From an uncultured Clostridia bacterium (GTDB lineage Bacteria; Bacillota; Clostridia; Oscillospirales; Acutalibacteraceae), in assembly GCA_947166625.1 (NCBI GenBank), contig CAMVEX010000008.1:1-64000 (forward strand): 64,000 bases of DNA. Reading direction: 5' to 3'. Shown in pieces: positions 1 through 64,000 of this stretch (position 1 is its first letter; every line of letters begins with the position of its first letter). The position numbers were made by a program, and so were the translations under genes. The notes beneath the pieces are model-generated. The model was not told the origin of the DNA, did not search any database, and saw only the letters and a list, made by a program, of their open reading frames with translations.

Positions 1-448
1 TTATTAGATTTGTAACTGTGATTCCGCGGTTGCAAGGTCGCGTGCAGCGGCTGTTTCTTCATAACCTGAATATGCTCAATTTGGATGTATGTTCGGGCTA
101 TTTTTATTTTTATCCGAAAAATTTTGAGTTCAGGGGCGGGGAAACTTATCGGGTGAGGTGATAATTTGATAAGGCGGCAAAAGATGACCGAAATATTTTT
201 ACTATGGTAGATAAAAGCATAAAATATAAAAAATCAAAAAAATAATTAAAAAATTTGAACCTTTTTGTATTTTAATGCATCTTATTAGCAGAGGGATAAT
301 TTAAGATAACTTTTATGGGATGTTGTTTGCTGTTAAAAGAGACATTTTATGATAAAGTGTTTTATCAGGTTATCCCAATGGTTCGTTATATATGCTTCTG
401 ATAATACAGAAGCTGATACATAATGAAAATTATAGGAGGTTTTTATCA
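1..448. other. Intergenic/left-edge region without a clear gene
   Basis: No convincing ORF is seen. On the minus strand the last 22 or so codons before position 1 read as an Ala/Glu-rich peptide, but a stop closes the frame upstream. The region is AT-rich from about 180 to 330. A short hairpin (GCTTCTG, 6-nt loop, CAGAAGC) lies at 394-413, just ahead of the first gene's ribosome binding site. I could not pick a confident promoter. Confidence 0.4.
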
Positions 449-2632
449 ATGCCAAAGTATTGTACTAAATGCGGAACTGAAATCGAGGGCAAATTTTGCC
501 CTAATTGCGGCGACTTGGTTTTGAGCGCAGAGGAAAAAACTGTCACAGATATTTCTGACGAAGCCAATAATGCCGTCAATGCTGAGACGGAGAAGGCAGA
601 ATCGAAAGCGGAGCAATATAATCCAGAAATCAATAATGCAGTATCCGAAGATCATTCACGGGATGAAAAAAATAAAGAAAAGCAGTCAAATAATCCTTCG
701 CAGAATAATACAGAAAATGCCGTTGTTCAGCAGGAAAACAGCGCTTCACCGGTTCCGGAGAAAAAGAGGGGGCTGAAAGCAATTATGGCTGTGGCAGCAA
801 TACTGGTTGTTGCATGCATAATTGCGGGAGTAATTTTTGTACCCAAGCTTTCCGCGAATAAAAAAAAGGGGGAAAAAAGGTATTATTCATTATATACAGC
901 AGAAAACAATCTCTACTATTATATCCCGGGCAAAAAAGAGCCGATTTTAATTACAGATAAGCTTTATGATGAATATGATGAAGATGATGCGGGATTGCTG
1001 ACCTTAAACTGTGCTTATTTTATGAGTAACGGCAAGCAGATTATCTATCCGCAAAAAATTGATGTTGACGGCTCAACATTTTCTTTATATCTGAAACATA
1101 TCAAAAAACCGATCGACGAAAATGTCAAATTGTGCGATAACGTCACCAAATACAGTTTACTTGAAAAAGAAAAAGGGATTGTCTATCTCGATGATGATGG
1201 CATACTGTATAAACATGATTTTAAGGAAAGAAATAAGATTAAATCGGATGTAGAAAATTATTATATTTCGGATGATGCAAAGAATCTTGTTTTTCTCCTT
1301 GAAAACGGAGGTCTTTATTCATATGACCTGAAAGAAGGAAAAGAGGAAAAACTCGATTCTTCCGTCAGTGAAATAGAAAATATAAGCGATGATCTTCAGT
1401 CAATCGTTTACACAAAGGATAATGGTGCTCTTTATGTAAAAAACGCCGGTAAAGAAAAAACGAAGATAGATTCTGATATTGATGAATTATTGCTTGTAAA
1501 TGATGAAGGAGGCATATATTACATCAAAGAAAACGATGATGAAGAAAAAACTCTGATGGATTATATAACTTATTCTCCGGAACAGAGAAAAAATGATGAA
1601 AAACTGGTTGATTCACTTCACACTGATGAAAATGACGATGCCTGGTCCGAAGCATGGTGGAGAATCAATGCAGCTGAAGAACTCGAGGATCGCAAAATAA
1701 GCGTCACAACTTATACGCTCTACTACTATGACGGAGAGAAAGCAGAATCTGTCAATAAAAAATTTATATCTTCTTTCGAATCAGACGATAACAGCCTTGT
1801 TTTTAAAAGCTATGATGATGTTAAATTAAAAACTACATCCATTGAAGAGTTTATTAACGATATGGATAAAGAAGAGCATTTCAGGGCTTTGAGGGAAAGA
1901 GAAACCATTTACCGTTATGAATTTCAGAGTTATGACTATTATGATGAGTTTGAAAAAATGATCAAAGGATTGTATCAATCCGATGCCAGCGCTTATTACA
2001 TTATCGGAAATAAAGCAGAAAAAATAGAGGTTTCTGCATTTGATGACTTTGAGGTTGATTCGGAGAAGAAAGTAATCTGGTGCTATGATGAAACAAGCGA
2101 AGACAGCAAAACCGGCACTTTATACAAAATAGATATTAAAAACGGAATTCCTCAAAAAGTAGTGGAATTTGATACGGATGTTGATACCGACTCAATAAGC
2201 TTATATGATTCCGGATTGTTTTATTCAAAGAATAAAAAAGACGAGCAATACGATCTTTATCTTGAAAAGAATCTCATAGAATATGATGTTGGTGAATTCA
2301 TTGTTCTTGATGACGGCAGAGTGCTCTACTATACAGATTTTGATTCCGATGAGAATATGGGTACACTGAATTGTTATTCCAAAGGTAAAAAAGAAAAGAT
2401 TGCAGATGACGCGTCATACAGCTACAGAGTTATAAGCAATTCCAATGATTCCGAAGGGAATATCATCTATTTTAAAGATTATGATGAAACGGGAGATCTC
2501 TTTATCTTTAAAAACGGCAAAAGTAATAATATCGCCTACGATGTTAATCAGTTTTTCAATGTGGACTCGTCTTTTAAATACAGATCTACATTATCCGAAA
2601 ATGATTTATATAGCATGATGTTTTCATTTTAG
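449..2632 (+). CDS. Zinc-ribbon membrane protein with propeller-like extracytoplasmic domain
   Basis: Function not recognised. The start at 449 is chosen over the ORF-track start at 392 because AGGAGGT lies 8-9 nt upstream and the protein then begins with a zinc ribbon (CTKCG...CPNCG, about residues 4-20). An acidic, Asn/Glu-rich linker follows, then one membrane helix at about residues 110-132 (AIMAVAAILVVACIIAGVIF). The roughly 590-residue Asp/Lys/Tyr-rich remainder has recurring strands of the type LYxYDLKEGKEEKLD and VYTKDNGALYVKN, resembling WD40/TolB-like propeller repeats. Topology inferred: ribbon in the cytoplasm, propeller outside, consistent with a sensor or envelope scaffold. The next gene follows after 33 bp and probably shares the transcript. 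Zinc ribbon plus one helix plus a large outer domain is common in Clostridia, but the role is unknown. Confidence 0.8.
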   Translation: MPKYCTKCGTEIEGKFCPNCGDLVLSAEEKTVTDISDEANNAVNAETEKAESKAEQYNPEINNAVSEDHSRDEKNKEKQSNNPSQNNTENAVVQQENSASPVPEKKRGLKAIMAVAAILVVACIIAGVIFVPKLSANKKKGEKRYYSLYTAENNLYYYIPGKKEPILITDKLYDEYDEDDAGLLTLNCAYFMSNGKQIIYPQKIDVDGSTFSLYLKHIKKPIDENVKLCDNVTKYSLLEKEKGIVYLDDDGILYKHDFKERNKIKSDVENYYISDDAKNLVFLLENGGLYSYDLKEGKEEKLDSSVSEIENISDDLQSIVYTKDNGALYVKNAGKEKTKIDSDIDELLLVNDEGGIYYIKENDDEEKTLMDYITYSPEQRKNDEKLVDSLHTDENDDAWSEAWWRINAAEELEDRKISVTTYTLYYYDGEKAESVNKKFISSFESDDNSLVFKSYDDVKLKTTSIEEFINDMDKEEHFRALRERETIYRYEFQSYDYYDEFEKMIKGLYQSDASAYYIIGNKAEKIEVSAFDDFEVDSEKKVIWCYDETSEDSKTGTLYKIDIKNGIPQKVVEFDTDVDTDSISLYDSGLFYSKNKKDEQYDLYLEKNLIEYDVGEFIVLDDGRVLYYTDFDSDENMGTLNCYSKGKKEKIADDASYSYRVISNSNDSEGNIIYFKDYDETGDLFIFKNGKSNNIAYDVNQFFNVDSSFKYRSTLSENDLYSMMFSF

Positions 2633-2665
2633 AACATAAAAACAAAATATAGATGAGGTAAAAAT

Positions 2666-3778
2666 ATGAAAAAGATTCTTGCCGTAATTCTCTGTGTTAT
2701 CATTGTGGCGGGCGCTTTGACCGGAGGATTTTTTATCGGAAGAAAAACAGATGTTCTGAAAAAATCAAATGAGAGCCGCGTTAAAGCGACACAGGAAGAA
2801 TTTTTGAAATCCATGGCTTCCGGCATTAAAAAACGCATTGATAATGGCGATGATGACGAAAGTGAAATGGATGATAAACAGCTTGCCGAATATTACAAAG
2901 AATTGGTAAACTATGAGCTTGAGGAAATCGAAAAATACTCTGGTGTGAGGTTTGATGATGACAATTTTAATGACCTTGCTCACAGATACATCGAATCATT
3001 AAAATTTCAACTTTCCGCAACAGAAAACTATAAGCATGAGTATTTATATACCGGATTTTGGTGGGGCGGTCGATTAGCCCGATGCGGAATAATAACTGAG
3101 ATGTATGAAAAATTTGACCTTGATATTTCTTCCGATGATTTGGAGAATTATAAAAAGTCTTTAAATGACTATATCAAGCCTTCTTACTCAATTTCTTTTG
3201 ACACAGCCGGGGCTGATGATTCGGATGAATTTGACTCAGAATCTGCGGCAAAGAAGGTCAAATCGGAAGACCTTGGAGCGTATTATGATTACTTTAATCA
3301 CTATAAAGTAGTTTATTTGCTCGAAAATAAATCCAAATATAACCTTAATGTCAGTGTAAATGTTAACGCTTATGATGAAAACAACGAGATAATTGATACA
3401 AATTCAAGCGAGATTTACTGCCTTGGACCCGGGGATAAATATCCGGTCGCGGTAGAGCTTGATGACTCACTTACTAAATATGACTGCAGCATAACGGTTG
3501 ATAAATCATATTATACATCGGCAGTAAAAGATTTATCCTATAAAAAGAATATTGCGGGTGAAAATACAATAGTCACTGTTACAAATGACGGCAAACAGTC
3601 AGTCCGCTCGGTCAAAGTTTTTGCTATATTTACAAAAGACGGAAAGGTTGTAGGATCAGATACTGAACACATAGAAACAGCAGACGGCAACCTGAAATCA
3701 GGAACTACCGGAACCGTTAAGCTTTCACAATACAAAGCTGATTATGATGATGTGGATATTTATATTACAAATATGTAA
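2666..3778 (+). CDS. Membrane-anchored extracytoplasmic protein of unknown function
   Basis: 370 aa. A ribosome binding site GATGAGG precedes the ATG. The N-terminus (KKILAVILCVIIVAGALTGG) is a signal anchor or uncleaved signal peptide with no lipobox. The middle is acidic and helical (about residues 30-180). The C-terminal part has two Ig-like/FxLYD-like beta segments, a pattern of conserved hydrophobic strands such as VVYLLENKSKYNLNVSVNV and TIVTVTNDGKQSVRSVKVFA. FxLYD-type domains are generally extracellular beta-sandwiches in Firmicutes. Probably co-transcribed with the upstream zinc-ribbon protein. The function cannot be named. The beta-sandwich reading is inference from strand pattern and should be checked by structure prediction. 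Confidence 0.75.
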   Translation: MKKILAVILCVIIVAGALTGGFFIGRKTDVLKKSNESRVKATQEEFLKSMASGIKKRIDNGDDDESEMDDKQLAEYYKELVNYELEEIEKYSGVRFDDDNFNDLAHRYIESLKFQLSATENYKHEYLYTGFWWGGRLARCGIITEMYEKFDLDISSDDLENYKKSLNDYIKPSYSISFDTAGADDSDEFDSESAAKKVKSEDLGAYYDYFNHYKVVYLLENKSKYNLNVSVNVNAYDENNEIIDTNSSEIYCLGPGDKYPVAVELDDSLTKYDCSITVDKSYYTSAVKDLSYKKNIAGENTIVTVTNDGKQSVRSVKVFAIFTKDGKVVGSDTEHIETADGNLKSGTTGTVKLSQYKADYDDVDIYITNM

Positions 3779-3799
3779 AAGCCTATTTTATTATTTTGA

Positions 3800-4093
3800 G
3801 GTGATCATCCACAGGCGTTCCAGCCGGATAAAGTGGTTACATTTTATGATAGTAACGCAAAGATTGCCACAGGTGATAACACAAAGGAAAGTCACAATGT
3901 TGGCAACATGACCTCGGGCAAAACCTTCACCGTCAAGGTCATTGACGGGAATAATGCCGTTCAGAAAAACTCTGCCGGCGCAGATCTCAGCGCAAACTGC
4001 GAGGTCAAAGTCAAGACCGGTTTCTTTGATAAAATCATCGCATTTTTCCGCGGTCTTTTCGGCCGTCTTCCCTCGGTAGAAGTTAAGCCCTGA
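3800..4093 (+). pseudogene. Orphan C-terminal surface-protein module (gene remnant)
   Basis: An open frame starts right after a stop at 3797-3799 and reads continuously into the track ORF at 3833. It has no ATG and no positioned ribosome binding site; the GTG at 3833 lacks one. The product ends in GFFDKIIAFFRGLFGRLP, and the preceding strands match the last ~110 residues of the LRR protein at 6041-8968 (GFFQKIIAFFQGLFNALP). The simplest reading is the surviving 3' end of a deleted or recombined paralogous surface protein. A short expressed ORF from GTG 3833 remains possible but is less likely. Confidence 0.6.
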
Positions 4094-4118
4094 AATAAAT
4101 TAACCGGAGGCCAATATA

Positions 4119-4268
4119 ATGGTGATCGATATCGAAAGAATTATAAAGGATTCATTTATGATGCAGGAATCCGTCTGCGAATTATCCTCTGATGAGAGGA
4201 AGGATCTTCTTATCAGAATTCTGACGATGTATCTGAAATCAAAGCTTACATCTGCCGATATAAAATAG
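4119..4268 (+). CDS. Small hypothetical protein (49 aa)
   Basis: This gene was too short for the track. ATG 4119 is preceded by CCGGAGG at 4104-4110 with good spacing, and the frame closes at TAG 4266-4268. The protein is mixed-charge and likely helical (MVIDIERIIKDSF...LLIRILTMYLKSKL), with no membrane segment or cysteine motif. It lies between the surface-module remnant and the sigma factor gene, whose promoter begins just downstream, so it is not obviously part of the sigma operon. Coding status rests on the ribosome binding site and codon pattern only. Confidence 0.5.
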   Translation: MVIDIERIIKDSFMMQESVCELSSDERKDLLIRILTMYLKSKLTSADIK

Positions 4269-4277
4269 CCCATAAGG

Positions 4278-4306
4278 TTGAATTTTCTTTTTCGGTATGA
4301 TATAAA
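4278..4306 (+). promoter_or_regulatory. Sigma-A-type promoter for the sigma-fusion gene
   Basis: TTGAAT (4278-4283), a 17-bp spacer and TATAAA (4301-4306), about 48 bp before the ATG at 4354. Confidence 0.6.
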
Positions 4307-4353
4307 ATAAATGGATATTTGCATTTGCGAATAATCTGATTTGAGGTTTGTAA

Positions 4354-6003
4354 ATGGATATTGACAAAAAAGAGATTATCCGTTGCGTCCGCGATCTGAA
4401 ACTCGGAGACGGAGAGGCATTTGAAAGGCTGTATAATCTGACCAACCGGTCGGCTTATTTCACCGCGCTCAAAATCGTGAGAAACGAGCACGATGCCCAG
4501 GATGTTCTCCAGGAAAGCTATATGACGGTGCTTGATAATATATCCGGGCTCAAAAATCCCGAATCATTTATGAGCTGGTTTAATATGATAGTGGCAAACA
4601 AAGCCAGGCAGATGCTGAGGGATAATAACAAATATTCACTTGCCAAATCAGAAAACACTGCCGCATTGAGTGAAAGATCGCAGGAGAATTCAGGCTCCGA
4701 TATCTCTGATCCCGAGGCGGAAACCGAGAAAAACGATCTGAACAGTCAGATATCCTCTCTGATCGACAAGCTCGATGACGATAAAAGAATTGCGATACTT
4801 TTATATTACTATAACGAACTGACGATAAAGCAAATTTCCGAATTGACAGATGTCAGCCCGGGGACGGTCAAAAGCCGTCTCCATTACGCGAAGAAGGAGC
4901 TGACAGCGGGTATCAGAGAAATCGAAAAGAGAAACGGCAAGTTCTTCGGCAGCGCGCCGATACCGCTGTTTATTCTGGCTCTCAAGGCCTCCTCCGCTGC
5001 CGCATCCTCCTCGTTTGTTTCGGGAGGAGCGGCCGCCGCAACCTATTCGGCGATAACAGCAGGCTCCGCCGCGGGAACTGCCGCGGGCACCGCAAGCGCC
5101 GCCGCTGCAGCGGCAGCGGCTTCAGCTGCAACTTCGAGCGCTTCGGCGGTTGCCGCCACGGGAGCGGGTCTGGTCGCAAAGGCGGTCGGATTTACGGTAA
5201 CTCAAAAGGTCATTGCAGGAGTCGCCGCCGCCGCTGTGATCGGAGGCACCGCAGCAGGCGCAAAAAAAGCGGCGGATAACAGGATCCGATATGAAGAGAC
5301 CGCATATTCCGTTTCCGAAAGCGTTACCGAGCCGGATCCTTCGACCCGCGCCCCAAAGACAAGTTATGTGAGAGCTGCAAGAAAAAGCGAAGCTAAATCT
5401 CAGGCGGATATATCTCAAATCGGCGGGATCACCGAAAAAACCGCGGCTCTGCCGGAATCCGAAACTGTCAGACAGCTTGATAATGTAAGCTATACGACGA
5501 AAAACGTGACGACCGCCCGCACCCGCTCATCGCGCACGGCGGCCACCGGCGCATCCGCCGCCCCGACCTCAACTGCCCACGCCCAATCCACTACGGCAGT
5601 CAGATCCGCTACCGTATCGGGTGCAACGACCACGCATTATTCGCCCTCGGTTTCATCTGAAAACGGGACCAAATCCGCTCAGATAAAGCAGACGACGGTG
5701 ACCGTGAAGCATACACAGCAATCCTCCAAAGAGGAAACGACTGAAAAAACAACTGCTTCAACCAAAGCGACAACATCTCAGAAGCAGACCTCGTCTCTGA
5801 CGATCACGGTGACAAAAAACGGCGTATATGCCGAAACGGTCCATGTTACCTTGAATGAGGGCGAAACTTATACATTTTCAGATGCGAAGGCGGCGGTCGC
5901 CGCAAAGGGCTATGATACATCATTCGCCGAGTATTCAGGCGTTTCTCTTCCGCTTACAGCCGGAGCAAACCGTAATTATTCCCTGACGATCGATGTGGAA
6001 TAA
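4354..6003 (+). CDS. ECF-type sigma factor fused to a membrane-anchored Ser/Thr-rich extracellular tail
   Basis: 549 aa, far longer than a typical ECF sigma (170-200 aa). Residues ~15-85 are sigma region 2 (FERLYNLTNRSAYFTALKIV, then the core-binding segment with DAQDVLQESY). Residues ~130-190 are region 4 with a helix-turn-helix (LTIKQISELTDVSPGTVKSR). A roughly 110-residue Ala/Gly/Ser-rich stretch follows, ending in a membrane helix at ~285-305 (KVIAGVAAAAVIGGTAAGAKK). After that comes a Ser/Thr-rich low-complexity stalk and a C-terminal beta domain of about 70 residues (SLTITVTKNGVYAETVHVTL...). Fusion to one membrane span suggests a tethered sigma released by proteolysis, or a built-in anti-sigma-like sensor; this is inference. 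It overlaps the track ORF of the LRR gene only through that ORF's upstream extension. Confidence 0.85.
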   Translation: MDIDKKEIIRCVRDLKLGDGEAFERLYNLTNRSAYFTALKIVRNEHDAQDVLQESYMTVLDNISGLKNPESFMSWFNMIVANKARQMLRDNNKYSLAKSENTAALSERSQENSGSDISDPEAETEKNDLNSQISSLIDKLDDDKRIAILLYYYNELTIKQISELTDVSPGTVKSRLHYAKKELTAGIREIEKRNGKFFGSAPIPLFILALKASSAAASSSFVSGGAAAATYSAITAGSAAGTAAGTASAAAAAAAASAATSSASAVAATGAGLVAKAVGFTVTQKVIAGVAAAAVIGGTAAGAKKAADNRIRYEETAYSVSESVTEPDPSTRAPKTSYVRAARKSEAKSQADISQIGGITEKTAALPESETVRQLDNVSYTTKNVTTARTRSSRTAATGASAAPTSTAHAQSTTAVRSATVSGATTTHYSPSVSSENGTKSAQIKQTTVTVKHTQQSSKEETTEKTTASTKATTSQKQTSSLTITVTKNGVYAETVHVTLNEGETYTFSDAKAAVAAKGYDTSFAEYSGVSLPLTAGANRNYSLTIDVE

Positions 6004-6040
6004 TTTATTATATAAGACTATTTCCCGGAGGTTTCTGATT

Positions 6041-8968
6041 GTGAAAAAAACAGCCATCAAATCTTTATCCGTATTGCTTTGTTTTCTGATAATAGGCTCC
6101 GCGTTTTCCGGATTATTTGCCTATGCCGCCGAAGGCGATCATGTAAGCGGCTCATTCACTTATACCCTGGATGAAAGCAATATGGCTACGATCAAAAAGC
6201 TTGACAGCGCCGTTACCGGGAGCGTGATAATTCCGCAAACGATAGACGGCTATCCGGTCATTGCTATCGGAGAGTCTGCTTTCAAAAACTGCACTTTGAT
6301 CACTCAGCTCACATTCTATCCGTCAATAAAAAGCGTCAAGGCTTCATTCAAGGATCTCACGGCGTTGGAAAGATGCTATTTTGTGGGAGAACTTGCTCAA
6401 TGGTGTTCCGTAGATTTCAGCGGAGCAGACTGCAACCCATATTCTGTCACGGACAAAGTCTATATTGACGGCAGAATCATTACGGGCATAAATCCTTCCG
6501 ATATAGCCGGAGCGGAAAGAATAGGAAGATATGCCTTTGCCGGCTGTTCGGGTCTGAATTATGTTGAGCTTCCGGGCAGTGTTAAGACCTTGGATACCGG
6601 CTGCTTTTATAATTGCGAAAATCTGACATACATTTTGCTTGAAGGAGTTGAAACGATCAATTCAAGTGCTTTCGGCAATTGCAATGGAATTAAAGAGATT
6701 CAATTACCTGCGAGTGTCAGCTCTGTTGCTGACGGTGCGTTCTCTCACTGTAAGAACATCGAGCATATCGGCGTAGATGAACATAATCCGGTAATTAAAG
6801 CCTGCGGAGATTGTCTTATCAAAGATGATACTCTTATCCTCGGCTGCAAAAACAGTGTTATCCCCGCGGATATGGGTATCAAAACCATTGCTTCGCTGGC
6901 GTTTTCCGATTGTGTGGGGCTTGAGAGAATAGATATACCCGAAGGTGTAGTTTCCATAGGAACATACAGTTTTTGGTATGAAACTACCACCATTGAGCTT
7001 TATAGATTATCAAAAGACAGAGGCGCATTTTTAAATTGTGTTAATCTCAGAGAGGTAAATCTTCCGGAGAGTCTTACATATATTTGCGGCGGATCCTTCA
7101 GAGGATGTTCCTCTCTTAAAGAGATAACACTTCCGAAAAATCTTAAGCATATCGGATATGCGGCGTTCGCAAATTGCACCTCACTTGAAACATTTATCTA
7201 TAATGCCGAAAGTGTCGAAAGGGTCAACACATCGTCTTCAGGTTTTTTTGATTCTGTTTTTGAAAATGATTCATTACTTAAAAACCTCGTTTTCGGAAAA
7301 GCGGTAAGGGTTATCCCGAAAACTTTATTCAATGATCTTGCTTCGGTTGATACCATAACACTGTATAATACCGTTGAAACCATAGATGACAAATCATTTG
7401 ACGGCACCGATAAATATTCAAAAATCAATTTTTACGGAACTCCCGAGGAATGGCTGGAAAAATATAACAAGTATTTTGACAGCACCTCTTATGTCCGCGA
7501 TATCTATTATCTTGCGGGAACCTGCGAAAAAACAGATGACCCTACCGATGTGACCGTGCGCTATGAATACGGCACCTTCGGCACTCCGAATGACAGTGAG
7601 CTCAATCTCGTGGTAGAGGATATAAACGCCAATGACAGCCGCTTCAGCTCATTCAAGGCCATAATCGACGGCAATCAGTATGCGCTTTACGCGATCCACA
7701 TGACTGATAATGACAACAATGATATGCAGCCGGTCGAAGAAAATCAGGTGAATATCAAGATCCCCGTTCCCGCCGGTGTTTCGATAAATGCATACAGCAG
7801 CGTATATATCCATCACAGAAAGGCGGACGGCACCACAGAGAGAAAGAAATACTCCACCGGAGATCTTTTGATCGAAGACGGTTATTTCATTTTTGATGTA
7901 GGCTCATTCAGCGAATTCGCTATCTGCGTTGATGACGGAGGAGAGCATGTTGACTCCGACGGCGATCATATCTGCGATATCTGCTCAGAGAGTCTGACCT
8001 ATTCCGCAAAGCTGATTATCGACGGAAAGACCTATGATATAATTTATCATTACGGCGATACCGTGATCGAAAATCTGCCCGAGGTCCCTGAAAAAGCCGG
8101 ATATACCGGTGAATGGGAATATACCGTCAACGGCAGCGACCTTGATATAAAACCCGTTTACACACCGATAACCTATTACGCAACGTTTGTTGCCGACGGC
8201 ATACAGGTCGGAGATAAAATCCCCTTTACCGTTGAGGATAAATCTATAACCGAACCGGCGGTGCCCGAAAAAGAAGGACACTCCGGAAAATGGAGCGCCT
8301 ACACTCTTGCCGCCTGCGATATTACCGTGACCGCAGTCTATGAAGAAAGCCATTCTCACACGTATTCATCGCAGATAACCAAAAAGCCCTCCTGCACGGA
8401 AAAGGGAGAGAGGACTTTCACCTGCTCCTGCGGTGACAGCTATAAGGAAGAGATCTCCGCGCTCGGACACAGCTTCACAAATTATAAATATAACAATGAC
8501 GCCACAACAGAAAAAGACGGCACCGAGACCGCGAAATGCGACCGCTGCGACGCAACGGATACAAGGACGGCTGCCGGCACGAGGCTGAAGCCCGACAGCC
8601 CTGTCAATCCCACCGCAGGCGCAAAAATAAATGTGGCCGGAACAGCGACCCTCAGTTACAGAACGAAGGTTACGGTGAGGGCGACCGCAAGCAACCTTGA
8701 CCGCGGATACAGCCTTGTTCTCGTTGTCAACGGCAAAGAATACCGCGGAAACAATGTTGAGGTTTCTTCCGATGAATTTGAGCTTAAGAGCGATGTGAAC
8801 TATTATGTTAAAATCGTTGATTCGGGCGATCAGATTCAAAAGGACGCAAGCGGAAACGAGCTCAGAAAAGTCGGCACGATTAAGTGCAACGCCGGCTTCT
8901 TCCAAAAGATCATCGCCTTCTTCCAGGGCCTGTTTAATGCGCTTCCCGAGAAAAAAGTCCAGCCGTAA
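6041..8968 (+). CDS. BspA-type leucine-rich repeat surface protein
   Basis: GTG 6041 is preferred over 5993: CGGAGGT lies 10 nt upstream, and it gives a clean signal peptide (KKTAIKSLSVLLCFLIIGSAFSGLFAYAAEG). Residues ~40-490 are LRR_5/BspA-like repeats (IGESAFKNCTLITQL, IGRYAFAGCSGLNYVELP and so on). A beta domain follows, then two InlB B-repeat-like units (YSAKLIIDGKTYDIIYHYGD... and its partner), then Cys-paired modules (CTEKGERTFTCSCGDSY). The last ~110 residues carry the module also left as a remnant at 3800-4093, ending in the amphipathic GFFQKIIAFFQGLF. There is no LPXTG, so retention may depend on that terminal helix. Such proteins bind host or bacterial surfaces; this one's ligand is unknown. 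Confidence 0.85.
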   Translation: MKKTAIKSLSVLLCFLIIGSAFSGLFAYAAEGDHVSGSFTYTLDESNMATIKKLDSAVTGSVIIPQTIDGYPVIAIGESAFKNCTLITQLTFYPSIKSVKASFKDLTALERCYFVGELAQWCSVDFSGADCNPYSVTDKVYIDGRIITGINPSDIAGAERIGRYAFAGCSGLNYVELPGSVKTLDTGCFYNCENLTYILLEGVETINSSAFGNCNGIKEIQLPASVSSVADGAFSHCKNIEHIGVDEHNPVIKACGDCLIKDDTLILGCKNSVIPADMGIKTIASLAFSDCVGLERIDIPEGVVSIGTYSFWYETTTIELYRLSKDRGAFLNCVNLREVNLPESLTYICGGSFRGCSSLKEITLPKNLKHIGYAAFANCTSLETFIYNAESVERVNTSSSGFFDSVFENDSLLKNLVFGKAVRVIPKTLFNDLASVDTITLYNTVETIDDKSFDGTDKYSKINFYGTPEEWLEKYNKYFDSTSYVRDIYYLAGTCEKTDDPTDVTVRYEYGTFGTPNDSELNLVVEDINANDSRFSSFKAIIDGNQYALYAIHMTDNDNNDMQPVEENQVNIKIPVPAGVSINAYSSVYIHHRKADGTTERKKYSTGDLLIEDGYFIFDVGSFSEFAICVDDGGEHVDSDGDHICDICSESLTYSAKLIIDGKTYDIIYHYGDTVIENLPEVPEKAGYTGEWEYTVNGSDLDIKPVYTPITYYATFVADGIQVGDKIPFTVEDKSITEPAVPEKEGHSGKWSAYTLAACDITVTAVYEESHSHTYSSQITKKPSCTEKGERTFTCSCGDSYKEEISALGHSFTNYKYNNDATTEKDGTETAKCDRCDATDTRTAAGTRLKPDSPVNPTAGAKINVAGTATLSYRTKVTVRATASNLDRGYSLVLVVNGKEYRGNNVEVSSDEFELKSDVNYYVKIVDSGDQIQKDASGNELRKVGTIKCNAGFFQKIIAFFQGLFNALPEKKVQP

Positions 8969-8988
8969 TATACCAATCGCGTGAATTC

Positions 8989-9017
8989 ACCCGCAGATGA
9001 GCCTTTCATCTGCGGGT
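8989..9017 (+). terminator. Terminator hairpin after the LRR gene
   Basis: ACCCGCAGATGA, 5-nt loop, TCATCTGCGGGT: a perfect 12-bp stem 20 bp past the stop codon, with a T-rich stretch shortly after. Confidence 0.8.
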
Positions 9018-9077
9018 TATGATTTTTATGCCGGGCGATTGCAGTATATAGCACACATTTCATTTTTATTGTTGTAA

Positions 9078-9186
9078 AGTGATATTTACGCCATTGGCGT
9101 AGGTGATGCAGTTTGCTTTGCAAACACAGTGATGTGCTTAACTCACTTGCCGAAGCACGCATCATTTGCCCGAAAGGGTAAACATC
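9078..9186. repeat. Cluster of short palindromes (interspersed-repeat type)
   Basis: Several small perfect hairpins sit in tandem: TACGCC-ATT-GGCGTA, GTTTGC-TTT-GCAAAC, TGATGTGCTT...AAGCACGCATCA, and TTTGCCC-GAAA-GGGTAAA. They are separated by GTGATG/CATCA-type links. Arrays of GTGATG-plus-hairpin units occur between genes in many gut Oscillospiraceae; I recall this as a general pattern and have not searched for it. No coding capacity. Confidence 0.55.
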
Positions 9187-9190
9187 ATTG

Positions 9191-9218
9191 AAAAAAGCAT
9201 CCCGAAGGATGCTTTTTT
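9191..9218. terminator. Bidirectional terminator between LRR gene and tRNA-Arg
   Basis: AAAAAAGCATCC-CGAA-GGATGCTTTTTT, a perfect stem flanked by A and T runs. It ends right before the tRNA's CCA on the minus strand, so it is the tRNA terminator and may also stop readthrough from the plus strand. Confidence 0.85.
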
Positions 9219-9219
9219 C

Positions 9220-9296
9220 TGGCCCGCCGGAAGGGATTTGAACCCCCGGTCTTCGGAATCGGAATCCGATGCATTATCCAGCTATGCTACCGGCGG
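9220..9296 (-). tRNA. tRNA-Arg (anticodon CCG)
   Basis: Folded by eye from the reverse complement. Acceptor CCGCCGG/CCGGCGG, D-stem GCAT/ATGC, anticodon stem TCGGA/TCCGA with loop TTCCGAT (anticodon CCG, reads CGG), 5-nt variable region, T-arm GGGGG-TTCAAAT-CCCTT, discriminator G, and an encoded CCA. All arms pair, with two G-U pairs in the T-stem. It stands alone between a terminator and a low-information spacer. Confidence 0.93.
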
Positions 9297-9598
9297 ATAT
9301 GGACGGTGGCAGGGAACAGATGTTCCTGCGTAGCCGCCGTTTAAGTTTACTGTGTGATGTAGATTTTGCTGCTTTCAGTCTCTTGCTTAGGTTGCCGTCG
9401 TTTTTTTGCGATGTAAATTCAGACTTTACGGAATGCCGAATGTGTTATTTGAAGGGCGCGGGTGGGCTGCGTAAATCGGGTAGTGCTGCGAAGGGATCGG
9501 GGCACGGTTATCGGCAGTTGCGTTTAAGTTCGGTGCGTGGATTACAGTAAGGTCAATTTCAGTATGCTCAGCACATCGCGCAAGCGCGTGAATTGTGT
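9297..9598. other. Spacer between tRNA-Arg and nrnA
   Basis: About 300 bp. The plus-strand ORFs listed here start inside the tRNA or run antisense into nrnA and have no ribosome binding sites, so I treat them as chance. The minus-strand tRNA promoter should lie here, but I saw no clear -35/-10 pair. Confidence 0.5.
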
Positions 9599-10561
9599 TT
9601 ATATCTCATCCGCATCGAGCTCGATCCTTATCGAATCAAGCAGCATACTGGTCGCCTGCTCTTTATCGGCATTGATGGTGCAAGCTGCGGCTCCTGCGTG
9701 GCCGCCTCCGCTCAGACGCCCTGCGATATTTGAAGCGTCGATATCGCCGTGAGTTCGGATCGAGCATTTGAAACCGCCGTCTTTGAGTTCGCGCATCATC
9801 ACGCCCACCTTGACCCCCTCGATCTGCCTTGGCAGATTTGAAAGTTTCGCGGTTTCGGTTTCGTCCGAACCCGTTTTTTCATACATCCGGCGGGTGACGG
9901 TGATAACTGCGCAGCGATCGTCAAAAAAGAATTTCATTCCCTCGAGCGCGAGCCTCTCAAGCGCCGCGTAGGTCTTGGTCTTTGTTTCAAAAAATGCCTG
10001 ATTTATATTGTAATAATCGGCGCCCGCCGCTGCGAGTTCCGCCGCTATCTGAAAGGTGCGAACGGTCGTATTGGAAAATCTGAAGCAGCCGGTATCGGTG
10101 GAAACCCCCGTATAAAGGCAGCTCGCGATGATCGGGGTGATTTTGATATTCATTTGCCTGAGGATGAGATACACGACCTCTGCCGCAGACGCCGAATCGG
10201 GCTCAAGGCATACCTTCCGGGCATAAAGATCGTTTGTGGAATGGTGATCTATGCAAAGCTCGACCCTGTCGCCGTAGAGAGCGCAGTATTCCTCGCCGAG
10301 AAGCTTCGGCACCGCTACATCGACGGCAACGATATGCTCGGGCTCAAAATCGCTCATTTCAAGCCCTTCAAACATAAAATCATATTCTTTTGTGAATTTG
10401 TCGCCGCAGATTATCCTTACCTTTTTGCCTATGGAGATCAGCCCTCGCGCGAGCGCCGCCGCGCTGCCTACCGTATCGCCGTCGGGCGAAACGTGGCAGA
10501 GGAGAAGAAATCCGTCATTATTCAGCAGGAAATCGGCGGTCTGTCGAATATCAATCCTCAT
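9599..10561 (-). CDS. nrnA: DHH-family nanoRNase / pAp phosphatase
   Basis: 320 aa, the usual length for NrnA/YtqI-type DHH-DHHA1 phosphoesterases, which degrade 2-5-nt RNAs and dephosphorylate 3'-phosphoadenosine 5'-phosphate. The N-terminal DHH domain shows the metal-binding series HVSPDGDTVGSA (~residues 22-33), an Asp in VAVDVAVP, and the signature DHH in ELCIDHHST (~105). The C-terminal DHHA1 domain has the glycine-rich RLSGGGHAGAAAC (~283-295) that binds the nucleotide. The start overlaps the end of rbfA by 11 bp, so it is translationally coupled as the last gene of the rimP-infB operon. The placement after rbfA is typical for Firmicutes. Confidence 0.9.
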   Translation of the reverse strand: MRIDIRQTADFLLNNDGFLLLCHVSPDGDTVGSAAALARGLISIGKKVRIICGDKFTKEYDFMFEGLEMSDFEPEHIVAVDVAVPKLLGEEYCALYGDRVELCIDHHSTNDLYARKVCLEPDSASAAEVVYLILRQMNIKITPIIASCLYTGVSTDTGCFRFSNTTVRTFQIAAELAAAGADYYNINQAFFETKTKTYAALERLALEGMKFFFDDRCAVITVTRRMYEKTGSDETETAKLSNLPRQIEGVKVGVMMRELKDGGFKCSIRTHGDIDASNIAGRLSGGGHAGAAACTINADKEQATSMLLDSIRIELDADEI

Positions 10562-10919
10562 CCGCTTTTTCCTCGGTCTCGGTCACGATATCATTGAGCA
10601 TACGCGTTATCTGCATACCTCTCTCTATTGAATCATCGGCGATGAATTTGAGTTCGGGAGTTTTGCGCAGATGAAGGCGTTTGCCTATCTCGCGGCGAAT
10701 GTAGCCGGTGGCGCTGGTGAGCCCTTTGACGGCGGTCTTTGCCGTTTCGATGCCCTCCATCGCGCTGACATATACCTTTGCGAAAGAAGCATCCGAGCTT
10801 ACCTCGACATTGACTATCGTGAGCATTCCTTTGATCCTAGGATCTTTCAGCTCGCGCACCATTGCCGCGATTTCTCTTTTGATATCTTCTGAAACACGGT
10901 CTGTTTTATAGCCTGCCAT
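10551..10919 (-). CDS. rbfA: Ribosome-binding factor A
   Basis: 122 aa. A small KH-like cytoplasmic protein that binds the 30S subunit and helps 16S rRNA 5'-end maturation, especially in the cold. Family features seen: N-terminal RVSEDIKREIAAMVRELKDP, the central VEVSSDASFAKVYVSAM, and C-terminal RKTPELKFIADDSIERG. A GAGGTAGATC ribosome binding site precedes the ATG. It lies 11 bp after infB and overlaps nrnA, which fits the conserved infB-rbfA order. Confidence 0.93.
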   Translation of the reverse strand: MAGYKTDRVSEDIKREIAAMVRELKDPRIKGMLTIVNVEVSSDASFAKVYVSAMEGIETAKTAVKGLTSATGYIRREIGKRLHLRKTPELKFIADDSIERGMQITRMLNDIVTETEEKADED

Positions 10920-10929
10920 GATCTACCTC

Positions 10930-13488
10930 TTAATCTTTGTATTCCTCGGTCACATAGCATTCAAATACGTCGCCCTCTTTGATATCGTTGAATTTTTCAA
11001 GACCGATACCGCAGTCAAATCCTGAGGCGACCTCCTTGACGTCGTCCTTGAATCTCTTGAGGGACGCCATAGCGTCCTCCGCGACGATGATGCCGTCTCT
11101 GACGACTCTGACCTTCGCATTTCTCGTAATTTTGCCGCTTGTGACATGGCAGCCCGCAACATTGCCGACAGATGAGATCTTGACGACCTGGCGAACCTCC
11201 GCCTTGCCGATATCGACATCTCTGAATTTCGGCGCAAGCATACCTTTGATAGCTGCCTCGATTTCATTGATACAATCATAAATGACTCTGTAGCATTTGA
11301 TTTCGACTCCGTCGCGCTCGGCGTTTTCGGAAGCGACATTATCGGGCCTCACATTGAAGCCGACAACTATGGCATTGGAGGCGCTCGCAAGCATGACATC
11401 GCTCTCGCGGATAGCGCCGACGCCCGTATGGATGACCTTTACGCGGACTTCATCATTTGAAAGCTTGACAAGCGACTGCTTGACAGCCTCCGCCGAGCCC
11501 TGAACATCCGCTTTGATGATGATATTGAGCTCTTTGAGTTCGCCTTCTTTGATCGAATCAAAGAGATTTTCGAGAGTGACCTTCTGGAATTCTTTGAACT
11601 GCTCTTCTTTTGCTTTATTCTTTCTCTGTTCGACGAGCTCTCTCGCGAGCTTTTCATCGGCAACGGCGTCGAATCCGTCGCCTGCCTGCGGCACTTCGTC
11701 AAGACCCATTATCTCAACGGGAACGGACGGACCCGCGGAATTGACCTTGCGGCCCTTATCATCGGTCATTACTCTGACCCTGCCTACTGCCGAGCCTGCG
11801 ACTATGATATCGCCGGCTTTCAGAGTGCCGTTCTGAACGAGAAGCGTGGAAACGGGGCCTCTGCCCTTATCAAGACGCGCCTCGATGACGATACCCTTTG
11901 CCTTACGGTTGGGATTCGCCTTGAGCTCGAGCATTTCGGCAACGAGCAGAACGCTTTCAAGCAGATTGTCAATGCCTTCTTTGGTAACGGCGGAGCAGGG
12001 GACGCATATAGTATCGCCGCCCCATTCTTCGGGAACGAGCTCATACTCCGTGAGCTGCTGAAGCACTCTGTCGGGATTTGCGGTGGGCTTATCCATCTTG
12101 TTGATGGCAACGATTATCTGAACTCCCGCAGCCTTCGCGTGGTTGATCGCTTCGATCGTCTGAGGCATAATGCCGTCATCCGCGGCTACGACAAGGATCG
12201 CTATATCGGTAGCCATAGCGCCTCTCAGACGCATTGAGGTGAATGCCTCGTGGCCGGGGGTGTCGAGGAAGGTAATCTGCTGACCGTTTGCCGTAACTCT
12301 CGACGCGCCGATATGCTGGGTGATGCCGCCCGCCTCGCCTGCGGTGACTGAAGTGTGTCTGATGGCGTCAAGGATCGAGGTCTTGCCGTGGTCAACATGG
12401 CCCATAACGACAACAACGGGATCTCTCTTGACAAGATCTTTTTCATCATCTTCGCTGTCGTCTATGATCCTGTCTTCAATGGTGACTACGACGAGCTTCT
12501 CCGCCTTCGCGCCGAGCTCTTCGGTAACGATCGCGGCGGTCTCATAATCGAGCACATCGTTTATCGAAGCCATCTGGCCGAGCGTAAAGAGCTTCTTTAT
12601 AACCTCGGCGGCGGTCATCTTAAGCATTGAAGCAAGCTCGCCGACCGTGATTTCTTCGGGTATGCGGATATGCATCTGGGGTTTCTTCGCTCTTTCGGCG
12701 GCGATCCTCGCAAGACGCTCTTTTTCGGTCTCGCGCCTTGTCGGTCTGCCGCCCTGCTTTCTGTATTGCTTGCTCTTTTGATTTATCTTTTGCTTTGCGG
12801 GCGCACTCTCATAAGCCCTCTTGCTGTTGGCGGGGCCGAGATTTTCATATTTTTCATTGTATTTTTCGAGATCGACGTTGTTTGACCTGAGGTCAACGGT
12901 CGTCTGCTCGCCCTTGGTCCTGCGCTGAAGGGGCTTATCCTCTTTCTTTTTATCCTGCTTTGCGCTTCTCTGAGGCATAGCGGGCATTTTGGGACCTTTA
13001 TCCTTCGCGGGTTTCTTTTCGGGAGCGGGAGTTTCGGGCTTTGCCGCCTTCTGCTCTGCCTGAGCGGCGGGAGCGGGCTTCTCTTTTTCGCCCTTATCCT
13101 GCTTCGCGGCTTTTTCGGGTTTCTCGGCTTTTTCCGCTTTAGCAGGTTTTTCTGCCTTGGCGGGTTTCTTCTCTTCTTTCTCTGCGGCGGGCTTTTCGCT
13201 CTCTGCCTTTTCGGGCTTCTTTTCTTCGGCTTTTTCGGCTTTCTTTGCCTTCTTTTCGGGTTTATCACCCTCTGCCGAGGGAGAAGTCATGGCAAAATAA
13301 TCATCGAGAGAATCCGTCTCAAAATTCTTTGTGAAGGTCTCAAAAATGATATCGAGCTCCTCAAGCTCGGGCACGGTGTTTGCGTTTCTCTTCGCACCCT
13401 CAAAGAATTTGCCGAGAAGCGAAGTGATATCCGCCGTTTTAACGCCGAGATCGGCCGCTATATCTTTAACTCTGTATTTATTTTCCAT
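10930..13488 (-). CDS. infB: Translation initiation factor IF-2
   Basis: 852 aa. A GTPase that delivers fMet-tRNA to the 30S subunit. The ATG at 13488 overlaps the preceding stop (TGATG) and has GAGGAGG upstream, so I prefer it to the TTG one codon earlier. The N-terminus has the IF2_N motif ([20 protein letters not shown]). A long Lys/Glu/Pro/Ala-rich linker follows (~70-230), then a second IF2_N-like segment ([20 protein letters not shown]). The G domain starts near residue 365 with GHVDHGKTS, followed by DTPGHEAF and NKMDKP. Domain II and the C-terminal domains follow, with the C2 segment near residue 750 onward. The charged linker varies between species. Confidence 0.96.
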
Positions 13489-13817
13489 CAATCGTTAACC
13501 TCCTCTTCGGTTTCAAGAAGTTTAAGCATTGCCTTTGCAAAGCCTTCGTCGTTGACCGTGAGCACCGCGGATTTGAGCCCTGCTGTGCGGCCTATTTCAT
13601 ACATATCGGAGCAGAGAAGCCTGACGGGCATATTTTTGCCGCTCATTTCCGTCTCTCTGCTGATTTCGTTTCTCAGCCTTTCGGAAGAATCGCTGCTGAG
13701 CAGACACAGCTTTGCGCTTTTGCTTCTGATCGAACCGACAGCGCCGTCATGACCGCAGCTCAGTTTATTTGCCCGACGGCAAATTCCGAGAAGGGAGAGA
13801 AATGCGGGATTATCCAT
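13488..13817 (-). CDS. L7Ae/L30e-family ribosomal-associated protein (YlxQ-like)
   Basis: 109 aa from ATG 13817. The longer track ORF would run through ylxR in another frame and is rejected; the chosen start overlaps the ylxR end by 8 bp, as usual in this operon. The fold family is L7Ae/L30e (kink-turn RNA-binding). Visible features: [21 protein letters not shown], then [14 protein letters not shown], and [20 protein letters not shown]. YlxQ-type proteins sit between ylxR and infB in Firmicutes and bind RNA; the exact role is not settled. The family assignment combines sequence pattern and position. Confidence 0.85.
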
Positions 13818-14079
13818 CTTTAAGCTCTTCCTCCATTCTCTCATAAACGTCATCCGGTATTTCGCAGGAAAACGCTTTTTCGAGCCTGCGGGCTTTGCGC
13901 GCCTTTGCGAGGCATGAAGCATCGCGGCATACATAGGCTCCTCTGCCCGGCTTTTTGCCGGTGAGGTCCAGCGATACCTCTCCCTCGGGGCTTCTCACTA
14001 CCCTTACAAGCTCTTTTTTGGGCTTCATTTCGTTGCAGCCCGTGCATTTTCTCATCGGAATACTGCGGTGTGTCGGCAT
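13810..14079 (-). CDS. ylxR: YlxR / RnpM family RNA-binding protein (DUF448)
   Basis: 89 aa. Family markers: RSIPMRKCTGCNEMKPKKEL at the N-terminus, LDLTGKKPGRGAYVCRD in the centre, and CLAKARKARRLEKAF after it. The family binds RNA and, in Bacillus, was reported to modulate RNase P (RnpM). CAGGAG precedes the ATG. It lies between nusA and the L7Ae-like gene with an 8-bp overlap, the expected operon position. Confidence 0.92.
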   Translation of the reverse strand: MPTHRSIPMRKCTGCNEMKPKKELVRVVRSPEGEVSLDLTGKKPGRGAYVCRDASCLAKARKARRLEKAFSCEIPDDVYERMEEELKDG

Positions 14080-14094
14080 ACGGTTTAACTCCTG

Positions 14095-15165
14095 TTATTC
14101 TTCGTCAAAATTGATTACCGGCTCTTCAAACTCCGGCTTGATATCTATATTCCAGCCGGTCAGATGGACCGCGAGGCGGGCGTTCTGACCCTTGTTGCCG
14201 ATGGCAAGCGAAAGCTGGGTGTTGGGTACGGTGACGCGGCAGGTCTTGTTTTCTTCATCGAGAATCTCAACGCTGATGACCTCTGCCGGAGCGAGGGACG
14301 CCGCGATAAATTCGGCGGGGTCGCTGCTGTATCTGACAACATCGAGCTTCTCGCCGCCCAGAGCGTCAACGATATGATTGATCCTCGCGCCCTTCTGGCC
14401 TATGCACGCGCCGACGGGATCGACATTCTCATCGGTGGAGAATACGGCGATCTTGCTTCTCGAGCCCGCTTCGCGGGAGATCTGTTTGATCTCAACGGTG
14501 CCGTCAACTATCTCGGGCACCTCGATCTCAAGCAGCCTGCGGACAAGGCCCTTGTCCGTCCTCGAAACCATCGCCTTGGGGCCCTTTGTGCCCTCTCTGA
14601 CATCGGTGATGAATACCTTTGTGTAATCTCCCTCACGGAAATCGTCGGTCGGGAGCTGTTCGCTTCTGGGAAGGCGCTCGACGACCTTGCCGATTTCGAT
14701 GAGAGCGTCGCCCGTTTCGGGATCGACTCTGATGATCTTGGCGGTGGCAAGCTCCTGATTCTTATCCTGAAGCTCGATCCTCTTGCGCTCCTGCTCGGCT
14801 TCGCCGACATTCTGGCGGATAAGGTGTTTGCCCTTGACCGCGTTGATACGGCTGATTTCTTTTGTATTTACTTCCTTATCAATGAAATCGCCGACCTTGA
14901 TCCTCTTTTTGAAATTGCGCGCCTCTTCGAGGGAAATCTCTGAAATCGGGTCTGTGACCTCCTCGACTACAACCCTGCGGATGAGGGTGCGGAGGGTCTG
15001 CTTTTCGGGATTTATATCAACTACGATGACATCTTCTCTGTCGCCGTAATCCTTTTTGATCGAAGTGACTATTGATTTTTGAATTGCCGTGTAGAGAGCC
15101 TCGACGGGGACTCCTTTTTCGTGAGCCATCGCCGCGACAGCCTCAAAGAACTCTGCATTTTTCAT
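14095..15165 (-). CDS. nusA: Transcription termination/antitermination factor NusA
   Basis: 356 aa, the short Firmicutes form without the proteobacterial acidic repeats. Start MKNAEFFEAV (ATG 15165) is preferred because AAAGGA is correctly spaced; the track ATG at 15177 overlaps that site. The N-terminal RNAP-binding domain is followed by S1 (~135-200), KH1 (~230-280, with VGACIGQKGARI) and KH2 (~300-350, with LAIGNKGQNARLAV). NusA binds RNA polymerase and nascent RNA, shaping pausing and termination. It lies 18 bp from rimP. Confidence 0.95.
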   Translation of the reverse strand: MKNAEFFEAVAAMAHEKGVPVEALYTAIQKSIVTSIKKDYGDREDVIVVDINPEKQTLRTLIRRVVVEEVTDPISEISLEEARNFKKRIKVGDFIDKEVNTKEISRINAVKGKHLIRQNVGEAEQERKRIELQDKNQELATAKIIRVDPETGDALIEIGKVVERLPRSEQLPTDDFREGDYTKVFITDVREGTKGPKAMVSRTDKGLVRRLLEIEVPEIVDGTVEIKQISREAGSRSKIAVFSTDENVDPVGACIGQKGARINHIVDALGGEKLDVVRYSSDPAEFIAASLAPAEVISVEILDEENKTCRVTVPNTQLSLAIGNKGQNARLAVHLTGWNIDIKPEFEEPVINFDEE

Positions 15166-15183
15166 TTTTTGAATCATCCTTTC

Positions 15184-15657
15184 TTATTCGAAATCATCAA
15201 GCTTTATATATGAAGTTTCTTTTTTATCAAGATCCATCGCACCGCCGTTTTCGAGGCGGAGAGTGATCCTGTTTTTATCGCATTCTTCAAGGATCCCCTT
15301 GAAATCCCTCGCGCCGTCAACCGGGCGGATGAGGCGGACCTTTACGGGCGAGCCCTTGAATCTTTCAAAATGCTCGGGCCTTGTGAGCTCTCTCTCGAGC
15401 CCGGGAGAACTGACCTCAAGGCAATAGCTCTGCTCGATGGGATCGAGCTCGTCGAGCGGCTTATCTATCGCCCTGCTGAATGCCTCGCAATCGTCTATGC
15501 CCACGCCGCCTTCTTTATCGAGGATTATCCTCAGAAACCAGTCGGCGCCTTCTTTGAGGAAGCGGATATCCCACAGCGAGACCCCGAGCTCCGAGGCGAT
15601 AGGCTCGGCTATCTGCCACACAGCGGCGGAAACGTTGCCGCCTTTACCCTTTGACAT
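15184..15657 (-). CDS. rimP: Ribosome maturation factor RimP
   Basis: 157 aa. A 30S assembly factor binding near S12/S7. Seen: IAEPIASELGVSLWDIRFLK, FLRIILDKEGGVGIDDCEAFSRAID (split over the conserved beta-alpha segment), DPIEQSYCLEVSSPGLERELT, and the second domain with FKGSPVKVRLIRPV. GGAGG lies 6 nt before the ATG. It is the first gene of the nusA-infB operon, behind a promoter and a leader hairpin. Confidence 0.94.
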   Translation of the reverse strand: MSKGKGGNVSAAVWQIAEPIASELGVSLWDIRFLKEGADWFLRIILDKEGGVGIDDCEAFSRAIDKPLDELDPIEQSYCLEVSSPGLERELTRPEHFERFKGSPVKVRLIRPVDGARDFKGILEECDKNRITLRLENGGAMDLDKKETSYIKLDDFE

Positions 15658-15675
15658 AATTGACCTCCGTCCAAA

Positions 15676-15707
15676 AGTAAAAGAGCGGGACGCCCCACTC
15701 CTTTACT
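15676..15707 (-). promoter_or_regulatory. Hairpin in the rimP leader
   Basis: On the minus strand AGTAAAGGAGTGGG-GCGT-CCCGCTCTTTTACT forms a long stem with two mismatches, 17 bp before the rimP ribosome binding site. It is not followed by a full U-tract. Position suggests control of the operon's translation or a weak attenuator. Function inferred only. Confidence 0.5.
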
Positions 15708-15732
15708 CTACTCTTATATTCTAACCTTACTG

Positions 15733-15761
15733 ATGATAACACAGTATTTAACAAAAATCAA
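15733..15761 (-). promoter_or_regulatory. Promoter of the rimP-nusA-infB operon
   Basis: Minus strand TTGATT (15761-15756), a 17-bp spacer and TATCAT (15738-15733). Confidence 0.65.
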
Positions 15762-15787
15762 GTGTTTTTTATAAAACAAGCGGATCA

Positions 15788-17179
15788 TTACGGAGTAAGC
15801 AGACCGTTTGAGATAAAAACGGTGGCGATCCCGAAATAAATAAGCAGGGTGATGGCGTCCACGATCGTGGTGATCATAGGCCCTGCCATAAGCGCCGGGT
15901 CAAGATGCAGGAGCTTCGCGAGGATCGGAAGGGAGCAGCCTATCGTCTTTGCGACTATGACCGCGCCCACCATCGCCAGGCAGACCACAAAGAATACCGG
16001 GAGATTGGTTTCCGTCTTGAAAAACGGGATCTGACTGAGCAAATACATTCTCACGAAGTTTGCGGCGGCGAGTATCACACCGCACAGCACCGCGACGCGT
16101 ATCTCTTTCCACAGGATCTTGAAATAATCCTTCGGCTTTATGCTTCCGAGCGCGAGACCGCGGATGACAAGGGTGGATACCTGGTTGCCGGCGTTACCGC
16201 CCGTATCCATCAGCATGGGAATACATGCCGTGAGAGCGGTGTAGATCGCGAGCTTATCTTCAAAACTTGTGATGATCCTGCCGGTAAATGTGGCGGAGAC
16301 CATGAGTATGAGCAGCCACACAATTCTGTTTTTGGTGAGCTTGAATACGCCTGTTTTGAGGTAGTCATCCTCAGAGGGAAGAAGCAAAGCCATCTTTTCA
16401 AAGTCTTCGGTATTTTCTTCCTGGATAACATCGACGATATCGTCGATGGTGATGATGCCCACAAGCCTGTGTTCATTATCGACTACGGGCACCGAAAGCA
16501 GGTCGTATTTACGCACTATCTCGGCGACCGTTTCCTGGTCATCGAGAGTGTTTACGCTGATGAGCTGATCGTCATCATACATGATGTCGCGAAGCACCTT
16601 ATCGGGGCGCGCGACTATGAGCTTGCGCAGCGGGAGAGAGCCGACCAGCTTGCGGCGGCTGTCAATGCAGTAGCAGGTTTCGATGGATTCTTTATCCTGC
16701 GCGGTGCGGCGAAGCTCGTCGATCGCCTCATCCACCGTGGAATCCTCCTGAAACGCCGCCATCTCGACGGTCATAATGCTCCCCGCGGAATCCTCGGGAT
16801 ATCTGAGAAATTTATTTATCGTATCTCTCGTTTCCCTGCTCGTCTGGGCGAGAACTCTGGTGACTACATTTGCGGGGACTTCTTCGAGGAAATCGACCGC
16901 GTCGTCTATAAACATATCCTCAACGAGGTTGTGGACCTCAACATTCGTTATTGAATTTATGACGGTCTCCTGAGTATCGGAATCGAGATAAGAGAATACC
17001 TCTGCGGATGAATCCTTCGGAAGCAGGCGGAAAATCTTGACCTGATTTTCCGGATCCGCCTCGGATATCGTCTGGGCGATATCGACAGTATTCATCTCAC
17101 GGAGAATATCCTTGATGGTCGAGAATTTATTCTCTGACAGCATCTTGAGAAGGATCGTGAGCAATACTTCGTTTTCCAA
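15788..17179 (-). CDS. mgtE: Magnesium transporter MgtE
   Basis: 463 aa from TTG 17179 (LENEVLLTILLKML...). The track start at 17209 lies inside the leader terminator hairpin, so the downstream TTG is preferred, although its ribosome binding site (AAAGGG) is spaced a little far. Domain order matches the family: MgtE_N superhelix (~1-125), two CBS domains (~130-250, with VGSLPLRKLIVARPD and LVGIITIDDIVDVIQEE), a plug helix, and five membrane helices (~280-460) with the pore signature MDTGGNAGNQVSTLVIRG. MgtE is a homodimeric Mg2+ channel closed by Mg2+ binding to the cytosolic domains. The preceding leader looks like an Mg2+ riboswitch. Confidence 0.94.
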   Translation of the reverse strand: MENEVLLTILLKMLSENKFSTIKDILREMNTVDIAQTISEADPENQVKIFRLLPKDSSAEVFSYLDSDTQETVINSITNVEVHNLVEDMFIDDAVDFLEEVPANVVTRVLAQTSRETRDTINKFLRYPEDSAGSIMTVEMAAFQEDSTVDEAIDELRRTAQDKESIETCYCIDSRRKLVGSLPLRKLIVARPDKVLRDIMYDDDQLISVNTLDDQETVAEIVRKYDLLSVPVVDNEHRLVGIITIDDIVDVIQEENTEDFEKMALLLPSEDDYLKTGVFKLTKNRIVWLLILMVSATFTGRIITSFEDKLAIYTALTACIPMLMDTGGNAGNQVSTLVIRGLALGSIKPKDYFKILWKEIRVAVLCGVILAAANFVRMYLLSQIPFFKTETNLPVFFVVCLAMVGAVIVAKTIGCSLPILAKLLHLDPALMAGPMITTIVDAITLLIYFGIATVFISNGLLTP

Positions 17180-17216
17180 TAATAAAACACCCTTTCCGCA
17201 AAAGCGCAAGGGTGTT
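17180..17216 (-). terminator. Leader terminator (attenuator) before mgtE
   Basis: Minus strand AACACCCTTGCGC-TTTT-GCGGAAAGGGTGTT followed by TTATTATT, ending at the mgtE start codon. It is an intrinsic terminator positioned as the expression platform of the upstream leader. Confidence 0.7.
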
Positions 17217-17350
17217 GCCGAAACGATAACATTACCGTTAGGTTATGAGAAAACCCGAACAGCCGACGCACTTTTGCATATTGATTTTTTTGACGGACAT
17301 AATCGATAGTGACTACTGTCGCTGCTCAAGGAATCTCACCACCTTGTAAT
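17217..17350 (-). promoter_or_regulatory. Probable Mg2+-sensing (M-box/ykoK) riboswitch aptamer
   Basis: An untranslated, non-coding leader of about 135 nt lies directly upstream of the mgtE attenuator. The minus strand carries GGTGAGATTCCTTGAGCAGC early and CTCATAACCTAACGG late, which resemble the conserved GGUGAGGCUCC and 3' core blocks of M-box leaders as I remember them. The assignment rests on that partial match, the terminator and the mgtE gene. A covariance-model search (Rfam ykoK) would settle it. Confidence 0.6.
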
Positions 17351-17371
17351 CAGAATATTTTTTCAGCTTTG

Positions 17372-18232
17372 TTATTTTGCGCTTGCCGCCTTTTTCTTTT
17401 TCATCTTGGTTTTATAGCCGAGAAGCGCTTTTATGCTTGCCTCCGGGGCGCCTATATCGCCCACGCAGAGGGGATTTTTGGAATACATTCCTTTGAATTC
17501 CGTGCCGCCGACGGTGAGCAGGCCGTGTTTCTTTGCAATTTTAAGCAGAGCCGCCTGCTGCTCCTCGGTGTTTTCAGGATGCCATACCTCGACTCCGTCA
17601 AGCCCGGCTTCGATCAGCTCATCGAGCAGATCAAAACTGTCTCTCGAGCCGGGATGAGCCAAAACGGCGATACCGCCCGCTTCGTGGATCGCTTCGAGTA
17701 TCTCGACGGGCTCGGGGTATTTTGCCGTAACGAGTACGTTATTCTCGCTCTCGCGCGAGAAAAGGGACTCATAAAGCTCGCCGTAAATCTTATCAGTAAA
17801 GCCGCATTCCGCCAGAGCGTGCATAATGTGTGATTCAAAAACGGCTGTGGAGCCTGTGGCGCATTTTGTGACAAGATCGGGAGAGATCGGATATTGACGG
17901 GCAACCTTGAGAGTCATCATCTGGCTGGCGCGTTTGCGGGTGGCTATGTTTCGGTGACACAGCCCCTCGAGGCGGTCGGGAGAATCCGCAAGATAACAAA
18001 TTATCTCGGCGTAGGCGTCTCTTTTTGAATCATAGCATGATAACTCGACGCCCGGGATAACGTTAATGCCCTTACGCTCGCCGATGATCTTTGCTCTTGT
18101 GTTGCCTGCCTGGCAGTCGCGATCCGTAACGGCGATAGTGGTCAGCCCTCTTTTTTGCGCAAGAAGGATGAGATCGTCGATACCCATCGAACTGTCGGAA
18201 AGCTTAGTGTGGCAATGTAAATCTCCAACCAT
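17372..18232 (-). CDS. PHP-domain phosphoesterase
   Basis: 286 aa from ATG 18232 (MVGDLHCHTKLSDSSMG). The track's 48-residue extension is low-quality sequence crossing the promoter and is rejected; AGAGG sits 11 nt upstream. The N-terminal PHP motif HCHTKLSDSS provides metal-binding histidines; GLTTIAVTDRD, IPGVELSC and AVLAHPGSRDSF (HPG motif) follow in canonical order. Relatives (YciV/TrpH-like) hydrolyse 3',5'-nucleotide bisphosphates or 5' ends of RNA; others are polymerase-associated. The substrate here cannot be fixed. It is a single-gene unit with its own promoter and is not linked functionally to mgtE. Confidence 0.85.
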   Translation of the reverse strand: MVGDLHCHTKLSDSSMGIDDLILLAQKRGLTTIAVTDRDCQAGNTRAKIIGERKGINVIPGVELSCYDSKRDAYAEIICYLADSPDRLEGLCHRNIATRKRASQMMTLKVARQYPISPDLVTKCATGSTAVFESHIMHALAECGFTDKIYGELYESLFSRESENNVLVTAKYPEPVEILEAIHEAGGIAVLAHPGSRDSFDLLDELIEAGLDGVEVWHPENTEEQQAALLKIAKKHGLLTVGGTEFKGMYSKNPLCVGDIGAPEASIKALLGYKTKMKKKKAASAK

Positions 18233-18283
18233 TTGCAGTAAAACCTCTTTCAAAAAATCGCATATACCCGCAATATATACCTC

Positions 18284-18312
18284 ATTATATATTAAAATTT
18301 TTTCGGTTTCAA
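18284..18312 (-). promoter_or_regulatory. Promoter of the PHP phosphoesterase gene
   Basis: Minus strand TTGAAA (18312-18307), a 17-bp spacer and a consensus TATAAT (18289-18284). Confidence 0.75.
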
Positions 18313-18455
18313 GTAATTTTTTACATTTTTTTACCTGTTTTTTCCTAAAATCAATAATCGGACTATAAAAATTCACATTTATGTGTTATTATTACTAATC
18401 GGCACAAGGTAAATTCATTCATAAATACAAAATTTTTGTGACAGGGGTGAACGGA

Positions 18456-19733
18456 TTGACAAGAGAAAAAAAGAAGCAGCCTGAATTCCGCCAGATCACG
18501 GTCATGGTGCTTATCAGCCTGTTTCAGCTCATCTGCGCCGCATTTGTCATCACCCGCGAAAAAGAGATAAACGAAAACTACATATTCATCTTTTTCGGCT
18601 ACATCGCTTTTGAGTGGCTCTATATGATGTTTAACGTGATAATAACCGGCAACGATTATTTTGAGCTTGAGGCGATAGCCTTTTTCCTATCCGGGATAGG
18701 GCTCACCGTCTGCGCCACCTTCAGCGAGGCATACGCGATAAAGCAGCTCGTTGCCATAGGGCTGGGGCTCATCGCCTATCTCGCGATAACCCTGCTCATA
18801 AGAGATGTCCGCTTTGCGGGGATGCTCAGATACCCGGCGGCGATAGGTTCGCTGATCCTGCTCGCGATAAACATCGCGCTCGCAAAGGTCACAAACGGCG
18901 CGCTGAACTGGATAGATTTCGGCTTATTTTCGATTCAGCCCTCCGAAATAGTCAAGGTCGCCTTCGTCCTTGTGGGCGCCGCCTCGCTCGACAGGCTGCT
19001 TTCAAACACATCGCTCACGAAATACATCCTTTTTTCACTCGCTTGCGTTGGCTTCCTGTTTCTCATGCGCGATTTCGGCACCGCGCTCATCTTTTTCTTT
19101 ACATTCATCCTGATAGCTTATATGCGCTCGGGTGATATAAAAACGATAGCGATAATCTGCGCGGGCGCGCTGCTCGGAGCGGCGCTGATAGTGGCGTTCA
19201 AGCCCTATGTCGCAAACAGATTCGCCGCCTACCGCCATATTTGGGAAAATATGGATACCATAGGCTATCAGCAGACGAGGGTGCTTATCTATTCGTCCTC
19301 GGGCGGGCTTTTCGGCCTGGGGATCGGCGAGGGCAAGCTGAGAAATGTATTTGCCGCCTCGACCGATCTGGTATTCGGCGTTATCTGCGAAGAGATGGGT
19401 ATGATCACGGGCATAGCGGTATTGATCGCTTTTGCCTGCATAGGGATTTTTGCCGTAAAAGCCGCCAAAAGCTCCGCTTCGTCATTTTACGCCATTGCGG
19501 CGGTCGCCTCGGCGGGCATGCTTATCTTCCAGCTCTCGCTCAATGTATTCGGCATAACGGATCTGCTCCCGCTCACGGGCGTCACTCTGCCGTTCATAAG
19601 CAGGGGCGGCTCAAGCATGATATGCTCCTGGGGGCTTCTCGCCTATATCCGCGCGGCAGGCGCGCCGTTTAAGATGCCCGCTCCCGATGTCGTGATTTCT
19701 TCAAAGAGAAAGAGAGGGGGAAGGGCGGCATGA
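18456..19733 (+). CDS. SEDS-family peptidoglycan glycosyltransferase (FtsW/RodA/SpoVE-like)
   Basis: Integral membrane protein of about 425 aa with around 10 helices. TTG 18456 fits AGGGGTG spacing; GTG 18438 is an alternative. SEDS signatures: FGLFSIQPSEIVKVAFVL, the catalytic-loop region with FLMRDFGTALIFF, GGLFGLGIGEGKL, VFGVICEEMGMI, and LPLTGVTLPFISRGGSSM at the C-terminus. SEDS proteins polymerise lipid II with a partner class B PBP. The next gene is such a PBP and overlaps by 4 bp (ATGA), so they likely act as a dedicated pair, as in RodA-PbpA arrangements. Whether it works in division, elongation or sporulation cannot be told from sequence. Confidence 0.92.
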   Translation: MTREKKKQPEFRQITVMVLISLFQLICAAFVITREKEINENYIFIFFGYIAFEWLYMMFNVIITGNDYFELEAIAFFLSGIGLTVCATFSEAYAIKQLVAIGLGLIAYLAITLLIRDVRFAGMLRYPAAIGSLILLAINIALAKVTNGALNWIDFGLFSIQPSEIVKVAFVLVGAASLDRLLSNTSLTKYILFSLACVGFLFLMRDFGTALIFFFTFILIAYMRSGDIKTIAIICAGALLGAALIVAFKPYVANRFAAYRHIWENMDTIGYQQTRVLIYSSSGGLFGLGIGEGKLRNVFAASTDLVFGVICEEMGMITGIAVLIAFACIGIFAVKAAKSSASSFYAIAAVASAGMLIFQLSLNVFGITDLLPLTGVTLPFISRGGSSMICSWGLLAYIRAAGAPFKMPAPDVVISSKRKRGGRAA

Positions 19734-21100
19734 AAAAGACGGTCAAGCGCGCCGCGGTCGTTTATGTGCTGATAGCATTCTTCCTCGCGGGCACGGCAAT
19801 ACTTGTCGCTCAGTTTTTCCTTCACGGAGCGGATTGGGCGGCAAACAAGGTGAATTCTCACATCTATTCAAACGGAACGGTGGTAAACGCCGGCACGATA
19901 TATGACAGAAACGGCAAGGTGCTGGCCCAGAGCGTAAACAACAAAAGAGTTTTCATAAACACCTCGTCAAATATGCGCAAGGCGATATTGCATATAGTGG
20001 GCGACACATCGGGAGTTATCTCCACCGGCACACACAATCTTTACCGCAGCAATCTCTCGGGCTACAACTATTTTGACGGGATCCTGAATCTCAAAAAGAA
20101 GGGCACCGGCTCGGAGCTGAAGCTGAATATCGACTGCGAGGCGAACCGTATCGCCTACGAGGCGCTCGGCAATTATAACGGCACCCTGATAGTATGCAAC
20201 TATAAGACGGGCGAGCTTCTGTGCAGCGTTTCAAAGCCTTCTTATGATGTGAATTATGTGCCTTCCGACCTTCGCACAAATCCGATATACGAAGGAGTTT
20301 TCCTCGATAAAGCCGTTTCGGGGCAATATACCCCCGGCTCGATAATGAAAATAATAACCGCCGCCTGCGCGATAGAGAATATACCCGATATAGATTCTCG
20401 CACCTTTGAATGTGACGGCGAATTCAACACCGCGGACGGCAAGGTCATCTGCAACGGAGTCCACGGAAAGATAAATTTCAGGCAGGCTCTCAATCAATCC
20501 TGCAACTGCGCGTTTGCGGAGATCTCTCTTGAACTCGGAGCGGATAAACTGCTTGCGACGGCGAAATCTCTCGGATTCAACAAACGCCTGAGCGCCAAAG
20601 AGGTGCCGCTCACAATGAGCCGCTTCAATCCCTCAAAAGAGAGCAAAAGAGAACTCGGCTGGGCGGGTATCGGCCAATCCACAACAAGAATAAACCCCAC
20701 TCACTTCCTCGCGATCATTAACGCGATTGCAAACGGCGGGACGGGCTACGCTCCGGACAGGATCCTCTCAATGGGAGCGCTCGGCGATGTGGTGGGCAGA
20801 ATGCCCGCGGTGCTTGTCAAAATGAATCCCGAAACCGCGTTGAAGCTCAAGGATATGATGCGCTCAAATGTGACCGATAAATACGGGGATTGGAATTTCC
20901 CGGGGCTTGAAATGTGCGGCAAAACGGGCACGGCGGAGATTGACGGCAAAAAAAGCACCTCGGTATTCGCGGGCTTCTCTCAGAAGAGCGGGCTTCCGCT
21001 CTCCGTTATCTGCATCGCGGAGGAAGCGGGCTGGGGCTCGGGAGTCGCCATGAAGGCCTCAAATACAGTCCTTCAGTATTTCCTGAAAAACTATGAATAA
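19730..21100 (+). CDS. Class B penicillin-binding protein (D,D-transpeptidase)
   Basis: 456 aa, shorter than PBP2/FtsI (550-700 aa) and resembling the compact PbpA type. One N-terminal membrane anchor (AAVVYVLIAFFLAGTAILVA). A small dimerisation-type region has GTIYDRNGKVLAQS. The transpeptidase domain contains the active-site SxxK in PGSIMKIITA (~residue 205), SxN in QSCNCAF (~260), and KTGT in CGKTGTAEI (~395). It crosslinks peptidoglycan outside the membrane and is the target of beta-lactams. It is translationally coupled to the upstream SEDS gene. A convergent terminator follows. Confidence 0.92.
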   Translation: MKKTVKRAAVVYVLIAFFLAGTAILVAQFFLHGADWAANKVNSHIYSNGTVVNAGTIYDRNGKVLAQSVNNKRVFINTSSNMRKAILHIVGDTSGVISTGTHNLYRSNLSGYNYFDGILNLKKKGTGSELKLNIDCEANRIAYEALGNYNGTLIVCNYKTGELLCSVSKPSYDVNYVPSDLRTNPIYEGVFLDKAVSGQYTPGSIMKIITAACAIENIPDIDSRTFECDGEFNTADGKVICNGVHGKINFRQALNQSCNCAFAEISLELGADKLLATAKSLGFNKRLSAKEVPLTMSRFNPSKESKRELGWAGIGQSTTRINPTHFLAIINAIANGGTGYAPDRILSMGALGDVVGRMPAVLVKMNPETALKLKDMMRSNVTDKYGDWNFPGLEMCGKTGTAEIDGKKSTSVFAGFSQKSGLPLSVICIAEEAGWGSGVAMKASNTVLQYFLKNYE

Positions 21101-21118
21101 TGATGCTTCCGGGCATAA

Positions 21119-21150
21119 AAAACGGGTCTGTCAAAAGGCAGACCCGTTTT
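21119..21150. terminator. Bidirectional terminator after the PBP gene
   Basis: AAAACGGGTCTG-TCAAAAGG-CAGACCCGTTTT, a perfect 12-bp stem between convergent genes. Confidence 0.85.
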
Positions 21151-21158
21151 GAGTTATT

Positions 21159-21473
21159 TCAGTTTGTTTTCTTTTCGGGCACGATCGTTATGGCGCATAT
21201 CATATCCGAATTGATGATCCTCGTTTTTTTCTTTTCCTCGATCATTATCCAGTTATCCTCGACCGAGATAACGGTGCCCTGCGAGCCCAGAGATTCATTG
21301 AAAAGATTGACGGTGACGGTCTTTCCGATAAGGTTTTTTATCATTTCAACTGACATTTTCCTTTGTCTTCCTTTCCGTTTTTTGATTTTTTGAAGTTTTA
21401 TGAAATTGTTTGAGGAGCGAATGAGGATTATCGCAATCAAAATGCACATCAGAGAAGGAAAAATATAAGGCAT
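21159..21473 (-). CDS. Small membrane protein with Sm-like C-terminal segment
   Basis: 104 aa. The N-terminus is a membrane helix (YIFPSLMCILIAIILI) followed by a very basic stretch (KLQKIKKRKGRQRK). The last ~65 residues (IGKTVTVNLFNESLGSQGTV, then VEDNWIMIEEKKKTRIINSD) have the strand pattern of small Sm-like/DUF6897-type beta proteins common in Clostridia. GAGGAG is 12 nt before the ATG, and the upstream lipoprotein gene ends 3 bp earlier. An internal ATG at 21356 (AAAGGA upstream) would give the soluble domain alone, and I cannot exclude it. Function unknown. Confidence 0.6.
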   Translation of the reverse strand: MPYIFPSLMCILIAIILIRSSNNFIKLQKIKKRKGRQRKMSVEMIKNLIGKTVTVNLFNESLGSQGTVISVEDNWIMIEEKKKTRIINSDMICAITIVPEKKTN

Positions 21474-21476
21474 GGT

Positions 21477-22283
21477 TTAATGATCATCTCCTCTGTATCG
21501 CGCATTGTATTCACCGGGAGTGTAGAGAAGGTCCTCGACATTAGTGTAATCTATGGCGCAGTAATAAATGCCCTTTCTCGCTCCGCTTGAGAGCACCTCA
21601 AAGGGGTAGAGGAAAACGATATCAAAATCCGTGATGCAGAAACTATCCCTGCTGAAAAGCTGATCGAGTATCTCTCTCTGCTCATCGGAGATAGGCACAT
21701 TCGCCCTTGTGGCATAGGTGCGATCCGCTTCCTCGGCTATCAGCGCCTTCATTGCGCCGTCGGATTTTTCATCCGCGCTGCGGTAAAGGGAATCAAGGGT
21801 CATCCTCTTGCCGGTTTCGAGAGAAAAGGTGCATCCGAAAACCCCGCCTTCATCCTTTTCGGGGTCTGTGCCTCGCTTTTCCGTGACGGTGTATGATACC
21901 GTGAAATCCGTTTCGGAATATTTTTTACAGGTGATCTTTGTGACGGTCGGCTTATCAATTCCGAATCTGTCCTGCGTTTCGATAAGCGAAGGCAGACCGT
22001 CCGTAATTGATTTTACCTGCTCCTCGCGGTAGTCAACAAACCATTTCGCGATGGATTCGGCGACCTCGGGGCGCTCCTTGCTCTCGATAAGCGGATAGGT
22101 CATATCGAGCTTTGCGCGGATCCTGCCGCTGTCATCCTTGAAATCATAAGTAATATTCTCGTCTTTTTCGGTCATATAAGCGACGGTTGTTTCGGTTTTG
22201 CTCTCCGTATCATCCTTCTTGCCGCAGGAGCAGAGCGAAAAAATGATAAGGATCGCCATTGAAAAAGCAAGCAGTCTTTTCAC
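21477..22283 (-). CDS. Lipoprotein with DUF3298/RsiV-like domain
   Basis: 268 aa from GTG 22283 (GGAGGTG 6 nt upstream); the longer track start lies before the ribosome binding site. The signal peptide ends in a lipobox (IFSLCSCGKK), so it is membrane-anchored outside the cell. The rest resembles the RsiV/DUF3298 fold: YPLIESKERPEVAESIAKWF, a central FSLETGKRMTLDSLY, and C-terminal DIVFLYPFEVLSSGARKG, the place of the PYAxG-type motif in that family. RsiV binds lysozyme as an anti-sigma; this lipoprotein has no cytoplasmic part, so only the sensor-like fold is inferred. The promoter contains a perfect palindrome. Confidence 0.75.
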   Translation of the reverse strand: MKRLLAFSMAILIIFSLCSCGKKDDTESKTETTVAYMTEKDENITYDFKDDSGRIRAKLDMTYPLIESKERPEVAESIAKWFVDYREEQVKSITDGLPSLIETQDRFGIDKPTVTKITCKKYSETDFTVSYTVTEKRGTDPEKDEGGVFGCTFSLETGKRMTLDSLYRSADEKSDGAMKALIAEEADRTYATRANVPISDEQREILDQLFSRDSFCITDFDIVFLYPFEVLSSGARKGIYYCAIDYTNVEDLLYTPGEYNARYRGDDH

Positions 22284-22327
22284 GGTCTCACCTCCGGGCC
22301 GCCCTACAGGGCGCAATATACACTTTT

Positions 22328-22356
22328 ATTATACTGCAACGCCGCGGCGTTGTCAA
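22328..22356 (-). promoter_or_regulatory. Lipoprotein promoter with operator-like palindrome in the spacer
   Basis: Minus strand TTGACA (22356-22351), a 17-bp spacer and TATAAT (22333-22328), both consensus. The spacer region is a perfect 16-bp palindrome, CAACGCCGCGGCGTTG (22337-22352). A repressor bound there would block polymerase directly. The binding protein is unknown. Confidence 0.75.
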
Positions 22357-22373
22357 TCGGCATAAAAATAACA

Positions 22374-22402
22374 TTGAGTCCGCCGGCTTTTTATGTTATT
22401 AT
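22374..22402 (+). promoter_or_regulatory. Promoter of the flavin-binding protein gene
   Basis: TTGAGT, 17-bp spacer, TATTAT, divergent from the lipoprotein promoter. Confidence 0.6.
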
Positions 22403-22435
22403 AAGTCCACACACAGTGCGAAGGAGAATCTGAAA

Positions 22436-22912
22436 ATGTTCAGAAAAATGAGAAGGATCAAACAGCAGGTCAGCGAAGAAAAATGCTCGGAGATTTTGCG
22501 CAGCGAATGGCGCGGAGTGCTCGCAGTACACGGCGAGGACGGCTATCCCTACGCCTTCCCGATGGATTTTTATTATGATGAGGCAAACAAAAAGATATAT
22601 TTTCACTGCGCGAAGGCCGGGCATAAAACAGACGCGCTAAAAGCCGATAACAGGGTATCTTTTTGCGTCTATGACGAGGGTTTTCGCAAAGAGGGCGAGT
22701 GGGCGCTCAATATAACGAGCGTCGTGATTTTCGGCAGGATCAGATTTATGACGGATCCCGCCGAGATATTTGAAACCGCCAAGACTTTCGGCGGCAAGTT
22801 TTTCCCTACAAAAGAGGAACTCGATCACGAGCTTGAAACCGCTCTGGCAAGAGTTCAGATGCTTGAGCTGACGATAGATCACATGACGGGAAAGCTCGTA
22901 AATGAGAGCTGA
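22436..22912 (+). CDS. Pyridoxamine 5'-phosphate oxidase-family flavin-binding protein
   Basis: 158 aa from ATG 22436 (AGGAGA upstream); the track start extends into the divergent promoter region and is rejected. It has the FMN-binding split-barrel pattern of the NimA/PNPOx-like family: EILRSEWRGVLAVHGEDGYP, PMDFYYDEANKKIYFHCA, GHKTDALKADNRVSFCVYD, then SVVIFGRIRFM. Relatives include nitroimidazole-reductase-like proteins and general flavin reductases in anaerobes. No substrate can be assigned. A monocistronic gene closed by a terminator at 22932. Confidence 0.85.
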   Translation: MFRKMRRIKQQVSEEKCSEILRSEWRGVLAVHGEDGYPYAFPMDFYYDEANKKIYFHCAKAGHKTDALKADNRVSFCVYDEGFRKEGEWALNITSVVIFGRIRFMTDPAEIFETAKTFGGKFFPTKEELDHELETALARVQMLELTIDHMTGKLVNES

Positions 22913-22931
22913 AAAGAGCGAAAAAAACAAA

Positions 22932-22953
22932 AATACCCGCCTTGAAGCGGGTA
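22932..22953. terminator. Terminator between convergent genes
   Basis: ATACCCGC-CTTGAA-GCGGGTAT between the PNPOx-like and NUDIX genes. A-rich on one side and weak on T-tract on the other, so it probably serves the minus-strand NUDIX gene best. Confidence 0.65.
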
Positions 22954-22961
22954 TATGACGA

Positions 22962-23699
22962 TCAGGCGGTGATGCCCGCTTTGACGAGATAATCTCTCGC
23001 GTGGCGCAGCATATTTTTGTCATTGGCGAATTTGAGGGTGTCGATGGCGCGGTCATAATCGAGCCAGATATAATCCTCTATCTCTTCCCTTTGAATTATG
23101 GTCTGGGTGTCATCCGTCTTAGCGAGGTAGATGGTGACGGATTTTTCAATATTGCCGTGGATGGTGTATTCCGCCTTGTAGGAGAATGAGGGGAGGATCT
23201 TGATATGGATCCCCGTTTCTTCAAGGACTTCGCGCACGGCGGTCTGCTCATTCGTTTCTCCGCGCTCAACGTGCCCCTTGGGAAATCCCCAGTTGGATGA
23301 GCGCTTGTTTTTTATCAGCAGATAACGGATGCCGTCATTGATAAATCTGTAAACTATCGCTCCGCAGGAGCGCTCATAGAGGCAGCTCAGACGGTATTCT
23401 CCGCCCGCGATCGCGAAAGAGACTGCGTCCTCTACCTGATTCAATATAAATCTTGTGCTTTTGGGGGCGACCACATAGACGGGGCGGCTCTCGCCCTCCT
23501 TCTCTATGCTTGCTATCACCCTGCCGTCAAATGTTCTCACGGGATGGTCGATTCCCATGATATACGCTCCGTATTGAATATTATCGAATCTTTTTTTACC
23601 CTCGATAACGCCGTAATTGAGCCCGTAGGTAAATCCCGATTGATTGTTTACGGAGTGGATGGGGTTGGTTACCCTGACTCTGACATACTTGCCGAGCAT
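22962..23699 (-). CDS. NUDIX hydrolase with extra N-terminal domain
   Basis: 245 aa. The C-terminal half is a NUDIX domain with the full box GHVERGETNEQTAVREVLEETGI (about residues 145-167), preceded by SSNWGFPKG, as in Ap4A-type hydrolases. The N-terminal ~105 residues (MLGKYVRVRVTNPIHSVNNQ...) form a separate beta-rich domain conserved with this NUDIX type in Clostridia; its role is unknown. Likely cleaves dinucleoside polyphosphates or a related nucleotide. The untranslated region upstream contains a strong inverted repeat (23741-23797), suggesting RNA-level or operator control. Confidence 0.85.
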   Translation of the reverse strand: MLGKYVRVRVTNPIHSVNNQSGFTYGLNYGVIEGKKRFDNIQYGAYIMGIDHPVRTFDGRVIASIEKEGESRPVYVVAPKSTRFILNQVEDAVSFAIAGGEYRLSCLYERSCGAIVYRFINDGIRYLLIKNKRSSNWGFPKGHVERGETNEQTAVREVLEETGIHIKILPSFSYKAEYTIHGNIEKSVTIYLAKTDDTQTIIQREEIEDYIWLDYDRAIDTLKFANDKNMLRHARDYLVKAGITA

Positions 23700-23740
23700 T
23701 ATACCACACCTTTCAGAATGGCCGTAACAGCCACGGTATA

Positions 23741-23797
23741 GAGCAAATCCGTAAACTTAAGGCAAGGAACGGCGCCCCTTTAACTGAAGATTTGCTC
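23741..23797 (-). promoter_or_regulatory. Structured leader/inverted repeat upstream of the NUDIX gene
   Basis: Perfect 9-bp outer stem GAGCAAATC/GATTTGCTC, with an inner TTAAGG/CCTTTAA stem and a GC-rich core (AACGGCGCCCC). A second short inverted repeat, CCGTAACAGCCACGG, lies between it and the gene. It is not a T-tract terminator and does not match a riboswitch I recognise. It may be a cis-regulatory RNA or the 3' part of a small RNA. Confidence 0.5.
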
Positions 23798-23990
23798 ACA
23801 CAATGGAAATATTATACTAAATGAAAGCGGGCAACACAATACTTTTTTTGATATTTTTAAGAGAAAAAACCGATTTTTTTGCCGGGTCAGGGCAAATTTT
23901 TTGAAATTTCTTCGTTTTTTTCAAAAATTTCTGCAACAAAAGCGAAAAAATTCCACACTGATATTTGAAAGTGAAAGCGGGGAGAAAATT

Positions 23991-24524
23991 TTGAGCGACG
24001 AAATACGTAAATATGTCATTGCCGCTCAAAACGGCGATGCCGACGCCTTCGGCGAATTATATTCCATATATAAGAATGAAATGTATCGCTACGCCTGCAT
24101 TGTGGTAGGCGACGCGGACGGCGCCATGGACGCGGTCTCGGACGCTGTGCTTGAAGCTTTTTCGGGCATAGGAAATCTCCGCAACGCTGACTCTTTCAAA
24201 GGATGGCTTTTTAAGATATTGAATGCGGCCTGCCGCCGACAGTATAACTCCGGAAACAGCGCTCTCCCCCTGCTGACGGATTCCGGAGAAACCGATTCGG
24301 GCGGCATAGATACCGCCGAGCTTTCGATCGATCTCGAGCGCGCGCTCTCCTCGCTTGCGCCCGAAGACAGGCAGATCGTTATGATGCGGGCGGTCACGGG
24401 CCTGGGCAGCCGCGAAATAAGCGAATCGCTCGGTATGAGCGACACGGCGGTGCGCTCAAGATATTCAAGGGCTATAGCAAAGCTCGGAAAAATTCTGAAG
24501 GAAGGAGGCGAAGACGATGGATAA
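23991..24524 (+). CDS. ECF-family RNA polymerase sigma factor
   Basis: 177 aa from TTG 23991, which has GGGAGA 6 nt upstream; the track ATG at 23901 adds a poor Lys/Phe-rich tail and lacks a site. Region 2 covers ~8-75 (AFGELYSIYKNEMYRYACIV...GAMDAVSDAVLEAFSGI). Region 4 covers ~110-165 with the helix-turn-helix GLGSREISESLGMSDTAVRS. Usual ECF size. The stop overlaps the next gene by 8 bp; that gene encodes a membrane protein with a short cytoplasmic N-terminus, so the two form a sigma/anti-sigma pair. An autoregulated promoter is expected upstream but I did not identify it. Confidence 0.9.
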   Translation: MSDEIRKYVIAAQNGDADAFGELYSIYKNEMYRYACIVVGDADGAMDAVSDAVLEAFSGIGNLRNADSFKGWLFKILNAACRRQYNSGNSALPLLTDSGETDSGGIDTAELSIDLERALSSLAPEDRQIVMMRAVTGLGSREISESLGMSDTAVRSRYSRAIAKLGKILKEGGEDDG

Positions 24525-26331
24525 TGAGAAAGAGATCCTCGACCTCATAGGCAAAAAGTTTGAAGAAGAGGCGAAGCGCACTCAGGTGCCCGATGCCCTC
24601 TCCGTAGAAAATACAGTTGCCATGCTCAAAGCCAAAGCGGCACGGCCCGCGGCGGTCAAAGAGCCGGTCAGCATCCGCTCGGCTGCGGCAGAAGCCGAAA
24701 AATACCGCAGACAGATCGCTTATCTCAAGCGGATCATCGCCGTTGCGGCGTCGCTTCTCGTTGTAGTCGTCACAGCCCTCATCCTCAACACCAGGAATAA
24801 TATTTCCATAACGGGCAAGAAGAATAATTCGGGAGCGGACGATATTACTCCCGAAAAAATTGCCGAATATATTTACGGAGCGGTCAAAAAGACCGATAAA
24901 AAATCCTCATCGCAGAGCACCACAAAGAAGTCAGGAGTATTCAAATCATCCGCGGATGATGAAGAAGCCGTTTCGGAGCCGACCACCTTGCTCGCTCAGC
25001 AGAAGGTGCCGGAGGCCGTGATCTCAGGCTCGGGCAAAATCAACGCCAAGGTCAATTTCATCCGCTGTGACGGCAAGTATATTTACAGATATGTTACCGC
25101 GACAAGCTCGGAGGAAACGAAATCATATATCGACATCGTTTCGCTCTCTTCTCTCGAAAGAGCGGGCGAAAAGACGATAATTCCCGGCGGGAAATGCTTT
25201 GATATCATCGTCAGCGGCAACACTCTCGCGGCGCTCATGAAGAGCGACAGGAGCGTAAAGGTCGAATATTACGATATTACGGACAGATCCTCACCGGTAA
25301 AGAGCGGCGAATACACCCAGAGCGGTGAGTTTTCTCTGGCGGCCGAAAAGGGCGGCAAACTTTTTATCATCACAAACTGCGAGACCGACACACCCGCAAA
25401 TTCCGTAAACGGAAACCAGGCGGAGCTCACGCAGGAGGATTCTATCAAAAATGAAAATCCCCTCGGCGGCTACACCTTCATCACCGCGACGGATATAAAC
25501 AATCTCAATTCCGAGATAGTCAAGGGCACCGTCAGCGGCAGATATTCCGATATAATCGCCGACGGATCGGGCGTTTACCTCGCCTACGAAAGCACCGACG
25601 GCGAGAGCGGAGCGAAAAGCGTCGAAATAGACAGGCTCACCCTCTACGGCAACAATTTCAAAGCGGCGGCTTCCGCAAGCGTAAAAGGAGCCATGGCGGG
25701 CAGTCCGGCGGCCGTTCAGGGCGGTATCGCCGTAGTGACGGAAAATAACAAAAGCGTGGATCTCACGGTCCTCAGCGCTTATCTCGAGCCGGTCGCCTCG
25801 GCGGAGAATATTTATTCGGGCAAGGTGTCCGGAGTTTATTCAAACGGCGGCAGTGTATGTATCAGCGGCAGCGACGGGGTCGTTACCGCAGGCGTATCGG
25901 ATGACGGAAAGATAACCGTTTATCAGCCCTCCGGCTCAGGCAGCCGCACGGCCAGCGCCGGCGAAGTATCCGGGCGCGGCATCACCGTGATCCAGGGCAA
26001 GCCCGATTCCGAAGGCAATTCCGAATGGACCATGATAAATTCCTCGGGCGAGACGGTCAGCTTCACTCTTGACAGCCGCTCGATCTCGATCGATCCCGCA
26101 AGAGAATCGGTCGGCACCGAATCCGGCGATAAGGTCGGGATCCCCGTTAAAATAAACAAGAGCAGAGGCTACCTCTTCTTTTCAACGGATGTGAAGGGCA
26201 GGCTCACCGCTTATCCCAAGCCCTATATATTCAAGGCGGCGGATAATGACATCTGCTTTGTTTCGGGAGACAGCTTTTACATTGTTTCAAATGACAGCAT
26301 AACCTCGGTCTCGCTTTCGGAGATAATCTGA
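24517..26331 (+). CDS. Membrane anti-sigma-like protein with secreted beta-propeller domain
   Basis: 604 aa. Cytoplasmic residues 1-65, with an acidic start (MDNEKEILDLIGKKFEEEAK), would contact the sigma factor encoded just upstream. One membrane helix at ~70-90 (IIAVAASLLVVVVTALIL). A Ser/Lys-rich stalk follows, then from ~165 a beta-propeller-like region (INAKVNFIRCDGKYIYRYVT, SYIDIVSLSSLERAG, VKVEYYDITDRSSPV) similar to the secreted C-terminal propeller family (PF09826). There is no classical ZAS zinc motif (HxxxCxxC). Regulated proteolysis or ligand binding by the propeller would release the sigma; that is inference from the arrangement. Confidence 0.82.
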   Translation: MDNEKEILDLIGKKFEEEAKRTQVPDALSVENTVAMLKAKAARPAAVKEPVSIRSAAAEAEKYRRQIAYLKRIIAVAASLLVVVVTALILNTRNNISITGKKNNSGADDITPEKIAEYIYGAVKKTDKKSSSQSTTKKSGVFKSSADDEEAVSEPTTLLAQQKVPEAVISGSGKINAKVNFIRCDGKYIYRYVTATSSEETKSYIDIVSLSSLERAGEKTIIPGGKCFDIIVSGNTLAALMKSDRSVKVEYYDITDRSSPVKSGEYTQSGEFSLAAEKGGKLFIITNCETDTPANSVNGNQAELTQEDSIKNENPLGGYTFITATDINNLNSEIVKGTVSGRYSDIIADGSGVYLAYESTDGESGAKSVEIDRLTLYGNNFKAAASASVKGAMAGSPAAVQGGIAVVTENNKSVDLTVLSAYLEPVASAENIYSGKVSGVYSNGGSVCISGSDGVVTAGVSDDGKITVYQPSGSGSRTASAGEVSGRGITVIQGKPDSEGNSEWTMINSSGETVSFTLDSRSISIDPARESVGTESGDKVGIPVKINKSRGYLFFSTDVKGRLTAYPKPYIFKAADNDICFVSGDSFYIVSNDSITSVSLSEII

Positions 26332-26379
26332 AATATGATCGGGTTTCGGGAATTACCTCTTATTTTTCCTGTAAGTCGG

Positions 26380-26460
26380 GGGACTTAAGGAGCAGTTGAG
26401 AGCAGGGCAAGGTGGCACCGGATTTTATCCGCTTGCTCTGCTCCTCATTCCGCTTTTTTG
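26380..26460 (+). terminator. Large terminator-like hairpin with T-box-like core
   Basis: AGCAGGGCAAG...CTTGCTCTGCT closes an inner CGGAT/ATCCG hairpin, then CCGCTTTTTT gives the U-tract. The apical strand contains AAGGTGGCACCG, close to the T-box antiterminator core (AGGGTGGNACCGCG). However, the space upstream to the preceding gene (about 50-60 nt) is too short for a full T-box stem I, and no amino-acid gene follows. Treated as the terminator of the sigma/anti-sigma operon. Confidence 0.6.
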
Positions 26461-26516
26461 TTAAAATCGCATATTTTTGCTCTTTTCGCCCCTGTAACCA
26501 TTATATATAAATATAC

Positions 26517-26545
26517 TTGACAAAACAAAAAATTGACATTACAAT
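26517..26545 (+). promoter_or_regulatory. Strong promoter of the surface protein gene
   Basis: Consensus TTGACA (26517-26522), 17-bp spacer, TACAAT (26540-26545), 41 bp before the ATG. Confidence 0.8.
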
Positions 26546-26585
26546 ATAGGTGTCTTTTAAGAATATTCGAAAGGATGGTCATTTT

Positions 26586-27113
26586 ATGAAAAAGACAGCA
26601 ACAGTTATTATATCCGCTATTCTTGCTCTTATGATGGTATGCACGATTTCCGTTATCGGCTTTGCGAAGGTCGTTGATGAATCCACCACCGCTCCCACCA
26701 CCAAGGCTGCGGATACCACCAAAGCGGCAGATACCACCAAGGCGACCCCCACTACCGATCCCCAGAACGCAAAGAACTCCACCACCAAAAAGGCTGAGGA
26801 ATCCACCACCAAAAAGAGCGCCGAAGATCTTCTCAAGGATCTCAGCAGCGCGGTCGATAAGCTCGGCAGCACCACTCTTCCCAACTCCGTTACCGAGGAT
26901 AATGCCGATGTAGTTACCAATCCCAGCGGCGTTACCGCAGTTCAGGATGATGACGCTACCTCAAAGGCAGCCGTTTCCTCAACCAGAAAAGCAGCGGCAG
27001 TCAGCAGCAGAGTCCCCAACACCGGCAGCAGCGTTGTTGCTCCCGTAGTTGCTCTCCTTGCTCTCGCGGCAGGCACAGTCGCCGTCGTTAAGACAAAGAA
27101 GAACGAAGACTGA
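26586..27113 (+). CDS. Thr-rich secreted protein with sortase-type C-terminus
   Basis: 175 aa from ATG 26586 (AAGGA upstream). Signal peptide KKTATVIISAILALMMVCTISVIGFA. The mature chain is low-complexity Thr/Lys/Ala (TTKAADTTKAADTTKAT repeats), with a short helix (SAEDLLKDLSSAVDKLG). The C-terminus has a cell-wall sorting layout: VPNTGS, hydrophobic helix (VVAPVVALLALAAGTVAVV), and a basic tail KTKKNED. This resembles LPXTG, with the Leu replaced by Val and Pro followed by Asn. Likely anchored to peptidoglycan by a class of sortase not encoded in this window. No enzymatic domain; probably a wall-spanning or adhesin-like polypeptide. Confidence 0.78.
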   Translation: MKKTATVIISAILALMMVCTISVIGFAKVVDESTTAPTTKAADTTKAADTTKATPTTDPQNAKNSTTKKAEESTTKKSAEDLLKDLSSAVDKLGSTTLPNSVTEDNADVVTNPSGVTAVQDDDATSKAAVSSTRKAAAVSSRVPNTGSSVVAPVVALLALAAGTVAVVKTKKNED

Positions 27114-27134
27114 TTTAACCGTATAAAAGATTAA

Positions 27135-27164
27135 CACGGGCAGAAAACTGCCCGTGTTTTTTTA
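27135..27164 (+). terminator. Terminator of the Thr-rich surface protein gene
   Basis: CACGGGCAG-AAAA-CTGCCCGTG followed by TTTTTTT, a classical intrinsic terminator. Confidence 0.92.
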
Positions 27165-27177
27165 TCGTTTTTATGTG

Positions 27178-27647
27178 TCAGACCGTGATATCGGCAAAAT
27201 CCGCGGAAATATATTCCGCAAGAGAGGCGGGGTTTAAGCCGAGCATCAGGCCTCTGCGCCCGCCGCTGACAAAGATTTTATCAAAGAGGATTGCTGTTTC
27301 GTCTATAACTGTCGGAAACTGTTTTTTCATCCCGACGGGGGAGCAGCCTCCCCGTATATATCCCGTAACGGGGAGCAGATCTTTTACATGGAGCATTTCG
27401 GCTTTTTTATCGCCGAAATGCTTTGCCGCTTTTTGAGGTCAAGCTCATCGCAGACGGGTATGCAGCAGACTCCGAAACCGTTTTTATCGCCGGTTATCAC
27501 AAGGGTCTTGAACACGCTGTCTTTATCCCTGCCCGTTTTCTTTGCGACAGATGCGCCCGAGAGATCGCTCTCATCCACTTCATATTCGAGTATCTCATAA
27601 TCTATGCCGGCGCTTTCGAGCAACCTCATCACATTGCTTTTATTCAT
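27178..27647 (-). pseudogene. ybaK: Cys-tRNA(Pro)/Pro-tRNA editing deacylase YbaK, single-base frameshift
   Basis: Two track ORFs on the minus strand make one YbaK/EbsC protein (~155 aa). The first reads SAGIDYEILEYEVDESDLSG...ELDLKK and then leaves frame. The second supplies LLPVTGYIRGGCSPVGMKKQFPTVIDETA. In the sequence after CTCAAAAAGCGGCAAAG, the continuing frame gives AKHFGDKKAEML, exactly the family's linking segment; adding one G (KKAAKHFGDKK) restores it. The lesion is near 27430-27437, next to an A5 run. Family function: hydrolyses mischarged tRNA in trans. It may be a real pseudogene or a base-calling error. Its start overlaps the lacZ stop by 4 bp, so it follows lacZ in the same transcript. 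Confidence 0.85.
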
Positions 27648-30600
27648 GCCTTGCTTATCCTGAAACTGAATGAATACTTTTTGAAACTGCCCAGCTTATA
27701 GGGCTTATGAAGATAGGCGGCTCCGGGCATATCTCCGCCGACCCCTCTCTGCGCTCCGTCAATGCAGAGGGTGAAGAAATCATCCTCCTCAAGCTCAAAG
27801 AGATGCTTTGCCTTATCGAGCTTTTCGGGGGTGTATTTGCCGAGATTGAAGCCGAAGGGAATATCCATGGCGTCTATCCTGATGCCGTTTCCGTCATCAT
27901 CGGTGACGGTCAGATTCCTTACATCGGTGCGGTGCCCGTTTTCCTGCGGGCGCATATATCTGTGTTCAAGCTCATCGACATCTGCGCTGTGGATGGCTAT
28001 CCTTGCCCCCGTTTTGCGGTCGATATAAGTTTCCTGCGGGCCTCTGCCGTACCATTTTGCGTTTTTGAGATCCTTAATGATCCCGAGACGGACGCCTACC
28101 TTGAGCATCGGCAGGAACAGACCCGCGGCGGAGTGTGAAACGGTTATATCGCCGTCGGGAGAGAAGAGATAGACCGTCTCTACTCCCGAAACGAACGGAG
28201 CGGACCACTTGACTCTGACCTCAACACCCGAGGGAGTGGAAGCCGCTTTGACCGAGAGCGCCTTTGTGAGAGCGGTGGTGCGTTTCCATTGATAGAGCGG
28301 ATGGATTCCCGAAATGACGGGCACAAAATTCAGATACTCCCTGTCATTATCGGTGAGCGCGCGGAAGAAATCGGGCTTCATCGGGGCGAGGATATATTCT
28401 CTGCCGTCATATTTGAGGGAGGAAAGCGCTCCGCCGGTTATCTCTGCCGAGAATGAATCGCCCTTGATGCTGACCGACCTGCCGCTCTGCCTGTATTTGA
28501 GGCTGCCGTTTGCGGGCTTTGCATCCGCGGCGGCTTTTTCTCTGAGAATGATCTGCGAAAAGCTCGTTTCATAGCCTTTCTCAGCCCACGGCTTATCGGA
28601 TTTGAGCAGGAATGACACCGTGAGGATAAGCTCGCCGTCCGGATATTTTGAAGCCTTGTAGGGCAGGACGACCGTCTCCTCCGACATCGGGGGAATGACA
28701 AGATCCGTAAGCTCGCCCTTCTCGACCTCGGCTCCGTCAACCGCGAGCGACCAGCCGAAGCTCCAATCCGAGGTATCGACAAAATAATTCTTATTCTTTA
28801 TCGTTATCTTTCCGTTTATCGCGCCCGCATCGACCGCCTCAAGGTTTGAATAGACCTTTTTTACCTCCCAATAAGAGGGCTGGGGCTGCCTGTCGGCGGT
28901 GATGATTCCGTTAGCGCAGAAATAATAGCTTGTGTTTCCTTCGTCAAAATCGCCGCCGTAGAGCCATTTTTCTTCGCCGTTTTCGATTTTCCTTATGCTC
29001 TGATCGACATAATCCCAGATGAATCCGCCCGCCATGTGATCGTATTTTTCAAAATCGTCAACATATTCCTTGAAATTGCCCAGGCTGTTTTCCATGGCGT
29101 GGGCGTATTCGCAGTAAATTACGGGGTGATCCGCATAAACCCCGGCGGGCACAGGCTTGTTATCCGCCGCGAGGGTGTTGGCGACATTGTCATAGAGAGA
29201 GGTCTTTATCTCCTGCTGATTCCTGAGCTTTTCGACTATCGGCTCGGTGGGGTACATCCTTGAAATGAAATCGGATTTTGTGAAGTCAAAATCGCCTTCG
29301 TAATGGATCGGTCTGCTTTTATCGAGGGCGAGGATCGCCTCTTTTTCGTAAGCGAAATCAATGCCGTCGCCCGCCTCGTTGCCGAGCGACCAGAAGCATA
29401 CACAGGCATGGCTTCTGTCACGAAGTACCATTCTCTGAGCCCTGTCGATAACCGCCTCTTTGAAATCGGGATTGTCGCCGGGGCAGTTTTTGCGGCGCAC
29501 TCCGTGGGATTCCACATCCGCCTCATCCATCACATAGAAGCCCAGCTCATCCGCCATATCGTAGAGGATCTCTTTATTGGGGTAGTGGCTGGTGCGTATG
29601 GCGTTGATATTTGCCCTTTTCATCAGATAAAGATCCTCGGCATATCTTGAGAGCGGAGTAGCCCAGCCGCAGTCGGGATCGAAATCGTGTCTGTTGACGC
29701 CCTTTATTATGACCTTCTCGCCGTTGATATAGAGGACATTGCCTTTGATCTCGACCTTTTTGAAGCCGATTTTTATCGACTTCGCGGAGAGGATCTTCCT
29801 GCCGCTTCTCAAAACGATGACGAGCTGATAGAGTTCGGGAGTTTCCGCGCTCCACTTTCTGACATCCTTCTGCGTATATGTGTAATGAAAAACATTTTTG
29901 CCGCTTTTGACAACGGGCTTATCCGCCGCCGCTTTTTCGGGCTTTCCGCCGCTGATGACCGCAATCTCTATCGAGCAGGGCGCTTCCTCGCCGTAATTTT
30001 CGACCGTCACCTCGAGATTGAGGATCCCGTCTTTGTAATCATCCGAGAGGGTGGCGTCCGCAAAGAAATCTCTCACGCAGATCTTTTCTTCCGCGTAGAT
30101 ATACACATCTCTGTAAATTCCGCTGAGGAACCACATATCCTGATCTTCGAGATAGGTGCCGTCCGTATAGCGGTAAACCTCGACGGTGAGCTGATTGAGA
30201 CCGCTCACGACATAGTCGGTTATGTCAAATTCCGCGGGGGTCATCGAGCCCTGAGAATAGCCGACCCTCCTGCCGTTGAGATAGAGGAAGAAGCCTGCCT
30301 TGACAGCGCCGAAATTTATGAATATTTCTTTGCCCTCAAAGCTTTCGGGCAGGGTAAAGGTGCGGCGGTAAACACCGAGCTCATTGAGCGAATGGCTTAT
30401 CTTGGGTATCTCGGATTTTACGGTGGATATCGCCTTGGGGAAGAAGGCACAGAGATAAATCGGCTTGCCGTAGCCCTTGAGCTGCCAGAGCGAAGGGACC
30501 TCTATATCATCCCAGCCGCTGTCGTCAAAGCCGTCTGCGTAATAATCGGTGTTTATATCATCGACCCCGGTCTGCCAGCGGAATTTCCAGATCCCGTTGA

Positions 30601-30733
30601 GCGAGAGATAATCGGGAGCGGGAGCGCCCGAAACGGCGTCTTTGACCGTCTTGCGGGGCAGGGCGTTATTATGCCCGTCCTCCTTGTTTTCTTTTATGAT
30701 ATACGGATTTTCCCAGTATTTGAGTTCGTTCAT
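27644..30733 (-). CDS. lacZ: Beta-galactosidase, glycoside hydrolase family 2
   Basis: 1029 aa, full LacZ-type length, without a signal peptide, hence cytoplasmic. GGAAGGAG precedes the ATG. Domains in order: sugar-binding domain (~45-215, with YRRTFTLPESFEGKEIFI), Ig-like domain (~220-325), TIM barrel (~335-630), and the C-terminal domain 4/small-chain-type region. Acid/base Glu in FWSLGNEAG (~453) and nucleophile Glu in VIYCEYAHAM (~543); NRHDFDPDCGW precedes them. It hydrolyses lactose or other beta-galactosides imported by the cell. It has its own promoter, with ybaK translationally coupled behind it. No permease gene is adjacent. Confidence 0.94.
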   Translation of the reverse strand: MNELKYWENPYIIKENKEDGHNNALPRKTVKDAVSGAPAPDYLSLNGIWKFRWQTGVDDINTDYYADGFDDSGWDDIEVPSLWQLKGYGKPIYLCAFFPKAISTVKSEIPKISHSLNELGVYRRTFTLPESFEGKEIFINFGAVKAGFFLYLNGRRVGYSQGSMTPAEFDITDYVVSGLNQLTVEVYRYTDGTYLEDQDMWFLSGIYRDVYIYAEEKICVRDFFADATLSDDYKDGILNLEVTVENYGEEAPCSIEIAVISGGKPEKAAADKPVVKSGKNVFHYTYTQKDVRKWSAETPELYQLVIVLRSGRKILSAKSIKIGFKKVEIKGNVLYINGEKVIIKGVNRHDFDPDCGWATPLSRYAEDLYLMKRANINAIRTSHYPNKEILYDMADELGFYVMDEADVESHGVRRKNCPGDNPDFKEAVIDRAQRMVLRDRSHACVCFWSLGNEAGDGIDFAYEKEAILALDKSRPIHYEGDFDFTKSDFISRMYPTEPIVEKLRNQQEIKTSLYDNVANTLAADNKPVPAGVYADHPVIYCEYAHAMENSLGNFKEYVDDFEKYDHMAGGFIWDYVDQSIRKIENGEEKWLYGGDFDEGNTSYYFCANGIITADRQPQPSYWEVKKVYSNLEAVDAGAINGKITIKNKNYFVDTSDWSFGWSLAVDGAEVEKGELTDLVIPPMSEETVVLPYKASKYPDGELILTVSFLLKSDKPWAEKGYETSFSQIILREKAAADAKPANGSLKYRQSGRSVSIKGDSFSAEITGGALSSLKYDGREYILAPMKPDFFRALTDNDREYLNFVPVISGIHPLYQWKRTTALTKALSVKAASTPSGVEVRVKWSAPFVSGVETVYLFSPDGDITVSHSAAGLFLPMLKVGVRLGIIKDLKNAKWYGRGPQETYIDRKTGARIAIHSADVDELEHRYMRPQENGHRTDVRNLTVTDDDGNGIRIDAMDIPFGFNLGKYTPEKLDKAKHLFELEEDDFFTLCIDGAQRGVGGDMPGAAYLHKPYKLGSFKKYSFSFRISKA

Positions 30734-30765
30734 GGGTTATCTCCTTCCGTTTATTTTCAATCTAT

Positions 30766-30794
30766 ATAATATCATAATTTATCCGCGATGTAAA
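30766..30794 (-). promoter_or_regulatory. Promoter of lacZ
   Basis: Minus strand TTTACA (30794-30789), 17-bp spacer, TATTAT (30771-30766). No obvious operator palindrome was seen around it. Confidence 0.65.
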
Positions 30795-30840
30795 GCAAAT
30801 GAAAACAGCGCCCTCAGGACGCTGCTTGCCCGGCTCGCGC

Positions 30841-32166
30841 TTATTCCGCCTGCGGCGGTTTTTCGGCCGGTTTCCATTCTTTCACGAGCTTTTTGAAATG
30901 CTTGCCCTTATGCTCATAATCTTTATACACATTATAACTTGAAGCCGCAGGGCTCATAAGGCAGGTGGTGCCCGGCTTGGTCACGGCAAACGCCGCCGAC
31001 ACCGCGCCCTCCATATCCTCTGCGAGGACTATATTGCCGTCATATCCTCTGTTGGCGAGCTTGATGCAGATCTGCCTGCCCGTATCGGGAAGCCCGATGA
31101 GATTCGGGATCTTTTTCTTGAACAGATAATCTTCAAAATCGTCAAACGCCACGCCGACGGACATTCCTCCGAAAATAAGGGTGTTTACATCGCCGAGCCC
31201 CTCGATCGCGGCGGTCGTCGCCTGGGGGATGGTCGCTATGGCGTCGTTGCAGAATTTGATGCCGTTATATGCTCCGAATGGTTCAAGGCGGTGTTCAATG
31301 CCCTTGAAGGAATCTATTGCCGCGCAAATATTTTCATCGGATATGCCGAGCCTTCGCGCCGCGGCGGCGGCAAGGAATACATTTTGCATATAGTGGTTGC
31401 CGATGATGAATTCATTCTGCTCCGCTGATTCGTAAATTCGCTCATATCCGCTGATATCGGACGCAACCTTGATAACGGTCGAGGGAACGGTCGAAAAATC
31501 AAAATAGCTGTCATAGCTCTGCGAAGCGTTGCAGATAAAGAAATCCTCCGCCGTCTGATGGCGGACTATATTCAGCTTTGCGGTCACATAGCCGGTGAAA
31601 CCGTTGTGATGGCCGATATGTTCTCTGTAGATATTGGTTATTATCGCTATATGGGGCGAGGCGGTGGTGAATTCGAGCTGCCTTGATGACATCTCGACTA
31701 TCGCGATCTCGGGCTCTTTATCTTCAAGAGTATCGAGCGCGGGCAGCCTCACATTGCCGACGAGCGCGGCGTCTTTGCCCGCCTTGACGCACATATCGTA
31801 GATCAGGGTGGCGACGGTGGTCTTGCCCTTTGTGCCCGTAACGCCCACACAGCAGCAATCCGAATATTTGAGAAACAGGTCGGTCTGGCAGGTGATTATC
31901 ACATTTTTGGGTATGATGTGATCCGTGAGCGGTATGCCGGGAGTTTTGATGATCACCTCATAATCCGCGAGGCAATCCGTATATCCCTTGCCGGTATGCA
32001 GGGTTACATGCTCATCCTCAAGCTCAATCTGTTTTATATCGCTTATGCCGATCTCTTTATCGGGCAGATGGCGGCGGATGATGTCGTAGGTTGACCGGCC
32101 CTCTCTGCCGAAGCCGAGGATCAGCACCTTGTGATTTTTGATGAATTCAATAAAATCGGAAAACAT
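30841..32166 (-). CDS. murD: UDP-N-acetylmuramoyl-L-alanine:D-glutamate ligase
   Basis: 441 aa. Mur ligase adding D-Glu in cytoplasmic peptidoglycan precursor synthesis. N-terminal Rossmann-like domain (VLILGFGREGRSTYDII). ATP-binding motif GTKGKTTVATLIYDM (~112-126). Central VEMSSRQLEFT and IITNIYREHIGHHNGF. Late domain EPFGAYNGIKFCNDAIATIP (H/D motif region) and TLIFGGMSVGVAFDDF. The FGREGRS start and CNDAIATIP motif favour MurD over MurC/E/F. It stands alone rather than in a dcw cluster, as seen in several gut Clostridia. A convergent or extra paralogue elsewhere is possible. Confidence 0.88.
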   Translation of the reverse strand: MFSDFIEFIKNHKVLILGFGREGRSTYDIIRRHLPDKEIGISDIKQIELEDEHVTLHTGKGYTDCLADYEVIIKTPGIPLTDHIIPKNVIITCQTDLFLKYSDCCCVGVTGTKGKTTVATLIYDMCVKAGKDAALVGNVRLPALDTLEDKEPEIAIVEMSSRQLEFTTASPHIAIITNIYREHIGHHNGFTGYVTAKLNIVRHQTAEDFFICNASQSYDSYFDFSTVPSTVIKVASDISGYERIYESAEQNEFIIGNHYMQNVFLAAAAARRLGISDENICAAIDSFKGIEHRLEPFGAYNGIKFCNDAIATIPQATTAAIEGLGDVNTLIFGGMSVGVAFDDFEDYLFKKKIPNLIGLPDTGRQICIKLANRGYDGNIVLAEDMEGAVSAAFAVTKPGTTCLMSPAASSYNVYKDYEHKGKHFKKLVKEWKPAEKPPQAE

Positions 32167-32241
32167 AATAAAATCCTGTCTCTCTTTTAAATCCGCGCGC
32201 CGCCGGCGGTCAGTAAATTTGCGCCCGTCATCGCTTTCTTA

Positions 32242-32270
32242 ATTTTAATACATCCCATGTCAAAAGTCAA
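32242..32270 (-). promoter_or_regulatory. Promoter of murD
   Basis: Minus strand TTGACT (32270-32265), 17-bp spacer, TAAAAT (32247-32242). Confidence 0.65.
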
Positions 32271-32337
32271 GTTAAGGCGGCTTAAACGAATTGTGAACGC
32301 GGGCGGCAATAATTTATGTTCCGATATGAATTATTTA

Positions 32338-32366
32338 TTGAAAACAGCGTGATAATGTAGTAAAAT
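32338..32366 (+). promoter_or_regulatory. Promoter of guaA
   Basis: TTGAAA (32338-32343), 17-bp spacer, TAAAAT (32361-32366), divergent from the murD promoter. No purine riboswitch core was recognised in the 43-bp leader. Confidence 0.65.
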
Positions 32367-32409
32367 AATTCCGTTATAAAAAATTTTACAGATACCGGAG
32401 GGACAGAGT

Positions 32410-33393
32410 ATGTCAGACATCAGAAGACCCGATAATATGGAGCGCATCACCACCCCAGAGCTTGCTCAGGCATTTATCGACGAGCAGATAAAGCTCCTTC
32501 GCGAGCAGATAGGCTCCGATAAAGTTCTCCTCGCTCTCTCGGGCGGCGTTGATTCATCCGTAGTCGCCGCGCTGCTCATCAAGGCGGTTGGCGATCAGCT
32601 CGTTGCCGTTCATGTAAATCACGGCCTGCTTCGCAAGGGCGAGCCCGAGCAGGTACAGCAGGTTTTCCGCGACGAAATGAAGGCTAATCTCATCTATGTT
32701 GACGCTTCGGACAGATTCCTTGACAAGCTCGCGGGCGTTGACGATCCCGAGCAAAAGAGGATGATCATCGGCGGCGAATTCATCGAAGTATTCGCAGAAG
32801 AGGCGCGCAAGCTCGACGGCGTCAAATTCCTCGCTCAGGGGACGATCTGGCCCGACATACTCGAGAGCGAAAAGGGTATCAAGGCTCATCATAACGCGGG
32901 CGGTCTGCCCGAGGATCTCAAATTTGAGCTCGTTGAGCCCGTAAAGATCCTCTTTAAGGATGAGGTCAGAGCGGTCGGCTCGGCTCTCGGCCTGCCCGAC
33001 AGCATGGTTTACCGTCAGCCGTTCCCCGGCCCCGGTCTCGGAGTCCGCTGCCCCGGCGCCATCACCAGAGACAGGCTCGAGGCTGTAAGAGAATCAGACG
33101 CGATAGTTCGCGAGGAATTCGCCAAAAACGGCCTTCAGGGCAAGGTGTGGCAGTATTTCACCGTAGTCCCCGATTTCAAATCGACCGGTATCAAAAACGG
33201 CGAGAGATGCTTTGAATGGCCGGTCATCGTCCGCGCCGTCAACACCAAGGACGCCATGACCGCGACCGTTGAAAATCTTCCCTTTGAGCTTATGCAGCAT
33301 ATAACCGAAAGGATAATCAGCGAGGTCAAAGGCGTAAACAGAGTTCTCTATGACTTCACCCCCAAACCCACCGCAACCATAGAATACGAATAA
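32410..33393 (+). CDS. guaA: GMP synthase ATP-pyrophosphatase subunit (no amidotransferase domain)
   Basis: 327 aa versus ~510 for standard GuaA. It contains the complete ATP-pyrophosphatase and dimerisation domains: LLALSGGVDSSVVAALL (P-loop-like SGGVDSS, ~42-58), LAQGTIWPDILES, QPFPGPGLGVRCPGAITRDR, and the C-terminal TPKPTATIEYE. The N-terminal class I glutamine amidotransferase (Cys-His-Glu) is absent, and the start is genuine (CCGGAGGG, own promoter), so this is not a fragment. Catalyses XMP amination, using ammonia or a separate GATase subunit (GuaAa) as in archaea. No GATase gene is seen in the window. The separate-subunit reading is inference. Confidence 0.9.
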   Translation: MSDIRRPDNMERITTPELAQAFIDEQIKLLREQIGSDKVLLALSGGVDSSVVAALLIKAVGDQLVAVHVNHGLLRKGEPEQVQQVFRDEMKANLIYVDASDRFLDKLAGVDDPEQKRMIIGGEFIEVFAEEARKLDGVKFLAQGTIWPDILESEKGIKAHHNAGGLPEDLKFELVEPVKILFKDEVRAVGSALGLPDSMVYRQPFPGPGLGVRCPGAITRDRLEAVRESDAIVREEFAKNGLQGKVWQYFTVVPDFKSTGIKNGERCFEWPVIVRAVNTKDAMTATVENLPFELMQHITERIISEVKGVNRVLYDFTPKPTATIEYE

Positions 33394-33456
33394 TAAATAA
33401 TATCATTATTCAAAATCAATTACTCTGAAAATCTAAAATAAAATTATCGTCTTTTT

Positions 33457-33496
33457 CGGACTTGTGTTATCAGACACAAGTCCGTTTATTTTTTTG
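33457..33496 (+). terminator. Terminator of guaA
   Basis: CGGACTTGTGT-TATCAG-ACACAAGTCCG followed by a T-rich tract. Confidence 0.9.
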
Positions 33497-33499
33497 TTC

Positions 33500-33850
33500 A
33501 AAGCCCGGTCTCAAAAAAACAAACTCAAATAAATCCAATTGATTTATTTGGAAAAAGACTCATTAAAAGGAATATTAAAAAGAAAAAATAAAAAGCAAAA
33601 AATTAATTTAATTATCTTTTTAAAATCCTTGAAAAATAAGCGATTTAATAATCTGTTTAATAAAAATTTTATCAAAAAAATAATCCGAATAATTATCAAT
33701 TTAATTATCTCAAAATAATCATTTTAATTAATCATTTTTTAATTTATCTTTTTAATTCTTTATCATTTTTTAAACCCCTTTTTTATTCTCTTTTTTTATC
33801 TTTTTTCTTTATCTTTTTTCGCGAGAGAGAATAATTGAAATTTAGATATT
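33500..33850. other. Extremely AT-rich intergenic stretch
   Basis: About 350 bp of nearly pure A/T with repeated TTTAATTAT and TTTTTAAAAT words, between two terminators. No ORF, tRNA, or DnaA-box series (TTATCCACA) was seen. Probably a non-coding spacer, possibly a nucleoid-protein binding or curved-DNA region. Confidence 0.6.
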
Positions 33851-33903
33851 GAGAATAAATGAGGTTGTACAAGAACAAATAAACCGTAAAAACGGTCAAA
33901 ATC

Positions 33904-33940
33904 AACCGGGCTGCCCTTTGACAGCCCGGTTTTATGGTTT
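33904..33940 (-). terminator. Terminator of the araD transcript
   Basis: AACCGGGCTG-CCCTTTGA-CAGCCCGGTT, directly after the araD stop on the minus strand. The run of T on the plus side also suits plus-strand readthrough. Confidence 0.75.
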
Positions 33941-33947
33941 TATGGTT

Positions 33948-34637
33948 TTATTTCTGCCCGTAATAGGCGTTGGCGCCGTGTTTTCGGAGGTAATGTTTTT
34001 TGCGGATGGCTTTGTTTGCTTCTCCGGCTCCGAGCTGATCGCTGAGATATGCCATTTTTGCCACCTCTTCGAGGATAGCGCTGTTTTTGGCGGCGGCGTC
34101 GGCATTTTTGCCCCAGGTAAAGGGCCCGTGGGAATGGACGAGCACCGCGGGCACGGCGTTATGATCTATCGCTCTGTTTTCAAAGCATTCGACGATAACC
34201 TTGCCCGTATTCAGCTCATATTCTCCCTCTATCTCGGCGGCGGTAAGGTCCCTTGTGCAGGGAACGGCGCCGAAGGCAAAATCAGCGTGGGTGGTGCCGT
34301 AAGGGGGAATATCCCTGCCCGCCTGCGCGTATGCGACGGCAAAGGTCGAATGGGTATGCGCCACTCCGCCGATTTCGGGAAAACGGCGATAGAGCTCAAG
34401 ATGGGTCGGCGTATCGGATGAGGGATTCATATCGCCCTCGATCTTTTTGCCGTCAAGCGACATCACGACCATATCGGCGGGGGTCAGCTTATCATAGTCA
34501 ACTCCCGACGGCTTTATCACCATAAGTCCGCTGTCGCGGTCTATGCCCGAGACATTTCCCCAGGTGAATAAAACGAGCTTATATTTCACGAGGTCGAGGT
34601 TTGCTTTGTAAACCTCTTCTTTTAATTTTTCAAGCAT
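33948..34637 (-). CDS. araD: L-ribulose-5-phosphate 4-epimerase
   Basis: 229 aa, standard class II aldolase/AraD length. Interconverts L-ribulose 5-phosphate and D-xylulose 5-phosphate in arabinose use (or related L-xylulose routes). Motifs: FTWGNVSGIDRDSGLMVIKPSG near the N-terminus, SSDTPTHLELYRRFPEIGGVAHTHS (Zn-binding HTH, ~94-97), GTTHADF, and VLVHSHGPFTWG with the third metal His. GAGGTGATGT precedes the ATG. No araA/araB genes accompany it; the two upstream genes look unrelated, so regulation by arabinose cannot be inferred here. Confidence 0.93.
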   Translation of the reverse strand: MLEKLKEEVYKANLDLVKYKLVLFTWGNVSGIDRDSGLMVIKPSGVDYDKLTPADMVVMSLDGKKIEGDMNPSSDTPTHLELYRRFPEIGGVAHTHSTFAVAYAQAGRDIPPYGTTHADFAFGAVPCTRDLTAAEIEGEYELNTGKVIVECFENRAIDHNAVPAVLVHSHGPFTWGKNADAAAKNSAILEEVAKMAYLSDQLGAGEANKAIRKKHYLRKHGANAYYGQK

Positions 34638-34649
34638 TTACACATCACC

Positions 34650-35195
34650 TCAATAAAGAGCCGAAATCACGGAGCCGTAAACCCCCGCGGGATCATCGTC
34701 AAATGAATTCCTGATTTTATCCGCCTGCTCATAATCGACGGCGTAGAGAGTGATTTCCATAAGCACCTTGTCTTTATGAAAAACTTTGCAGATAACTTTG
34801 TAGCCGTCATCGGCGGGCTCGATTTTTGAATCGGTCGCGCCCTGTATCCTCCTGCGCATCTGCATGGCGGCGGCGTCCGTGACAGCCCTCTCCCTTACGG
34901 TGGCGGGCAGCTCGTCGTCAAGCTCCGACAGGGTAAGCCTGCCCTTTTCAGTGATGAAAAGACAGCCGCTTTCATCCTTTGTGAGGCTGCCGTTTTTTAC
35001 AAGCTCATCGACCGCCTGAGCCGCCTCAAAATAATTCGCGAGCATGTGCTTGGTCAGCGCCTCAACTGCCATTTCGGCGGTGAGCGGCTCTTCGAGAGCG
35101 GAGACGAGATACTCGATAAGGAGCTTTATCTGAGCCGAATTTCTCAGCCCGCCGGGCGTTACGCCCTGTGTGAATACATTGGAATCATAATCCAT
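34650..35195 (-). CDS. DUF4364-family protein
   Basis: 181 aa. The N-terminal third looks like a winged-helix DNA-binding domain (AQIKLLIEYLVSALEEPLTA, MLANYFEAAQAVDELVKNGSL, LFITEKGRLTLSELDDELP), typical of DUF4364 proteins of Clostridia. The C-terminal part is an alpha/beta domain (YKVICKVFHKDKVLMEITLY). Presumed cytoplasmic regulator, but no target is known. The start codon overlaps the stop of the preceding gene by 1 bp and araD follows after 12 bp, so the three genes are one transcript. Confidence 0.8.
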   Translation of the reverse strand: MDYDSNVFTQGVTPGGLRNSAQIKLLIEYLVSALEEPLTAEMAVEALTKHMLANYFEAAQAVDELVKNGSLTKDESGCLFITEKGRLTLSELDDELPATVRERAVTDAAAMQMRRRIQGATDSKIEPADDGYKVICKVFHKDKVLMEITLYAVDYEQADKIRNSFDDDPAGVYGSVISALY

Positions 35196-35725
35196 TATTT
35201 GTTTCTCTTTCTGCCTTTGATATTTTTTCTCTTGTTATAATTCGGATTTATCGGCCTGCCGTAGCGGCCTCTTTCGATACATTCCTTCGTGACGAATTTC
35301 TCTTTTGTGCCGTAAAGGCCGCAGAGATTTGCCCATCCCTCGCAGTAAAGCCAGTAATATGAGATGTTTTTCTCTCTTCTGAGCTTGACAAGGGCGGGGA
35401 GCCCGCACCAAATCACGGAGGGAAGCGCGATCACGAGCAGCCATACGGGGCCGAGGATCAGAGTCTGGACGGTGTGGCCGTATTCGTGTATCTTCATATC
35501 ATGGCGCCTGTCTCCGGTAACATCCTTATTGATAAAGATAAACATACCGAGGCTCACGCCGCCGAAATTCTTTCTCTCGATATAGGTGACGAGGGCGTTG
35601 TGAAACCATTCGCTTTCGCTGCCCTTCGCCTTATAAAACGCAAGCATACCGAGCCCGATGAGATTCTGAAGGAGCCCGTAAGTAAACTGCCAGAAATAAA
35701 AAAGTATTTTCCTGATAATTTTCAT
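35195..35725 (-). CDS. Membrane protein with HEYGH zinc-protease-like motif
   Basis: 176 aa from ATG 35725 (GGGTGATAAAA upstream). Likely two to three membrane segments: FYFWQFTYGLLQNLIGLGML near the N-terminus and LILGPVWLLVIALPSVIWCG in the middle. Between them is KIHEYGHTVQTLI, an HExxH-like site (HEYGH), with WYCEGWAN-type downstream residues (YWLYCEGWANLCGLYG) that could supply the third ligand. The C-terminus is basic (NKRKNIKGRKRNK). It resembles a minimal integral-membrane metallopeptidase fold, but catalytic status is unproven. It overlaps DUF4364 downstream. Confidence 0.7.
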   Translation of the reverse strand: MKIIRKILFYFWQFTYGLLQNLIGLGMLAFYKAKGSESEWFHNALVTYIERKNFGGVSLGMFIFINKDVTGDRRHDMKIHEYGHTVQTLILGPVWLLVIALPSVIWCGLPALVKLRREKNISYYWLYCEGWANLCGLYGTKEKFVTKECIERGRYGRPINPNYNKRKNIKGRKRNK

Positions 35726-35854
35726 TTTTATCACCCGAAATATATGTTAGCATAACGGCGATTTTTTTTCAAGGGAAACAGAGGCAAAAAATAATTGATA
35801 TATCGGAATTATGATGATATAATAAATCATTAAATAAAAAACCCGGAAAGCAAA

Positions 35855-37288
35855 ATGAAAGATCATCTCAAGCCCTTAAAAAACGGAGAGAAGCTCGGCG
35901 TAGGCTCGATGCTCTCCGTGATAATAAAAATGAGTATCCCCGCCATACTCGCGCAGATCTCGTCGATAATAATGCAATATATCGACGCCGCCATGGTGGG
36001 CAGGCTCGGCACCTCGGCAGCCGCCGCCATAGGCCTGGTATCCACAACGACCTGGCTCATAGGCGGAGTGATAAATGCGCTCGCGATCGGCTTCAACGTT
36101 CAGATAGCGCATAAAACAGGCGCGGGAGACTGCCGCGGCGCGCGTTCGCTCGTCAGGCACGGCCTGCTGACGGTTACGGCGGTGAGCCTCGCGGTTTCGG
36201 CAATTTGTCTGTCTGTCGGCAGATTTTTACCCGCCTGGCTCGGCGGAAACCCTTCGATACGCCGCGACGCATTTTTGTATTTTGCCGTTTACGCCGCGTC
36301 TATACCGATAATGGGCGCCGATTATGCGGCGGTCGGAATGCTGCAATGCAGCGGAAATATGAAAATCCCCGGCGCGCTCAATATAATGAAATGCGTGCTC
36401 GATGTAATATTCAACTTTTTCTTTATCTTCCCCTCAAGGGGATATACTCTGTTCGGCAGAGAGATAACCGTTCCCGGTCTCGGTCTCGGAGTCCTCGGCG
36501 CCGCTCTCGGCACCGCCGCTTCGCTGACGGTCTGCGCGGCGTTTATGCTGTGGTTTCTGCTTGTCCGGAGCGAGAGCCTTTCTCTCCGCCGCGAAAAGCC
36601 CTCCGGCGTTTATTCCGATGAGCTTCGCAGGGCGATCAAAATAGCGATACCGGTCGGGATAGAATCCGCGGCGATGGGGCTCGCCTATGTTGCTTCCACA
36701 AAAATCGTCGCTCCGCTCGGCACGGTTTCGATAACCGCCCATTCATTCTCGATCACGGTCGAAAGCCTCTGCTATATGCCGGGCTACGGGATCGGCGTTG
36801 CGATGACGGCGATAATCGGTCAGGTGATGGGTGCGGGGCAATTCAAAGCCGCCAAAAAACTCAGCTGGTTATCCGTATTTTTCGGAATGGCGGTAATGAC
36901 GGCATCGGGCGCTGTTATGTATATCCTCGCGCCTCAGATGATAGGCCTTCTGTCATCGGACCCTGAGGTGACCGCCCTGGGCACGCTCATACTCAGGATA
37001 GAGGCCTTTGCCGAGCCGCTCTATGCCGCTTCGATCGCGGTTTCGGGCGTATTCAGAGGCGTCGGCGACACACTCGGCCCGAGCCTCATAAACCTGCTGA
37101 GCATGTGGGTATTCAGGATCCCGCTCTCCGCCTTCCTCTCTCATTCCATGGGCTTAAAAGGCGTTTGGATAGCGATGGCGGTCGAGCTTTCGATACGCGG
37201 GCTCGCCCTTTTGATCAGGCTCGCGGTAAAAACATACGGAAAGGAGATGACTCTGAATGACAGAAAGAGTGGCGCGGATTCTTATTGA
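35855..37288 (+). CDS. MATE-family multidrug/metabolite efflux transporter
   Basis: 477 aa with about 12 membrane helices in two homologous halves. N-terminal half: IIKMSIPAILAQISSIIMQYIDAAMVGRLG (typical MATE start, split here) and TWLIGGVINALAIGF. Second half: AIKIAIPVGIESAAMGLAYVAS and GYGIGVAMTAIIGQVMGAG. Uses Na+ or H+ gradient to export cationic compounds. A GGAAAG site precedes the ATG. The amino-acid permease gene begins inside its 3' end (32-bp overlap), so the transporter and the ABC importer may be co-transcribed, though no shared substrate is implied. Confidence 0.92.
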   Translation: MKDHLKPLKNGEKLGVGSMLSVIIKMSIPAILAQISSIIMQYIDAAMVGRLGTSAAAAIGLVSTTTWLIGGVINALAIGFNVQIAHKTGAGDCRGARSLVRHGLLTVTAVSLAVSAICLSVGRFLPAWLGGNPSIRRDAFLYFAVYAASIPIMGADYAAVGMLQCSGNMKIPGALNIMKCVLDVIFNFFFIFPSRGYTLFGREITVPGLGLGVLGAALGTAASLTVCAAFMLWFLLVRSESLSLRREKPSGVYSDELRRAIKIAIPVGIESAAMGLAYVASTKIVAPLGTVSITAHSFSITVESLCYMPGYGIGVAMTAIIGQVMGAGQFKAAKKLSWLSVFFGMAVMTASGAVMYILAPQMIGLLSSDPEVTALGTLILRIEAFAEPLYAASIAVSGVFRGVGDTLGPSLINLLSMWVFRIPLSAFLSHSMGLKGVWIAMAVELSIRGLALLIRLAVKTYGKEMTLNDRKSGADSY

Positions 37289-37925
37289 ATCCTTCCCGAA
37301 GATACTGCTTCCCGGTCTTAAAATGACCGTTCCGCTGACTGTCCTCGCGTTTTCGCTCGGGCTTGTGATAGCGGTCATCACGGCGCTCATACAATATGTC
37401 AAAATCCCCGTGATAAAAGAGATCTCGCGATTTTATATCTGGGTCGTCAGGGGCACTCCGCTTCTCGTGCAGCTCTTTGTGGTGTTTTACGGGCTGCCGA
37501 GCATAGGCATAATCACACAGCCGTTTCCCACGGCGGTATTGGTATTTGCAATAAATGAGGGGGCTTATGCCGCGGAAACTATCAGGGCGGCTCTCGAATC
37601 CATCCCTCACGGTCAGCTTGAAGCGGGGCTCTGCGTCGGCATGACAAGGGCGCAGACAATGCGCAGGATAATCTTGCCGCAGGCGTTCCGTACAGCCGTG
37701 CCCACCCTCGGAAACGAGCTTATCAGCATGGTGAAGGATACTTCTCTCGCCGCGAATATCACGGTAATGGAAATGTTTATGACCACTCAGCGCATAAACT
37801 CCGTCTATTACGAGCCGCTTGCCCTTTATATGGAGGTCGGATTGATCTATCTGATATTCTCCACGGTGCTCACGAAGCTCCAGAGGCTTGCGGAAAAGAA
37901 ACTCGCCTCTTACGGAAGAAGGTGA
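37257..37925 (+). CDS. Polar amino acid ABC transporter permease
   Basis: 222 aa. His/Glu/Gln/Arg/opine-type permease with about five membrane helices. Start 37257 is supported by AAGGAGA 8 nt upstream, although it lies within the MATE gene's end. Family motifs: GLKMTVPLTVLAFSLGLVIA, WVVRGTPLLVQLFVVFYGLP, and the EAA loop GAYAAETIRAALESIPHGQLEAGLCVGMT (two parts), AQTMRRIILPQAFRTAVPTL. It works as a homodimer with the ATPase and binding protein encoded next. Confidence 0.93.
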   Translation: MTERVARILIESFPKILLPGLKMTVPLTVLAFSLGLVIAVITALIQYVKIPVIKEISRFYIWVVRGTPLLVQLFVVFYGLPSIGIITQPFPTAVLVFAINEGAYAAETIRAALESIPHGQLEAGLCVGMTRAQTMRRIILPQAFRTAVPTLGNELISMVKDTSLAANITVMEMFMTTQRINSVYYEPLALYMEVGLIYLIFSTVLTKLQRLAEKKLASYGRR

Positions 37926-37929
37926 CGCG

Positions 37930-38673
37930 ATGATACTCGAAGTAAAAAATATGAAAAAATCCTTCCCCGAGGCGGGTGAGGTGCTCAAAAATATAAATCT
38001 CTCGGTCGATAAGGGTGATGTTATCGCCGTGATCGGTCCCTCCGGCGGAGGGAAAACGACAATGCTGCGCTGCCTCAATTTCCTTGAAACTCCCGATTCG
38101 GGCACGATGATATTTGACGGCGCAGAGTATGATCTGAGGAATATAAGCAAATCGGATATTTACTCGATTAGAAAACATACGGGTTTCGTCTTTCAGAATT
38201 ACAATCTTTTTCTTAATAAGACGGCGATACAGAATGTTGCCGAAGGGCTTGTCACCGCAAGAAAGATGAATAAAAAAGAAGCCCGCGCAAAAGCGGAGCT
38301 TGCCCTGACGAATGTGGGGCTCGCCGACAGGCTCGATTATTATCCCAACCGGCTTTCGGGCGGCCAGCAACAGAGGGTCGCCATAGCCAGAGCGATGGCG
38401 ACGGACCCCGAAATAATCTATTTTGACGAGCCTACATCGGCGCTCGACCCCGAGCTTACCCGCGAGGTGCTCGATGTGATAAGAAGGCTCGCCGGCGAGG
38501 GCAGGACCATGGTCGTGGTCACTCACGAGCTTGAATTCGCCCGCAATATCGCTACCCGTATAGCCTTTATGGAAGACGGCGAGATCGTGACCTCTTCCGA
38601 CCCCGAAACATTCTTTTCATCCGTAAACAATGAGAGGATCGAGCAGTTTCTCTCAAATATTAAAATCAAATAG
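37930..38673 (+). CDS. Polar amino acid ABC transporter ATP-binding protein
   Basis: 247 aa from ATG 37930 (GAAGGTG upstream). Walker A GPSGGGKTT (~residues 36-44), Q-loop FVFQNYNLF, signature LSGGQQQRVAIARA, Walker B IIYFDEPTSALDP, and the switch His in VVVTHE. The motif set matches GlnQ/ArtP-type ATPases of the polar amino acid uptake family. It lies 4 bp after the permease gene and 14 bp before the binding protein gene, so the three are one importer operon. Confidence 0.94.
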   Translation: MILEVKNMKKSFPEAGEVLKNINLSVDKGDVIAVIGPSGGGKTTMLRCLNFLETPDSGTMIFDGAEYDLRNISKSDIYSIRKHTGFVFQNYNLFLNKTAIQNVAEGLVTARKMNKKEARAKAELALTNVGLADRLDYYPNRLSGGQQQRVAIARAMATDPEIIYFDEPTSALDPELTREVLDVIRRLAGEGRTMVVVTHELEFARNIATRIAFMEDGEIVTSSDPETFFSSVNNERIEQFLSNIKIK

Positions 38674-38687
38674 GAAAGGAAAACAAA

Positions 38688-39524
38688 ATGAAAGCATTAA
38701 AGAAAATCATTGCCGTTATTCTTGTCGGCATAATGGCTCTTACCCTTCTTGCAGGCTGCGGAGCCAAATCACCCGAAACTCCCTCCGAAGGAAGCAGTCA
38801 GCCGTCTGCCGACCGTCTTGCGGCTATCCGTGAGGCAGGCAAGATCATCGTAGCCCTTGAGGGCAACTGGGCTCCCTGGTCATATCACGATCCCGAAACC
38901 GACGCCGTTGTGGGCTTTGACGCGGATGTAGGCAGAGCTATCGCCGAAAAACTCGGAGTTGAGATCGAGATAATCGAAGCCCCGTGGGAATCTCTCTTTG
39001 CCGGCCTTGACAGCGGCAGATACGATCTTGTTATCAACGGCGTTGAGATCACCGACGAGAGAAGCGAAAAATACGAATTCTCCGTGCCTTACGGCTATAT
39101 TCACACCGCGCTTATCGTGCGCTCCGATAATGAAGAAATCAAGACCTTTGACGATCTCAAGGGCAAATCGACCGTAAATTCGCTGGGCAGCACCTATATG
39201 GAGCTCGCTGAAAGCTACGGCGCGAGCGCGGCCGGCGTTTCGACCCTTGCGGAGACACTCACCCAGGTGGTCCAGGGCAGAGTTGACGCCACTCTCAACG
39301 CCGATGTTTCATTCTATGACTATATGAATCAGCAGCCCGACGCTCCCCTTAAAATTGCGGCTCTCACCGAAGACGCTTCCTCGGTTGCCATCCCGATGAG
39401 AATGGGCGACGAATACGCCTCGCTCAGAGAAGCGGTAAATCAGGCGATCAGCGAACTGCTTGCAGACGGAACCATAGCGAAGCTCTCAAATCAGTATTTC
39501 GGCTCGGATATAAGCGTAAAATAA
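38688..39524 (+). CDS. Amino acid ABC transporter substrate-binding lipoprotein
   Basis: 278 aa. Signal peptide with lipobox (LTLLAGCGAKS), anchored outside the membrane. SBP_bac_3 fold: ALEGNWAPWSYHDPETDAVV, GFDADVGRAIAEKLGVE, FAGLDSGRYDLVINGVEITDER (in parts) and LRSDNEE-like hinge. GRYDLVINGVEIT plus DERSEKYEFSVPY is typical for cystine/glutamate-type binders; the exact amino acid cannot be read from sequence. AGGAAAGGA lies before the ATG. The operon ends here; repeats and terminator-like hairpins follow. Confidence 0.93.
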   Translation: MKALKKIIAVILVGIMALTLLAGCGAKSPETPSEGSSQPSADRLAAIREAGKIIVALEGNWAPWSYHDPETDAVVGFDADVGRAIAEKLGVEIEIIEAPWESLFAGLDSGRYDLVINGVEITDERSEKYEFSVPYGYIHTALIVRSDNEEIKTFDDLKGKSTVNSLGSTYMELAESYGASAAGVSTLAETLTQVVQGRVDATLNADVSFYDYMNQQPDAPLKIAALTEDASSVAIPMRMGDEYASLREAVNQAISELLADGTIAKLSNQYFGSDISVK

Positions 39525-39540
39525 TTTCAAAATACAATAG

Positions 39541-39591
39541 CATAAACAAAAAGTGATCATAAACAAAAAATGATCATAAACAAAAAATGCA
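39541..39591. repeat. Three tandem 17-bp repeats
   Basis: CATAAACAAAAAGTGAT, CATAAACAAAAAATGAT and CATAAACAAAAAATGCA lie head to tail, just before the composition drops into the AT-rich accessory island. Confidence 0.85.
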
Positions 39592-39665
39592 CCCATCTGA
39601 GGTGATATATTAGGGATACTTAAAAATCAAGTATTTTAATGGCATCTTCAAGCGGGTGTCACAAG

Positions 39666-39709
39666 AAAAACGATTGTGTTAGAGCGAAAGCTCCTGCATG
39701 GTCGTTTTT
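39666..39709 (+). terminator. Terminator-like hairpin after the repeats
   Basis: AAAAACGA...TCGTTTTT encloses a small GAGC-GAAA-GCTC hairpin and ends in a T-run. It may end the importer transcript. Confidence 0.55.
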
Positions 39710-39772
39710 GCTTTTTAATATTAAAAACTACGCCCCACCGGGATTACCGATGAGGCGCTTTTGTTTTATGTG

Positions 39773-40900
39773 TTATTTCCTTTTTGATATCAATTCTTGA
39801 ACTCGCTGTTTCCGTTTGATGAGATCTTCAGAAGGACCGTCATTCCATTTTATGTTTTGGATTTCTTTTTCAATTACTCTTAATTCTTCTTCATACATTT
39901 TGTATTTTCTAAGTATAATACAGGCATCACGATATACCGCTGGCATATCCGCGTGCTTATTAATAGCAATATAGAAATATACAAGAGCTTCTTTTAATTT
40001 GTTTTGTTCTTTCAAATCATAGCCCTTAGATGCCCATTTGAATGCGTCTCCGGGCTTTTTTGACTCGGATTCAATGAATTCTTTTTTCTTGTTTATAAAA
40101 TCAATTACATCTTCAGCAGAATCATTATTTGCTTCATTCAGGTTTTTTGTTTTATCTTCATTAGCGGAATCAACGCCAAACCTTCTTTTTTCTATACCGC
40201 CAACAACCGATTTCCAATTTGTGCCGTCGCCCTTCAACAACTTGTTAATATACCAAACATTAAACTGCTCACCGAAAGTATCATCCTCGGTTGTTTTGTG
40301 AGGGCTTCTAGCCATATAAGGTATATATGAGTTTATGCTTAATTCATCTTGTCCAAGTTCAGTTAATTCATATTTGGGAACATATGAATCTATTATTATT
40401 CTTTCTTCTGGTATTTGCTGCTTGATTCGTTCAATTAACTCTTCTTTTTTTCCTGAACTATCTAAGCCATTAGCAGAAAGAATTTTTTTCAGTTCATCAG
40501 CCTTAAGCGAATTCAAATATGAAGATTTGGGTGCCCATCTTAAAAAGCCGCGTTGTTCCAGTGATTTGAGAGCATTTCCAACATCTCTTATTCCATATTC
40601 AAACCACCATAATCCAGGATAGCCTGTTTTTGGCTTCGGATATTTACCTTTATTACAATAATCAAGTAGCATTACCTCAGCTACATAAAGTCCACGGGGA
40701 GTAGGATATGAAATCTTTTTTCGTTCATCAAAAGTGATGACTTTTCGCGCCATTTCAGTTCCAGGATATGAATAGAAAGTATAATAATTATCCGGCTGAT
40801 AGAACTCCCTTTCATCAGGGGAGATCGTGCTTGAATCGGCATATCTAAATTGACTAGAAGATGCGACCGCTTTGTTTTTAAATAAATCAAATAGTTTCAT
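39773..40900 (-). CDS. SAP-domain and TPR-like protein of unknown function
   Basis: 375 aa from ATG 40900 (GGAGGG 5 nt upstream; the track ATG at 40915 contains that site). The N-terminal ~110 residues are beta-rich with YFEYGIRDV-type sequence (PGLWWFEYGIRDVGNALKSL). A SAP-like helix-extended-loop-helix follows at ~130-163 (LKADELKKILSANGLDSSGK and KEELIERIKQQI), a fold that usually binds DNA. The C-terminal ~90 residues resemble TPR helices (GYDLKEQNKLKEALVYFYIA). It lies at the island's left end, in an AT-rich minus-strand operon with the next two genes. It may be a defence or mobile-element accessory gene; the function is not recognised. Confidence 0.7.
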   Translation of the reverse strand: MKLFDLFKNKAVASSSQFRYADSSTISPDEREFYQPDNYYTFYSYPGTEMARKVITFDERKKISYPTPRGLYVAEVMLLDYCNKGKYPKPKTGYPGLWWFEYGIRDVGNALKSLEQRGFLRWAPKSSYLNSLKADELKKILSANGLDSSGKKEELIERIKQQIPEERIIIDSYVPKYELTELGQDELSINSYIPYMARSPHKTTEDDTFGEQFNVWYINKLLKGDGTNWKSVVGGIEKRRFGVDSANEDKTKNLNEANNDSAEDVIDFINKKKEFIESESKKPGDAFKWASKGYDLKEQNKLKEALVYFYIAINKHADMPAVYRDACIILRKYKMYEEELRVIEKEIQNIKWNDGPSEDLIKRKQRVQELISKRK

Positions 40901-40914
40901 TTTACCCTCCTGCA

Positions 40915-41151
40915 TTATGTGTCATATTTGTTATAGATGCCATCTTTGTTTGCAGATACAATTTCTGGGTATTTTGAAATCAGTTTGCTGTCAAAGTTTC
41001 TTTTACCATAACTGTATTCGGTATGGAGCGACCATCCCAATTCCCCGGAAACACTAGTAATATCAAAGTGAGCAGCAATTTCCTCTATTCGTAAAGGAAC
41101 GCTTTTCGGATATTGCTGGTTATGATATTTTATCATTTCAAAAGATGTCAT
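40915..41151 (-). CDS. Hypothetical protein (78 aa)
   Basis: ATG 41151 has TTTGGAG upstream; the track's TTG 6 bp earlier is less likely. The sequence (FEMIKYHNQQYPKSVPLRIE...) begins with a helix followed by a short helix-turn-helix-like segment, RIEEIAAHFDITSVSGELGW, and ends with polar residues. It resembles the small domain-like proteins that accompany SAP/TPR genes, but no family is recognised. It ends 12 bp before the SAP gene's ribosome binding site. Confidence 0.6.
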   Translation of the reverse strand: MTSFEMIKYHNQQYPKSVPLRIEEIAAHFDITSVSGELGWSLHTEYSYGKRNFDSKLISKYPEIVSANKDGIYNKYDT

Positions 41152-41179
41152 TATCAAACTCCAAATGTGTTTAGCGTCC

Positions 41180-41683
41180 CTATTTCTTTTCTATTTTAGG
41201 AAAGTCAATATCAGAATCGCCGCCGAGAATAGTTGCGAATACACCTATAACAGTAACAGCGGCGGCTGCACCTATGGCGGCCATCGTAGCAATGAACTTT
41301 TTATTTTCAGAATCTTTCATGCCCATACGGTCATGTACTTCAAGCATCTCGCCTATTATTATCTGTTTTTCATCAAATGATAAATCGTCTTTTTCTAATT
41401 CATTTTGCAGGGTTGTTATGATGCTATTGCACACATCATAATACTTCATAACAACCTCTGCATTATCATTTAACGCTTTGTCGAGAGTTTCCTTGTATGC
41501 TGTAATGATTTCCTTTGATTCATTTGAGAAATTTGGAAATTGTTCAAGTGCTTTTTTGGCAACTTCCGGATCCATCTTATCTAACATCGTTGCTAGTTTT
41601 ATTACGTGTTCTTTTTTTAGATGCCGAAAATCAGGTATTTCAAGTTTCTTGAGCGCTTTTTCCTCTGACAAAGGTTTAGCCAT
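41180..41683 (-). CDS. Small protein with C-terminal membrane helix
   Basis: 167 aa. GGGAGGG precedes the ATG. The first ~130 residues are charged and helical, probably coiled or bundled (LSEEKALKKLEIPDFRHLKK, EVAKKALEQFPNFSNESKEI). One C-terminal helix at ~133-152 (FIATMAAIGAAAAVTVIGVF) is followed by a short polar tail, so it is tail-anchored. First gene of the minus-strand island operon, with its own promoter. A membrane-linked helper in a defence operon is one reading; no family is recognised. Confidence 0.65.
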   Translation of the reverse strand: MAKPLSEEKALKKLEIPDFRHLKKEHVIKLATMLDKMDPEVAKKALEQFPNFSNESKEIITAYKETLDKALNDNAEVVMKYYDVCNSIITTLQNELEKDDLSFDEKQIIIGEMLEVHDRMGMKDSENKKFIATMAAIGAAAAVTVIGVFATILGGDSDIDFPKIEKK

Positions 41684-41726
41684 TTATGAACCCTCCCTAT
41701 CAAAAACGAGCTTTTATTTCTAATAA

Positions 41727-41755
41727 ATTTTATCACACTAAACGATATATTACAA
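41727..41755 (-). promoter_or_regulatory. Promoter of the SAP-containing island operon
   Basis: Minus strand TTGTAA (41755-41750), 17-bp spacer, TAAAAT (41732-41727). Confidence 0.6.
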
Positions 41756-41768
41756 TATTATCTTTTTA

Positions 41769-41797
41769 TTGATTGTCTTCCTTTTTTATGGTAAAAT
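41769..41797 (+). promoter_or_regulatory. Promoter of the methyltransferase genes
   Basis: TTGATT (41769-41774), 17-bp spacer, TAAAAT (41792-41797), divergent from the preceding promoter. Confidence 0.6.
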
Positions 41798-41828
41798 ACC
41801 GTTGATAAAAAACACCGGAGACGTTACA

Positions 41829-42833
41829 ATGAATTACATCGGATCAAAATTTTCGCTTTTAGATTTTCTGCAAAATACTATAGATGAAGTTACGGGTATT
41901 ACCGATTATTCTGCTACTGTTTTTGCAGACTTGTTTGCCGGCACAGGTGTAGTAGGTGCAACATATAGGAAAAAAGGTTGTAAAGTAATTTCCAATGATA
42001 TTCAATATTATAGTTTCATTATAAACAAATACCTTATAGAAAATGAGCATAGTCCGGATTTGAGCTTGTTTGATTATTTGAATGAGCTAAAAGGTATAGA
42101 AGGTTTTGTATATAAGAATTATTGTGAAGGCTCTGGTAGTGGAAGAAATTATTTTACAAATAGCAATGGCAAGCGTTGTGATGCTATCCGAACAGAAATT
42201 GAAAAACTATTTATAGAAAAAAAGATAAACGAAGAAACATATTATTGCTGTTTAGCCGGACTCATTAATTCAATTGATAAATACGCAAATACCGCTTCAG
42301 TATATGGAGCTTTCCTTAAACACATAAAAAAATCTGCTCAAAAAGATTTTATCTTGGAACCTATTCCAGAGATTAAAGGTACAAAGGGAATCGTATATAA
42401 TAAAGATATAAACGAACTCGTAAAATCCATATCTGGTGATATTCTTTACTTGGACCCGCCATATAACGCAAGACAATATTGCACCAATTACCACGTTTTA
42501 GAAACAATTGCAAAGTATGACAATCCGATTTTAAATGGTGTAACCGGGTTGCGTGATTATAAAGAACAGAAAAGCGAGTATTGCTCCCGCCGAACAGTAA
42601 AGCAGGTATTTGATGATCTGATTAAAAATGCTGATTTCAAATACGTTTTCTTAAGCTATAATAATGAAGGATTAATGTCGTTTAGTGATATTCAAGAAAT
42701 AATGTCAAAATACGGCTATTACAAACAGTTCAGTCAGGAATATAAACGTTTTAAAGCAGATAAAGATGAGAACCGAAATATAGCGGCTAATTCGACAACG
42801 GAATATTTGCATTGCTTAATTAAGGAGAAATAA
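41829..42833 (+). CDS. D12-class adenine-specific DNA methyltransferase
   Basis: 334 aa from ATG 41829 (CCGGAG 10 nt upstream); the track start extends through the promoter. D12/alpha-class order: N-terminal MNYIGSKFSLLDFL, motif I FADLFAGTGVVGATYRKKG (~35-53), a variable target region in the middle, and catalytic motif IV ILYLDPPYNARQY (~205-217), followed by LSYNNEGLMS. It transfers methyl from AdoMet to N6 of adenine in a specific DNA site. The second methyltransferase follows 3 bp later and two nucleases are encoded convergently, so it is the modification part of a restriction system. The target sequence is unknown. Confidence 0.92.
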   Translation: MNYIGSKFSLLDFLQNTIDEVTGITDYSATVFADLFAGTGVVGATYRKKGCKVISNDIQYYSFIINKYLIENEHSPDLSLFDYLNELKGIEGFVYKNYCEGSGSGRNYFTNSNGKRCDAIRTEIEKLFIEKKINEETYYCCLAGLINSIDKYANTASVYGAFLKHIKKSAQKDFILEPIPEIKGTKGIVYNKDINELVKSISGDILYLDPPYNARQYCTNYHVLETIAKYDNPILNGVTGLRDYKEQKSEYCSRRTVKQVFDDLIKNADFKYVFLSYNNEGLMSFSDIQEIMSKYGYYKQFSQEYKRFKADKDENRNIAANSTTEYLHCLIKEK

Positions 42834-42836
42834 TAG

Positions 42837-43624
42837 ATGTCAAGATACAACGACATTGATTTATCAAAATGGCAAGAATATACAGATATTAATACCGACT
42901 CACTTTGGATTATTAACAGGCGTGATAACTCGGGAGCTCATTCTGGAAGCTATCACGGAAATTTTGTGCCTCAAATTCCACATCAGCTTTTCTCAAGATA
43001 TACTAAAAAAGGCGATTGGATACTTGATCCCTTTGCCGGAAGCGGAACCTCATTAATTGAGGCACAAAGAATGGGAAGAAATTCTATCGGTATTGATATT
43101 CAAGATTCAGTTGTTAAAGAAGCACAAGAAAGAATTGTTGCTGAAAAAAACCGGAATGTCGGACCGAATTATATATTGGCGACAGTTCAAAAGTTGATAT
43201 TGATTTATTATTAGCTGACAACGGCATTAAAAAAATTCAGTTTTTAATTCTTCATCCTCCATACTGGGATATAATTAAATTTTCAGATAACCCCGATGAT
43301 TTGTCAAACACCGACTCGCTTCAGGAGTTTCTTGATGGTTTTGGAAAAGTGATTGACAACACAATAAAGGTCCTTGAAAAAAACAGATATTGTGCTGTTG
43401 TTATCGGTGATAAATATGCTAACAGTCAAGTCGTTCCTCTTGGCTTTCATTGTATGAACACAATGCTTCAAAGGGGTCTTTTATTAAAAGCAATTTTAGT
43501 TAAAAACTTTGGCGATACAAAAGGAAAATCAAATCAGCAAGCAATATGGAGATACCGGGCACTTGCAAGTGATTTTTATATTTTCAAACACGAATACATT
43601 TTTGTGTTCAAAAAAGTAAAGTGA
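42837..43624 (+). pseudogene. Second DNA methyltransferase, interrupted by a -1 frameshift
   Basis: The first ORF (42837-43214) gives WIINRRDNSGAHSGSYHGNF, FVPQIPHQLFSRYTKKGDWI and motif I LDPFAGSGTSLIEAQRMGRN. It then breaks after NYILAT. In the frame shifted by one, the protein goes on SKVDIDLLLADNGIKK, motif IV ILHPPYWDIIKFS, then VIGDKYANSQVVPLGF, to the stop at 43622-43624. One missing G near 43185 (ACAGTTC instead of ACAGGTTC) explains it. N6-adenine/N4-cytosine MTase superfamily, motif I before motif IV. A real lesion would leave one strand or site unmethylated, so either the cognate nuclease is dead, the break is a base-call error, or a ribosomal frameshift repairs it. Confidence 0.85.
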
Positions 43625-43650
43625 CGAGATAATCGCCACTTTATTTTTTA
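43618..43650. terminator. Bidirectional terminator between methyltransferase and nuclease genes
   Basis: AAAGTG-ACGAGATAATCGC-CACTTT with T-runs on both sides, between convergent genes. Confidence 0.75.
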
Positions 43651-44778
43651 TATATATTTTTCAAATAAAATGTTTTGGGCCGTTGTATTGAAACCGATAT
43701 ACTCTAAAGGACTGACTGTAGCACCGGAAATATTAAAACTAAAATTTTTATACAAATTGGTAATATCGGCTGGTATATTCCCTTTTGCTATTACAGTCGG
43801 AATAACGCGAATGTTTTTTAATTTATAATTTGGAATCACATAATCACTTAACCACTCTAAATACCAAACAATTTGAGAGGTTACTATGCTTTCATAAGGC
43901 GCCTCATCTTTGAGTTCCACTAATCGAATAATAACATCGTTTTTTGTCTCTTGTTTTATCATAATATCAATTCTTTGCATGCCGACACCACAAGAGACCT
44001 CGTTGCCAATCCAATAATTTTTAATGCTTTGATTAATCAAGAGCTTAGCTAATTGGCCTTTATCAAAATTTTGAGTGATAAACGCTTGAAGATGTGTCTC
44101 AAAGGCCTTATTATTATTTGCTTTAAATAAAAGCCGTGGCAGAATATTCAATGATTCTTTTCTTCCATTATATATTTGATTTTCAGAACTTTTAACTATT
44201 TTATTTAATGAACTATCAAAGGTAAGACTGTTTGAAGTCATTGTTACCCTATTGTTTTTTATTCTTAATTTTTCTAATAAATCTTCATATTCATAGTCCA
44301 TTATCATTGTGCAGCCGCGGTTACCTTTTAGTTTTCGATATATTAAACTCCAGCACAAATCGCTTGCCTTAGATTTCCCTTTTAAAGAATCTAAATACTC
44401 GTGTTCGGTGACTCCGTTGGGATAAACCTCATATGGTTTTATACATATTCTATAAGAAAGGCCTTTGCCAGTTTGTAATTTTAAATAGTTGTCGCCGTCA
44501 TTTTCATCAAAAAAAGGCAATGAAGCTACTTTAAACACACCAAAAAACTGGCCTTGATTGCCTCCTGATGCTTGTAAATAAAAAATCACATTATCATCAA
44601 TGCGAATTCTTGATATGTCGGCTATCATACCGACTAAGTTCCTTTCGGTAGTTGAATTAACCGATGCTGTTGAATTTGATAGAAACTCTGATTTTTTATC
44701 TTTTGCGCCGGTCCCAGCAAACATATATTCAAGATGATACTTAAAAGTGGTTGAATCAACAATAAAAACATGTGTCAT
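43648..44778 (-). CDS. Putative restriction endonuclease (EVE/PUA-like plus PD-(D/E)XK-like)
   Basis: 376 aa. GGAGAAATAAT precedes the ATG. N-terminal ~110 residues (THVFIVDSTTFKYHLEYMFA, NVIFYLQASGGNQGQFFGVF) look like an EVE/PUA-type module; members of that superfamily read DNA bases in some restriction enzymes. The C-terminal part has a possible PD-(D/E)XK core: IDIMIKQETKNDVIIRLVEL, then KDE, giving D-x(n)-E-x-K (about residues 265-285). Both assignments are pattern-based. It lies 1 bp after the HNH gene and convergent to the methyltransferases, so it is the probable restriction subunit. Target and cleavage mode unknown. Confidence 0.7.
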   Translation of the reverse strand: MTHVFIVDSTTFKYHLEYMFAGTGAKDKKSEFLSNSTASVNSTTERNLVGMIADISRIRIDDNVIFYLQASGGNQGQFFGVFKVASLPFFDENDGDNYLKLQTGKGLSYRICIKPYEVYPNGVTEHEYLDSLKGKSKASDLCWSLIYRKLKGNRGCTMIMDYEYEDLLEKLRIKNNRVTMTSNSLTFDSSLNKIVKSSENQIYNGRKESLNILPRLLFKANNNKAFETHLQAFITQNFDKGQLAKLLINQSIKNYWIGNEVSCGVGMQRIDIMIKQETKNDVIIRLVELKDEAPYESIVTSQIVWYLEWLSDYVIPNYKLKNIRVIPTVIAKGNIPADITNLYKNFSFNISGATVSPLEYIGFNTTAQNILFEKYI

Positions 44779-44779
44779 A

Positions 44780-45376
44780 TTATTTCTCCTTTAAGTGTCT
44801 TCTGAATTCAATCGGGTCATACCAAAAGCACCCAACGCACGCGTCCTCTTCATTATTGTGATGTGCGCCACCTTTGTAGTATGACATCGGATATCCTAAT
44901 TTTTTTGCGTCGTACCTAATTCCTGTTCTGCGACATTCTTTACAGAATTGCCTTTTTGCATCGTTGGCAGCTTTACTCAATGGTTGAAAATCTGAAAGAC
45001 GCTGGTCTTCGTTTTTCATTACCCGGTCTTCGTTTTTCATGCCGTTCTTATGGTCAACCTCCGGGTTTGACGTGCCTAATACAACACAGCGTTGCGCTGA
45101 TATTTCTCTTTTAATTGCCGGACTTATATGTTGTGAATAATCGCCCTGATTCAGACCATTTAACCTAATGCGATCAATGCCATTTCCAGGCGTGATACTT
45201 TTATCAAACTCAATAATGTATTTTTTTGCAAGTGTGGATTCTTTTCGTGCCCAAGAAGCCCCGTTCCCAAATTTTAAGTCGGCATATTCCCCAACAAACT
45301 CATTTGTGCTTATCCATCTGCTAATACCATTACTGTCGGGTTGAGCTAATTTTAAGAATAATTCTGTCTTTGTCAT
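44780..45376 (-). CDS. HNH endonuclease (restriction-type)
   Basis: 198 aa from ATG 45376 (AGGAGG 7 nt upstream); the track start is 18 bp further upstream. The C-terminal half shows an HNH/beta-beta-alpha-metal pattern: QRCVVLGTSNPEVDHKNGMKN, FQPLSKAANDAKRQFCKECR, then YYKGGAHHNNEEDACVGCFW with Cys pairs that may bind zinc. The sequence style is that of HNH type II restriction enzymes. It is the first gene of a two-gene nuclease operon with the EVE/PD-(D/E)XK-like protein. Either could be the cleaving enzyme and the other a second subunit; pairing with two methyltransferases suggests an asymmetric recognition site. Confidence 0.8.
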   Translation of the reverse strand: MTKTELFLKLAQPDSNGISRWISTNEFVGEYADLKFGNGASWARKESTLAKKYIIEFDKSITPGNGIDRIRLNGLNQGDYSQHISPAIKREISAQRCVVLGTSNPEVDHKNGMKNEDRVMKNEDQRLSDFQPLSKAANDAKRQFCKECRRTGIRYDAKKLGYPMSYYKGGAHHNNEEDACVGCFWYDPIEFRRHLKEK

Positions 45377-45394
45377 AATATCCCTCCTGCTCAA

Positions 45395-45423
45395 ATAATA
45401 TCACACTCAAATAGAAAGCACAA
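45395..45423 (-). promoter_or_regulatory. Possible promoter of the nuclease genes
   Basis: Minus strand TTGTGC (45423-45418), 17-bp spacer, TATTAT (45400-45395). It lies close to the start codon, so the transcript leader would be short. Confidence 0.45.
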
Positions 45424-45540
45424 CATAAAGTGTAAAAATCGGCACAAAATGTTTGTGTATTATATACCCTATATTTTACTTGCTATCCGGGGCAGACAGA
45501 GTTAATATCACACTACCAAATTTAAAGGAGGTCATGTGAT

Positions 45541-45948
45541 ATGACAATCAAATTCAATGTTTCCGGCAGCAGAAGAACTGCGCTGGCGAAGGCCGTAGCC
45601 GAGTTTACGGGTGAAAAATCCAATTATCAGGGTCCGCCCTCATTCGCCTACACAGTCGGCAATTACACCATCAGCAGAAGCGGTGAGCTTGAGAAAGCAG
45701 ACGGGATTGCCCCGGAAATACTCGATTATCTTGCAGACCGCGGCTTTGAAGCGGAACCAGCCGAACCCACGAAACTGGAAATCGGTGTTTCGGAGAAAAC
45801 GGCAGACATCGAAACCCTGAAGGCGATTATCGCTTCAAAGGAAAATCTGCTGAAGCACGCATTCGCGACAGACGATGTTTCGCTTACGCTTGAAGACGGG
45901 AAGATATTATTGCAAACACAAAAACGGAAAACGCAGAGAGGTTCCTGA
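45541..45948 (+). pseudogene. Truncated conjugative-element 'virulence-associated' protein
   Basis: AAAGGAGG lies upstream of ATG 45541. The first ~110 residues (NVSGSRRTALAKAVAEFTGE, YTISRSGELEKADGIAPEIL, DYLADRGFEAE) match the N-terminus of the large plasmid/transposon proteins annotated as virulence-related in Firmicutes conjugative elements, as I recall them. After LTLEDG (near 45900) the sequence joins the 3' end of a recombinase in another frame, and the short tail QKRKTQRGS is out-of-frame junk. It is a scar of a deleted mobile element. Confidence 0.72.
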
Positions 45949-46145
45949 AACTTGTGCGCGGCAGGACGGAAATAGAAAAACTTGATGCGAGAATAATCCG
46001 TGAATTCGTAGATAGGGTTTATGTCCATAAGGCTGAGGTGTTTAACGGGCATAAAATCCAGCGTATTGATATCGCATGGAACTTTATCGGCATATTTGAC
46101 CCGCCTTCACCGGAAACCGAATACCTAAAAGAAATATCGGCATAG
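45903..46145 (+). pseudogene. 3' remnant of a serine site-specific recombinase
   Basis: Frame reads TKTENAERFLKLVRG, TEIEKLDARIIREFVDRVYV, HKAEVFNGHKIQRIDIAWNF and ends at TAG/TAA 46143-46145. This matches the C-terminal DUF4368-type end of large serine recombinases of integrative elements. The catalytic N-terminal domain is missing, so it cannot act. It is fused by deletion to the truncated element protein immediately upstream, marking the right end of the island. Confidence 0.78.
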
Positions 46146-46198
46146 CCGGTAAAATACCAAACTATGCCGATGTTTTTTTTAGGAATATGCAATCCCTA

Positions 46199-46227
46199 AT
46201 GCACGACCATTTCGGGTGCATTTTTTA
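46199..46227 (+). terminator. Terminator at the island's right boundary
   Basis: ATGCAC...GTGCAT followed by TTTTTTAT. The flanking ATCCCTAAT and GGGTGCATTTTTT are repeated, inverted, at 39583-39615. Confidence 0.65.
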
Positions 46228-46240
46228 TCTTCCGTGAGAA

Positions 46241-47044
46241 TTATACGCTGAGAAGACCCGCATCAACCGCGTACTGGCCGCCGGTGCAGTATCTCGCCTT
46301 GTCGCTCGCGAGGAAGAGAACGAGATTTGCCGAATCCTCGGGCTCGATCCAGGGGACGGGCTGAAGGTTGCCGGCAGACGCTTCGGCTATCTCCATGGGA
46401 GTTTTGCCCTCCATTGCGGCAAGCCCGTCATTCATCGGCGTATTCACTCCTGTGGGGTGGATGCTGACCACTCTGATATTGTAGGGCGCGAGCTCGATCG
46501 CCCACGCTTTGGTGAGACCGGTCAGCCCCCATTTTGAGGCGGTGTAGTGAGAGAGCCTCCTGCCGCCGCGCAGACCCATTACGGAGGAATTGTTTATTAT
46601 CACTCCGCTCATCTTTTCTTTCATATAGGGAACGACCCTTCTTGTGACATTGAAGGGACCCTTGAGATTTATATCTATCATCGCGTCCCATTCCTCATCG
46701 GTCATCTTATCGACCTCGGCGTAGGCGCAGATACCGGCGTTGTTAAAGAGAATATCTATCTTGCCGAATTCCTCTATCGTCTTTTTGACCGCTGCCGTGA
46801 CCGCTTCGTCATCACGCACATCGCCTGCGCATATCACGCATTTTGAACCGAGCGCCTCGACCTCATCTTTAAGGCTTTTGAGCTCGTCGCTCGTGCCGAA
46901 TTCATAGGCGGGGTATTCTATCTTTTTGGCTACATCAAAGGCCGCTATCAAAGCGCCCTCTTTTGCGAATGCGAGAGCGGTCGCCCTGCCCTGACCGTGG
47001 GCGGCTCCGGTAATAAAAGCAACTTTTCCTTCAAATTCCTTCAT
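46241..47044 (-). CDS. Short-chain dehydrogenase/reductase (SDR)
   Basis: 267 aa classical SDR. Cofactor motif AFITGAAHGQGRATALAFAK (TGxxxGxG, ~11-18), NNAG in IDILFNNAGICA (~90), catalytic Ser in IINNSSVM (~144), and Tyr-Lys in HYTASKWG (~160-164). The segment after the cofactor loop (KKIEYPAYEFGTSDELKSL) and the C-terminal GGQYAVDAGLLSV look like the mycofactocin-coupled/2-hydroxycyclohexane-type SDR branch, but no mycofactocin genes are nearby. Substrate unknown. The ribosome binding site (GGAGG) lies within the end of the upstream AhpD-like gene, so they are co-expressed. Confidence 0.9.
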   Translation of the reverse strand: MKEFEGKVAFITGAAHGQGRATALAFAKEGALIAAFDVAKKIEYPAYEFGTSDELKSLKDEVEALGSKCVICAGDVRDDEAVTAAVKKTIEEFGKIDILFNNAGICAYAEVDKMTDEEWDAMIDINLKGPFNVTRRVVPYMKEKMSGVIINNSSVMGLRGGRRLSHYTASKWGLTGLTKAWAIELAPYNIRVVSIHPTGVNTPMNDGLAAMEGKTPMEIAEASAGNLQPVPWIEPEDSANLVLFLASDKARYCTGGQYAVDAGLLSV

Positions 47045-47045
47045 A

Positions 47046-47588
47046 TCATTCAGCCTCCGTCTTTTTATCGTTTATATAATTGTAGAGCACTTCGTCGAGC
47101 GGCACCTTCGCCACGGTATTAAACAGATTCGTGGCATACATTATGCCCGCGAAGGCTATCAGGGTGACTATCTGCTTATCCGTATAATTCTCTTTGAGCT
47201 TGTCATAGATCTCATCGGGTATGTTATGCGGATTTTTTGTGATCCCGGCTCCGAAATCAAGGAGCAGTTTTTCCGTATCGTTGAGGATGAGATTATCGGG
47301 GTCTTCGCCCGCGTCAATAAGGATCTTTCTGAAAAAAGTGCCGCAGATGAGGCAGGTGTTGCCGGTGGAGATCGCGTAGGAAAAAATCGTCATCGCCCTC
47401 TCGCCGAATACGGGCACGAGCTCATCATAAAGGGTGTACCATTCCATATAAGCCTTGAATGAAGGAACATCCTGCAAAAGGGTGCGCTTCATGTTTGTGA
47501 TCCTGCCGTGCTTCGCGATCTGATCATCATATTCCGCCCTCACCTCGGGGGAAGAAGTCTCATATTCCGTCATGGGTAAATATGCCAT
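47046..47588 (-). CDS. Carboxymuconolactone decarboxylase/AhpD-like protein
   Basis: 180 aa. All-helical AhpD-like fold with the redox-type CxxC in TGNTCLICGTFFRKIL (~75-90) and the preceding helix GERAMTIFSYAIST. The C-terminal helices (KLLLDFGAGITKNPHNIPDE, QIVTLIAFAGIMYATNLFNT) are usual for this family. Members are peroxidase partners or decarboxylase-like enzymes; the pairing with an SDR suggests turnover of a small carbonyl compound, which is inference. AAGGAGG precedes the ATG. First gene of the two-gene operon, divergent from the GH3 gene. Confidence 0.83.
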   Translation of the reverse strand: MAYLPMTEYETSSPEVRAEYDDQIAKHGRITNMKRTLLQDVPSFKAYMEWYTLYDELVPVFGERAMTIFSYAISTGNTCLICGTFFRKILIDAGEDPDNLILNDTEKLLLDFGAGITKNPHNIPDEIYDKLKENYTDKQIVTLIAFAGIMYATNLFNTVAKVPLDEVLYNYINDKKTEAE

Positions 47589-47684
47589 AATTCATGCCTC
47601 CTTATACGCGAATATTCTATAATAATCCGTTTTCGTTGTCAATATTCCGCTATGATTTTTGCGCCCCGCGAGTTGCAAAATCTG

Positions 47685-47712
47685 TTGATTTTGACGGGGC
47701 TTATGTTATAAT
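47685..47712 (+). promoter_or_regulatory. Promoter of the GH3 gene
   Basis: TTGATT (47685-47690), 16-bp spacer, TATAAT (47707-47712), 33 bp before GTG 47746. Confidence 0.65.
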
Positions 47713-47745
47713 GAAAATGAAAAAATACGATTAACGGAGGCGCCT

Positions 47746-50151
47746 GTGAATAAGATAAAAAGAATTTTGTATAACGCCGTCGGCAAAATTATCGCCGCCA
47801 TGCCCAATGATACGAGCCAGACCTCCGTATCCGCCGGGAGCGGGGAGAAATACGATAACCCCGAAATGTCCGCTCTGTGCCGCTCGGCGGCGGCGCAGGG
47901 ATGCGTGCTGCTCAAAAACAACGGCGGGATCCTGCCGCTAAAAAAGGATGAAAAAATCAGCGTATTCTCCCGCCTTCAGAATGATTGGTTTTATACCGGC
48001 TACGGCTCCGGCGGAGATGTAAACGCGCCCTATTGCGTGAGCCTTATCGACGGCTTAAAAAACGCGGGCGCGAGGCTTGACGGGGAGCTTGCCGGGAAAT
48101 ACCGCAGATTCAGCGAAAAAAATCCGCCCGATAAGGGATTCTGGGCTCACTGGCCGTCAAATCAGGAGGAAATGCGCCTGACGGAATCCGAAATAAGAGC
48201 CGCGGCGGAGCGCAGCGGCACGGCGATAGTCATTATCGGCAGGGCTTCGGGCGAGGATATGGAAAACCGTCTCGAAAGGGGAAGCTGGCTGCTCACAAAG
48301 CAGGAGAAGCGCCTGCTTGACGGCGTTACGGGTGCATTCGGCAGGGTCATTCTCATTCTCAACTGCTCAAATATAACAGATATGTCCGAAATCGCTCAAT
48401 ACGGCGATAAGATCGGCGCGGTGCTTCTCGCCTGGCAGGGCGGTATGGAGAGCGGGAACGCGGTTGCGGATGTCCTTTATGGTATCTGCCCGCCCTGCGG
48501 CAAGCTCACCGACACCGTTGCCGAAAACTACGCCGCCTACCCCTCATCAGCCGATTTCGGAAAGAGGGCTTATAACAACTACACCGAGGATATTTATGTA
48601 GGCTACCGCTATTTTGAAACCTTCGCTCCCGAAAAGGTGATATATCCCTTCGGCTTCGGGCTCGGTTACACGGAATTCAACATAGAAAATATCAGGTTCA
48701 AAAAGCTCAAAAGCAAAGTCAAAATTACATTCAGCGTAAAAAACACAGGTTCATTCAAGGGCAGGGAAACGCCTCAGATATATGTCAAAGCGCCCTGCGG
48801 AAGGCTCGGCAAGCCTGACAGAGAGCTTGTTTATTTTACAAAAACGCGGATGCTTGAGAGCGGAGAATCCGAGGATTTCACCGCCGAGATTCCCATTGAA
48901 AGTCTCGCGTCTTACGATGATAAAGAGAGTTATTCATACATCCTCGAAGCGGGGGCTTACGCCTTTTATCTCGGCAGCGATGTGCGCTCCGCCTCAAAAT
49001 GCGGCGAATTCACTCTTGATGAAGAGGTCACCGTGTTGCGCCTCACGCAGTGCGCCGCCGCGCAGACGGATTTTGAGCGGCTCACCAATAAAGACGGCTC
49101 GCCGGTATTTGAGAAAGCGCCCGTCAGAAAGACGGGGCTGAAAGAAAGAATAATCGCATCTCTGCCCGGAGCGCCCGGTGTTTCATACATCAAAAAATGC
49201 ACTCTGAAAGATGTAAAGGACGGCAGAGCGACCCTTGATGAATTTATTATGGCCCTCACACCCGATGAGCTTGAAGCGCTCAGCCGCGGGGATTATACCA
49301 TGAATTCTCCGCTCGGCGCATCCGGCAACGCGGGCGTATATTGCGGAGTTACGCAGTCGCTCAGGGATAAGGGAGTGCCCGCCCTGACATTTACGGACGG
49401 TCCATCCGGGATCAGGCTAAATAAAACCGCTTCTCTTTTGCCTATAGGCACCTGCCTCGCCTGCACTTTTGACACGCAGCTTGTAGAAAAACTTTATTCT
49501 CTTGTCGGCGCAGAAATGAAAAAACTCGGCTCTCAGGTGATCGCAGGCCCGGGCATGAATATCCACAGAAATCCGCTCTGCGGAAGGAATTTTGAGTATT
49601 ATTCAGAGGATCCGCTGCTGACGGGTAAAATCGGAGCCGCCGCCGTAAGAGGAATTCAATCAAACGGAGTGGGTGCCTGCCCGAAGCATTTTGCCTGCAA
49701 CAATCAGGAAACCAACCGCACCCGCAACGATTCAAGGCTCTCAGAAAGAGCGCTTCGCGAAATATATCTCAAGGGCTTTGAGATCTGTGTGAAGGAATCG
49801 GCTCCGCTCAATATCATGACATCCTATAACAAGATAAATTCTGTCTGGGCTCATTATCACTATGAGCTGGTGAGGTGTATTTTAAGGGGCGAATGGGGCT
49901 ATGAGGGCTGCGTTATCACGGATTGGTGGATGCGCCCGTCATATTCTCCCGAATTCCCCATCATCAGAGATCAGGCTTACAGAGTCAGAGCGGGGGTAAA
50001 TATCCTTATGCCCGGCGGCGAGCGGACGGGGAAGCGCGAGAGCGACGGCACTCTGCTTGAAACCCTCGGCAAGAGCGGCGGGATAACGCTCACGGAGATA
50101 AGAGAAAACGCGAAATATATTTTGAATTTCGCCTTGAATTTCGTTGATTGA
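47746..50151 (+). CDS. Glycoside hydrolase family 3 beta-glucosidase, permuted domain order
   Basis: 801 aa, GTG start with GGAGG upstream, no signal peptide. The (alpha/beta)6-sandwich domain usually found at the C-terminus of GH3 is first (~35-260: AAAQGCVLLKNNGGILPL, VILILNCSNITDM, AVLLAWQGGMESG). A fibronectin-III-like domain follows (~315-430). The TIM-barrel catalytic domain comes last (~480-801: TFTDGPSGIRLN, CGRNFEYYSEDPLLTG, ACPKHFACNNQETNR), with the nucleophile Asp in CVITDWWM (~725). This rotated arrangement is known in rumen and gut Clostridia GH3 enzymes. Likely cleaves beta-glucosides or oligosaccharides in the cytoplasm; exact specificity unknown. Confidence 0.92.
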   Translation: MNKIKRILYNAVGKIIAAMPNDTSQTSVSAGSGEKYDNPEMSALCRSAAAQGCVLLKNNGGILPLKKDEKISVFSRLQNDWFYTGYGSGGDVNAPYCVSLIDGLKNAGARLDGELAGKYRRFSEKNPPDKGFWAHWPSNQEEMRLTESEIRAAAERSGTAIVIIGRASGEDMENRLERGSWLLTKQEKRLLDGVTGAFGRVILILNCSNITDMSEIAQYGDKIGAVLLAWQGGMESGNAVADVLYGICPPCGKLTDTVAENYAAYPSSADFGKRAYNNYTEDIYVGYRYFETFAPEKVIYPFGFGLGYTEFNIENIRFKKLKSKVKITFSVKNTGSFKGRETPQIYVKAPCGRLGKPDRELVYFTKTRMLESGESEDFTAEIPIESLASYDDKESYSYILEAGAYAFYLGSDVRSASKCGEFTLDEEVTVLRLTQCAAAQTDFERLTNKDGSPVFEKAPVRKTGLKERIIASLPGAPGVSYIKKCTLKDVKDGRATLDEFIMALTPDELEALSRGDYTMNSPLGASGNAGVYCGVTQSLRDKGVPALTFTDGPSGIRLNKTASLLPIGTCLACTFDTQLVEKLYSLVGAEMKKLGSQVIAGPGMNIHRNPLCGRNFEYYSEDPLLTGKIGAAAVRGIQSNGVGACPKHFACNNQETNRTRNDSRLSERALREIYLKGFEICVKESAPLNIMTSYNKINSVWAHYHYELVRCILRGEWGYEGCVITDWWMRPSYSPEFPIIRDQAYRVRAGVNILMPGGERTGKRESDGTLLETLGKSGGITLTEIRENAKYILNFALNFVD

Positions 50152-50163
50152 GAGGAAATAAAT

Positions 50164-50640
50164 ATGGAAAACATCACATTCAGATATGCCTGCGAAGAGG
50201 ATTGCGGATTGATCCTCTCTTTGATAAAGGAGCTTGCGGAATATGAAAATCTCTCGGATGAAGTGATTGCCGATGAGAGCCTTCTGAGGAATTCGATATT
50301 CAGAGAGGGGAGCGCCGAGGTGATTTTTCCCTGCGTAAACGGCAGAGAGATCGGCTTCGCCCTGTTTTTCCATAATTATTCAACATTTCTCGGCAGAAAA
50401 GGGCTTTATCTTGAGGATCTGTATATAAAGCAGGAATTCAGAGGGAGAGGATACGGCAAAGCAACTTTGAAAAAGCTCGCGCAGATTGCCTGCGAAAGAG
50501 GATGCGGAAGGCTTGAATGGTCGTGCCTTGACAGCAACAGACCCGCCGTGGATTTTTACCTCTCGCTCGGCGCGAGGCCGATGGATGAATGGACGGTTTA
50601 CCGCCTGACCGGCGATACTCTTAAAAATCTTGCAGAATAA
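50164..50640 (+). CDS. GNAT-family N-acetyltransferase
   Basis: 158 aa. Diamine/spermidine acetyltransferase-like member. The acetyl-CoA motif A is YIKQEFRGRGYGKATLKKLA (R-G-x-G-x-G/K, ~80-99), preceded by the strand LYLEDLYI and followed by RLEWSCLDSNRPAVDFYLSL, the motif B region. N-terminal FRYACEEDCGLILSLIKELA EYE is typical of SAT-type relatives. GAGAGGAAATAAAT precedes the ATG. Probably acetylates a small polyamine or amine; inferred from family only. It follows the GH3 gene after 12 bp and ends before a terminator. Confidence 0.88.
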   Translation: MENITFRYACEEDCGLILSLIKELAEYENLSDEVIADESLLRNSIFREGSAEVIFPCVNGREIGFALFFHNYSTFLGRKGLYLEDLYIKQEFRGRGYGKATLKKLAQIACERGCGRLEWSCLDSNRPAVDFYLSLGARPMDEWTVYRLTGDTLKNLAE

Positions 50641-50684
50641 CGGGATGACCCGTAACAGGCGGTCAAATAACATTATATATGATT

Positions 50685-50716
50685 TACCCGACAGTAAATT
50701 CTGTCGGGTATTTTTT
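50685..50716 (+). terminator. Terminator after the GNAT gene
   Basis: TACCCGACAG-TAAATT-CTGTCGGGTA followed by TTTTTT. Confidence 0.88.
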
Positions 50717-50726
50717 ACAAATATAC

Positions 50727-50768
50727 TTGACAAACACAAAACAACTGTATATAGTGTATATATACACT
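50727..50768 (+). promoter_or_regulatory. Promoter with overlapping YtrA-type operator
   Basis: TTGACA (50727-50732), 17-bp spacer, TATAGT (50750-50755). AGTGTATATATACACT (50753-50768) is a perfect 16-bp palindrome overlapping the -10 and start site. It is the natural binding site for the GntR/YtrA regulator encoded 24 bp downstream, implying autorepression of the ABC operon. Confidence 0.82.
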
Positions 50769-50791
50769 GATGCGCGGCGGTGAGGTATGAT

Positions 50792-51181
50792 ATGAATATT
50801 TTGATCAGCAATTTATCCGGAGTGCCGATTTACGAGCAGATCGAGGAGCAGATAAAAGCGCAGATAATGTCAGGCGCGCTCTGTGCGGGAGACGCTCTGC
50901 CTTCTATGAGGATGCTCGCAAAGGAACTTAAAATCAGCGTAATAACCACAAAACGGGCTTATGAGGACCTTGAACGCGACGGATATATATCCAATGTTCA
51001 GGGCAAGGGCTGCTTTGTAAAAGCGATGAATGCCGAACTCATAAAAGAAAATATGCTCTTTGCGATAGGTGAGCTTTTTGAATCAGCCGCCGATAAGGCG
51101 ATTATAGGCAAAATCACTCTCGATGAGCTTTGCGACACTCTTAAAATCATCTACGAGGAGAAGAACAATGGCAGAAATTAA
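50792..51181 (+). CDS. GntR-family (YtrA-type) transcriptional regulator
   Basis: 129 aa from ATG 50792 (GGTGAGG upstream; a GTG at 50780 is less likely). The N-terminal winged helix-turn-helix is typical GntR: GVPIYEQIEEQIKAQIMSGA, LPSMRMLAKELKISVITTKR, AYEDLERDGYISNVQGKGCF. The short C-terminal segment without a ligand-binding domain marks the YtrA subfamily, whose members control ABC exporters responding to cell-wall stress. It is the first gene of its operon, and the perfect palindrome upstream suggests autoregulation. The next gene starts inside its 3' end. Confidence 0.92.
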   Translation: MNILISNLSGVPIYEQIEEQIKAQIMSGALCAGDALPSMRMLAKELKISVITTKRAYEDLERDGYISNVQGKGCFVKAMNAELIKENMLFAIGELFESAADKAIIGKITLDELCDTLKIIYEEKNNGRN

Positions 51182-52049
51182 AAATGTGATAGAATTTCGC
51201 AACGCCGTCAAGGATTACGGCGATTTTAAGCTTGACAATATAAGCTTTGCCGTGCCGGAGGGGAGCGTCTGCGGTTTTATAGGTCAAAACGGCGCGGGTA
51301 AAACCACCGCGATCTCGCTGCTGCTGGATTTGATAAAACGCGATTCCGGTGAGGTTTATCTTTTCGGTGAGCCTGTGGACGGCAGGCATTCTTACCTGAG
51401 AGAAAATGTGGGCGTGGTTTTTGATGAAATGGGCTTTCACGAATTCCTCACCGCGAAGCAGATAAACGTGATCCTCAAAAATTCGTATAAAAACTGGGAT
51501 GAAAAGGTATTTTTTGAAAATCTCAAAAAATTTTCTCTGCCGTCAAATAAACCCTGCGGGGCTTTTTCGCGCGGTATGAGAATGAAATTGCAGATAGCGG
51601 CGGCTCTGTCTCACAATGCGAAGCTTCTGGTAATGGATGAGCCTACAAGCGGCCTTGATCCGGTGGTCAGGAATGAGATAATACAGATTTTCAGAGAATA
51701 TGAGATGCGGGAAGATCACACCATTTTGCTCTCATCCCACATAACCGGCGATCTTGAAAAAATCGCGGATGAAGTCGTATTCATAGACGGCGGCAAAATC
51801 GTGCTCGCGGGCAACAAGGATGAAATTCTTGAAAAGCACGCCCTGCTCAAATGCTCAAATGATGAAGCGGGTAATATAAGCGGGTCGCTCATCGTATTTT
51901 CTCAGCCCGGTAAATACGGCACCGAGATGCTCGTAAATGACGCGGCTGCATGCAAAAGATTTTATCCGAATGCGATCATAGAGAGCGCGACCCTTGAGGA
52001 AATAATGATCTATTATGTAAATAAATCAAAAGCAGACGGGATAGGCTGA
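51168..52049 (+). CDS. ABC-2 type exporter ATP-binding protein
   Basis: 293 aa from ATG 51168 (GAGGAG upstream). The track start at 51123 lies inside gntR and is rejected. Walker A IGQNGAGKTTAISLLLD (~40), signature region AFSRGMRMKLQIAAALS (SRGMRM in place of LSGGQ, common in this family), Walker B LLVMDEPTSGLDP, switch His in LLSSHI. About 80 residues beyond the ATPase core are probably regulatory. It works with the two permeases encoded next; the substrate may be an antimicrobial peptide or cell-wall drug, inferred from YtrA association. Confidence 0.92.
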   Translation: MAEIKNVIEFRNAVKDYGDFKLDNISFAVPEGSVCGFIGQNGAGKTTAISLLLDLIKRDSGEVYLFGEPVDGRHSYLRENVGVVFDEMGFHEFLTAKQINVILKNSYKNWDEKVFFENLKKFSLPSNKPCGAFSRGMRMKLQIAAALSHNAKLLVMDEPTSGLDPVVRNEIIQIFREYEMREDHTILLSSHITGDLEKIADEVVFIDGGKIVLAGNKDEILEKHALLKCSNDEAGNISGSLIVFSQPGKYGTEMLVNDAAACKRFYPNAIIESATLEEIMIYYVNKSKADGIG

Positions 52050-52059
52050 CGGAGGTAAT

Positions 52060-52809
52060 ATGAAAGGCTTGATAATTAAAGATCTTTACTGCCTCAAAAA
52101 GCAGTTTGTCACCTTCGCTTTTATAATTTCGGGCGTTGTCGCGGTCGCGATCATGTTTGTGTTAAGCGAGAGATTCGGAAATCTCAGATTTGCGGTCTCC
52201 GATATGGAAGCCGCCGGATTTGATATAGCTTCCGTTATCAAAACCGCCGTGATGTTTTTTATGCTTCTTCCCCTCGTATGCACCGGAAATATCGCCGATT
52301 CATTTGCCTATGACAAAGCGGCTTCATTCTATAAAACAGGGGCTTCATTGCCCGTCTCAACGGGGAAAAGAGTGCTCTCAAAATTCGTGACGGCAATGCT
52401 TTTTATCGCTGTAGGGCTTGCGGTCGATATCGCGATGGCGGCGGTTATATCATCGGTATCGGATGTCATTATTCTTGTAAGATGCGCCGGAGCCCTCATC
52501 TCTCTCGCCTCATGTATGATGATATATACTTCGCTCGTAATCACACTCAGCTACGCGGGTGTATCATCTGTTTATTCAACCTTTTTGCCTCTTGCTGCGG
52601 CGGCAGTCATCATTCTCGCATTCAAAGCGAAGGATATTATAACAGCGCTGATAAACGATGATTTCGGCAGTATGGGAAGAATTGCCCGGGCGGTTATAAA
52701 TTTAACGGAAACGCGCCCGTATTATTTCTTGCTCGCCGCAGCAGTAACAGCCGCCGTATGCTTTGCCGTATCAATACGGCTGGCTGAGAGAAAGAGAGGT
52801 GTCGCCTGA
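52060..52809 (+). CDS. ABC-2 type transporter permease
   Basis: 249 aa, about six membrane helices: FVTFAFIISGVVAVAIMFVL, VIKTAVMFFMLLPLVCTGNI, VTAMLFIAVGLAVDIAMAAV, CAGALISLASCMMIYTSLV, a further helix near ~190 and PYYFLLAAAVTAAVCFAVSI. Begins with MKGLIIKDLYCLKKQ, typical of ABC-2/YtrC-type permeases. GGAGGTAAT precedes the ATG. The stop overlaps the next start (TGATG). Confidence 0.88.
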   Translation: MKGLIIKDLYCLKKQFVTFAFIISGVVAVAIMFVLSERFGNLRFAVSDMEAAGFDIASVIKTAVMFFMLLPLVCTGNIADSFAYDKAASFYKTGASLPVSTGKRVLSKFVTAMLFIAVGLAVDIAMAAVISSVSDVIILVRCAGALISLASCMMIYTSLVITLSYAGVSSVYSTFLPLAAAAVIILAFKAKDIITALINDDFGSMGRIARAVINLTETRPYYFLLAAAVTAAVCFAVSIRLAERKRGVA

Positions 52810-53579
52810 TGGGCGGAATGCTCTATAAAGATTTTACGGCCGTAAAAGGCAAAAGGATTCTGATAATCCTGTCAGCCGCAACGCTGGTTTTCCTGATTTT
52901 GCGCTTTGCGTTTCCGGGCTCGGATTTGAGTGAAACAGCGAAAGGCACAGCATCATTTGAATTCAGCGGAGATTTCTTCCTGTGGGCGCTTCCGCTTTTG
53001 GAAGCGACGGTGTTTTTCGGCCTTCCGTCGGTATTGATCAAGGGGCTCATCGCTCAGGATGAGAAAAACAAAATAATGGCTTTCACAAAATCACTTCCGT
53101 TCGGAAAAAGCAGTTATATCGCCTCCAAATATGTCTTTTTGGGTGTTACGGTTTATGCGGCGCTGTCTGTTTCGATAATCTGGTGTGAAATTTATTTTTC
53201 GCGCTCGGGAGACAACGGTTTTTCGGATATTGTGGAAACTCTACGCTCATTTTTGATTATCCTTGCAAGCGCATCGCTTCTTATCTCCGGAATCGAACTG
53301 CCGTTTTTCCTCTCCCTCGGGAGCAGAAGGGCGGTCGGTGTGAAAACCGCCGTGCTTGAATTGCTTTTTCTCTTTGTAATAGGTTGGTTCTTTTTCGGAA
53401 ATCTCGATGTGTTTGAGAATTTAGATATTTTTAAGCTGACGGAGTGGGCACAAAATCATGAATTTGAGATAAATATTATGGTCGTTCTCTGCCCTGTCAT
53501 CGCTTTGACTCTGTATTTTCTCTCTTACAAGCTGACCTGCTTGATAAACAGAAACAGGGAGGCGGATATTGATGGATAA
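52809..53579 (+). CDS. Second ABC-2 type transporter permease
   Basis: 256 aa, six or so helices. Opens MGGMLYKDFTAVKGKRILII, the usual permease start. Other segments: WALPLLEATVFFGLPSVLI, YVFLGVTVYAALSVSIIW, LIILASASLLISGIELPFFL and INIMVVLCPVIALTLYFLSY. It probably forms a heterodimer with the preceding permease. Its end overlaps the next gene's ATG by a few bases, so all four genes are translationally linked. Confidence 0.88.
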   Translation: MGGMLYKDFTAVKGKRILIILSAATLVFLILRFAFPGSDLSETAKGTASFEFSGDFFLWALPLLEATVFFGLPSVLIKGLIAQDEKNKIMAFTKSLPFGKSSYIASKYVFLGVTVYAALSVSIIWCEIYFSRSGDNGFSDIVETLRSFLIILASASLLISGIELPFFLSLGSRRAVGVKTAVLELLFLFVIGWFFFGNLDVFENLDIFKLTEWAQNHEFEINIMVVLCPVIALTLYFLSYKLTCLINRNREADIDG

Positions 53580-54486
53580 CAATCAAAGAAAAGCCGAAAT
53601 AAAGAGTCTGCTGATCTATCTCGGGATCACCTTTGCCGTTTCATGGGCGATGTTTTTCCTGTTCCTTATCTCCGGAAACAGATTATTCGATGAGAGCGGC
53701 GGAATGAGCGGAGTAGGCAATCTTATCTGCACTTTCGGTATGCTCTGCCCTGCGGCAGGCGCAATCATTACAAGATCCATAACAAAAGAGGGTCACAGCC
53801 TCAGCGGTGAAAACTCGCTGATGCTCGGCATAGACCTGAAAAACGGGAAAATCGTCTTTTATTTAATTGCCGTTTTTCTGCCGTGGATTTATACAGAGCT
53901 CGGGAATCTCCTTAAAATTATCATTCAGCCGGGCTGCTTTGACAGAGAATTTTTCAAAACTGCCGTTTCCGATATCCGCGGCGCGTATATGTTCCCGCTG
54001 ATGGCATTCGTCTCCGGAGTGTTTTTCTCCATTGGCGGGCTCGGCGAGGAACTCGGCTGGCGAGGCTATATGATGCCGAAGCTTACAGACCTCTTTGGCT
54101 TTACAAAATCTGCGATTATCGGCGGGATCATTTGGGGAATATGGCACTGGCCTCTTACTTATGCGGGGCATAATTTCGGGACGGACTATAAAGGATACCC
54201 CTGGGCGGGCTTTGCGGGGATGGTGTTTCTCTGTGTGATCATGGGGATTATGCTGAGTTTTGTGACCCTGAAAACCGGCTCAGTCTGGCCCGCGGCAATA
54301 ATGCACGCGGTAAACAACGCCTCCCCCTCGATTTTGCAGTTTTTCATCAATCCCGAAAAAGTCAAAGGGATGATGAGCAACAGCGCGGTGTCATTTTTTA
54401 TTCACTTCATTCCTCTTATGATAATATCCGTTTTTGTTTGCATTGCCCAAAACCGCAAAATAAAATCACCGAAAAAGCGCAAGTGA
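53572..54486 (+). CDS. CPBP-family intramembrane metalloprotease
   Basis: 304 aa from ATG 53572. About eight membrane helices. The CPBP (CAAX/Abi) catalytic motifs are present: FSIGGLGEELGWRGYMMPKL (EExxxR type, EELGWRGY, ~160) and ggIIWGIWHWPLTY (FxxxH-like WHxP, ~190). The C-terminal TLKTGSVWPAAIMHAVNNAS supplies a final His. Family members cleave membrane substrates or protect against bacteriocins. Here the gene closes an ABC exporter operon, which fits self-protection or peptide processing; inference. Confidence 0.86.
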   Translation: MDNNQRKAEIKSLLIYLGITFAVSWAMFFLFLISGNRLFDESGGMSGVGNLICTFGMLCPAAGAIITRSITKEGHSLSGENSLMLGIDLKNGKIVFYLIAVFLPWIYTELGNLLKIIIQPGCFDREFFKTAVSDIRGAYMFPLMAFVSGVFFSIGGLGEELGWRGYMMPKLTDLFGFTKSAIIGGIIWGIWHWPLTYAGHNFGTDYKGYPWAGFAGMVFLCVIMGIMLSFVTLKTGSVWPAAIMHAVNNASPSILQFFINPEKVKGMMSNSAVSFFIHFIPLMIISVFVCIAQNRKIKSPKKRK

Positions 54487-54532
54487 AAACCGGATATGTT
54501 TTCATATAAACAATTTTCCGATCAAAAACACT

Positions 54533-54565
54533 AACCCGGACCGATTTAACAAATCGGTCCGGGTT
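54533..54565. terminator. Terminator between convergent CPBP and hypA transcripts
   Basis: AACCCGGACCGATTT-AAC-AAATCGGTCCGGGTT, a perfect 15-bp stem. Confidence 0.85.
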
Positions 54566-54593
54566 CATATATTGATATTTGCTTACGGGAATT

Positions 54594-54962
54594 TTATTCC
54601 TCTGTTTCCTCCTGCTCAAACACGGCGGAAATATCTTTGATGATCACCTGATCGCCTGTTAAAAGATATGTTTCCGGGCTGCCGCAGTGGGGGCATTTTT
54701 TGCCGTATTCGGTCGTGCGGTAGGTTTCGCCGCAGGCGCGGCAATAGGTCCTGCCCTCGATTATTATCATTTCAAGCTCGGCTTCACGGAGATATTCCGT
54801 CTTTTTTTTAGCCCAGTTGAAAGCGTCGAGAAACAGCTCCGGCACGATGGTGCTCACTTCGCCTATTTCCATCGTGATCCCGGCGACCGATTGAGCTTTG
54901 TTTTCGGCGGCGATTTTATCCACCTGCTCAACGACATTCATTACTATACCGAGTTCGTGCAT
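54594..54962 (-). CDS. hypA: HypA-family nickel/zinc metallochaperone
   Basis: 122 aa from ATG 54962. The track's 10-residue extension lies in the upstream coding tail. The N-terminus MHELGIVMNVVEQV keeps the essential Ni-binding MHE start. The zinc-binding half has CRACG...CPHCGSPETYLL (two CxxC pairs, ~75-105), and DQVIIKDISAV ends the fold. HypA passes nickel to HypB during [NiFe]-hydrogenase (or urease) maturation. It lies 5 bp past the Fe-S oxidoreductase gene, last in the operon. No hydrogenase subunits or HypC-F genes are in this window. Confidence 0.92.
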   Translation of the reverse strand: MHELGIVMNVVEQVDKIAAENKAQSVAGITMEIGEVSTIVPELFLDAFNWAKKKTEYLREAELEMIIIEGRTYCRACGETYRTTEYGKKCPHCGSPETYLLTGDQVIIKDISAVFEQEETEE

Positions 54963-54967
54963 AATTC

Positions 54968-57826
54968 TCAGCCCTTTTGAGCTCTTTTCCACTCTTTGCG
55001 CTTCTCACGCATGATCTTTGCCTCTTCGGAGCCGGAATTTGCGATGATCTTACCGAGCCTTGAAATCTCATATTTCATAAGGCCCGTGACCTTATCCTCG
55101 GCTACGCGCATATCGGAGCATTTGGGATTGTCTCTGACAAGGTGGATGGCGTCAAACTGACATTTTGTGGTACACAGACCGCAGCCGATACACAGATTCG
55201 GGTCAACATAAGAGGCGCCGCACGAGAGACATCTTGCGGTTTCGGTCTTGACCTGCTCCTCGGTGAGGGTGAGGTGAAGATCCTTATATGACATTCTGTG
55301 GTCTTCGGAATCATCCATACCCGCTTCCTGCCTGCCGGCTTTGTCATAATCGGGGAAGGATATATCGTCTTTATCGAGAGGAGTGTAGGCGCGCCTGTTT
55401 CTGCCGATAGTCATATCGGCTTTGGGTCTTACGAAGCGGTGAAGGCTTTCCGCCGCCTCGTGGCCTGCCGCAATGGCGTCTATAACGAATTTGGGGCCCG
55501 TGTAAACATCGCCGCCCACAAATATATCTTCCTCAGCGGTCTGATAGGTGAATTTATCGGCTACGGGATAGTTGCCGTGCCAGAATTCGACCTTTGTTCC
55601 TTCGAGAAGCTTGCCCCATTCAATGGTCTGACCTATGGCGAATACTATCTTATCCGCCTTGACCTCGATAGTATCGTTTTCATCATATTCGGGGGCAAAT
55701 TTACCGTTTGCGTCATAGACGGAGACACAGCGCTTGAATACGATCCCGGTTACCTTGCCCGAATCATCGGTGAGCACCTCTTTGGGACCCCAGCCGTTGC
55801 AGATCTCGATATCCTCCTCAAGGGTCTCGGCTATCTCCTGCTTGGTGGCGGGCATAATATCGCGGGATTCGAGAGAAAACATTTTTACGCTTGAGGCTTT
55901 GAGACGGTGAGCGTTTCTCGCGCAGTCAACCGCGACATTGCCGCCGCCGACGACCACTACATCGCCGGTGAAGTCTTCTCTCTTCTCATAGCTCTTGCGC
56001 AGATAAGAAACGGCGATATCGGTGCCTTCGGCGTCATCATTCGCCACACCGGGGCGTCTGCCGCCCTGGCAGCCGATGGCGATATAAAATGCCTTGTAGC
56101 CCTGCTTGCGAAGCTCATCAATGGTGACGTCCTCGCCGACATTGACGCCGCATTTGATCTCGACGCCGAGCTTGCGTAAAACATCTATCTCAGCCTCGAT
56201 AACATCCTTTTCGAGCTTGTAGCTCGGGATGCCGTAGGTGAGCATACCGCCGGGAGCGGGATTCTTTTCAAATACCGTGGGTGTATAGCCCATTTCCGCA
56301 AGATAATATGCGGCGGAAAGGCCTGCGGGGCCGCCGCCTATAATGGCTATCTTATCATCCCATTTGCCGTAAACGGACTGGACCGTCTTTTCGGGTACAT
56401 AGCGGTCTTCGCTTCTGAGCTCGAGGTCGGCAACGAATTTTTTAACTGCGTCAATTGAAACGGGAGAATCCACAAGGCCTCTCGTGCAGGCGTCTTCGCA
56501 TCTCTTGTTGCAGACGCGGCCGCAGACCGAGGGGAAGGGATTTTCCGTCTTTATCATAGCGAGAGCCTCGCGGTATTTACCGTCACGCGCGAGCTTGAGA
56601 TAAGCCTGAATGGGCACATGTGCGGGGCAGGCAGCCTTACACGGAGCGCTTCCCTGAGAATATGTGTTTGACATCACCTTGGTGTCGCGGTAATTCTCAT
56701 CCCAGGCGTATTCGCCCCAGCGCACCTTATCGGGAAGAATGGCGTGCTTATACTTAACGGGGGAGCCGTCTTTCTTACAGAGCTTCTGGCCGAGCTTGAC
56801 AGCGCCTGCCGGGCAGATTTCGACACACTTGCCGCAGGCGACGCATTTTTCACGGTCAACCTTTGAAGTGTATGCGCTTCTTGAAAGATAGGGGGTATTA
56901 AAGAGCATCGAAGTCCTGAGCGCGTTGCAGATACGGACATTGCAGTTGCAAATATCGAAAATCTTGTTTTCGCCGTCGATATTCGTTATCTGATGGACAT
57001 AGCCGTTCTTTTCCGCGAGCTCAAATATCTCGAGCGCACGCTCCTTGGTGATATAATGGGCGCGGTGAGTTTCAACGGCATAATCCGCCATATCGCCGAG
57101 CTGGACGCACCAATCGTTGCAGTCATCGGTACAGCCCTCGTCGAGCATCGCTCTCGATGCTCTGCACGAGCAGATACCGGCGGCGATGTGGCCGTCATAT
57201 TTCTCGAGCCAGTATGAAATCTTTTCGAGAGAAATGGCTTCCTGCTGAGCGTTTATCGCCTGCTCAACGGGGATAACGTGCATGCCTATGCCCATACCGC
57301 CGGGGGCGACCATGTGGGTAATGCCGGCAAGAGGAATGTAGGTCATTCTCTCAAAAAAGCTTGTTACCGCGGGATTCTTTTCGATACGGTCAAGCGAGGA
57401 GTTGAAAAGCTCCGCCGAGCCGGGCACGAAGAAGGGCAGCCTGTATCTCTTGATTTTGGGAGCATCCTTTATCGGATGATCGTCTTTGAGATTATGAGTG
57501 TAGTTGTCGCCGTAATCATATTCGATGATACCGATGACGGACATCTGCTCGTAGATCTCTTCAAGATGCTTCGGATCAACGCCCTTGTGAAGCTTGATAA
57601 GATCATCAAGAGTGTAATGTTTGCGAAGTTTCATCTTGTTGCACAGATCCACCATTTCGGGGGTAAGGACCTCGCGAAGACCCCAGTATTCGGGATCGTC
57701 GGCGGTAACTCCGCCGATTTTATGGACCACGACGTCGGTGATTTTTTTACCGAGCTTTATGTAGTTTTTCTGAACGTCTTTTTCATTCTGATATTTGCTT
57801 TTTACGGCTTTGCTTTGTGGAAGCAT
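54968..57826 (-). CDS. Large Fe-S/FAD oxidoreductase (GltD-like pyridine nucleotide enzyme)
   Basis: 952 aa. Domain order: an N-terminal ~320-residue region unlike GltD, with a Cys-rich segment (AAGICSCRASRAML, then CTDDCNDWC, ~215-240); a 4Fe-4S ferredoxin motif CVACGKCVEICPAG (~326-340); a dihydropyrimidine-dehydrogenase-type Fe-S domain (CKAACPAHVPIQAYLKLA, SVCGRVCNKRCEDACTRG, ~400-460); an FAD/NAD(P) domain (IAIIGGGPAGLSAAYYLAEM, ~490, and GDVVVVGGGNVAVDCARNA, ~620); and a C-terminal CIGCGLCTTKCQFDA (~895). It probably moves electrons between NAD(P)H and ferredoxin-like carriers. GTGAGGTGAAT precedes the ATG. It is between hypB and hypA; the partner enzyme is unknown. Confidence 0.85.
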   Translation of the reverse strand: MLPQSKAVKSKYQNEKDVQKNYIKLGKKITDVVVHKIGGVTADDPEYWGLREVLTPEMVDLCNKMKLRKHYTLDDLIKLHKGVDPKHLEEIYEQMSVIGIIEYDYGDNYTHNLKDDHPIKDAPKIKRYRLPFFVPGSAELFNSSLDRIEKNPAVTSFFERMTYIPLAGITHMVAPGGMGIGMHVIPVEQAINAQQEAISLEKISYWLEKYDGHIAAGICSCRASRAMLDEGCTDDCNDWCVQLGDMADYAVETHRAHYITKERALEIFELAEKNGYVHQITNIDGENKIFDICNCNVRICNALRTSMLFNTPYLSRSAYTSKVDREKCVACGKCVEICPAGAVKLGQKLCKKDGSPVKYKHAILPDKVRWGEYAWDENYRDTKVMSNTYSQGSAPCKAACPAHVPIQAYLKLARDGKYREALAMIKTENPFPSVCGRVCNKRCEDACTRGLVDSPVSIDAVKKFVADLELRSEDRYVPEKTVQSVYGKWDDKIAIIGGGPAGLSAAYYLAEMGYTPTVFEKNPAPGGMLTYGIPSYKLEKDVIEAEIDVLRKLGVEIKCGVNVGEDVTIDELRKQGYKAFYIAIGCQGGRRPGVANDDAEGTDIAVSYLRKSYEKREDFTGDVVVVGGGNVAVDCARNAHRLKASSVKMFSLESRDIMPATKQEIAETLEEDIEICNGWGPKEVLTDDSGKVTGIVFKRCVSVYDANGKFAPEYDENDTIEVKADKIVFAIGQTIEWGKLLEGTKVEFWHGNYPVADKFTYQTAEEDIFVGGDVYTGPKFVIDAIAAGHEAAESLHRFVRPKADMTIGRNRRAYTPLDKDDISFPDYDKAGRQEAGMDDSEDHRMSYKDLHLTLTEEQVKTETARCLSCGASYVDPNLCIGCGLCTTKCQFDAIHLVRDNPKCSDMRVAEDKVTGLMKYEISRLGKIIANSGSEEAKIMREKRKEWKRAQKG

Positions 57827-57830
57827 ATAT

Positions 57831-58493
57831 TCACCTCACGGATAGTTTGCGGATAAACCAGTTTATCAGTTCATCCATATTTTCGCCGGTTTTTGCGGAA
57901 ACAGCAATAACCGAGGCGCCGGCGTTCCTTGCTTTGATATATTCTCTGCATTCCGCCATATCGAATCTGAAATAGGGCAGAGCGTCGATCTTGCTGATAA
58001 CGGCGAGCTCGCTCTTTTCAAAAACGAGCGGATATTTGAGCGGCTTGTCGTTGCCCTCCGGCACGGAGAGGATGACCATATCAACGGTCGCCCCCGTGTC
58101 ATATTCGGCGGGGCAGACGAGGTTGCCCACATTCTCGAGGAATATGAGATCGAGCCCTTCGCCGAGCTCCGAGAGCCCCTGACGGGTCATATCCGCGTCA
58201 AGATGGCACATACCGCCGGTATGGAGCTGGACGGAGCGGACCCCCGTTTTTTCCGCAACGGTCACCGCGTCCTTATCGGAATCTATATCCGCCTCCATCA
58301 CGCCTATGTTGAAGGAATCCTTCAGGGCGTTGATGAGAGCGACGAGAAGGGTCGTTTTCCCGCTGCCGGGCGACGACATGACGTTAACGAGGCAGGTGCC
58401 CTTTTTGCGAAGCTCATCACGGAGCATCGCGGCACGGGCGTCATTATCCTCAAATACGCTTTTTTGCAAAAGAATCGTTTTAACCTGCTGCAT
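57831..58493 (-). CDS. hypB: HypB nickel-incorporation GTPase (copy 1)
   Basis: 220 aa from ATG 58493; a TTG 6 bp upstream is an alternative. P-loop NVMSSPGSGKTTLLVAL (~40-50), EADIDSDKDA (switch region), NVGNLVCPAEYDTGATVDMV with the metal-binding Cys (VCPAEYDTGA, ~126-135), and the guanine-specificity region AVISKIDALPYF (SKxD, ~175). No His-rich N-terminal nickel store. It supplies nickel for metallocentre assembly using GTP-driven dimerisation. It lies between the flavoprotein gene (stop at 58500) and the Fe-S oxidoreductase gene (4 bp). Confidence 0.93.
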   Translation of the reverse strand: MQQVKTILLQKSVFEDNDARAAMLRDELRKKGTCLVNVMSSPGSGKTTLLVALINALKDSFNIGVMEADIDSDKDAVTVAEKTGVRSVQLHTGGMCHLDADMTRQGLSELGEGLDLIFLENVGNLVCPAEYDTGATVDMVILSVPEGNDKPLKYPLVFEKSELAVISKIDALPYFRFDMAECREYIKARNAGASVIAVSAKTGENMDELINWFIRKLSVR

Positions 58494-58499
58494 AGTCAA

Positions 58500-59957
58500 T
58501 CAAAAGAATCTGCCGATGATATCTTTACTCGCGGCGCAGGTGTCTTCCATATCGCCGAAGGAGATTATCTCACCCGCGTAATAGGTGTTGAGGTTGCCCT
58601 GGAGGGCTTCAAGCCTGTCATACCAGCCGTCTGCATAATCCTTGGAGGAAACGTGCGGGCAGTAGTAAACTTCCTGAGCGAAGAGCTTCTCTTTGATGGG
58701 GAAGCCGACCTTCTTCATATCCTCATCCATGGTCTTCATCACGGTATCATAATCGACATCGGGTGTGCCGGTATGGTTTGCGAGGGCATAGACGGTCGCG
58801 GGGCAGTCTCTGTCAAGATGCTGCCATCTGTTGTAATAAACCATTGCGTGGCCGAGCCTTTCGGGCACCATATTATCGACCATATAGCCTGAGATGTTGG
58901 GGCTCTTGCCGGGCTCGAAGGTGGCGATATAATCGCAGTATCTTTCGTGAATGATCTTGCCGAAGAGCTCTTTTTCCTCTGCGGTGGCGTCGGCGTAATC
59001 CTTGAAATAATCGAGAGGAGTGGTGACGATGAGTTTATCGAAGGTCTCGGTGGATTCCTCGCCGTTTTTCCTTACGGTCACATTCACCTTGCCGTCGGGG
59101 CGCTCGACCTTGACTACCTCTGTTTCAAGCACTGCGGGGTGCTTGAGCTTCTTATTGACGCACTCATAGATCTCCTGAGTGCCGTCCTGCCAGGTCCAGA
59201 GCTTCATGTTGACGAATTCGAGAGCGGTGGTAACGTCGAGATATTTCATTACGAGCGCGGCGGGGATCTCATCAAAGAAGCCGTAGCCGAATGAGGTGAA
59301 GGGGGCGATCCAGATCCTCTGAACTTCCTCTACTCCGTTGAGCTTGCAAAATTCAGAGAAGGGCAGAGCAAGATCTTTGAGATTCGGGTTTGTGCCTTTG
59401 ATATAGTTGGGGAACGAAGTCTCTTTTGTGGCGCCGCAGTAGCCGTCAACGCCCTTGGAAATTCCGTAATATTCGCCCTTCGCAACGCCGATATGGCCGT
59501 AGCAGTCATAGCCGGCATATTTGGTCTTCATAAGCTCGTTGAGCTTTTTCATCTGCTTTTTGAGTTTGAGCAGCTTGAGGGTCTTTTTTATTGAAAAATT
59601 GACTTTGGGCTCAAAGGGATGATCCACGGTTCCGTCAAGATTGCGGAATTCTCTTCTCATATTGGGCTCGCCCTTTTTGAAATCGGGGCCCTTGTGATAA
59701 TAGCCGCCGAATTCTTCCATCTCGCTGACCGCGTGATAGGTGATGGCGCCCATGATAGCGCCGGTCTCGAAGCTTCTCTCTTCCTCAACGCCGTTGTGCT
59801 TGACCTTGAGTTTGGGTGACCAGCATTTGCCGCCGACTTTGTTGAGCTTCTCATAGATCACATAGTCGGAGTACCCCTTCTTTTCGAGATACATTGCGCA
59901 GGAAAGACCTGCGGGGCCCGCGCCGATGATACAGATTTTTTCGTTTTTGTCAGCCAT
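58500..59957 (-). CDS. FAD-dependent amine-oxidase-like protein
   Basis: 485 aa. FAD Rossmann motif KICIIGAGPAGLSCAMYLEK (GxGxxG, ~8-14), followed by the second ribose-contact region YVIYEKLNKVGGKCWSPKLK, typical of amine-oxidase/protoporphyrinogen-oxidase-type flavoproteins. Near the C-terminus AYYAGEIISFGDMEDTCAAS (as NTYYAGEIISFGDMEDT) holds the FAD-closing GG/E-D motif. The middle contains SFGYGFFDEIPAALVMKYLD and other bulky segments of unknown role. There is no metal motif. GAGGAGATTGTCACA precedes the ATG. It stands between the two hypB genes, so its function is probably linked to them, but the substrate is unknown. Confidence 0.85.
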   Translation of the reverse strand: MADKNEKICIIGAGPAGLSCAMYLEKKGYSDYVIYEKLNKVGGKCWSPKLKVKHNGVEEERSFETGAIMGAITYHAVSEMEEFGGYYHKGPDFKKGEPNMRREFRNLDGTVDHPFEPKVNFSIKKTLKLLKLKKQMKKLNELMKTKYAGYDCYGHIGVAKGEYYGISKGVDGYCGATKETSFPNYIKGTNPNLKDLALPFSEFCKLNGVEEVQRIWIAPFTSFGYGFFDEIPAALVMKYLDVTTALEFVNMKLWTWQDGTQEIYECVNKKLKHPAVLETEVVKVERPDGKVNVTVRKNGEESTETFDKLIVTTPLDYFKDYADATAEEKELFGKIIHERYCDYIATFEPGKSPNISGYMVDNMVPERLGHAMVYYNRWQHLDRDCPATVYALANHTGTPDVDYDTVMKTMDEDMKKVGFPIKEKLFAQEVYYCPHVSSKDYADGWYDRLEALQGNLNTYYAGEIISFGDMEDTCAASKDIIGRFF

Positions 59958-59978
59958 TGTGACAATCTCCTCTCTATT

Positions 59979-60647
59979 TTAATCCTCACGGATTTTTTTG
60001 ATTGCTTTATTTCTGATGAATTGCTCCAGAGCGTCGATGCCCTCCGAGCTCACGGCGGATGTAAAAAAGATTTCCGCCTTTTCATTGCGCTTTCTTATAT
60101 TTTTTACGGCGTTTTCACGGCTGAAATCAAAGATTCCGGCAACGTCGAGCTTTGTGACGGCAACTGCATTTGCCACCTCAAACATAAGCGGATATTTGAG
60201 CGGCTTGTCGTCGCCCTCGGGCACGCTCAGCAGCACCAAATTCATATCTGCGCCCGTGTCGAATTCGGCGGGGCAGACGAGATTGCCCACATTCTCGAGG
60301 AATATGAGATCGAGCCCGTCGGTGCCGAGCGCCTCAAGCGCCTCAAGCGACATCTGGCAGGTTATGTGGCACGCGCCCGCGGTGTGGATCTGGATCACTT
60401 TCGCACCCGTCTCGCGCTCTATGGTGAGAGCGTCTTTATCCGAATCGAGATCGGCCTCGATAACGCCGATTTTGAAATCATCCGACAGGCGGGGGATCAG
60501 CTTTGAGAGAACGGTGGTCTTGCCCGCGCCGGGGGATGACATCAGATTGACATAAAAAATGCCCCCGTCATCAAGCAGAGCGCGAACTTCTTTTGCCCGT
60601 TCATTGTTTCGGGATATGATATCCTCTTTAATAGTAAAAATTTCCAT
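59979..60647 (-). CDS. hypB: HypB nickel-incorporation GTPase (copy 2)
   Basis: 222 aa from ATG 60647 (MEIFTIKEDIISRNNERAKE). The track's 103-residue extension crosses the promoter and is rejected. P-loop YVNLMSSPGAGKTTVLSKL, EADLDSDKDALTI, VGNLVCPAEFDTGADMNL with the metal Cys, VAVTKLDVAGIF (TKxD). Same length as copy 1, but clearly diverged, so not a recent duplication. No Shine-Dalgarno sequence: a consensus promoter's -10 ends 6 nt before the ATG, so the mRNA is probably leaderless. First gene of the operon. Confidence 0.92.
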   Translation of the reverse strand: MEIFTIKEDIISRNNERAKEVRALLDDGGIFYVNLMSSPGAGKTTVLSKLIPRLSDDFKIGVIEADLDSDKDALTIERETGAKVIQIHTAGACHITCQMSLEALEALGTDGLDLIFLENVGNLVCPAEFDTGADMNLVLLSVPEGDDKPLKYPLMFEVANAVAVTKLDVAGIFDFSRENAVKNIRKRNEKAEIFFTSAVSSEGIDALEQFIRNKAIKKIRED

Positions 60648-60653
60648 AAGGTT

Positions 60654-60682
60654 ATTATATAAAAATCTGAATAAAAAGTCAA
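60654..60682 (-). promoter_or_regulatory. Promoter of the hypB/flavoprotein operon (leaderless)
   Basis: Minus strand TTGACT (60682-60677), 17-bp spacer, TATAAT (60659-60654). The expected transcription start, 7 nt on, coincides with the A of ATG 60647. Confidence 0.78.
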
Positions 60683-60735
60683 CATAATGCCGAAAAATAA
60701 AAAACGGGAATTTGCGGCAGGCGGCAGGATTTCTA

Positions 60736-60764
60736 TTGATAATCGGATGAATTATTGGTATAAT
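60736..60764 (+). promoter_or_regulatory. Promoter of the zinc-ribbon/MBL genes
   Basis: TTGATA (60736-60741), 17-bp spacer, TATAAT (60759-60764). It lies inside the longer track ORF starting at 60687, which argues for a downstream start. Confidence 0.72.
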
Positions 60765-60794
60765 TTTATATATTCCGATCCCGCGTTTGTCGGG

Positions 60795-60932
60795 ATGGAT
60801 CCGCCCGCTGATCTTGAGCGAATGTACAGCGGCGCGAATGACAAGTATTGCAGGCAATGCGGAGCGAAACGGGAGAATAACGCGAAATTCTGCCCCGAAT
60901 GCGGAGCAAAATTCGATCGGGACAAGCGGTGA
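60795..60932 (+). CDS. Small zinc-ribbon protein
   Basis: 45 aa from ATG 60795, or 36 aa from ATG 60822; the track start at 60687 is upstream of the promoter. The C-terminus is a zinc ribbon, KYCRQCGAKRENNAKFCPEC then GAKFD (two CxxC pairs), like that at the N-terminus of the gene at 449. It is preceded by a strong promoter, and MBL-fold gene follows after 53 bp. It may be a small metal- or partner-binding protein, or a truncated relic. Ribosome binding site weak. Confidence 0.5.
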   Translation: MDPPADLERMYSGANDKYCRQCGAKRENNAKFCPECGAKFDRDKR

Positions 60933-60985
60933 ATTGAATATTATCGCCGTAAACAAAAAAACGAAAGGGAAGCGTAACGGACTCT

Positions 60986-61801
60986 ATGCACAAAAACGAA
61001 ATTCACATGCTGAAATCGGTGACGGACACTATATGCGACAGCTTTATCATCACAACGGATGACGGCAGGGTCATCGTAATTGACGGCGGCCATAAAACCG
61101 AGACCGATCATTTCGTTGAATATCTGAAAAAAGTGACCAATGAGGAAAGACCGCATATTGACGCGTGGTTTCTCTCTCACGCTCACGATGACCACTGCGA
61201 GGTGTTTCTCGAAATAGCCGAAAACAGGAGCGATGAGGTTGAATTTGACCGGGTTTACGCGAATTTTCCCGATGCGTCATTCTATGAGGGATATGATGAA
61301 TGGGCGGTAAAGATCACATCGGATTTCAGCCGCCTGCTTCCCGTTTTCAAAGATAAATTGCGCGAGCTCAGAGAGGGCGATGTATTCAGCATCGGCTCGG
61401 CAAAATTCACCGTTTTTTACACCTTTGACCCCGAGTGGAAAAACTGTAATGAAGGCTCGACGATAATGCGTATGGATCTCGGCGGCGCAAGCGTTATGTT
61501 TACCGGCGACGCGGCGGTAAACGCGGGGAACTATGTTGTTGAAAAATACGCAGACAGCGGCATACTCAAATGCGATATCTGCAAAATGGCACATCACGGG
61601 CAGGACGGCGTTGATAAAAAATTCTATGAGGCGGTTTCCCCCGAAATCTGCCTCTGGCCGACTCCCTCCTGGGTGTGGGATAACCGCAACGGAAACCTTA
61701 AGACCCTTGAGGTCCGCGCCTGGATAGAGGAACTCGGAGTGAAAGAAAATCATATTTCAAAAGACGGCTCGTATGTGTTGACTCTGCCTGTCGGCGGCTG
61801 A
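60986..61801 (+). CDS. MBL-fold metallo-hydrolase
   Basis: 271 aa. Metallo-beta-lactamase fold: strand DSFIITTDDGRVIVIDGGHK, the metal motif FLSHAHDDHCEVFLE (HxHxDH, ~59-65), a metal Asp in MFTGDAAVNAG (~175), and a final His in ICKMAHHGQDGVDKKF (~200). The ComEC-like C-terminal pattern (SVMFTGDA, KMAHHGQDG) is seen in secreted or cytoplasmic phosphodiesterase-like members. Cytoplasmic here (no signal). No clear ribosome binding site (GGGAAG about 13 nt before the ATG). Substrate unknown, nucleotide or phosphoester hydrolysis likely by family. Confidence 0.85.
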   Translation: MHKNEIHMLKSVTDTICDSFIITTDDGRVIVIDGGHKTETDHFVEYLKKVTNEERPHIDAWFLSHAHDDHCEVFLEIAENRSDEVEFDRVYANFPDASFYEGYDEWAVKITSDFSRLLPVFKDKLRELREGDVFSIGSAKFTVFYTFDPEWKNCNEGSTIMRMDLGGASVMFTGDAAVNAGNYVVEKYADSGILKCDICKMAHHGQDGVDKKFYEAVSPEICLWPTPSWVWDNRNGNLKTLEVRAWIEELGVKENHISKDGSYVLTLPVGG

Positions 61802-61880
61802 ATACCGGTAATCCGGGTAACGAACGGGCAGCCGCGGTAAAAGCCGAAATGAGGCGAATACAAACCTTAAAGGTGTCATT

Positions 61881-63080
61881 ATGAAAGTTAAAAATACAAA
61901 GACCGACGCTTTTGAAGCGGGGTTTTATCCGGGGGCAGATCCTTCCGAGAACGCCCGCGCCCTGCAAAACGCGGTGAATGAATATGAAACCGTCAATGTC
62001 ACAGTGCCGGGAGTCTATGATATTTCGGGCTCGATACGGCTTGTATCAGACACGAACCTAATATTTTCCGAGGGCGTCATTTTGAGGCGATGCCCGCTGA
62101 AAGACAGGCTTTCCGAGGGATATTTATTTGTCAATGACGGAGCGTTTGACGGAGTTTTTAATGAGAATATCTCGATCGCCGGCGCGCATATCATCGTAAA
62201 CGGAGTTGAAAGCGCCGCGATTTCATCGGACGGCACGGCGCAAACGATCCTCAGCGCTCCCAATATCATCACCGGATTGAGGGGCCATATTTCGTTTCTC
62301 TATATCAGGCATTTGCGCATAACCGGTACGGTCATCACCGATCTCCTTTCCAAGGATTACGGTATTCAGGTATCCGATTTTGAAGATGTCATCATAGAAA
62401 ATGTGCATATCGAGGGCAAGAAGGATGGGGTGCATTTCGGACCGGGCAGGAATTTTATCCTTCGCGGCGGAAGATTTCGCACGGGCGATGACGCCATCGC
62501 GCTCAACTGCGCCGATTATTCGGTTTCAAACCCCAATTTCGGCAGCATTTCGGACGGGCTTATCGAGGATTGTACCGATCTTCCCGGCTCGGACAGTTCC
62601 CTGTTTATAAGGATCCTTGTGGGGACTGCGCGCGACTGGGTGAAGGGGATGACCGTCTGTCATTCGGATGCGATACGCACCGAAAACGGTATGTACCGGG
62701 TCGTGATGCGCCCGGACGATAAGAAATATATTTCAATGACCGAGCCGCTTTTTGAGGAAAACTGCAAGGAGCTTGACGGCATTTTCTGGGTAAAAACTCA
62801 CAGAGGATATGATGCCGGGGATATTTCTCTTGAAGCCGGATGCAGCAATATCACATTTCGCGGCCTGCGGCTTGAACAGCCGAGAGAACGCGCCGTTCTT
62901 GTCTATATGAATGATGACGGGTACCTTCACAGCTTCTATTCCGGCAGCGCCCTGCCGACGGTTAAAAACCTGCGGTTTGAAGACATCCGGATCCTGAAAC
63001 CGGTGAAGCGGTTTCTCAGCGTGGATATGCCCTCGGAAAATATCGTGATAGAACAGATCCGACATTACCCGGCGGAATAG
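61881..63080 (+). CDS. Right-handed beta-helix glycosidase, GH28-like
   Basis: 399 aa. AAAGGTGTC precedes the ATG; no signal peptide. Pectate-lyase-superfamily/GH28 layout: an N-terminal AALQNAVNEYETVNVTVPGV YD-type start (here ENARALQNAVNEYETV), then repeating beta-helix turns. The catalytic-region motif FRTGDDAIALNCADYSVSN (GDD, ~205) is preceded by GIQVSDFEDVIIENVHIEGK and KDGVHFGPGRNFIL, corresponding to the G/QDG and GHG regions of polygalacturonases, though not all canonical residues are obvious. Probably acts on pectin-derived or other uronic-acid oligosaccharides inside the cell. Specificity not determinable. Confidence 0.8.
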   Translation: MKVKNTKTDAFEAGFYPGADPSENARALQNAVNEYETVNVTVPGVYDISGSIRLVSDTNLIFSEGVILRRCPLKDRLSEGYLFVNDGAFDGVFNENISIAGAHIIVNGVESAAISSDGTAQTILSAPNIITGLRGHISFLYIRHLRITGTVITDLLSKDYGIQVSDFEDVIIENVHIEGKKDGVHFGPGRNFILRGGRFRTGDDAIALNCADYSVSNPNFGSISDGLIEDCTDLPGSDSSLFIRILVGTARDWVKGMTVCHSDAIRTENGMYRVVMRPDDKKYISMTEPLFEENCKELDGIFWVKTHRGYDAGDISLEAGCSNITFRGLRLEQPRERAVLVYMNDDGYLHSFYSGSALPTVKNLRFEDIRILKPVKRFLSVDMPSENIVIEQIRHYPAE

Positions 63081-63119
63081 TATAAAAACAAAAATCACAG
63101 TGACAAAGGAGATACAAAA

Positions 63120-63644
63120 ATGGAACTGATACAGAGCTTTTCGGTGGATCATACAAGGATCATCCCCGGAATTTTTACAAGCAGGGTCGATACTCTGGGC
63201 GAACATTCGGTCACGACCTATGATATAAGGCTCAAAAAGCCCAACAGGGAGCCGGTGATCGATGTGTCGGCGATGCATTCGCTTGAGCATCTTATCGCTA
63301 CATTCCTGCGAAATGACCCCGATTGGAAGGATGAGGTCATCTACTGGGGGCCTATGGGCTGCCTCACGGGATTTTATCTCATACTTAAGGGCAGCCGCGC
63401 TCCGCGCGAGATCTGCGGCCTGATGCTCAGAGCCTTCAGAGCGGTCGAGGAGGCTTCGGAGGTGCCGGGCGCCACAGCCGTAAACTGCGGGAATTACCTT
63501 ATGCACAATCTCAATATGGCGAAGTATTACGCGAAGGAATTCGCAGATTATCTCGAGGCAAACGCCGAAAACGACGCCGTCTTTGAATACCCCGCTACAG
63601 AGCGCCTTGTGACCGGTGACGGCAGAGATTTTTATGATTCCTGA
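63120..63644 (+). CDS. luxS: S-ribosylhomocysteine lyase
   Basis: 174 aa, normal LuxS length. The iron/zinc site is complete: HSLEHLIATFLRN (His53 and His57) and the Cys of NCGNYLMHNL (~121). Other markers: SFSVDHTRIIPGIFTSRVDT at the N-terminus and GPMGCLTGFYLIL. It splits S-ribosylhomocysteine into homocysteine and DPD, the AI-2 precursor, in activated methyl cycle recycling. GGAGATACAAAA precedes the ATG. It stands alone rather than with metE/pfs. Confidence 0.96.
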   Translation: MELIQSFSVDHTRIIPGIFTSRVDTLGEHSVTTYDIRLKKPNREPVIDVSAMHSLEHLIATFLRNDPDWKDEVIYWGPMGCLTGFYLILKGSRAPREICGLMLRAFRAVEEASEVPGATAVNCGNYLMHNLNMAKYYAKEFADYLEANAENDAVFEYPATERLVTGDGRDFYDS

Positions 63645-63729
63645 TAATGCGGAGTAAAACGGCATTCAGGGCAATCAAAAGCGAAAATAACGCTTTCGCA
63701 GAGGCATATTTATAAAAATAAAAAAAGTC

Positions 63730-63758
63730 TTTACAAATCGGAATTTGTGTGTTATAAT
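63730..63758 (+). promoter_or_regulatory. Promoter of rpsO
   Basis: TTTACA (63730-63735), 17-bp spacer, consensus TATAAT (63753-63758). Confidence 0.78.
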
Positions 63759-63764
63759 CCTACC

Positions 63765-63860
63765 TGCACGCCCGGATCACGGTTTGCGGAGTAAGCCCCG
63801 AAGGGGAGTTCACCTGCCGCCTACTGAGACCGAGGCAAATAATAAAATGAGGTGAAAATC
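63765..63860 (+). promoter_or_regulatory. rpsO 5' leader, possible S15-binding regulatory RNA
   Basis: A 96-nt GC-rich leader with several short inverted repeats (CCCGAAGGGG, CCGCCTACTGAGACCGAGG) between promoter and ribosome binding site. S15 leaders in many bacteria fold to mimic its 16S rRNA site and repress translation. Not folded in detail here; the assignment is positional. Confidence 0.5.
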
Positions 63861-64000
63861 ATGACACAGGCAGAAAAACAGGCAATCATGCAGGAGTATG
63901 CAACTCACGAGGGCGACACCGGTTCACCCGAGGTTCAGATCGCAGTTCTTACCAAGAGAATCAACGATCTTAACGCACACCTTGCGATCCATAAAAAGGA
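63861..64000 (+). CDS. rpsO: 30S ribosomal protein S15 (partial, runs off the window)
   Basis: First 46 residues visible: [40 protein letters not shown], the conserved S15 start (GDTGSPEVQ and the TxRI-NxLxxH segment) that binds 16S rRNA helix 22. Gene continues beyond the window (full length about 88 aa). GAGGTGAAAATC precedes the ATG. Primary 30S assembly protein. Confidence 0.96.

What the first reader, a model, noticed from the sequence alone, without database searches (positions are those of the whole stretch)
41829..45376. Two methyltransferases, an EVE-like/PD-(D/E)XK-like nuclease and an HNH nuclease
Two different methyltransferases with two convergently placed nucleases suggest a type II system with an asymmetric site, or two systems. 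The nuclease with an EVE/PUA-like N-terminus could read modified bases.
Basis: partly seen in the sequence, partly recalled or inferred. Interest (0 to 1): 0.6.

Follow-up and report, generated by a model that had tools for sequence, protein, structure and literature searches.

The report
CATG restriction module with EVE-domain nuclease
Four neighbouring genes in a gut bacterium (two DNA-marking enzymes and two unrelated DNA-cutting enzymes) form one recurring mix-and-match restriction-modification module that probably guards the sequence CATG; one cutter carries a domain normally used to sense chemically modified DNA bases, which makes it an unusual and testable kind of restriction enzyme.

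Summary
Window 41829-45376 carries two methyltransferase genes facing two nuclease genes inside a 33% GC island. M1 is a D12 adenine methyltransferase. M2 is an N6/N4 methyltransferase, split here by one frameshift. The HNH nuclease belongs to the ICEA/NlaIII family. The 376-aa protein is a confident EVE/YTH-PD-(D/E)XK fusion (AlphaFold pLDDT 93) with all active-site residues invariant in 36 relatives. The asymmetric-site reading is not supported. M2 resembles DpnA, the second methyltransferase of DpnII cassettes, which acts on the same palindrome as its partner. ICEA enzymes cut CATG, and CATG is depleted in genomes that carry the module (0 seen of 95 expected and 1 of 128 in two of them) compared with 11 controls (p = 2e-4). 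In 43 relatives the EVE nuclease almost always occurs with M1 and/or M2. The other nuclease is swapped or absent, and the nucleases and methyltransferases combine freely. Best reading: one mix-and-match CATG restriction-modification module with two structurally unrelated nucleases sharing the same protecting methyltransferases. Whether the EVE nuclease cuts unmethylated CATG (favoured) or modified phage DNA (rival) is open. No description of this association was found in the papers searched.

The parts
41829..42833 (+). M1: D12-class adenine-N6 DNA methyltransferase, 334 aa, DPPYN motif (inferred CATG)
   Evidence: PF02086 E=3e-44; PADLOC MTase_II E=3e-108; 48-71% identical to 33 homologues in related modules, DPPY invariant
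42837..43214 (+). M2 N-terminal piece: DpnA-like N6/N4 methyltransferase up to the frameshift
   Evidence: PF01555 E=4e-16; PADLOC PDLC03351 E=3e-50
43169..43624 (+). M2 C-terminal piece in another frame, with the HPPYWDIIKFS catalytic motif; intact single genes of 260-270 aa in relatives
   Evidence: alignment across the junction
43648..44778 (-). EVE nuclease: N-terminal EVE/YTH (PUA-superfamily) domain about 1-175, variable linker 176-220, C-terminal PD-(D/E)XK domain 221-376 (E227, D271, E288-x-K290, Q302)
   Evidence: AlphaFold2 pLDDT 92.9; Foldseek to PH1033, THYN1-5mC DNA, YTHDF2 (N-term) and R.BspD6I small subunit (C-term, weak); catalytic residues invariant in 36 sequences
44780..45376 (-). 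HNH restriction endonuclease of the ICEA/NlaIII family, 198 aa (EVDHKNG motif)
   Evidence: PF05315 E=4e-69; 63-86% identical to 20 homologues in related modules

Best explanation
The locus is one restriction-modification module aimed at the palindrome CATG. M1 methylates the adenine of CATG in double-stranded DNA. M2 is a DpnA-like helper methyltransferase for the same site, dispensable and broken in this genome. The ICEA-type HNH enzyme cuts unmethylated CATG, as its relatives NlaIII and H. pylori IceA1 do. The EVE-PD-(D/E)XK protein is a second, structurally unrelated restriction nuclease that depends on the same two methyltransferases for self-protection: most likely it also acts at CATG sites lacking the host mark, with the EVE domain serving as base-flipping DNA reader, and so gives a back-up cutter that an inhibitor or base modification aimed at the HNH enzyme would miss. 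Shown here: gene content, folds, invariant active sites, recurrence, interchangeable parts and CATG depletion in hosts. Inferred: who methylates what, cleavage, and the EVE nuclease's exact trigger.
For: CATG depletion (Markov observed/expected): ICEA carriers 0.62 (this genome), 0.31, 0.00 (0/95), 0.32, 0.01 (1/128); one HNH2 carrier 0.27; 11 control genomes 0.61-1.35; one-sided Mann-Whitney p=1.6e-4. ICEA is the CATG family (PMC2816704). M2 is homologous to the DpnA-like gene of Dam + DpnII cassettes (hhalign 100%, 36% identity; DpnII PF04556 E=7e-83). M1 and M2 distances correlate at 0.90-0.96. EVE nuclease tied to M1/M2: 39 of 43 EVE loci have M1 and/or M2 beside them; where EVE stands apart (L029, L027) M1, and once M2, lie elsewhere in the same genome. 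Two-gene M2+EVE operons with no other nuclease (L045, L232). EVE+M1+M2 without HNH (L010, L011, L014, L023). A more distant EVE-like PD-(D/E)XK protein occupies the nuclease slot of a Dam/DpnA-like cassette (G671/G717). Flanks of loci with EVE but no HNH found also lack CATG (33 seen, 102 expected, in the EVE+M1 or EVE-alone group).
Against: EVE and YTH domains characterised so far in nucleases read modified bases (5mC/5hmC in VcaM4I, PMC7897488; m6A in T. gammatolerans McrB, cited in PMC7641849), not unmodified sites. Two enzymes with one specificity look redundant. EVE is only loosely co-inherited with M1, M2 and ICEA (r 0.31-0.39) and diverges faster (44% against 66-69% mean identity). CATG in loci with EVE+M1+M2 but no HNH is only mildly low (77/113 = 0.68) and within the control range. 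Other 4-mers (GATC, GGCC, CTAG) are also depleted in these bacteria, and this window's own genome (0.62) sits at the edge of the controls. No biochemistry.
Confidence: 0.55

Rival explanations
1. Type II plus type IV in one module: M1, M2 and the HNH enzyme form a CATG restriction-modification system, and the EVE nuclease is a modification-dependent enzyme that cuts phage DNA whose hypermodified bases protect it from the HNH enzyme.
For: EVE/YTH fold with invariant aromatic residues in the domain (F20, W143, Y147). EVE-PD-(D/E)XK proteins were predicted to be type IV enzymes (PMC7641849 section 9). Complete ICEA+M1+M2 systems exist without EVE (L095), so EVE is an add-on there. Fast evolution and loose co-inheritance.
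Against: A type IV enzyme needs no methyltransferase, yet EVE is nearly always with M1 or M2, even as a two-gene M2+EVE operon or with the genes scattered in one genome. It must not read the marks made by M1/M2.
Confidence: 0.3
2. Heteromeric restriction enzyme: the HNH and EVE proteins are two subunits that each cut one strand, with the EVE protein as recognition subunit, as in BtsI/BsrDI-like split enzymes.
For: The two nuclease genes are adjacent in most ICEA loci; two-subunit type IIS enzymes exist (BtsI, PMC2909958 abstract).
Against: Each nuclease occurs without the other (L095, L092, L094; L010, L011, L014, L023, L045, L232). The HNH is replaced by an unrelated enzyme (P14) or a divergent HNH. 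ICEA homologues cut CATG alone (literature).
Confidence: 0.07
3. Two methyltransferases for the two strands of an asymmetric site.
For: Two methyltransferases of different classes next to nucleases.
Against: M2 is DpnA-like, from same-palindrome systems; CATG depletion; M2 is broken or missing while nucleases and M1 are intact in the window, L015, L032 and L093.
Confidence: 0.04

Closest known systems
NlaIII / H. pylori IceA1-HpyAI CATG restriction-modification systems
   Same: ICEA-family HNH nuclease (PF05315) with an adenine methyltransferase; CATG signature in hosts
   Different: Second, DpnA-like methyltransferase and an EVE-PD-(D/E)XK nuclease in the same module; swappable HNH enzyme
DpnII system (DpnM, DpnA, R.DpnII; GATC)
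   Same: D12 methyltransferase + DpnA-like second methyltransferase + nuclease
   Different: Nuclease is ICEA HNH plus EVE nuclease instead of DpnII; inferred site CATG instead of GATC
EVE-HNH and EVE-PD-(D/E)XK predicted type IV enzymes (VcaM4I; Bell et al. 2020, PMC7641849)
   Same: EVE-type sensor domain fused to a nuclease; EVE-PD-(D/E)XK architecture already catalogued
   Different: Here embedded in a methyltransferase-containing type II module and almost never found without M1 or M2; the sections of that paper read here describe EVE only with type I systems and stand-alone type IV enzymes

Membership tests
NlaIII/IceA (ICEA) restriction endonucleases | ICEA family profile PF05315 | tested here: met
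   E=4e-69, 233 bits against a cut-off of 24
NlaIII/IceA (ICEA) restriction endonucleases | Specificity CATG | tested here: inconclusive
   Strong CATG depletion in related carriers (0/95, 1/128, 0.31, 0.32); only 0.62 in the window's genome; no cleavage assay possible
DpnII-type system | D12 methyltransferase plus DpnA-like second methyltransferase | tested here: met
   PF02086; M2 profile to the DpnA-like P0018, hhalign 100%, 36% identity; that cassette carries PF04556
DpnII-type system | R.DpnII nuclease (PF04556) | tested here: not met
   No PF04556 match in the window proteins; nucleases are ICEA and EVE-PD-(D/E)XK
DpnII-type system | Second methyltransferase active on single-stranded DNA | not testable with these tools
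   Needs biochemistry
EVE-nuclease type IV (modification-dependent) enzymes | EVE/YTH-fold domain fused to a nuclease with intact active site | tested here: met
EVE-nuclease type IV (modification-dependent) enzymes | Works without a cognate methyltransferase | tested here: not met
   39 of 43 loci have M1/M2 adjacent; of the four others two have them elsewhere in the genome and two are cut by contig ends. This is a test of gene company, not of activity.
EVE-nuclease type IV (modification-dependent) enzymes | Cleavage needs a modified base | not testable with these tools
   Needs assay on modified and unmodified DNA
Heterodimeric type IIS enzymes (BtsI/BsrDI) | Both nuclease subunits always together | tested here: not met
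   HNH without EVE (L092, L094, L095) and EVE without HNH (L010, L011, L014, L045, L232)

The most novel reading that the evidence does not exclude
EVE-PD-(D/E)XK proteins of this family are true type II restriction enzymes: an EVE/YTH domain has been turned from a reader of modified bases into a reader that triggers cutting when the host's own mark is absent, and forms a self-sufficient R-M pair with a DpnA-like methyltransferase. In many gut bacteria it is stacked on an NlaIII-like enzyme with the same target, giving two unrelated cutters behind one methyl mark.
Probability: 0.35. Interest if true: 0.8.

Novelty: new variant of a known kind. Interest (0 to 1): 0.57.

Why it matters
If the EVE nuclease restricts unmethylated CATG, it would be the first case known to me of a PUA-superfamily 'modified-base' domain used in a conventional restriction enzyme, and of two unrelated nucleases kept behind one set of methyltransferases. 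If it instead cuts modified phage DNA, the module is a hard-wired type II + type IV pair that closes the loophole phages open with hypermodified bases. Either outcome is decided by a simple cloning and digestion experiment, and the family is large enough (at least 43 loci, several phyla) for systematic study.

Tried and rejected
Asymmetric two-methyltransferase site: rejected on M2 ancestry and CATG depletion. HNH-EVE heterodimer: rejected because each occurs alone. Plasmid and phage collections: no relative of the EVE nuclease; IMG/VR gave two with the family profile, none with the single sequence. PDB sequence search with single proteins found nothing useful for HNH, M1 or the EVE nuclease. 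AlphaFold of the ICEA protein was poor (pLDDT 63) and was not used. M.NlaIII was not available for a direct comparison with M1 (literature search empty). Whether the four-gene set sits on a mobile element was not resolved.

Full report
Observation. The four genes are as described. They lie in an AT-rich island (about 33% GC against about 50% outside), M1 and M2 on the + strand converging on the EVE nuclease and the HNH gene on the - strand. Pfam gives D12 methyltransferase for M1, N6_N4_Mtase for both pieces of M2, ICEA for the HNH protein and a sub-threshold EVE hit for the 376-aa protein. M2 is interrupted: frame 1 carries residues up to about 112, another frame carries the rest with the HPPYWDIIKFS motif, and the join falls at TATATAT near 43168-43175; relatives have it in one piece. 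Whether this is a real mutation or an assembly error cannot be told here.

The 376-aa protein. An alignment of 36 homologues gave a high-confidence AlphaFold model (pLDDT 92.9). Foldseek places the N-terminal part (roughly residues 1-175) with EVE proteins (PH1033 E=5e-6, MJECL36), THYN1 bound to 5mC DNA and YTH domains; the C-terminal part is weakly like PD-(D/E)XK enzymes such as the R.BspD6I small subunit, PaqCI and BamHI. The family profile hits PH1033 and MJECL36 by sequence. E227, D271, E288, K290 and Q302 are invariant, as are F20, W143 and Y147 in the EVE domain. So it is an EVE/YTH-PD-(D/E)XK fusion with an apparently intact active site.

Recurrence. A scan of one genome per species with the three-member alignment found 43 loci, mostly Clostridia MAGs from animal guts, also Bacilli, Mucispirillum, Melainabacteria, Alphaproteobacteria and Planctomycetota as labelled. 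Neighbourhoods show the same gene set in many layouts: ICEA-EVE facing M2-M1 (as here), EVE-M1-HNH2-M2, M1-EVE-HNH2-M2, ICEA-EVE-M1-M2, EVE-ICEA with M2 and M1. ICEA is present in 21 loci and a divergent HNH (HNH2; ICEA PF05315 E=1e-11) in 8. In three (L020, L024, L044) the companion nuclease is an unrelated type II-like enzyme (P14, PADLOC REase_II). 39 of 43 have M1 and/or M2 adjacent.

Mix and match. Searches started from ICEA and from M2 rather than from EVE (genes) gave ICEA+M2+M1 without EVE (L095), ICEA+M1 (L094), ICEA+M2+a C5 methyltransferase (L092), M1+M2 alone (L155, L156) and M1+M2+P14 (L154 with a broken EVE, L161). EVE also occurs as a two-gene operon with M2 and no other nuclease (L045; L232 in IMG/VR), with M1 only (L030, L037), and with M1+M2 only (L010, L011, L014, L023). 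In the genome of L029, EVE, M1 and M2 lie on three contigs; in that of L027, M1 is a solitary gene on another contig. ICEA was not found in those genomes (HNH2 and P14 were not searched genome-wide). That nucleases and methyltransferases combine so freely is easiest to understand if all share one target (inference).

Which target. M2's nearest outside relatives sit in Dam + DpnII + DpnA-like cassettes (L163, L165; DpnII E=7e-83; M2 profile against that gene: hhalign 100%, 36% identity). In DpnII systems both methyltransferases serve the same palindrome GATC (established knowledge; PMC3573125 was found but only its abstract was seen). ICEA enzymes cut CATG (PMC2816704). I tested CATG avoidance in samples of whole genomes: ICEA carriers 0.62 (this one), 0.31, 0.00, 0.32, 0.01; an HNH2 carrier 0.27; 11 controls 0.61-1.35; one-sided p=1.6e-4. 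Two genomes have 0 of 95 and 1 of 128 expected CATG. P14 carriers (0.79-0.80) and loci with EVE+M1+M2 without HNH (pooled 0.68) are near the controls; the EVE+M1 or EVE-alone group is low (33/102). Other palindromes (GATC, GGCC, CTAG) are also depleted in these bacteria, so single small samples should not be over-read.

Co-inheritance and rate. M1-M2 distance correlation is 0.90-0.96, M-ICEA 0.59-0.63, EVE with any of them 0.31-0.39; mean identity is 44% for EVE (53% EVE domain, 39% nuclease) against 66-69% for the others. EVE is thus a looser, faster-evolving member.

What the EVE nuclease does. For a conventional restriction role: constant company of M1/M2 even when scattered; M2+EVE operons; and a more distant EVE-like PD-(D/E)XK protein (P0016; hhalign 80%, E=1e-5 to the family) in the nuclease slot of a Dam/DpnA-like cassette without DpnII. 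For a modified-DNA role: the domain's known function in VcaM4I (PMC7897488) and the type IV prediction for EVE-PD-(D/E)XK (PMC7641849). I favour the first, roughly 0.5 against 0.3-0.4, and say plainly that nothing here decides it.

Novelty. Each part belongs to a known family. Their stable combination, and an EVE nuclease bound to type II methyltransferases, was not found in the papers searched; REBASE and subscription journals could not be searched, so the proteins may be listed there as putative enzymes.

Noticed in passing
L164 (G671) 6431-9245 and L168 (G717) 6229-9043: Three-gene cassette Dam-like D12 methyltransferase / 385-aa EVE-like PD-(D/E)XK protein (weak NucS_C) / DpnA-like methyltransferase, with no DpnII: a second family of EVE-type nuclease in an R-M nuclease slot.
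   Followed up: partly
L171 3995-7945 (Haladaptatus plasmid NZ_CP120471.1): Archaeal homologue of that 385-aa protein beside a MutH/Sau3AI-family nuclease and two C5 methyltransferases.
   Followed up: no
L094 7194-7814; also L028, L040, L044: Recurrent ~207-aa protein next to the module (IPFDVKLT motif, PD-(D/E)XK-like by eye) with no significant Pfam or PADLOC match.
   Followed up: partly
L008 4044-5791 and L042 8847-10581: Two extra genes (one DUF262-like by eye, one ~193-aa) inserted between M2 and M1 in two modules: a further possible defence insertion.
   Followed up: no
window 39776-41683: AT-rich neighbours on the - strand: a 380-aa protein with a SAP DNA-binding domain, an 80-aa ORF and a 167-aa protein of unknown function; not conserved with the module elsewhere.
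   Followed up: partly
G480 and G475 genome samples (L200-L203, L208-L211): Near-total absence of CATG (0 of 95 and 1 of 128 expected).
   Followed up: yes
L092 6169-8855: ICEA + M2 next to a C5 methyltransferase fused to an N-terminal helix-turn-helix-like domain, in place of M1.
   Followed up: no
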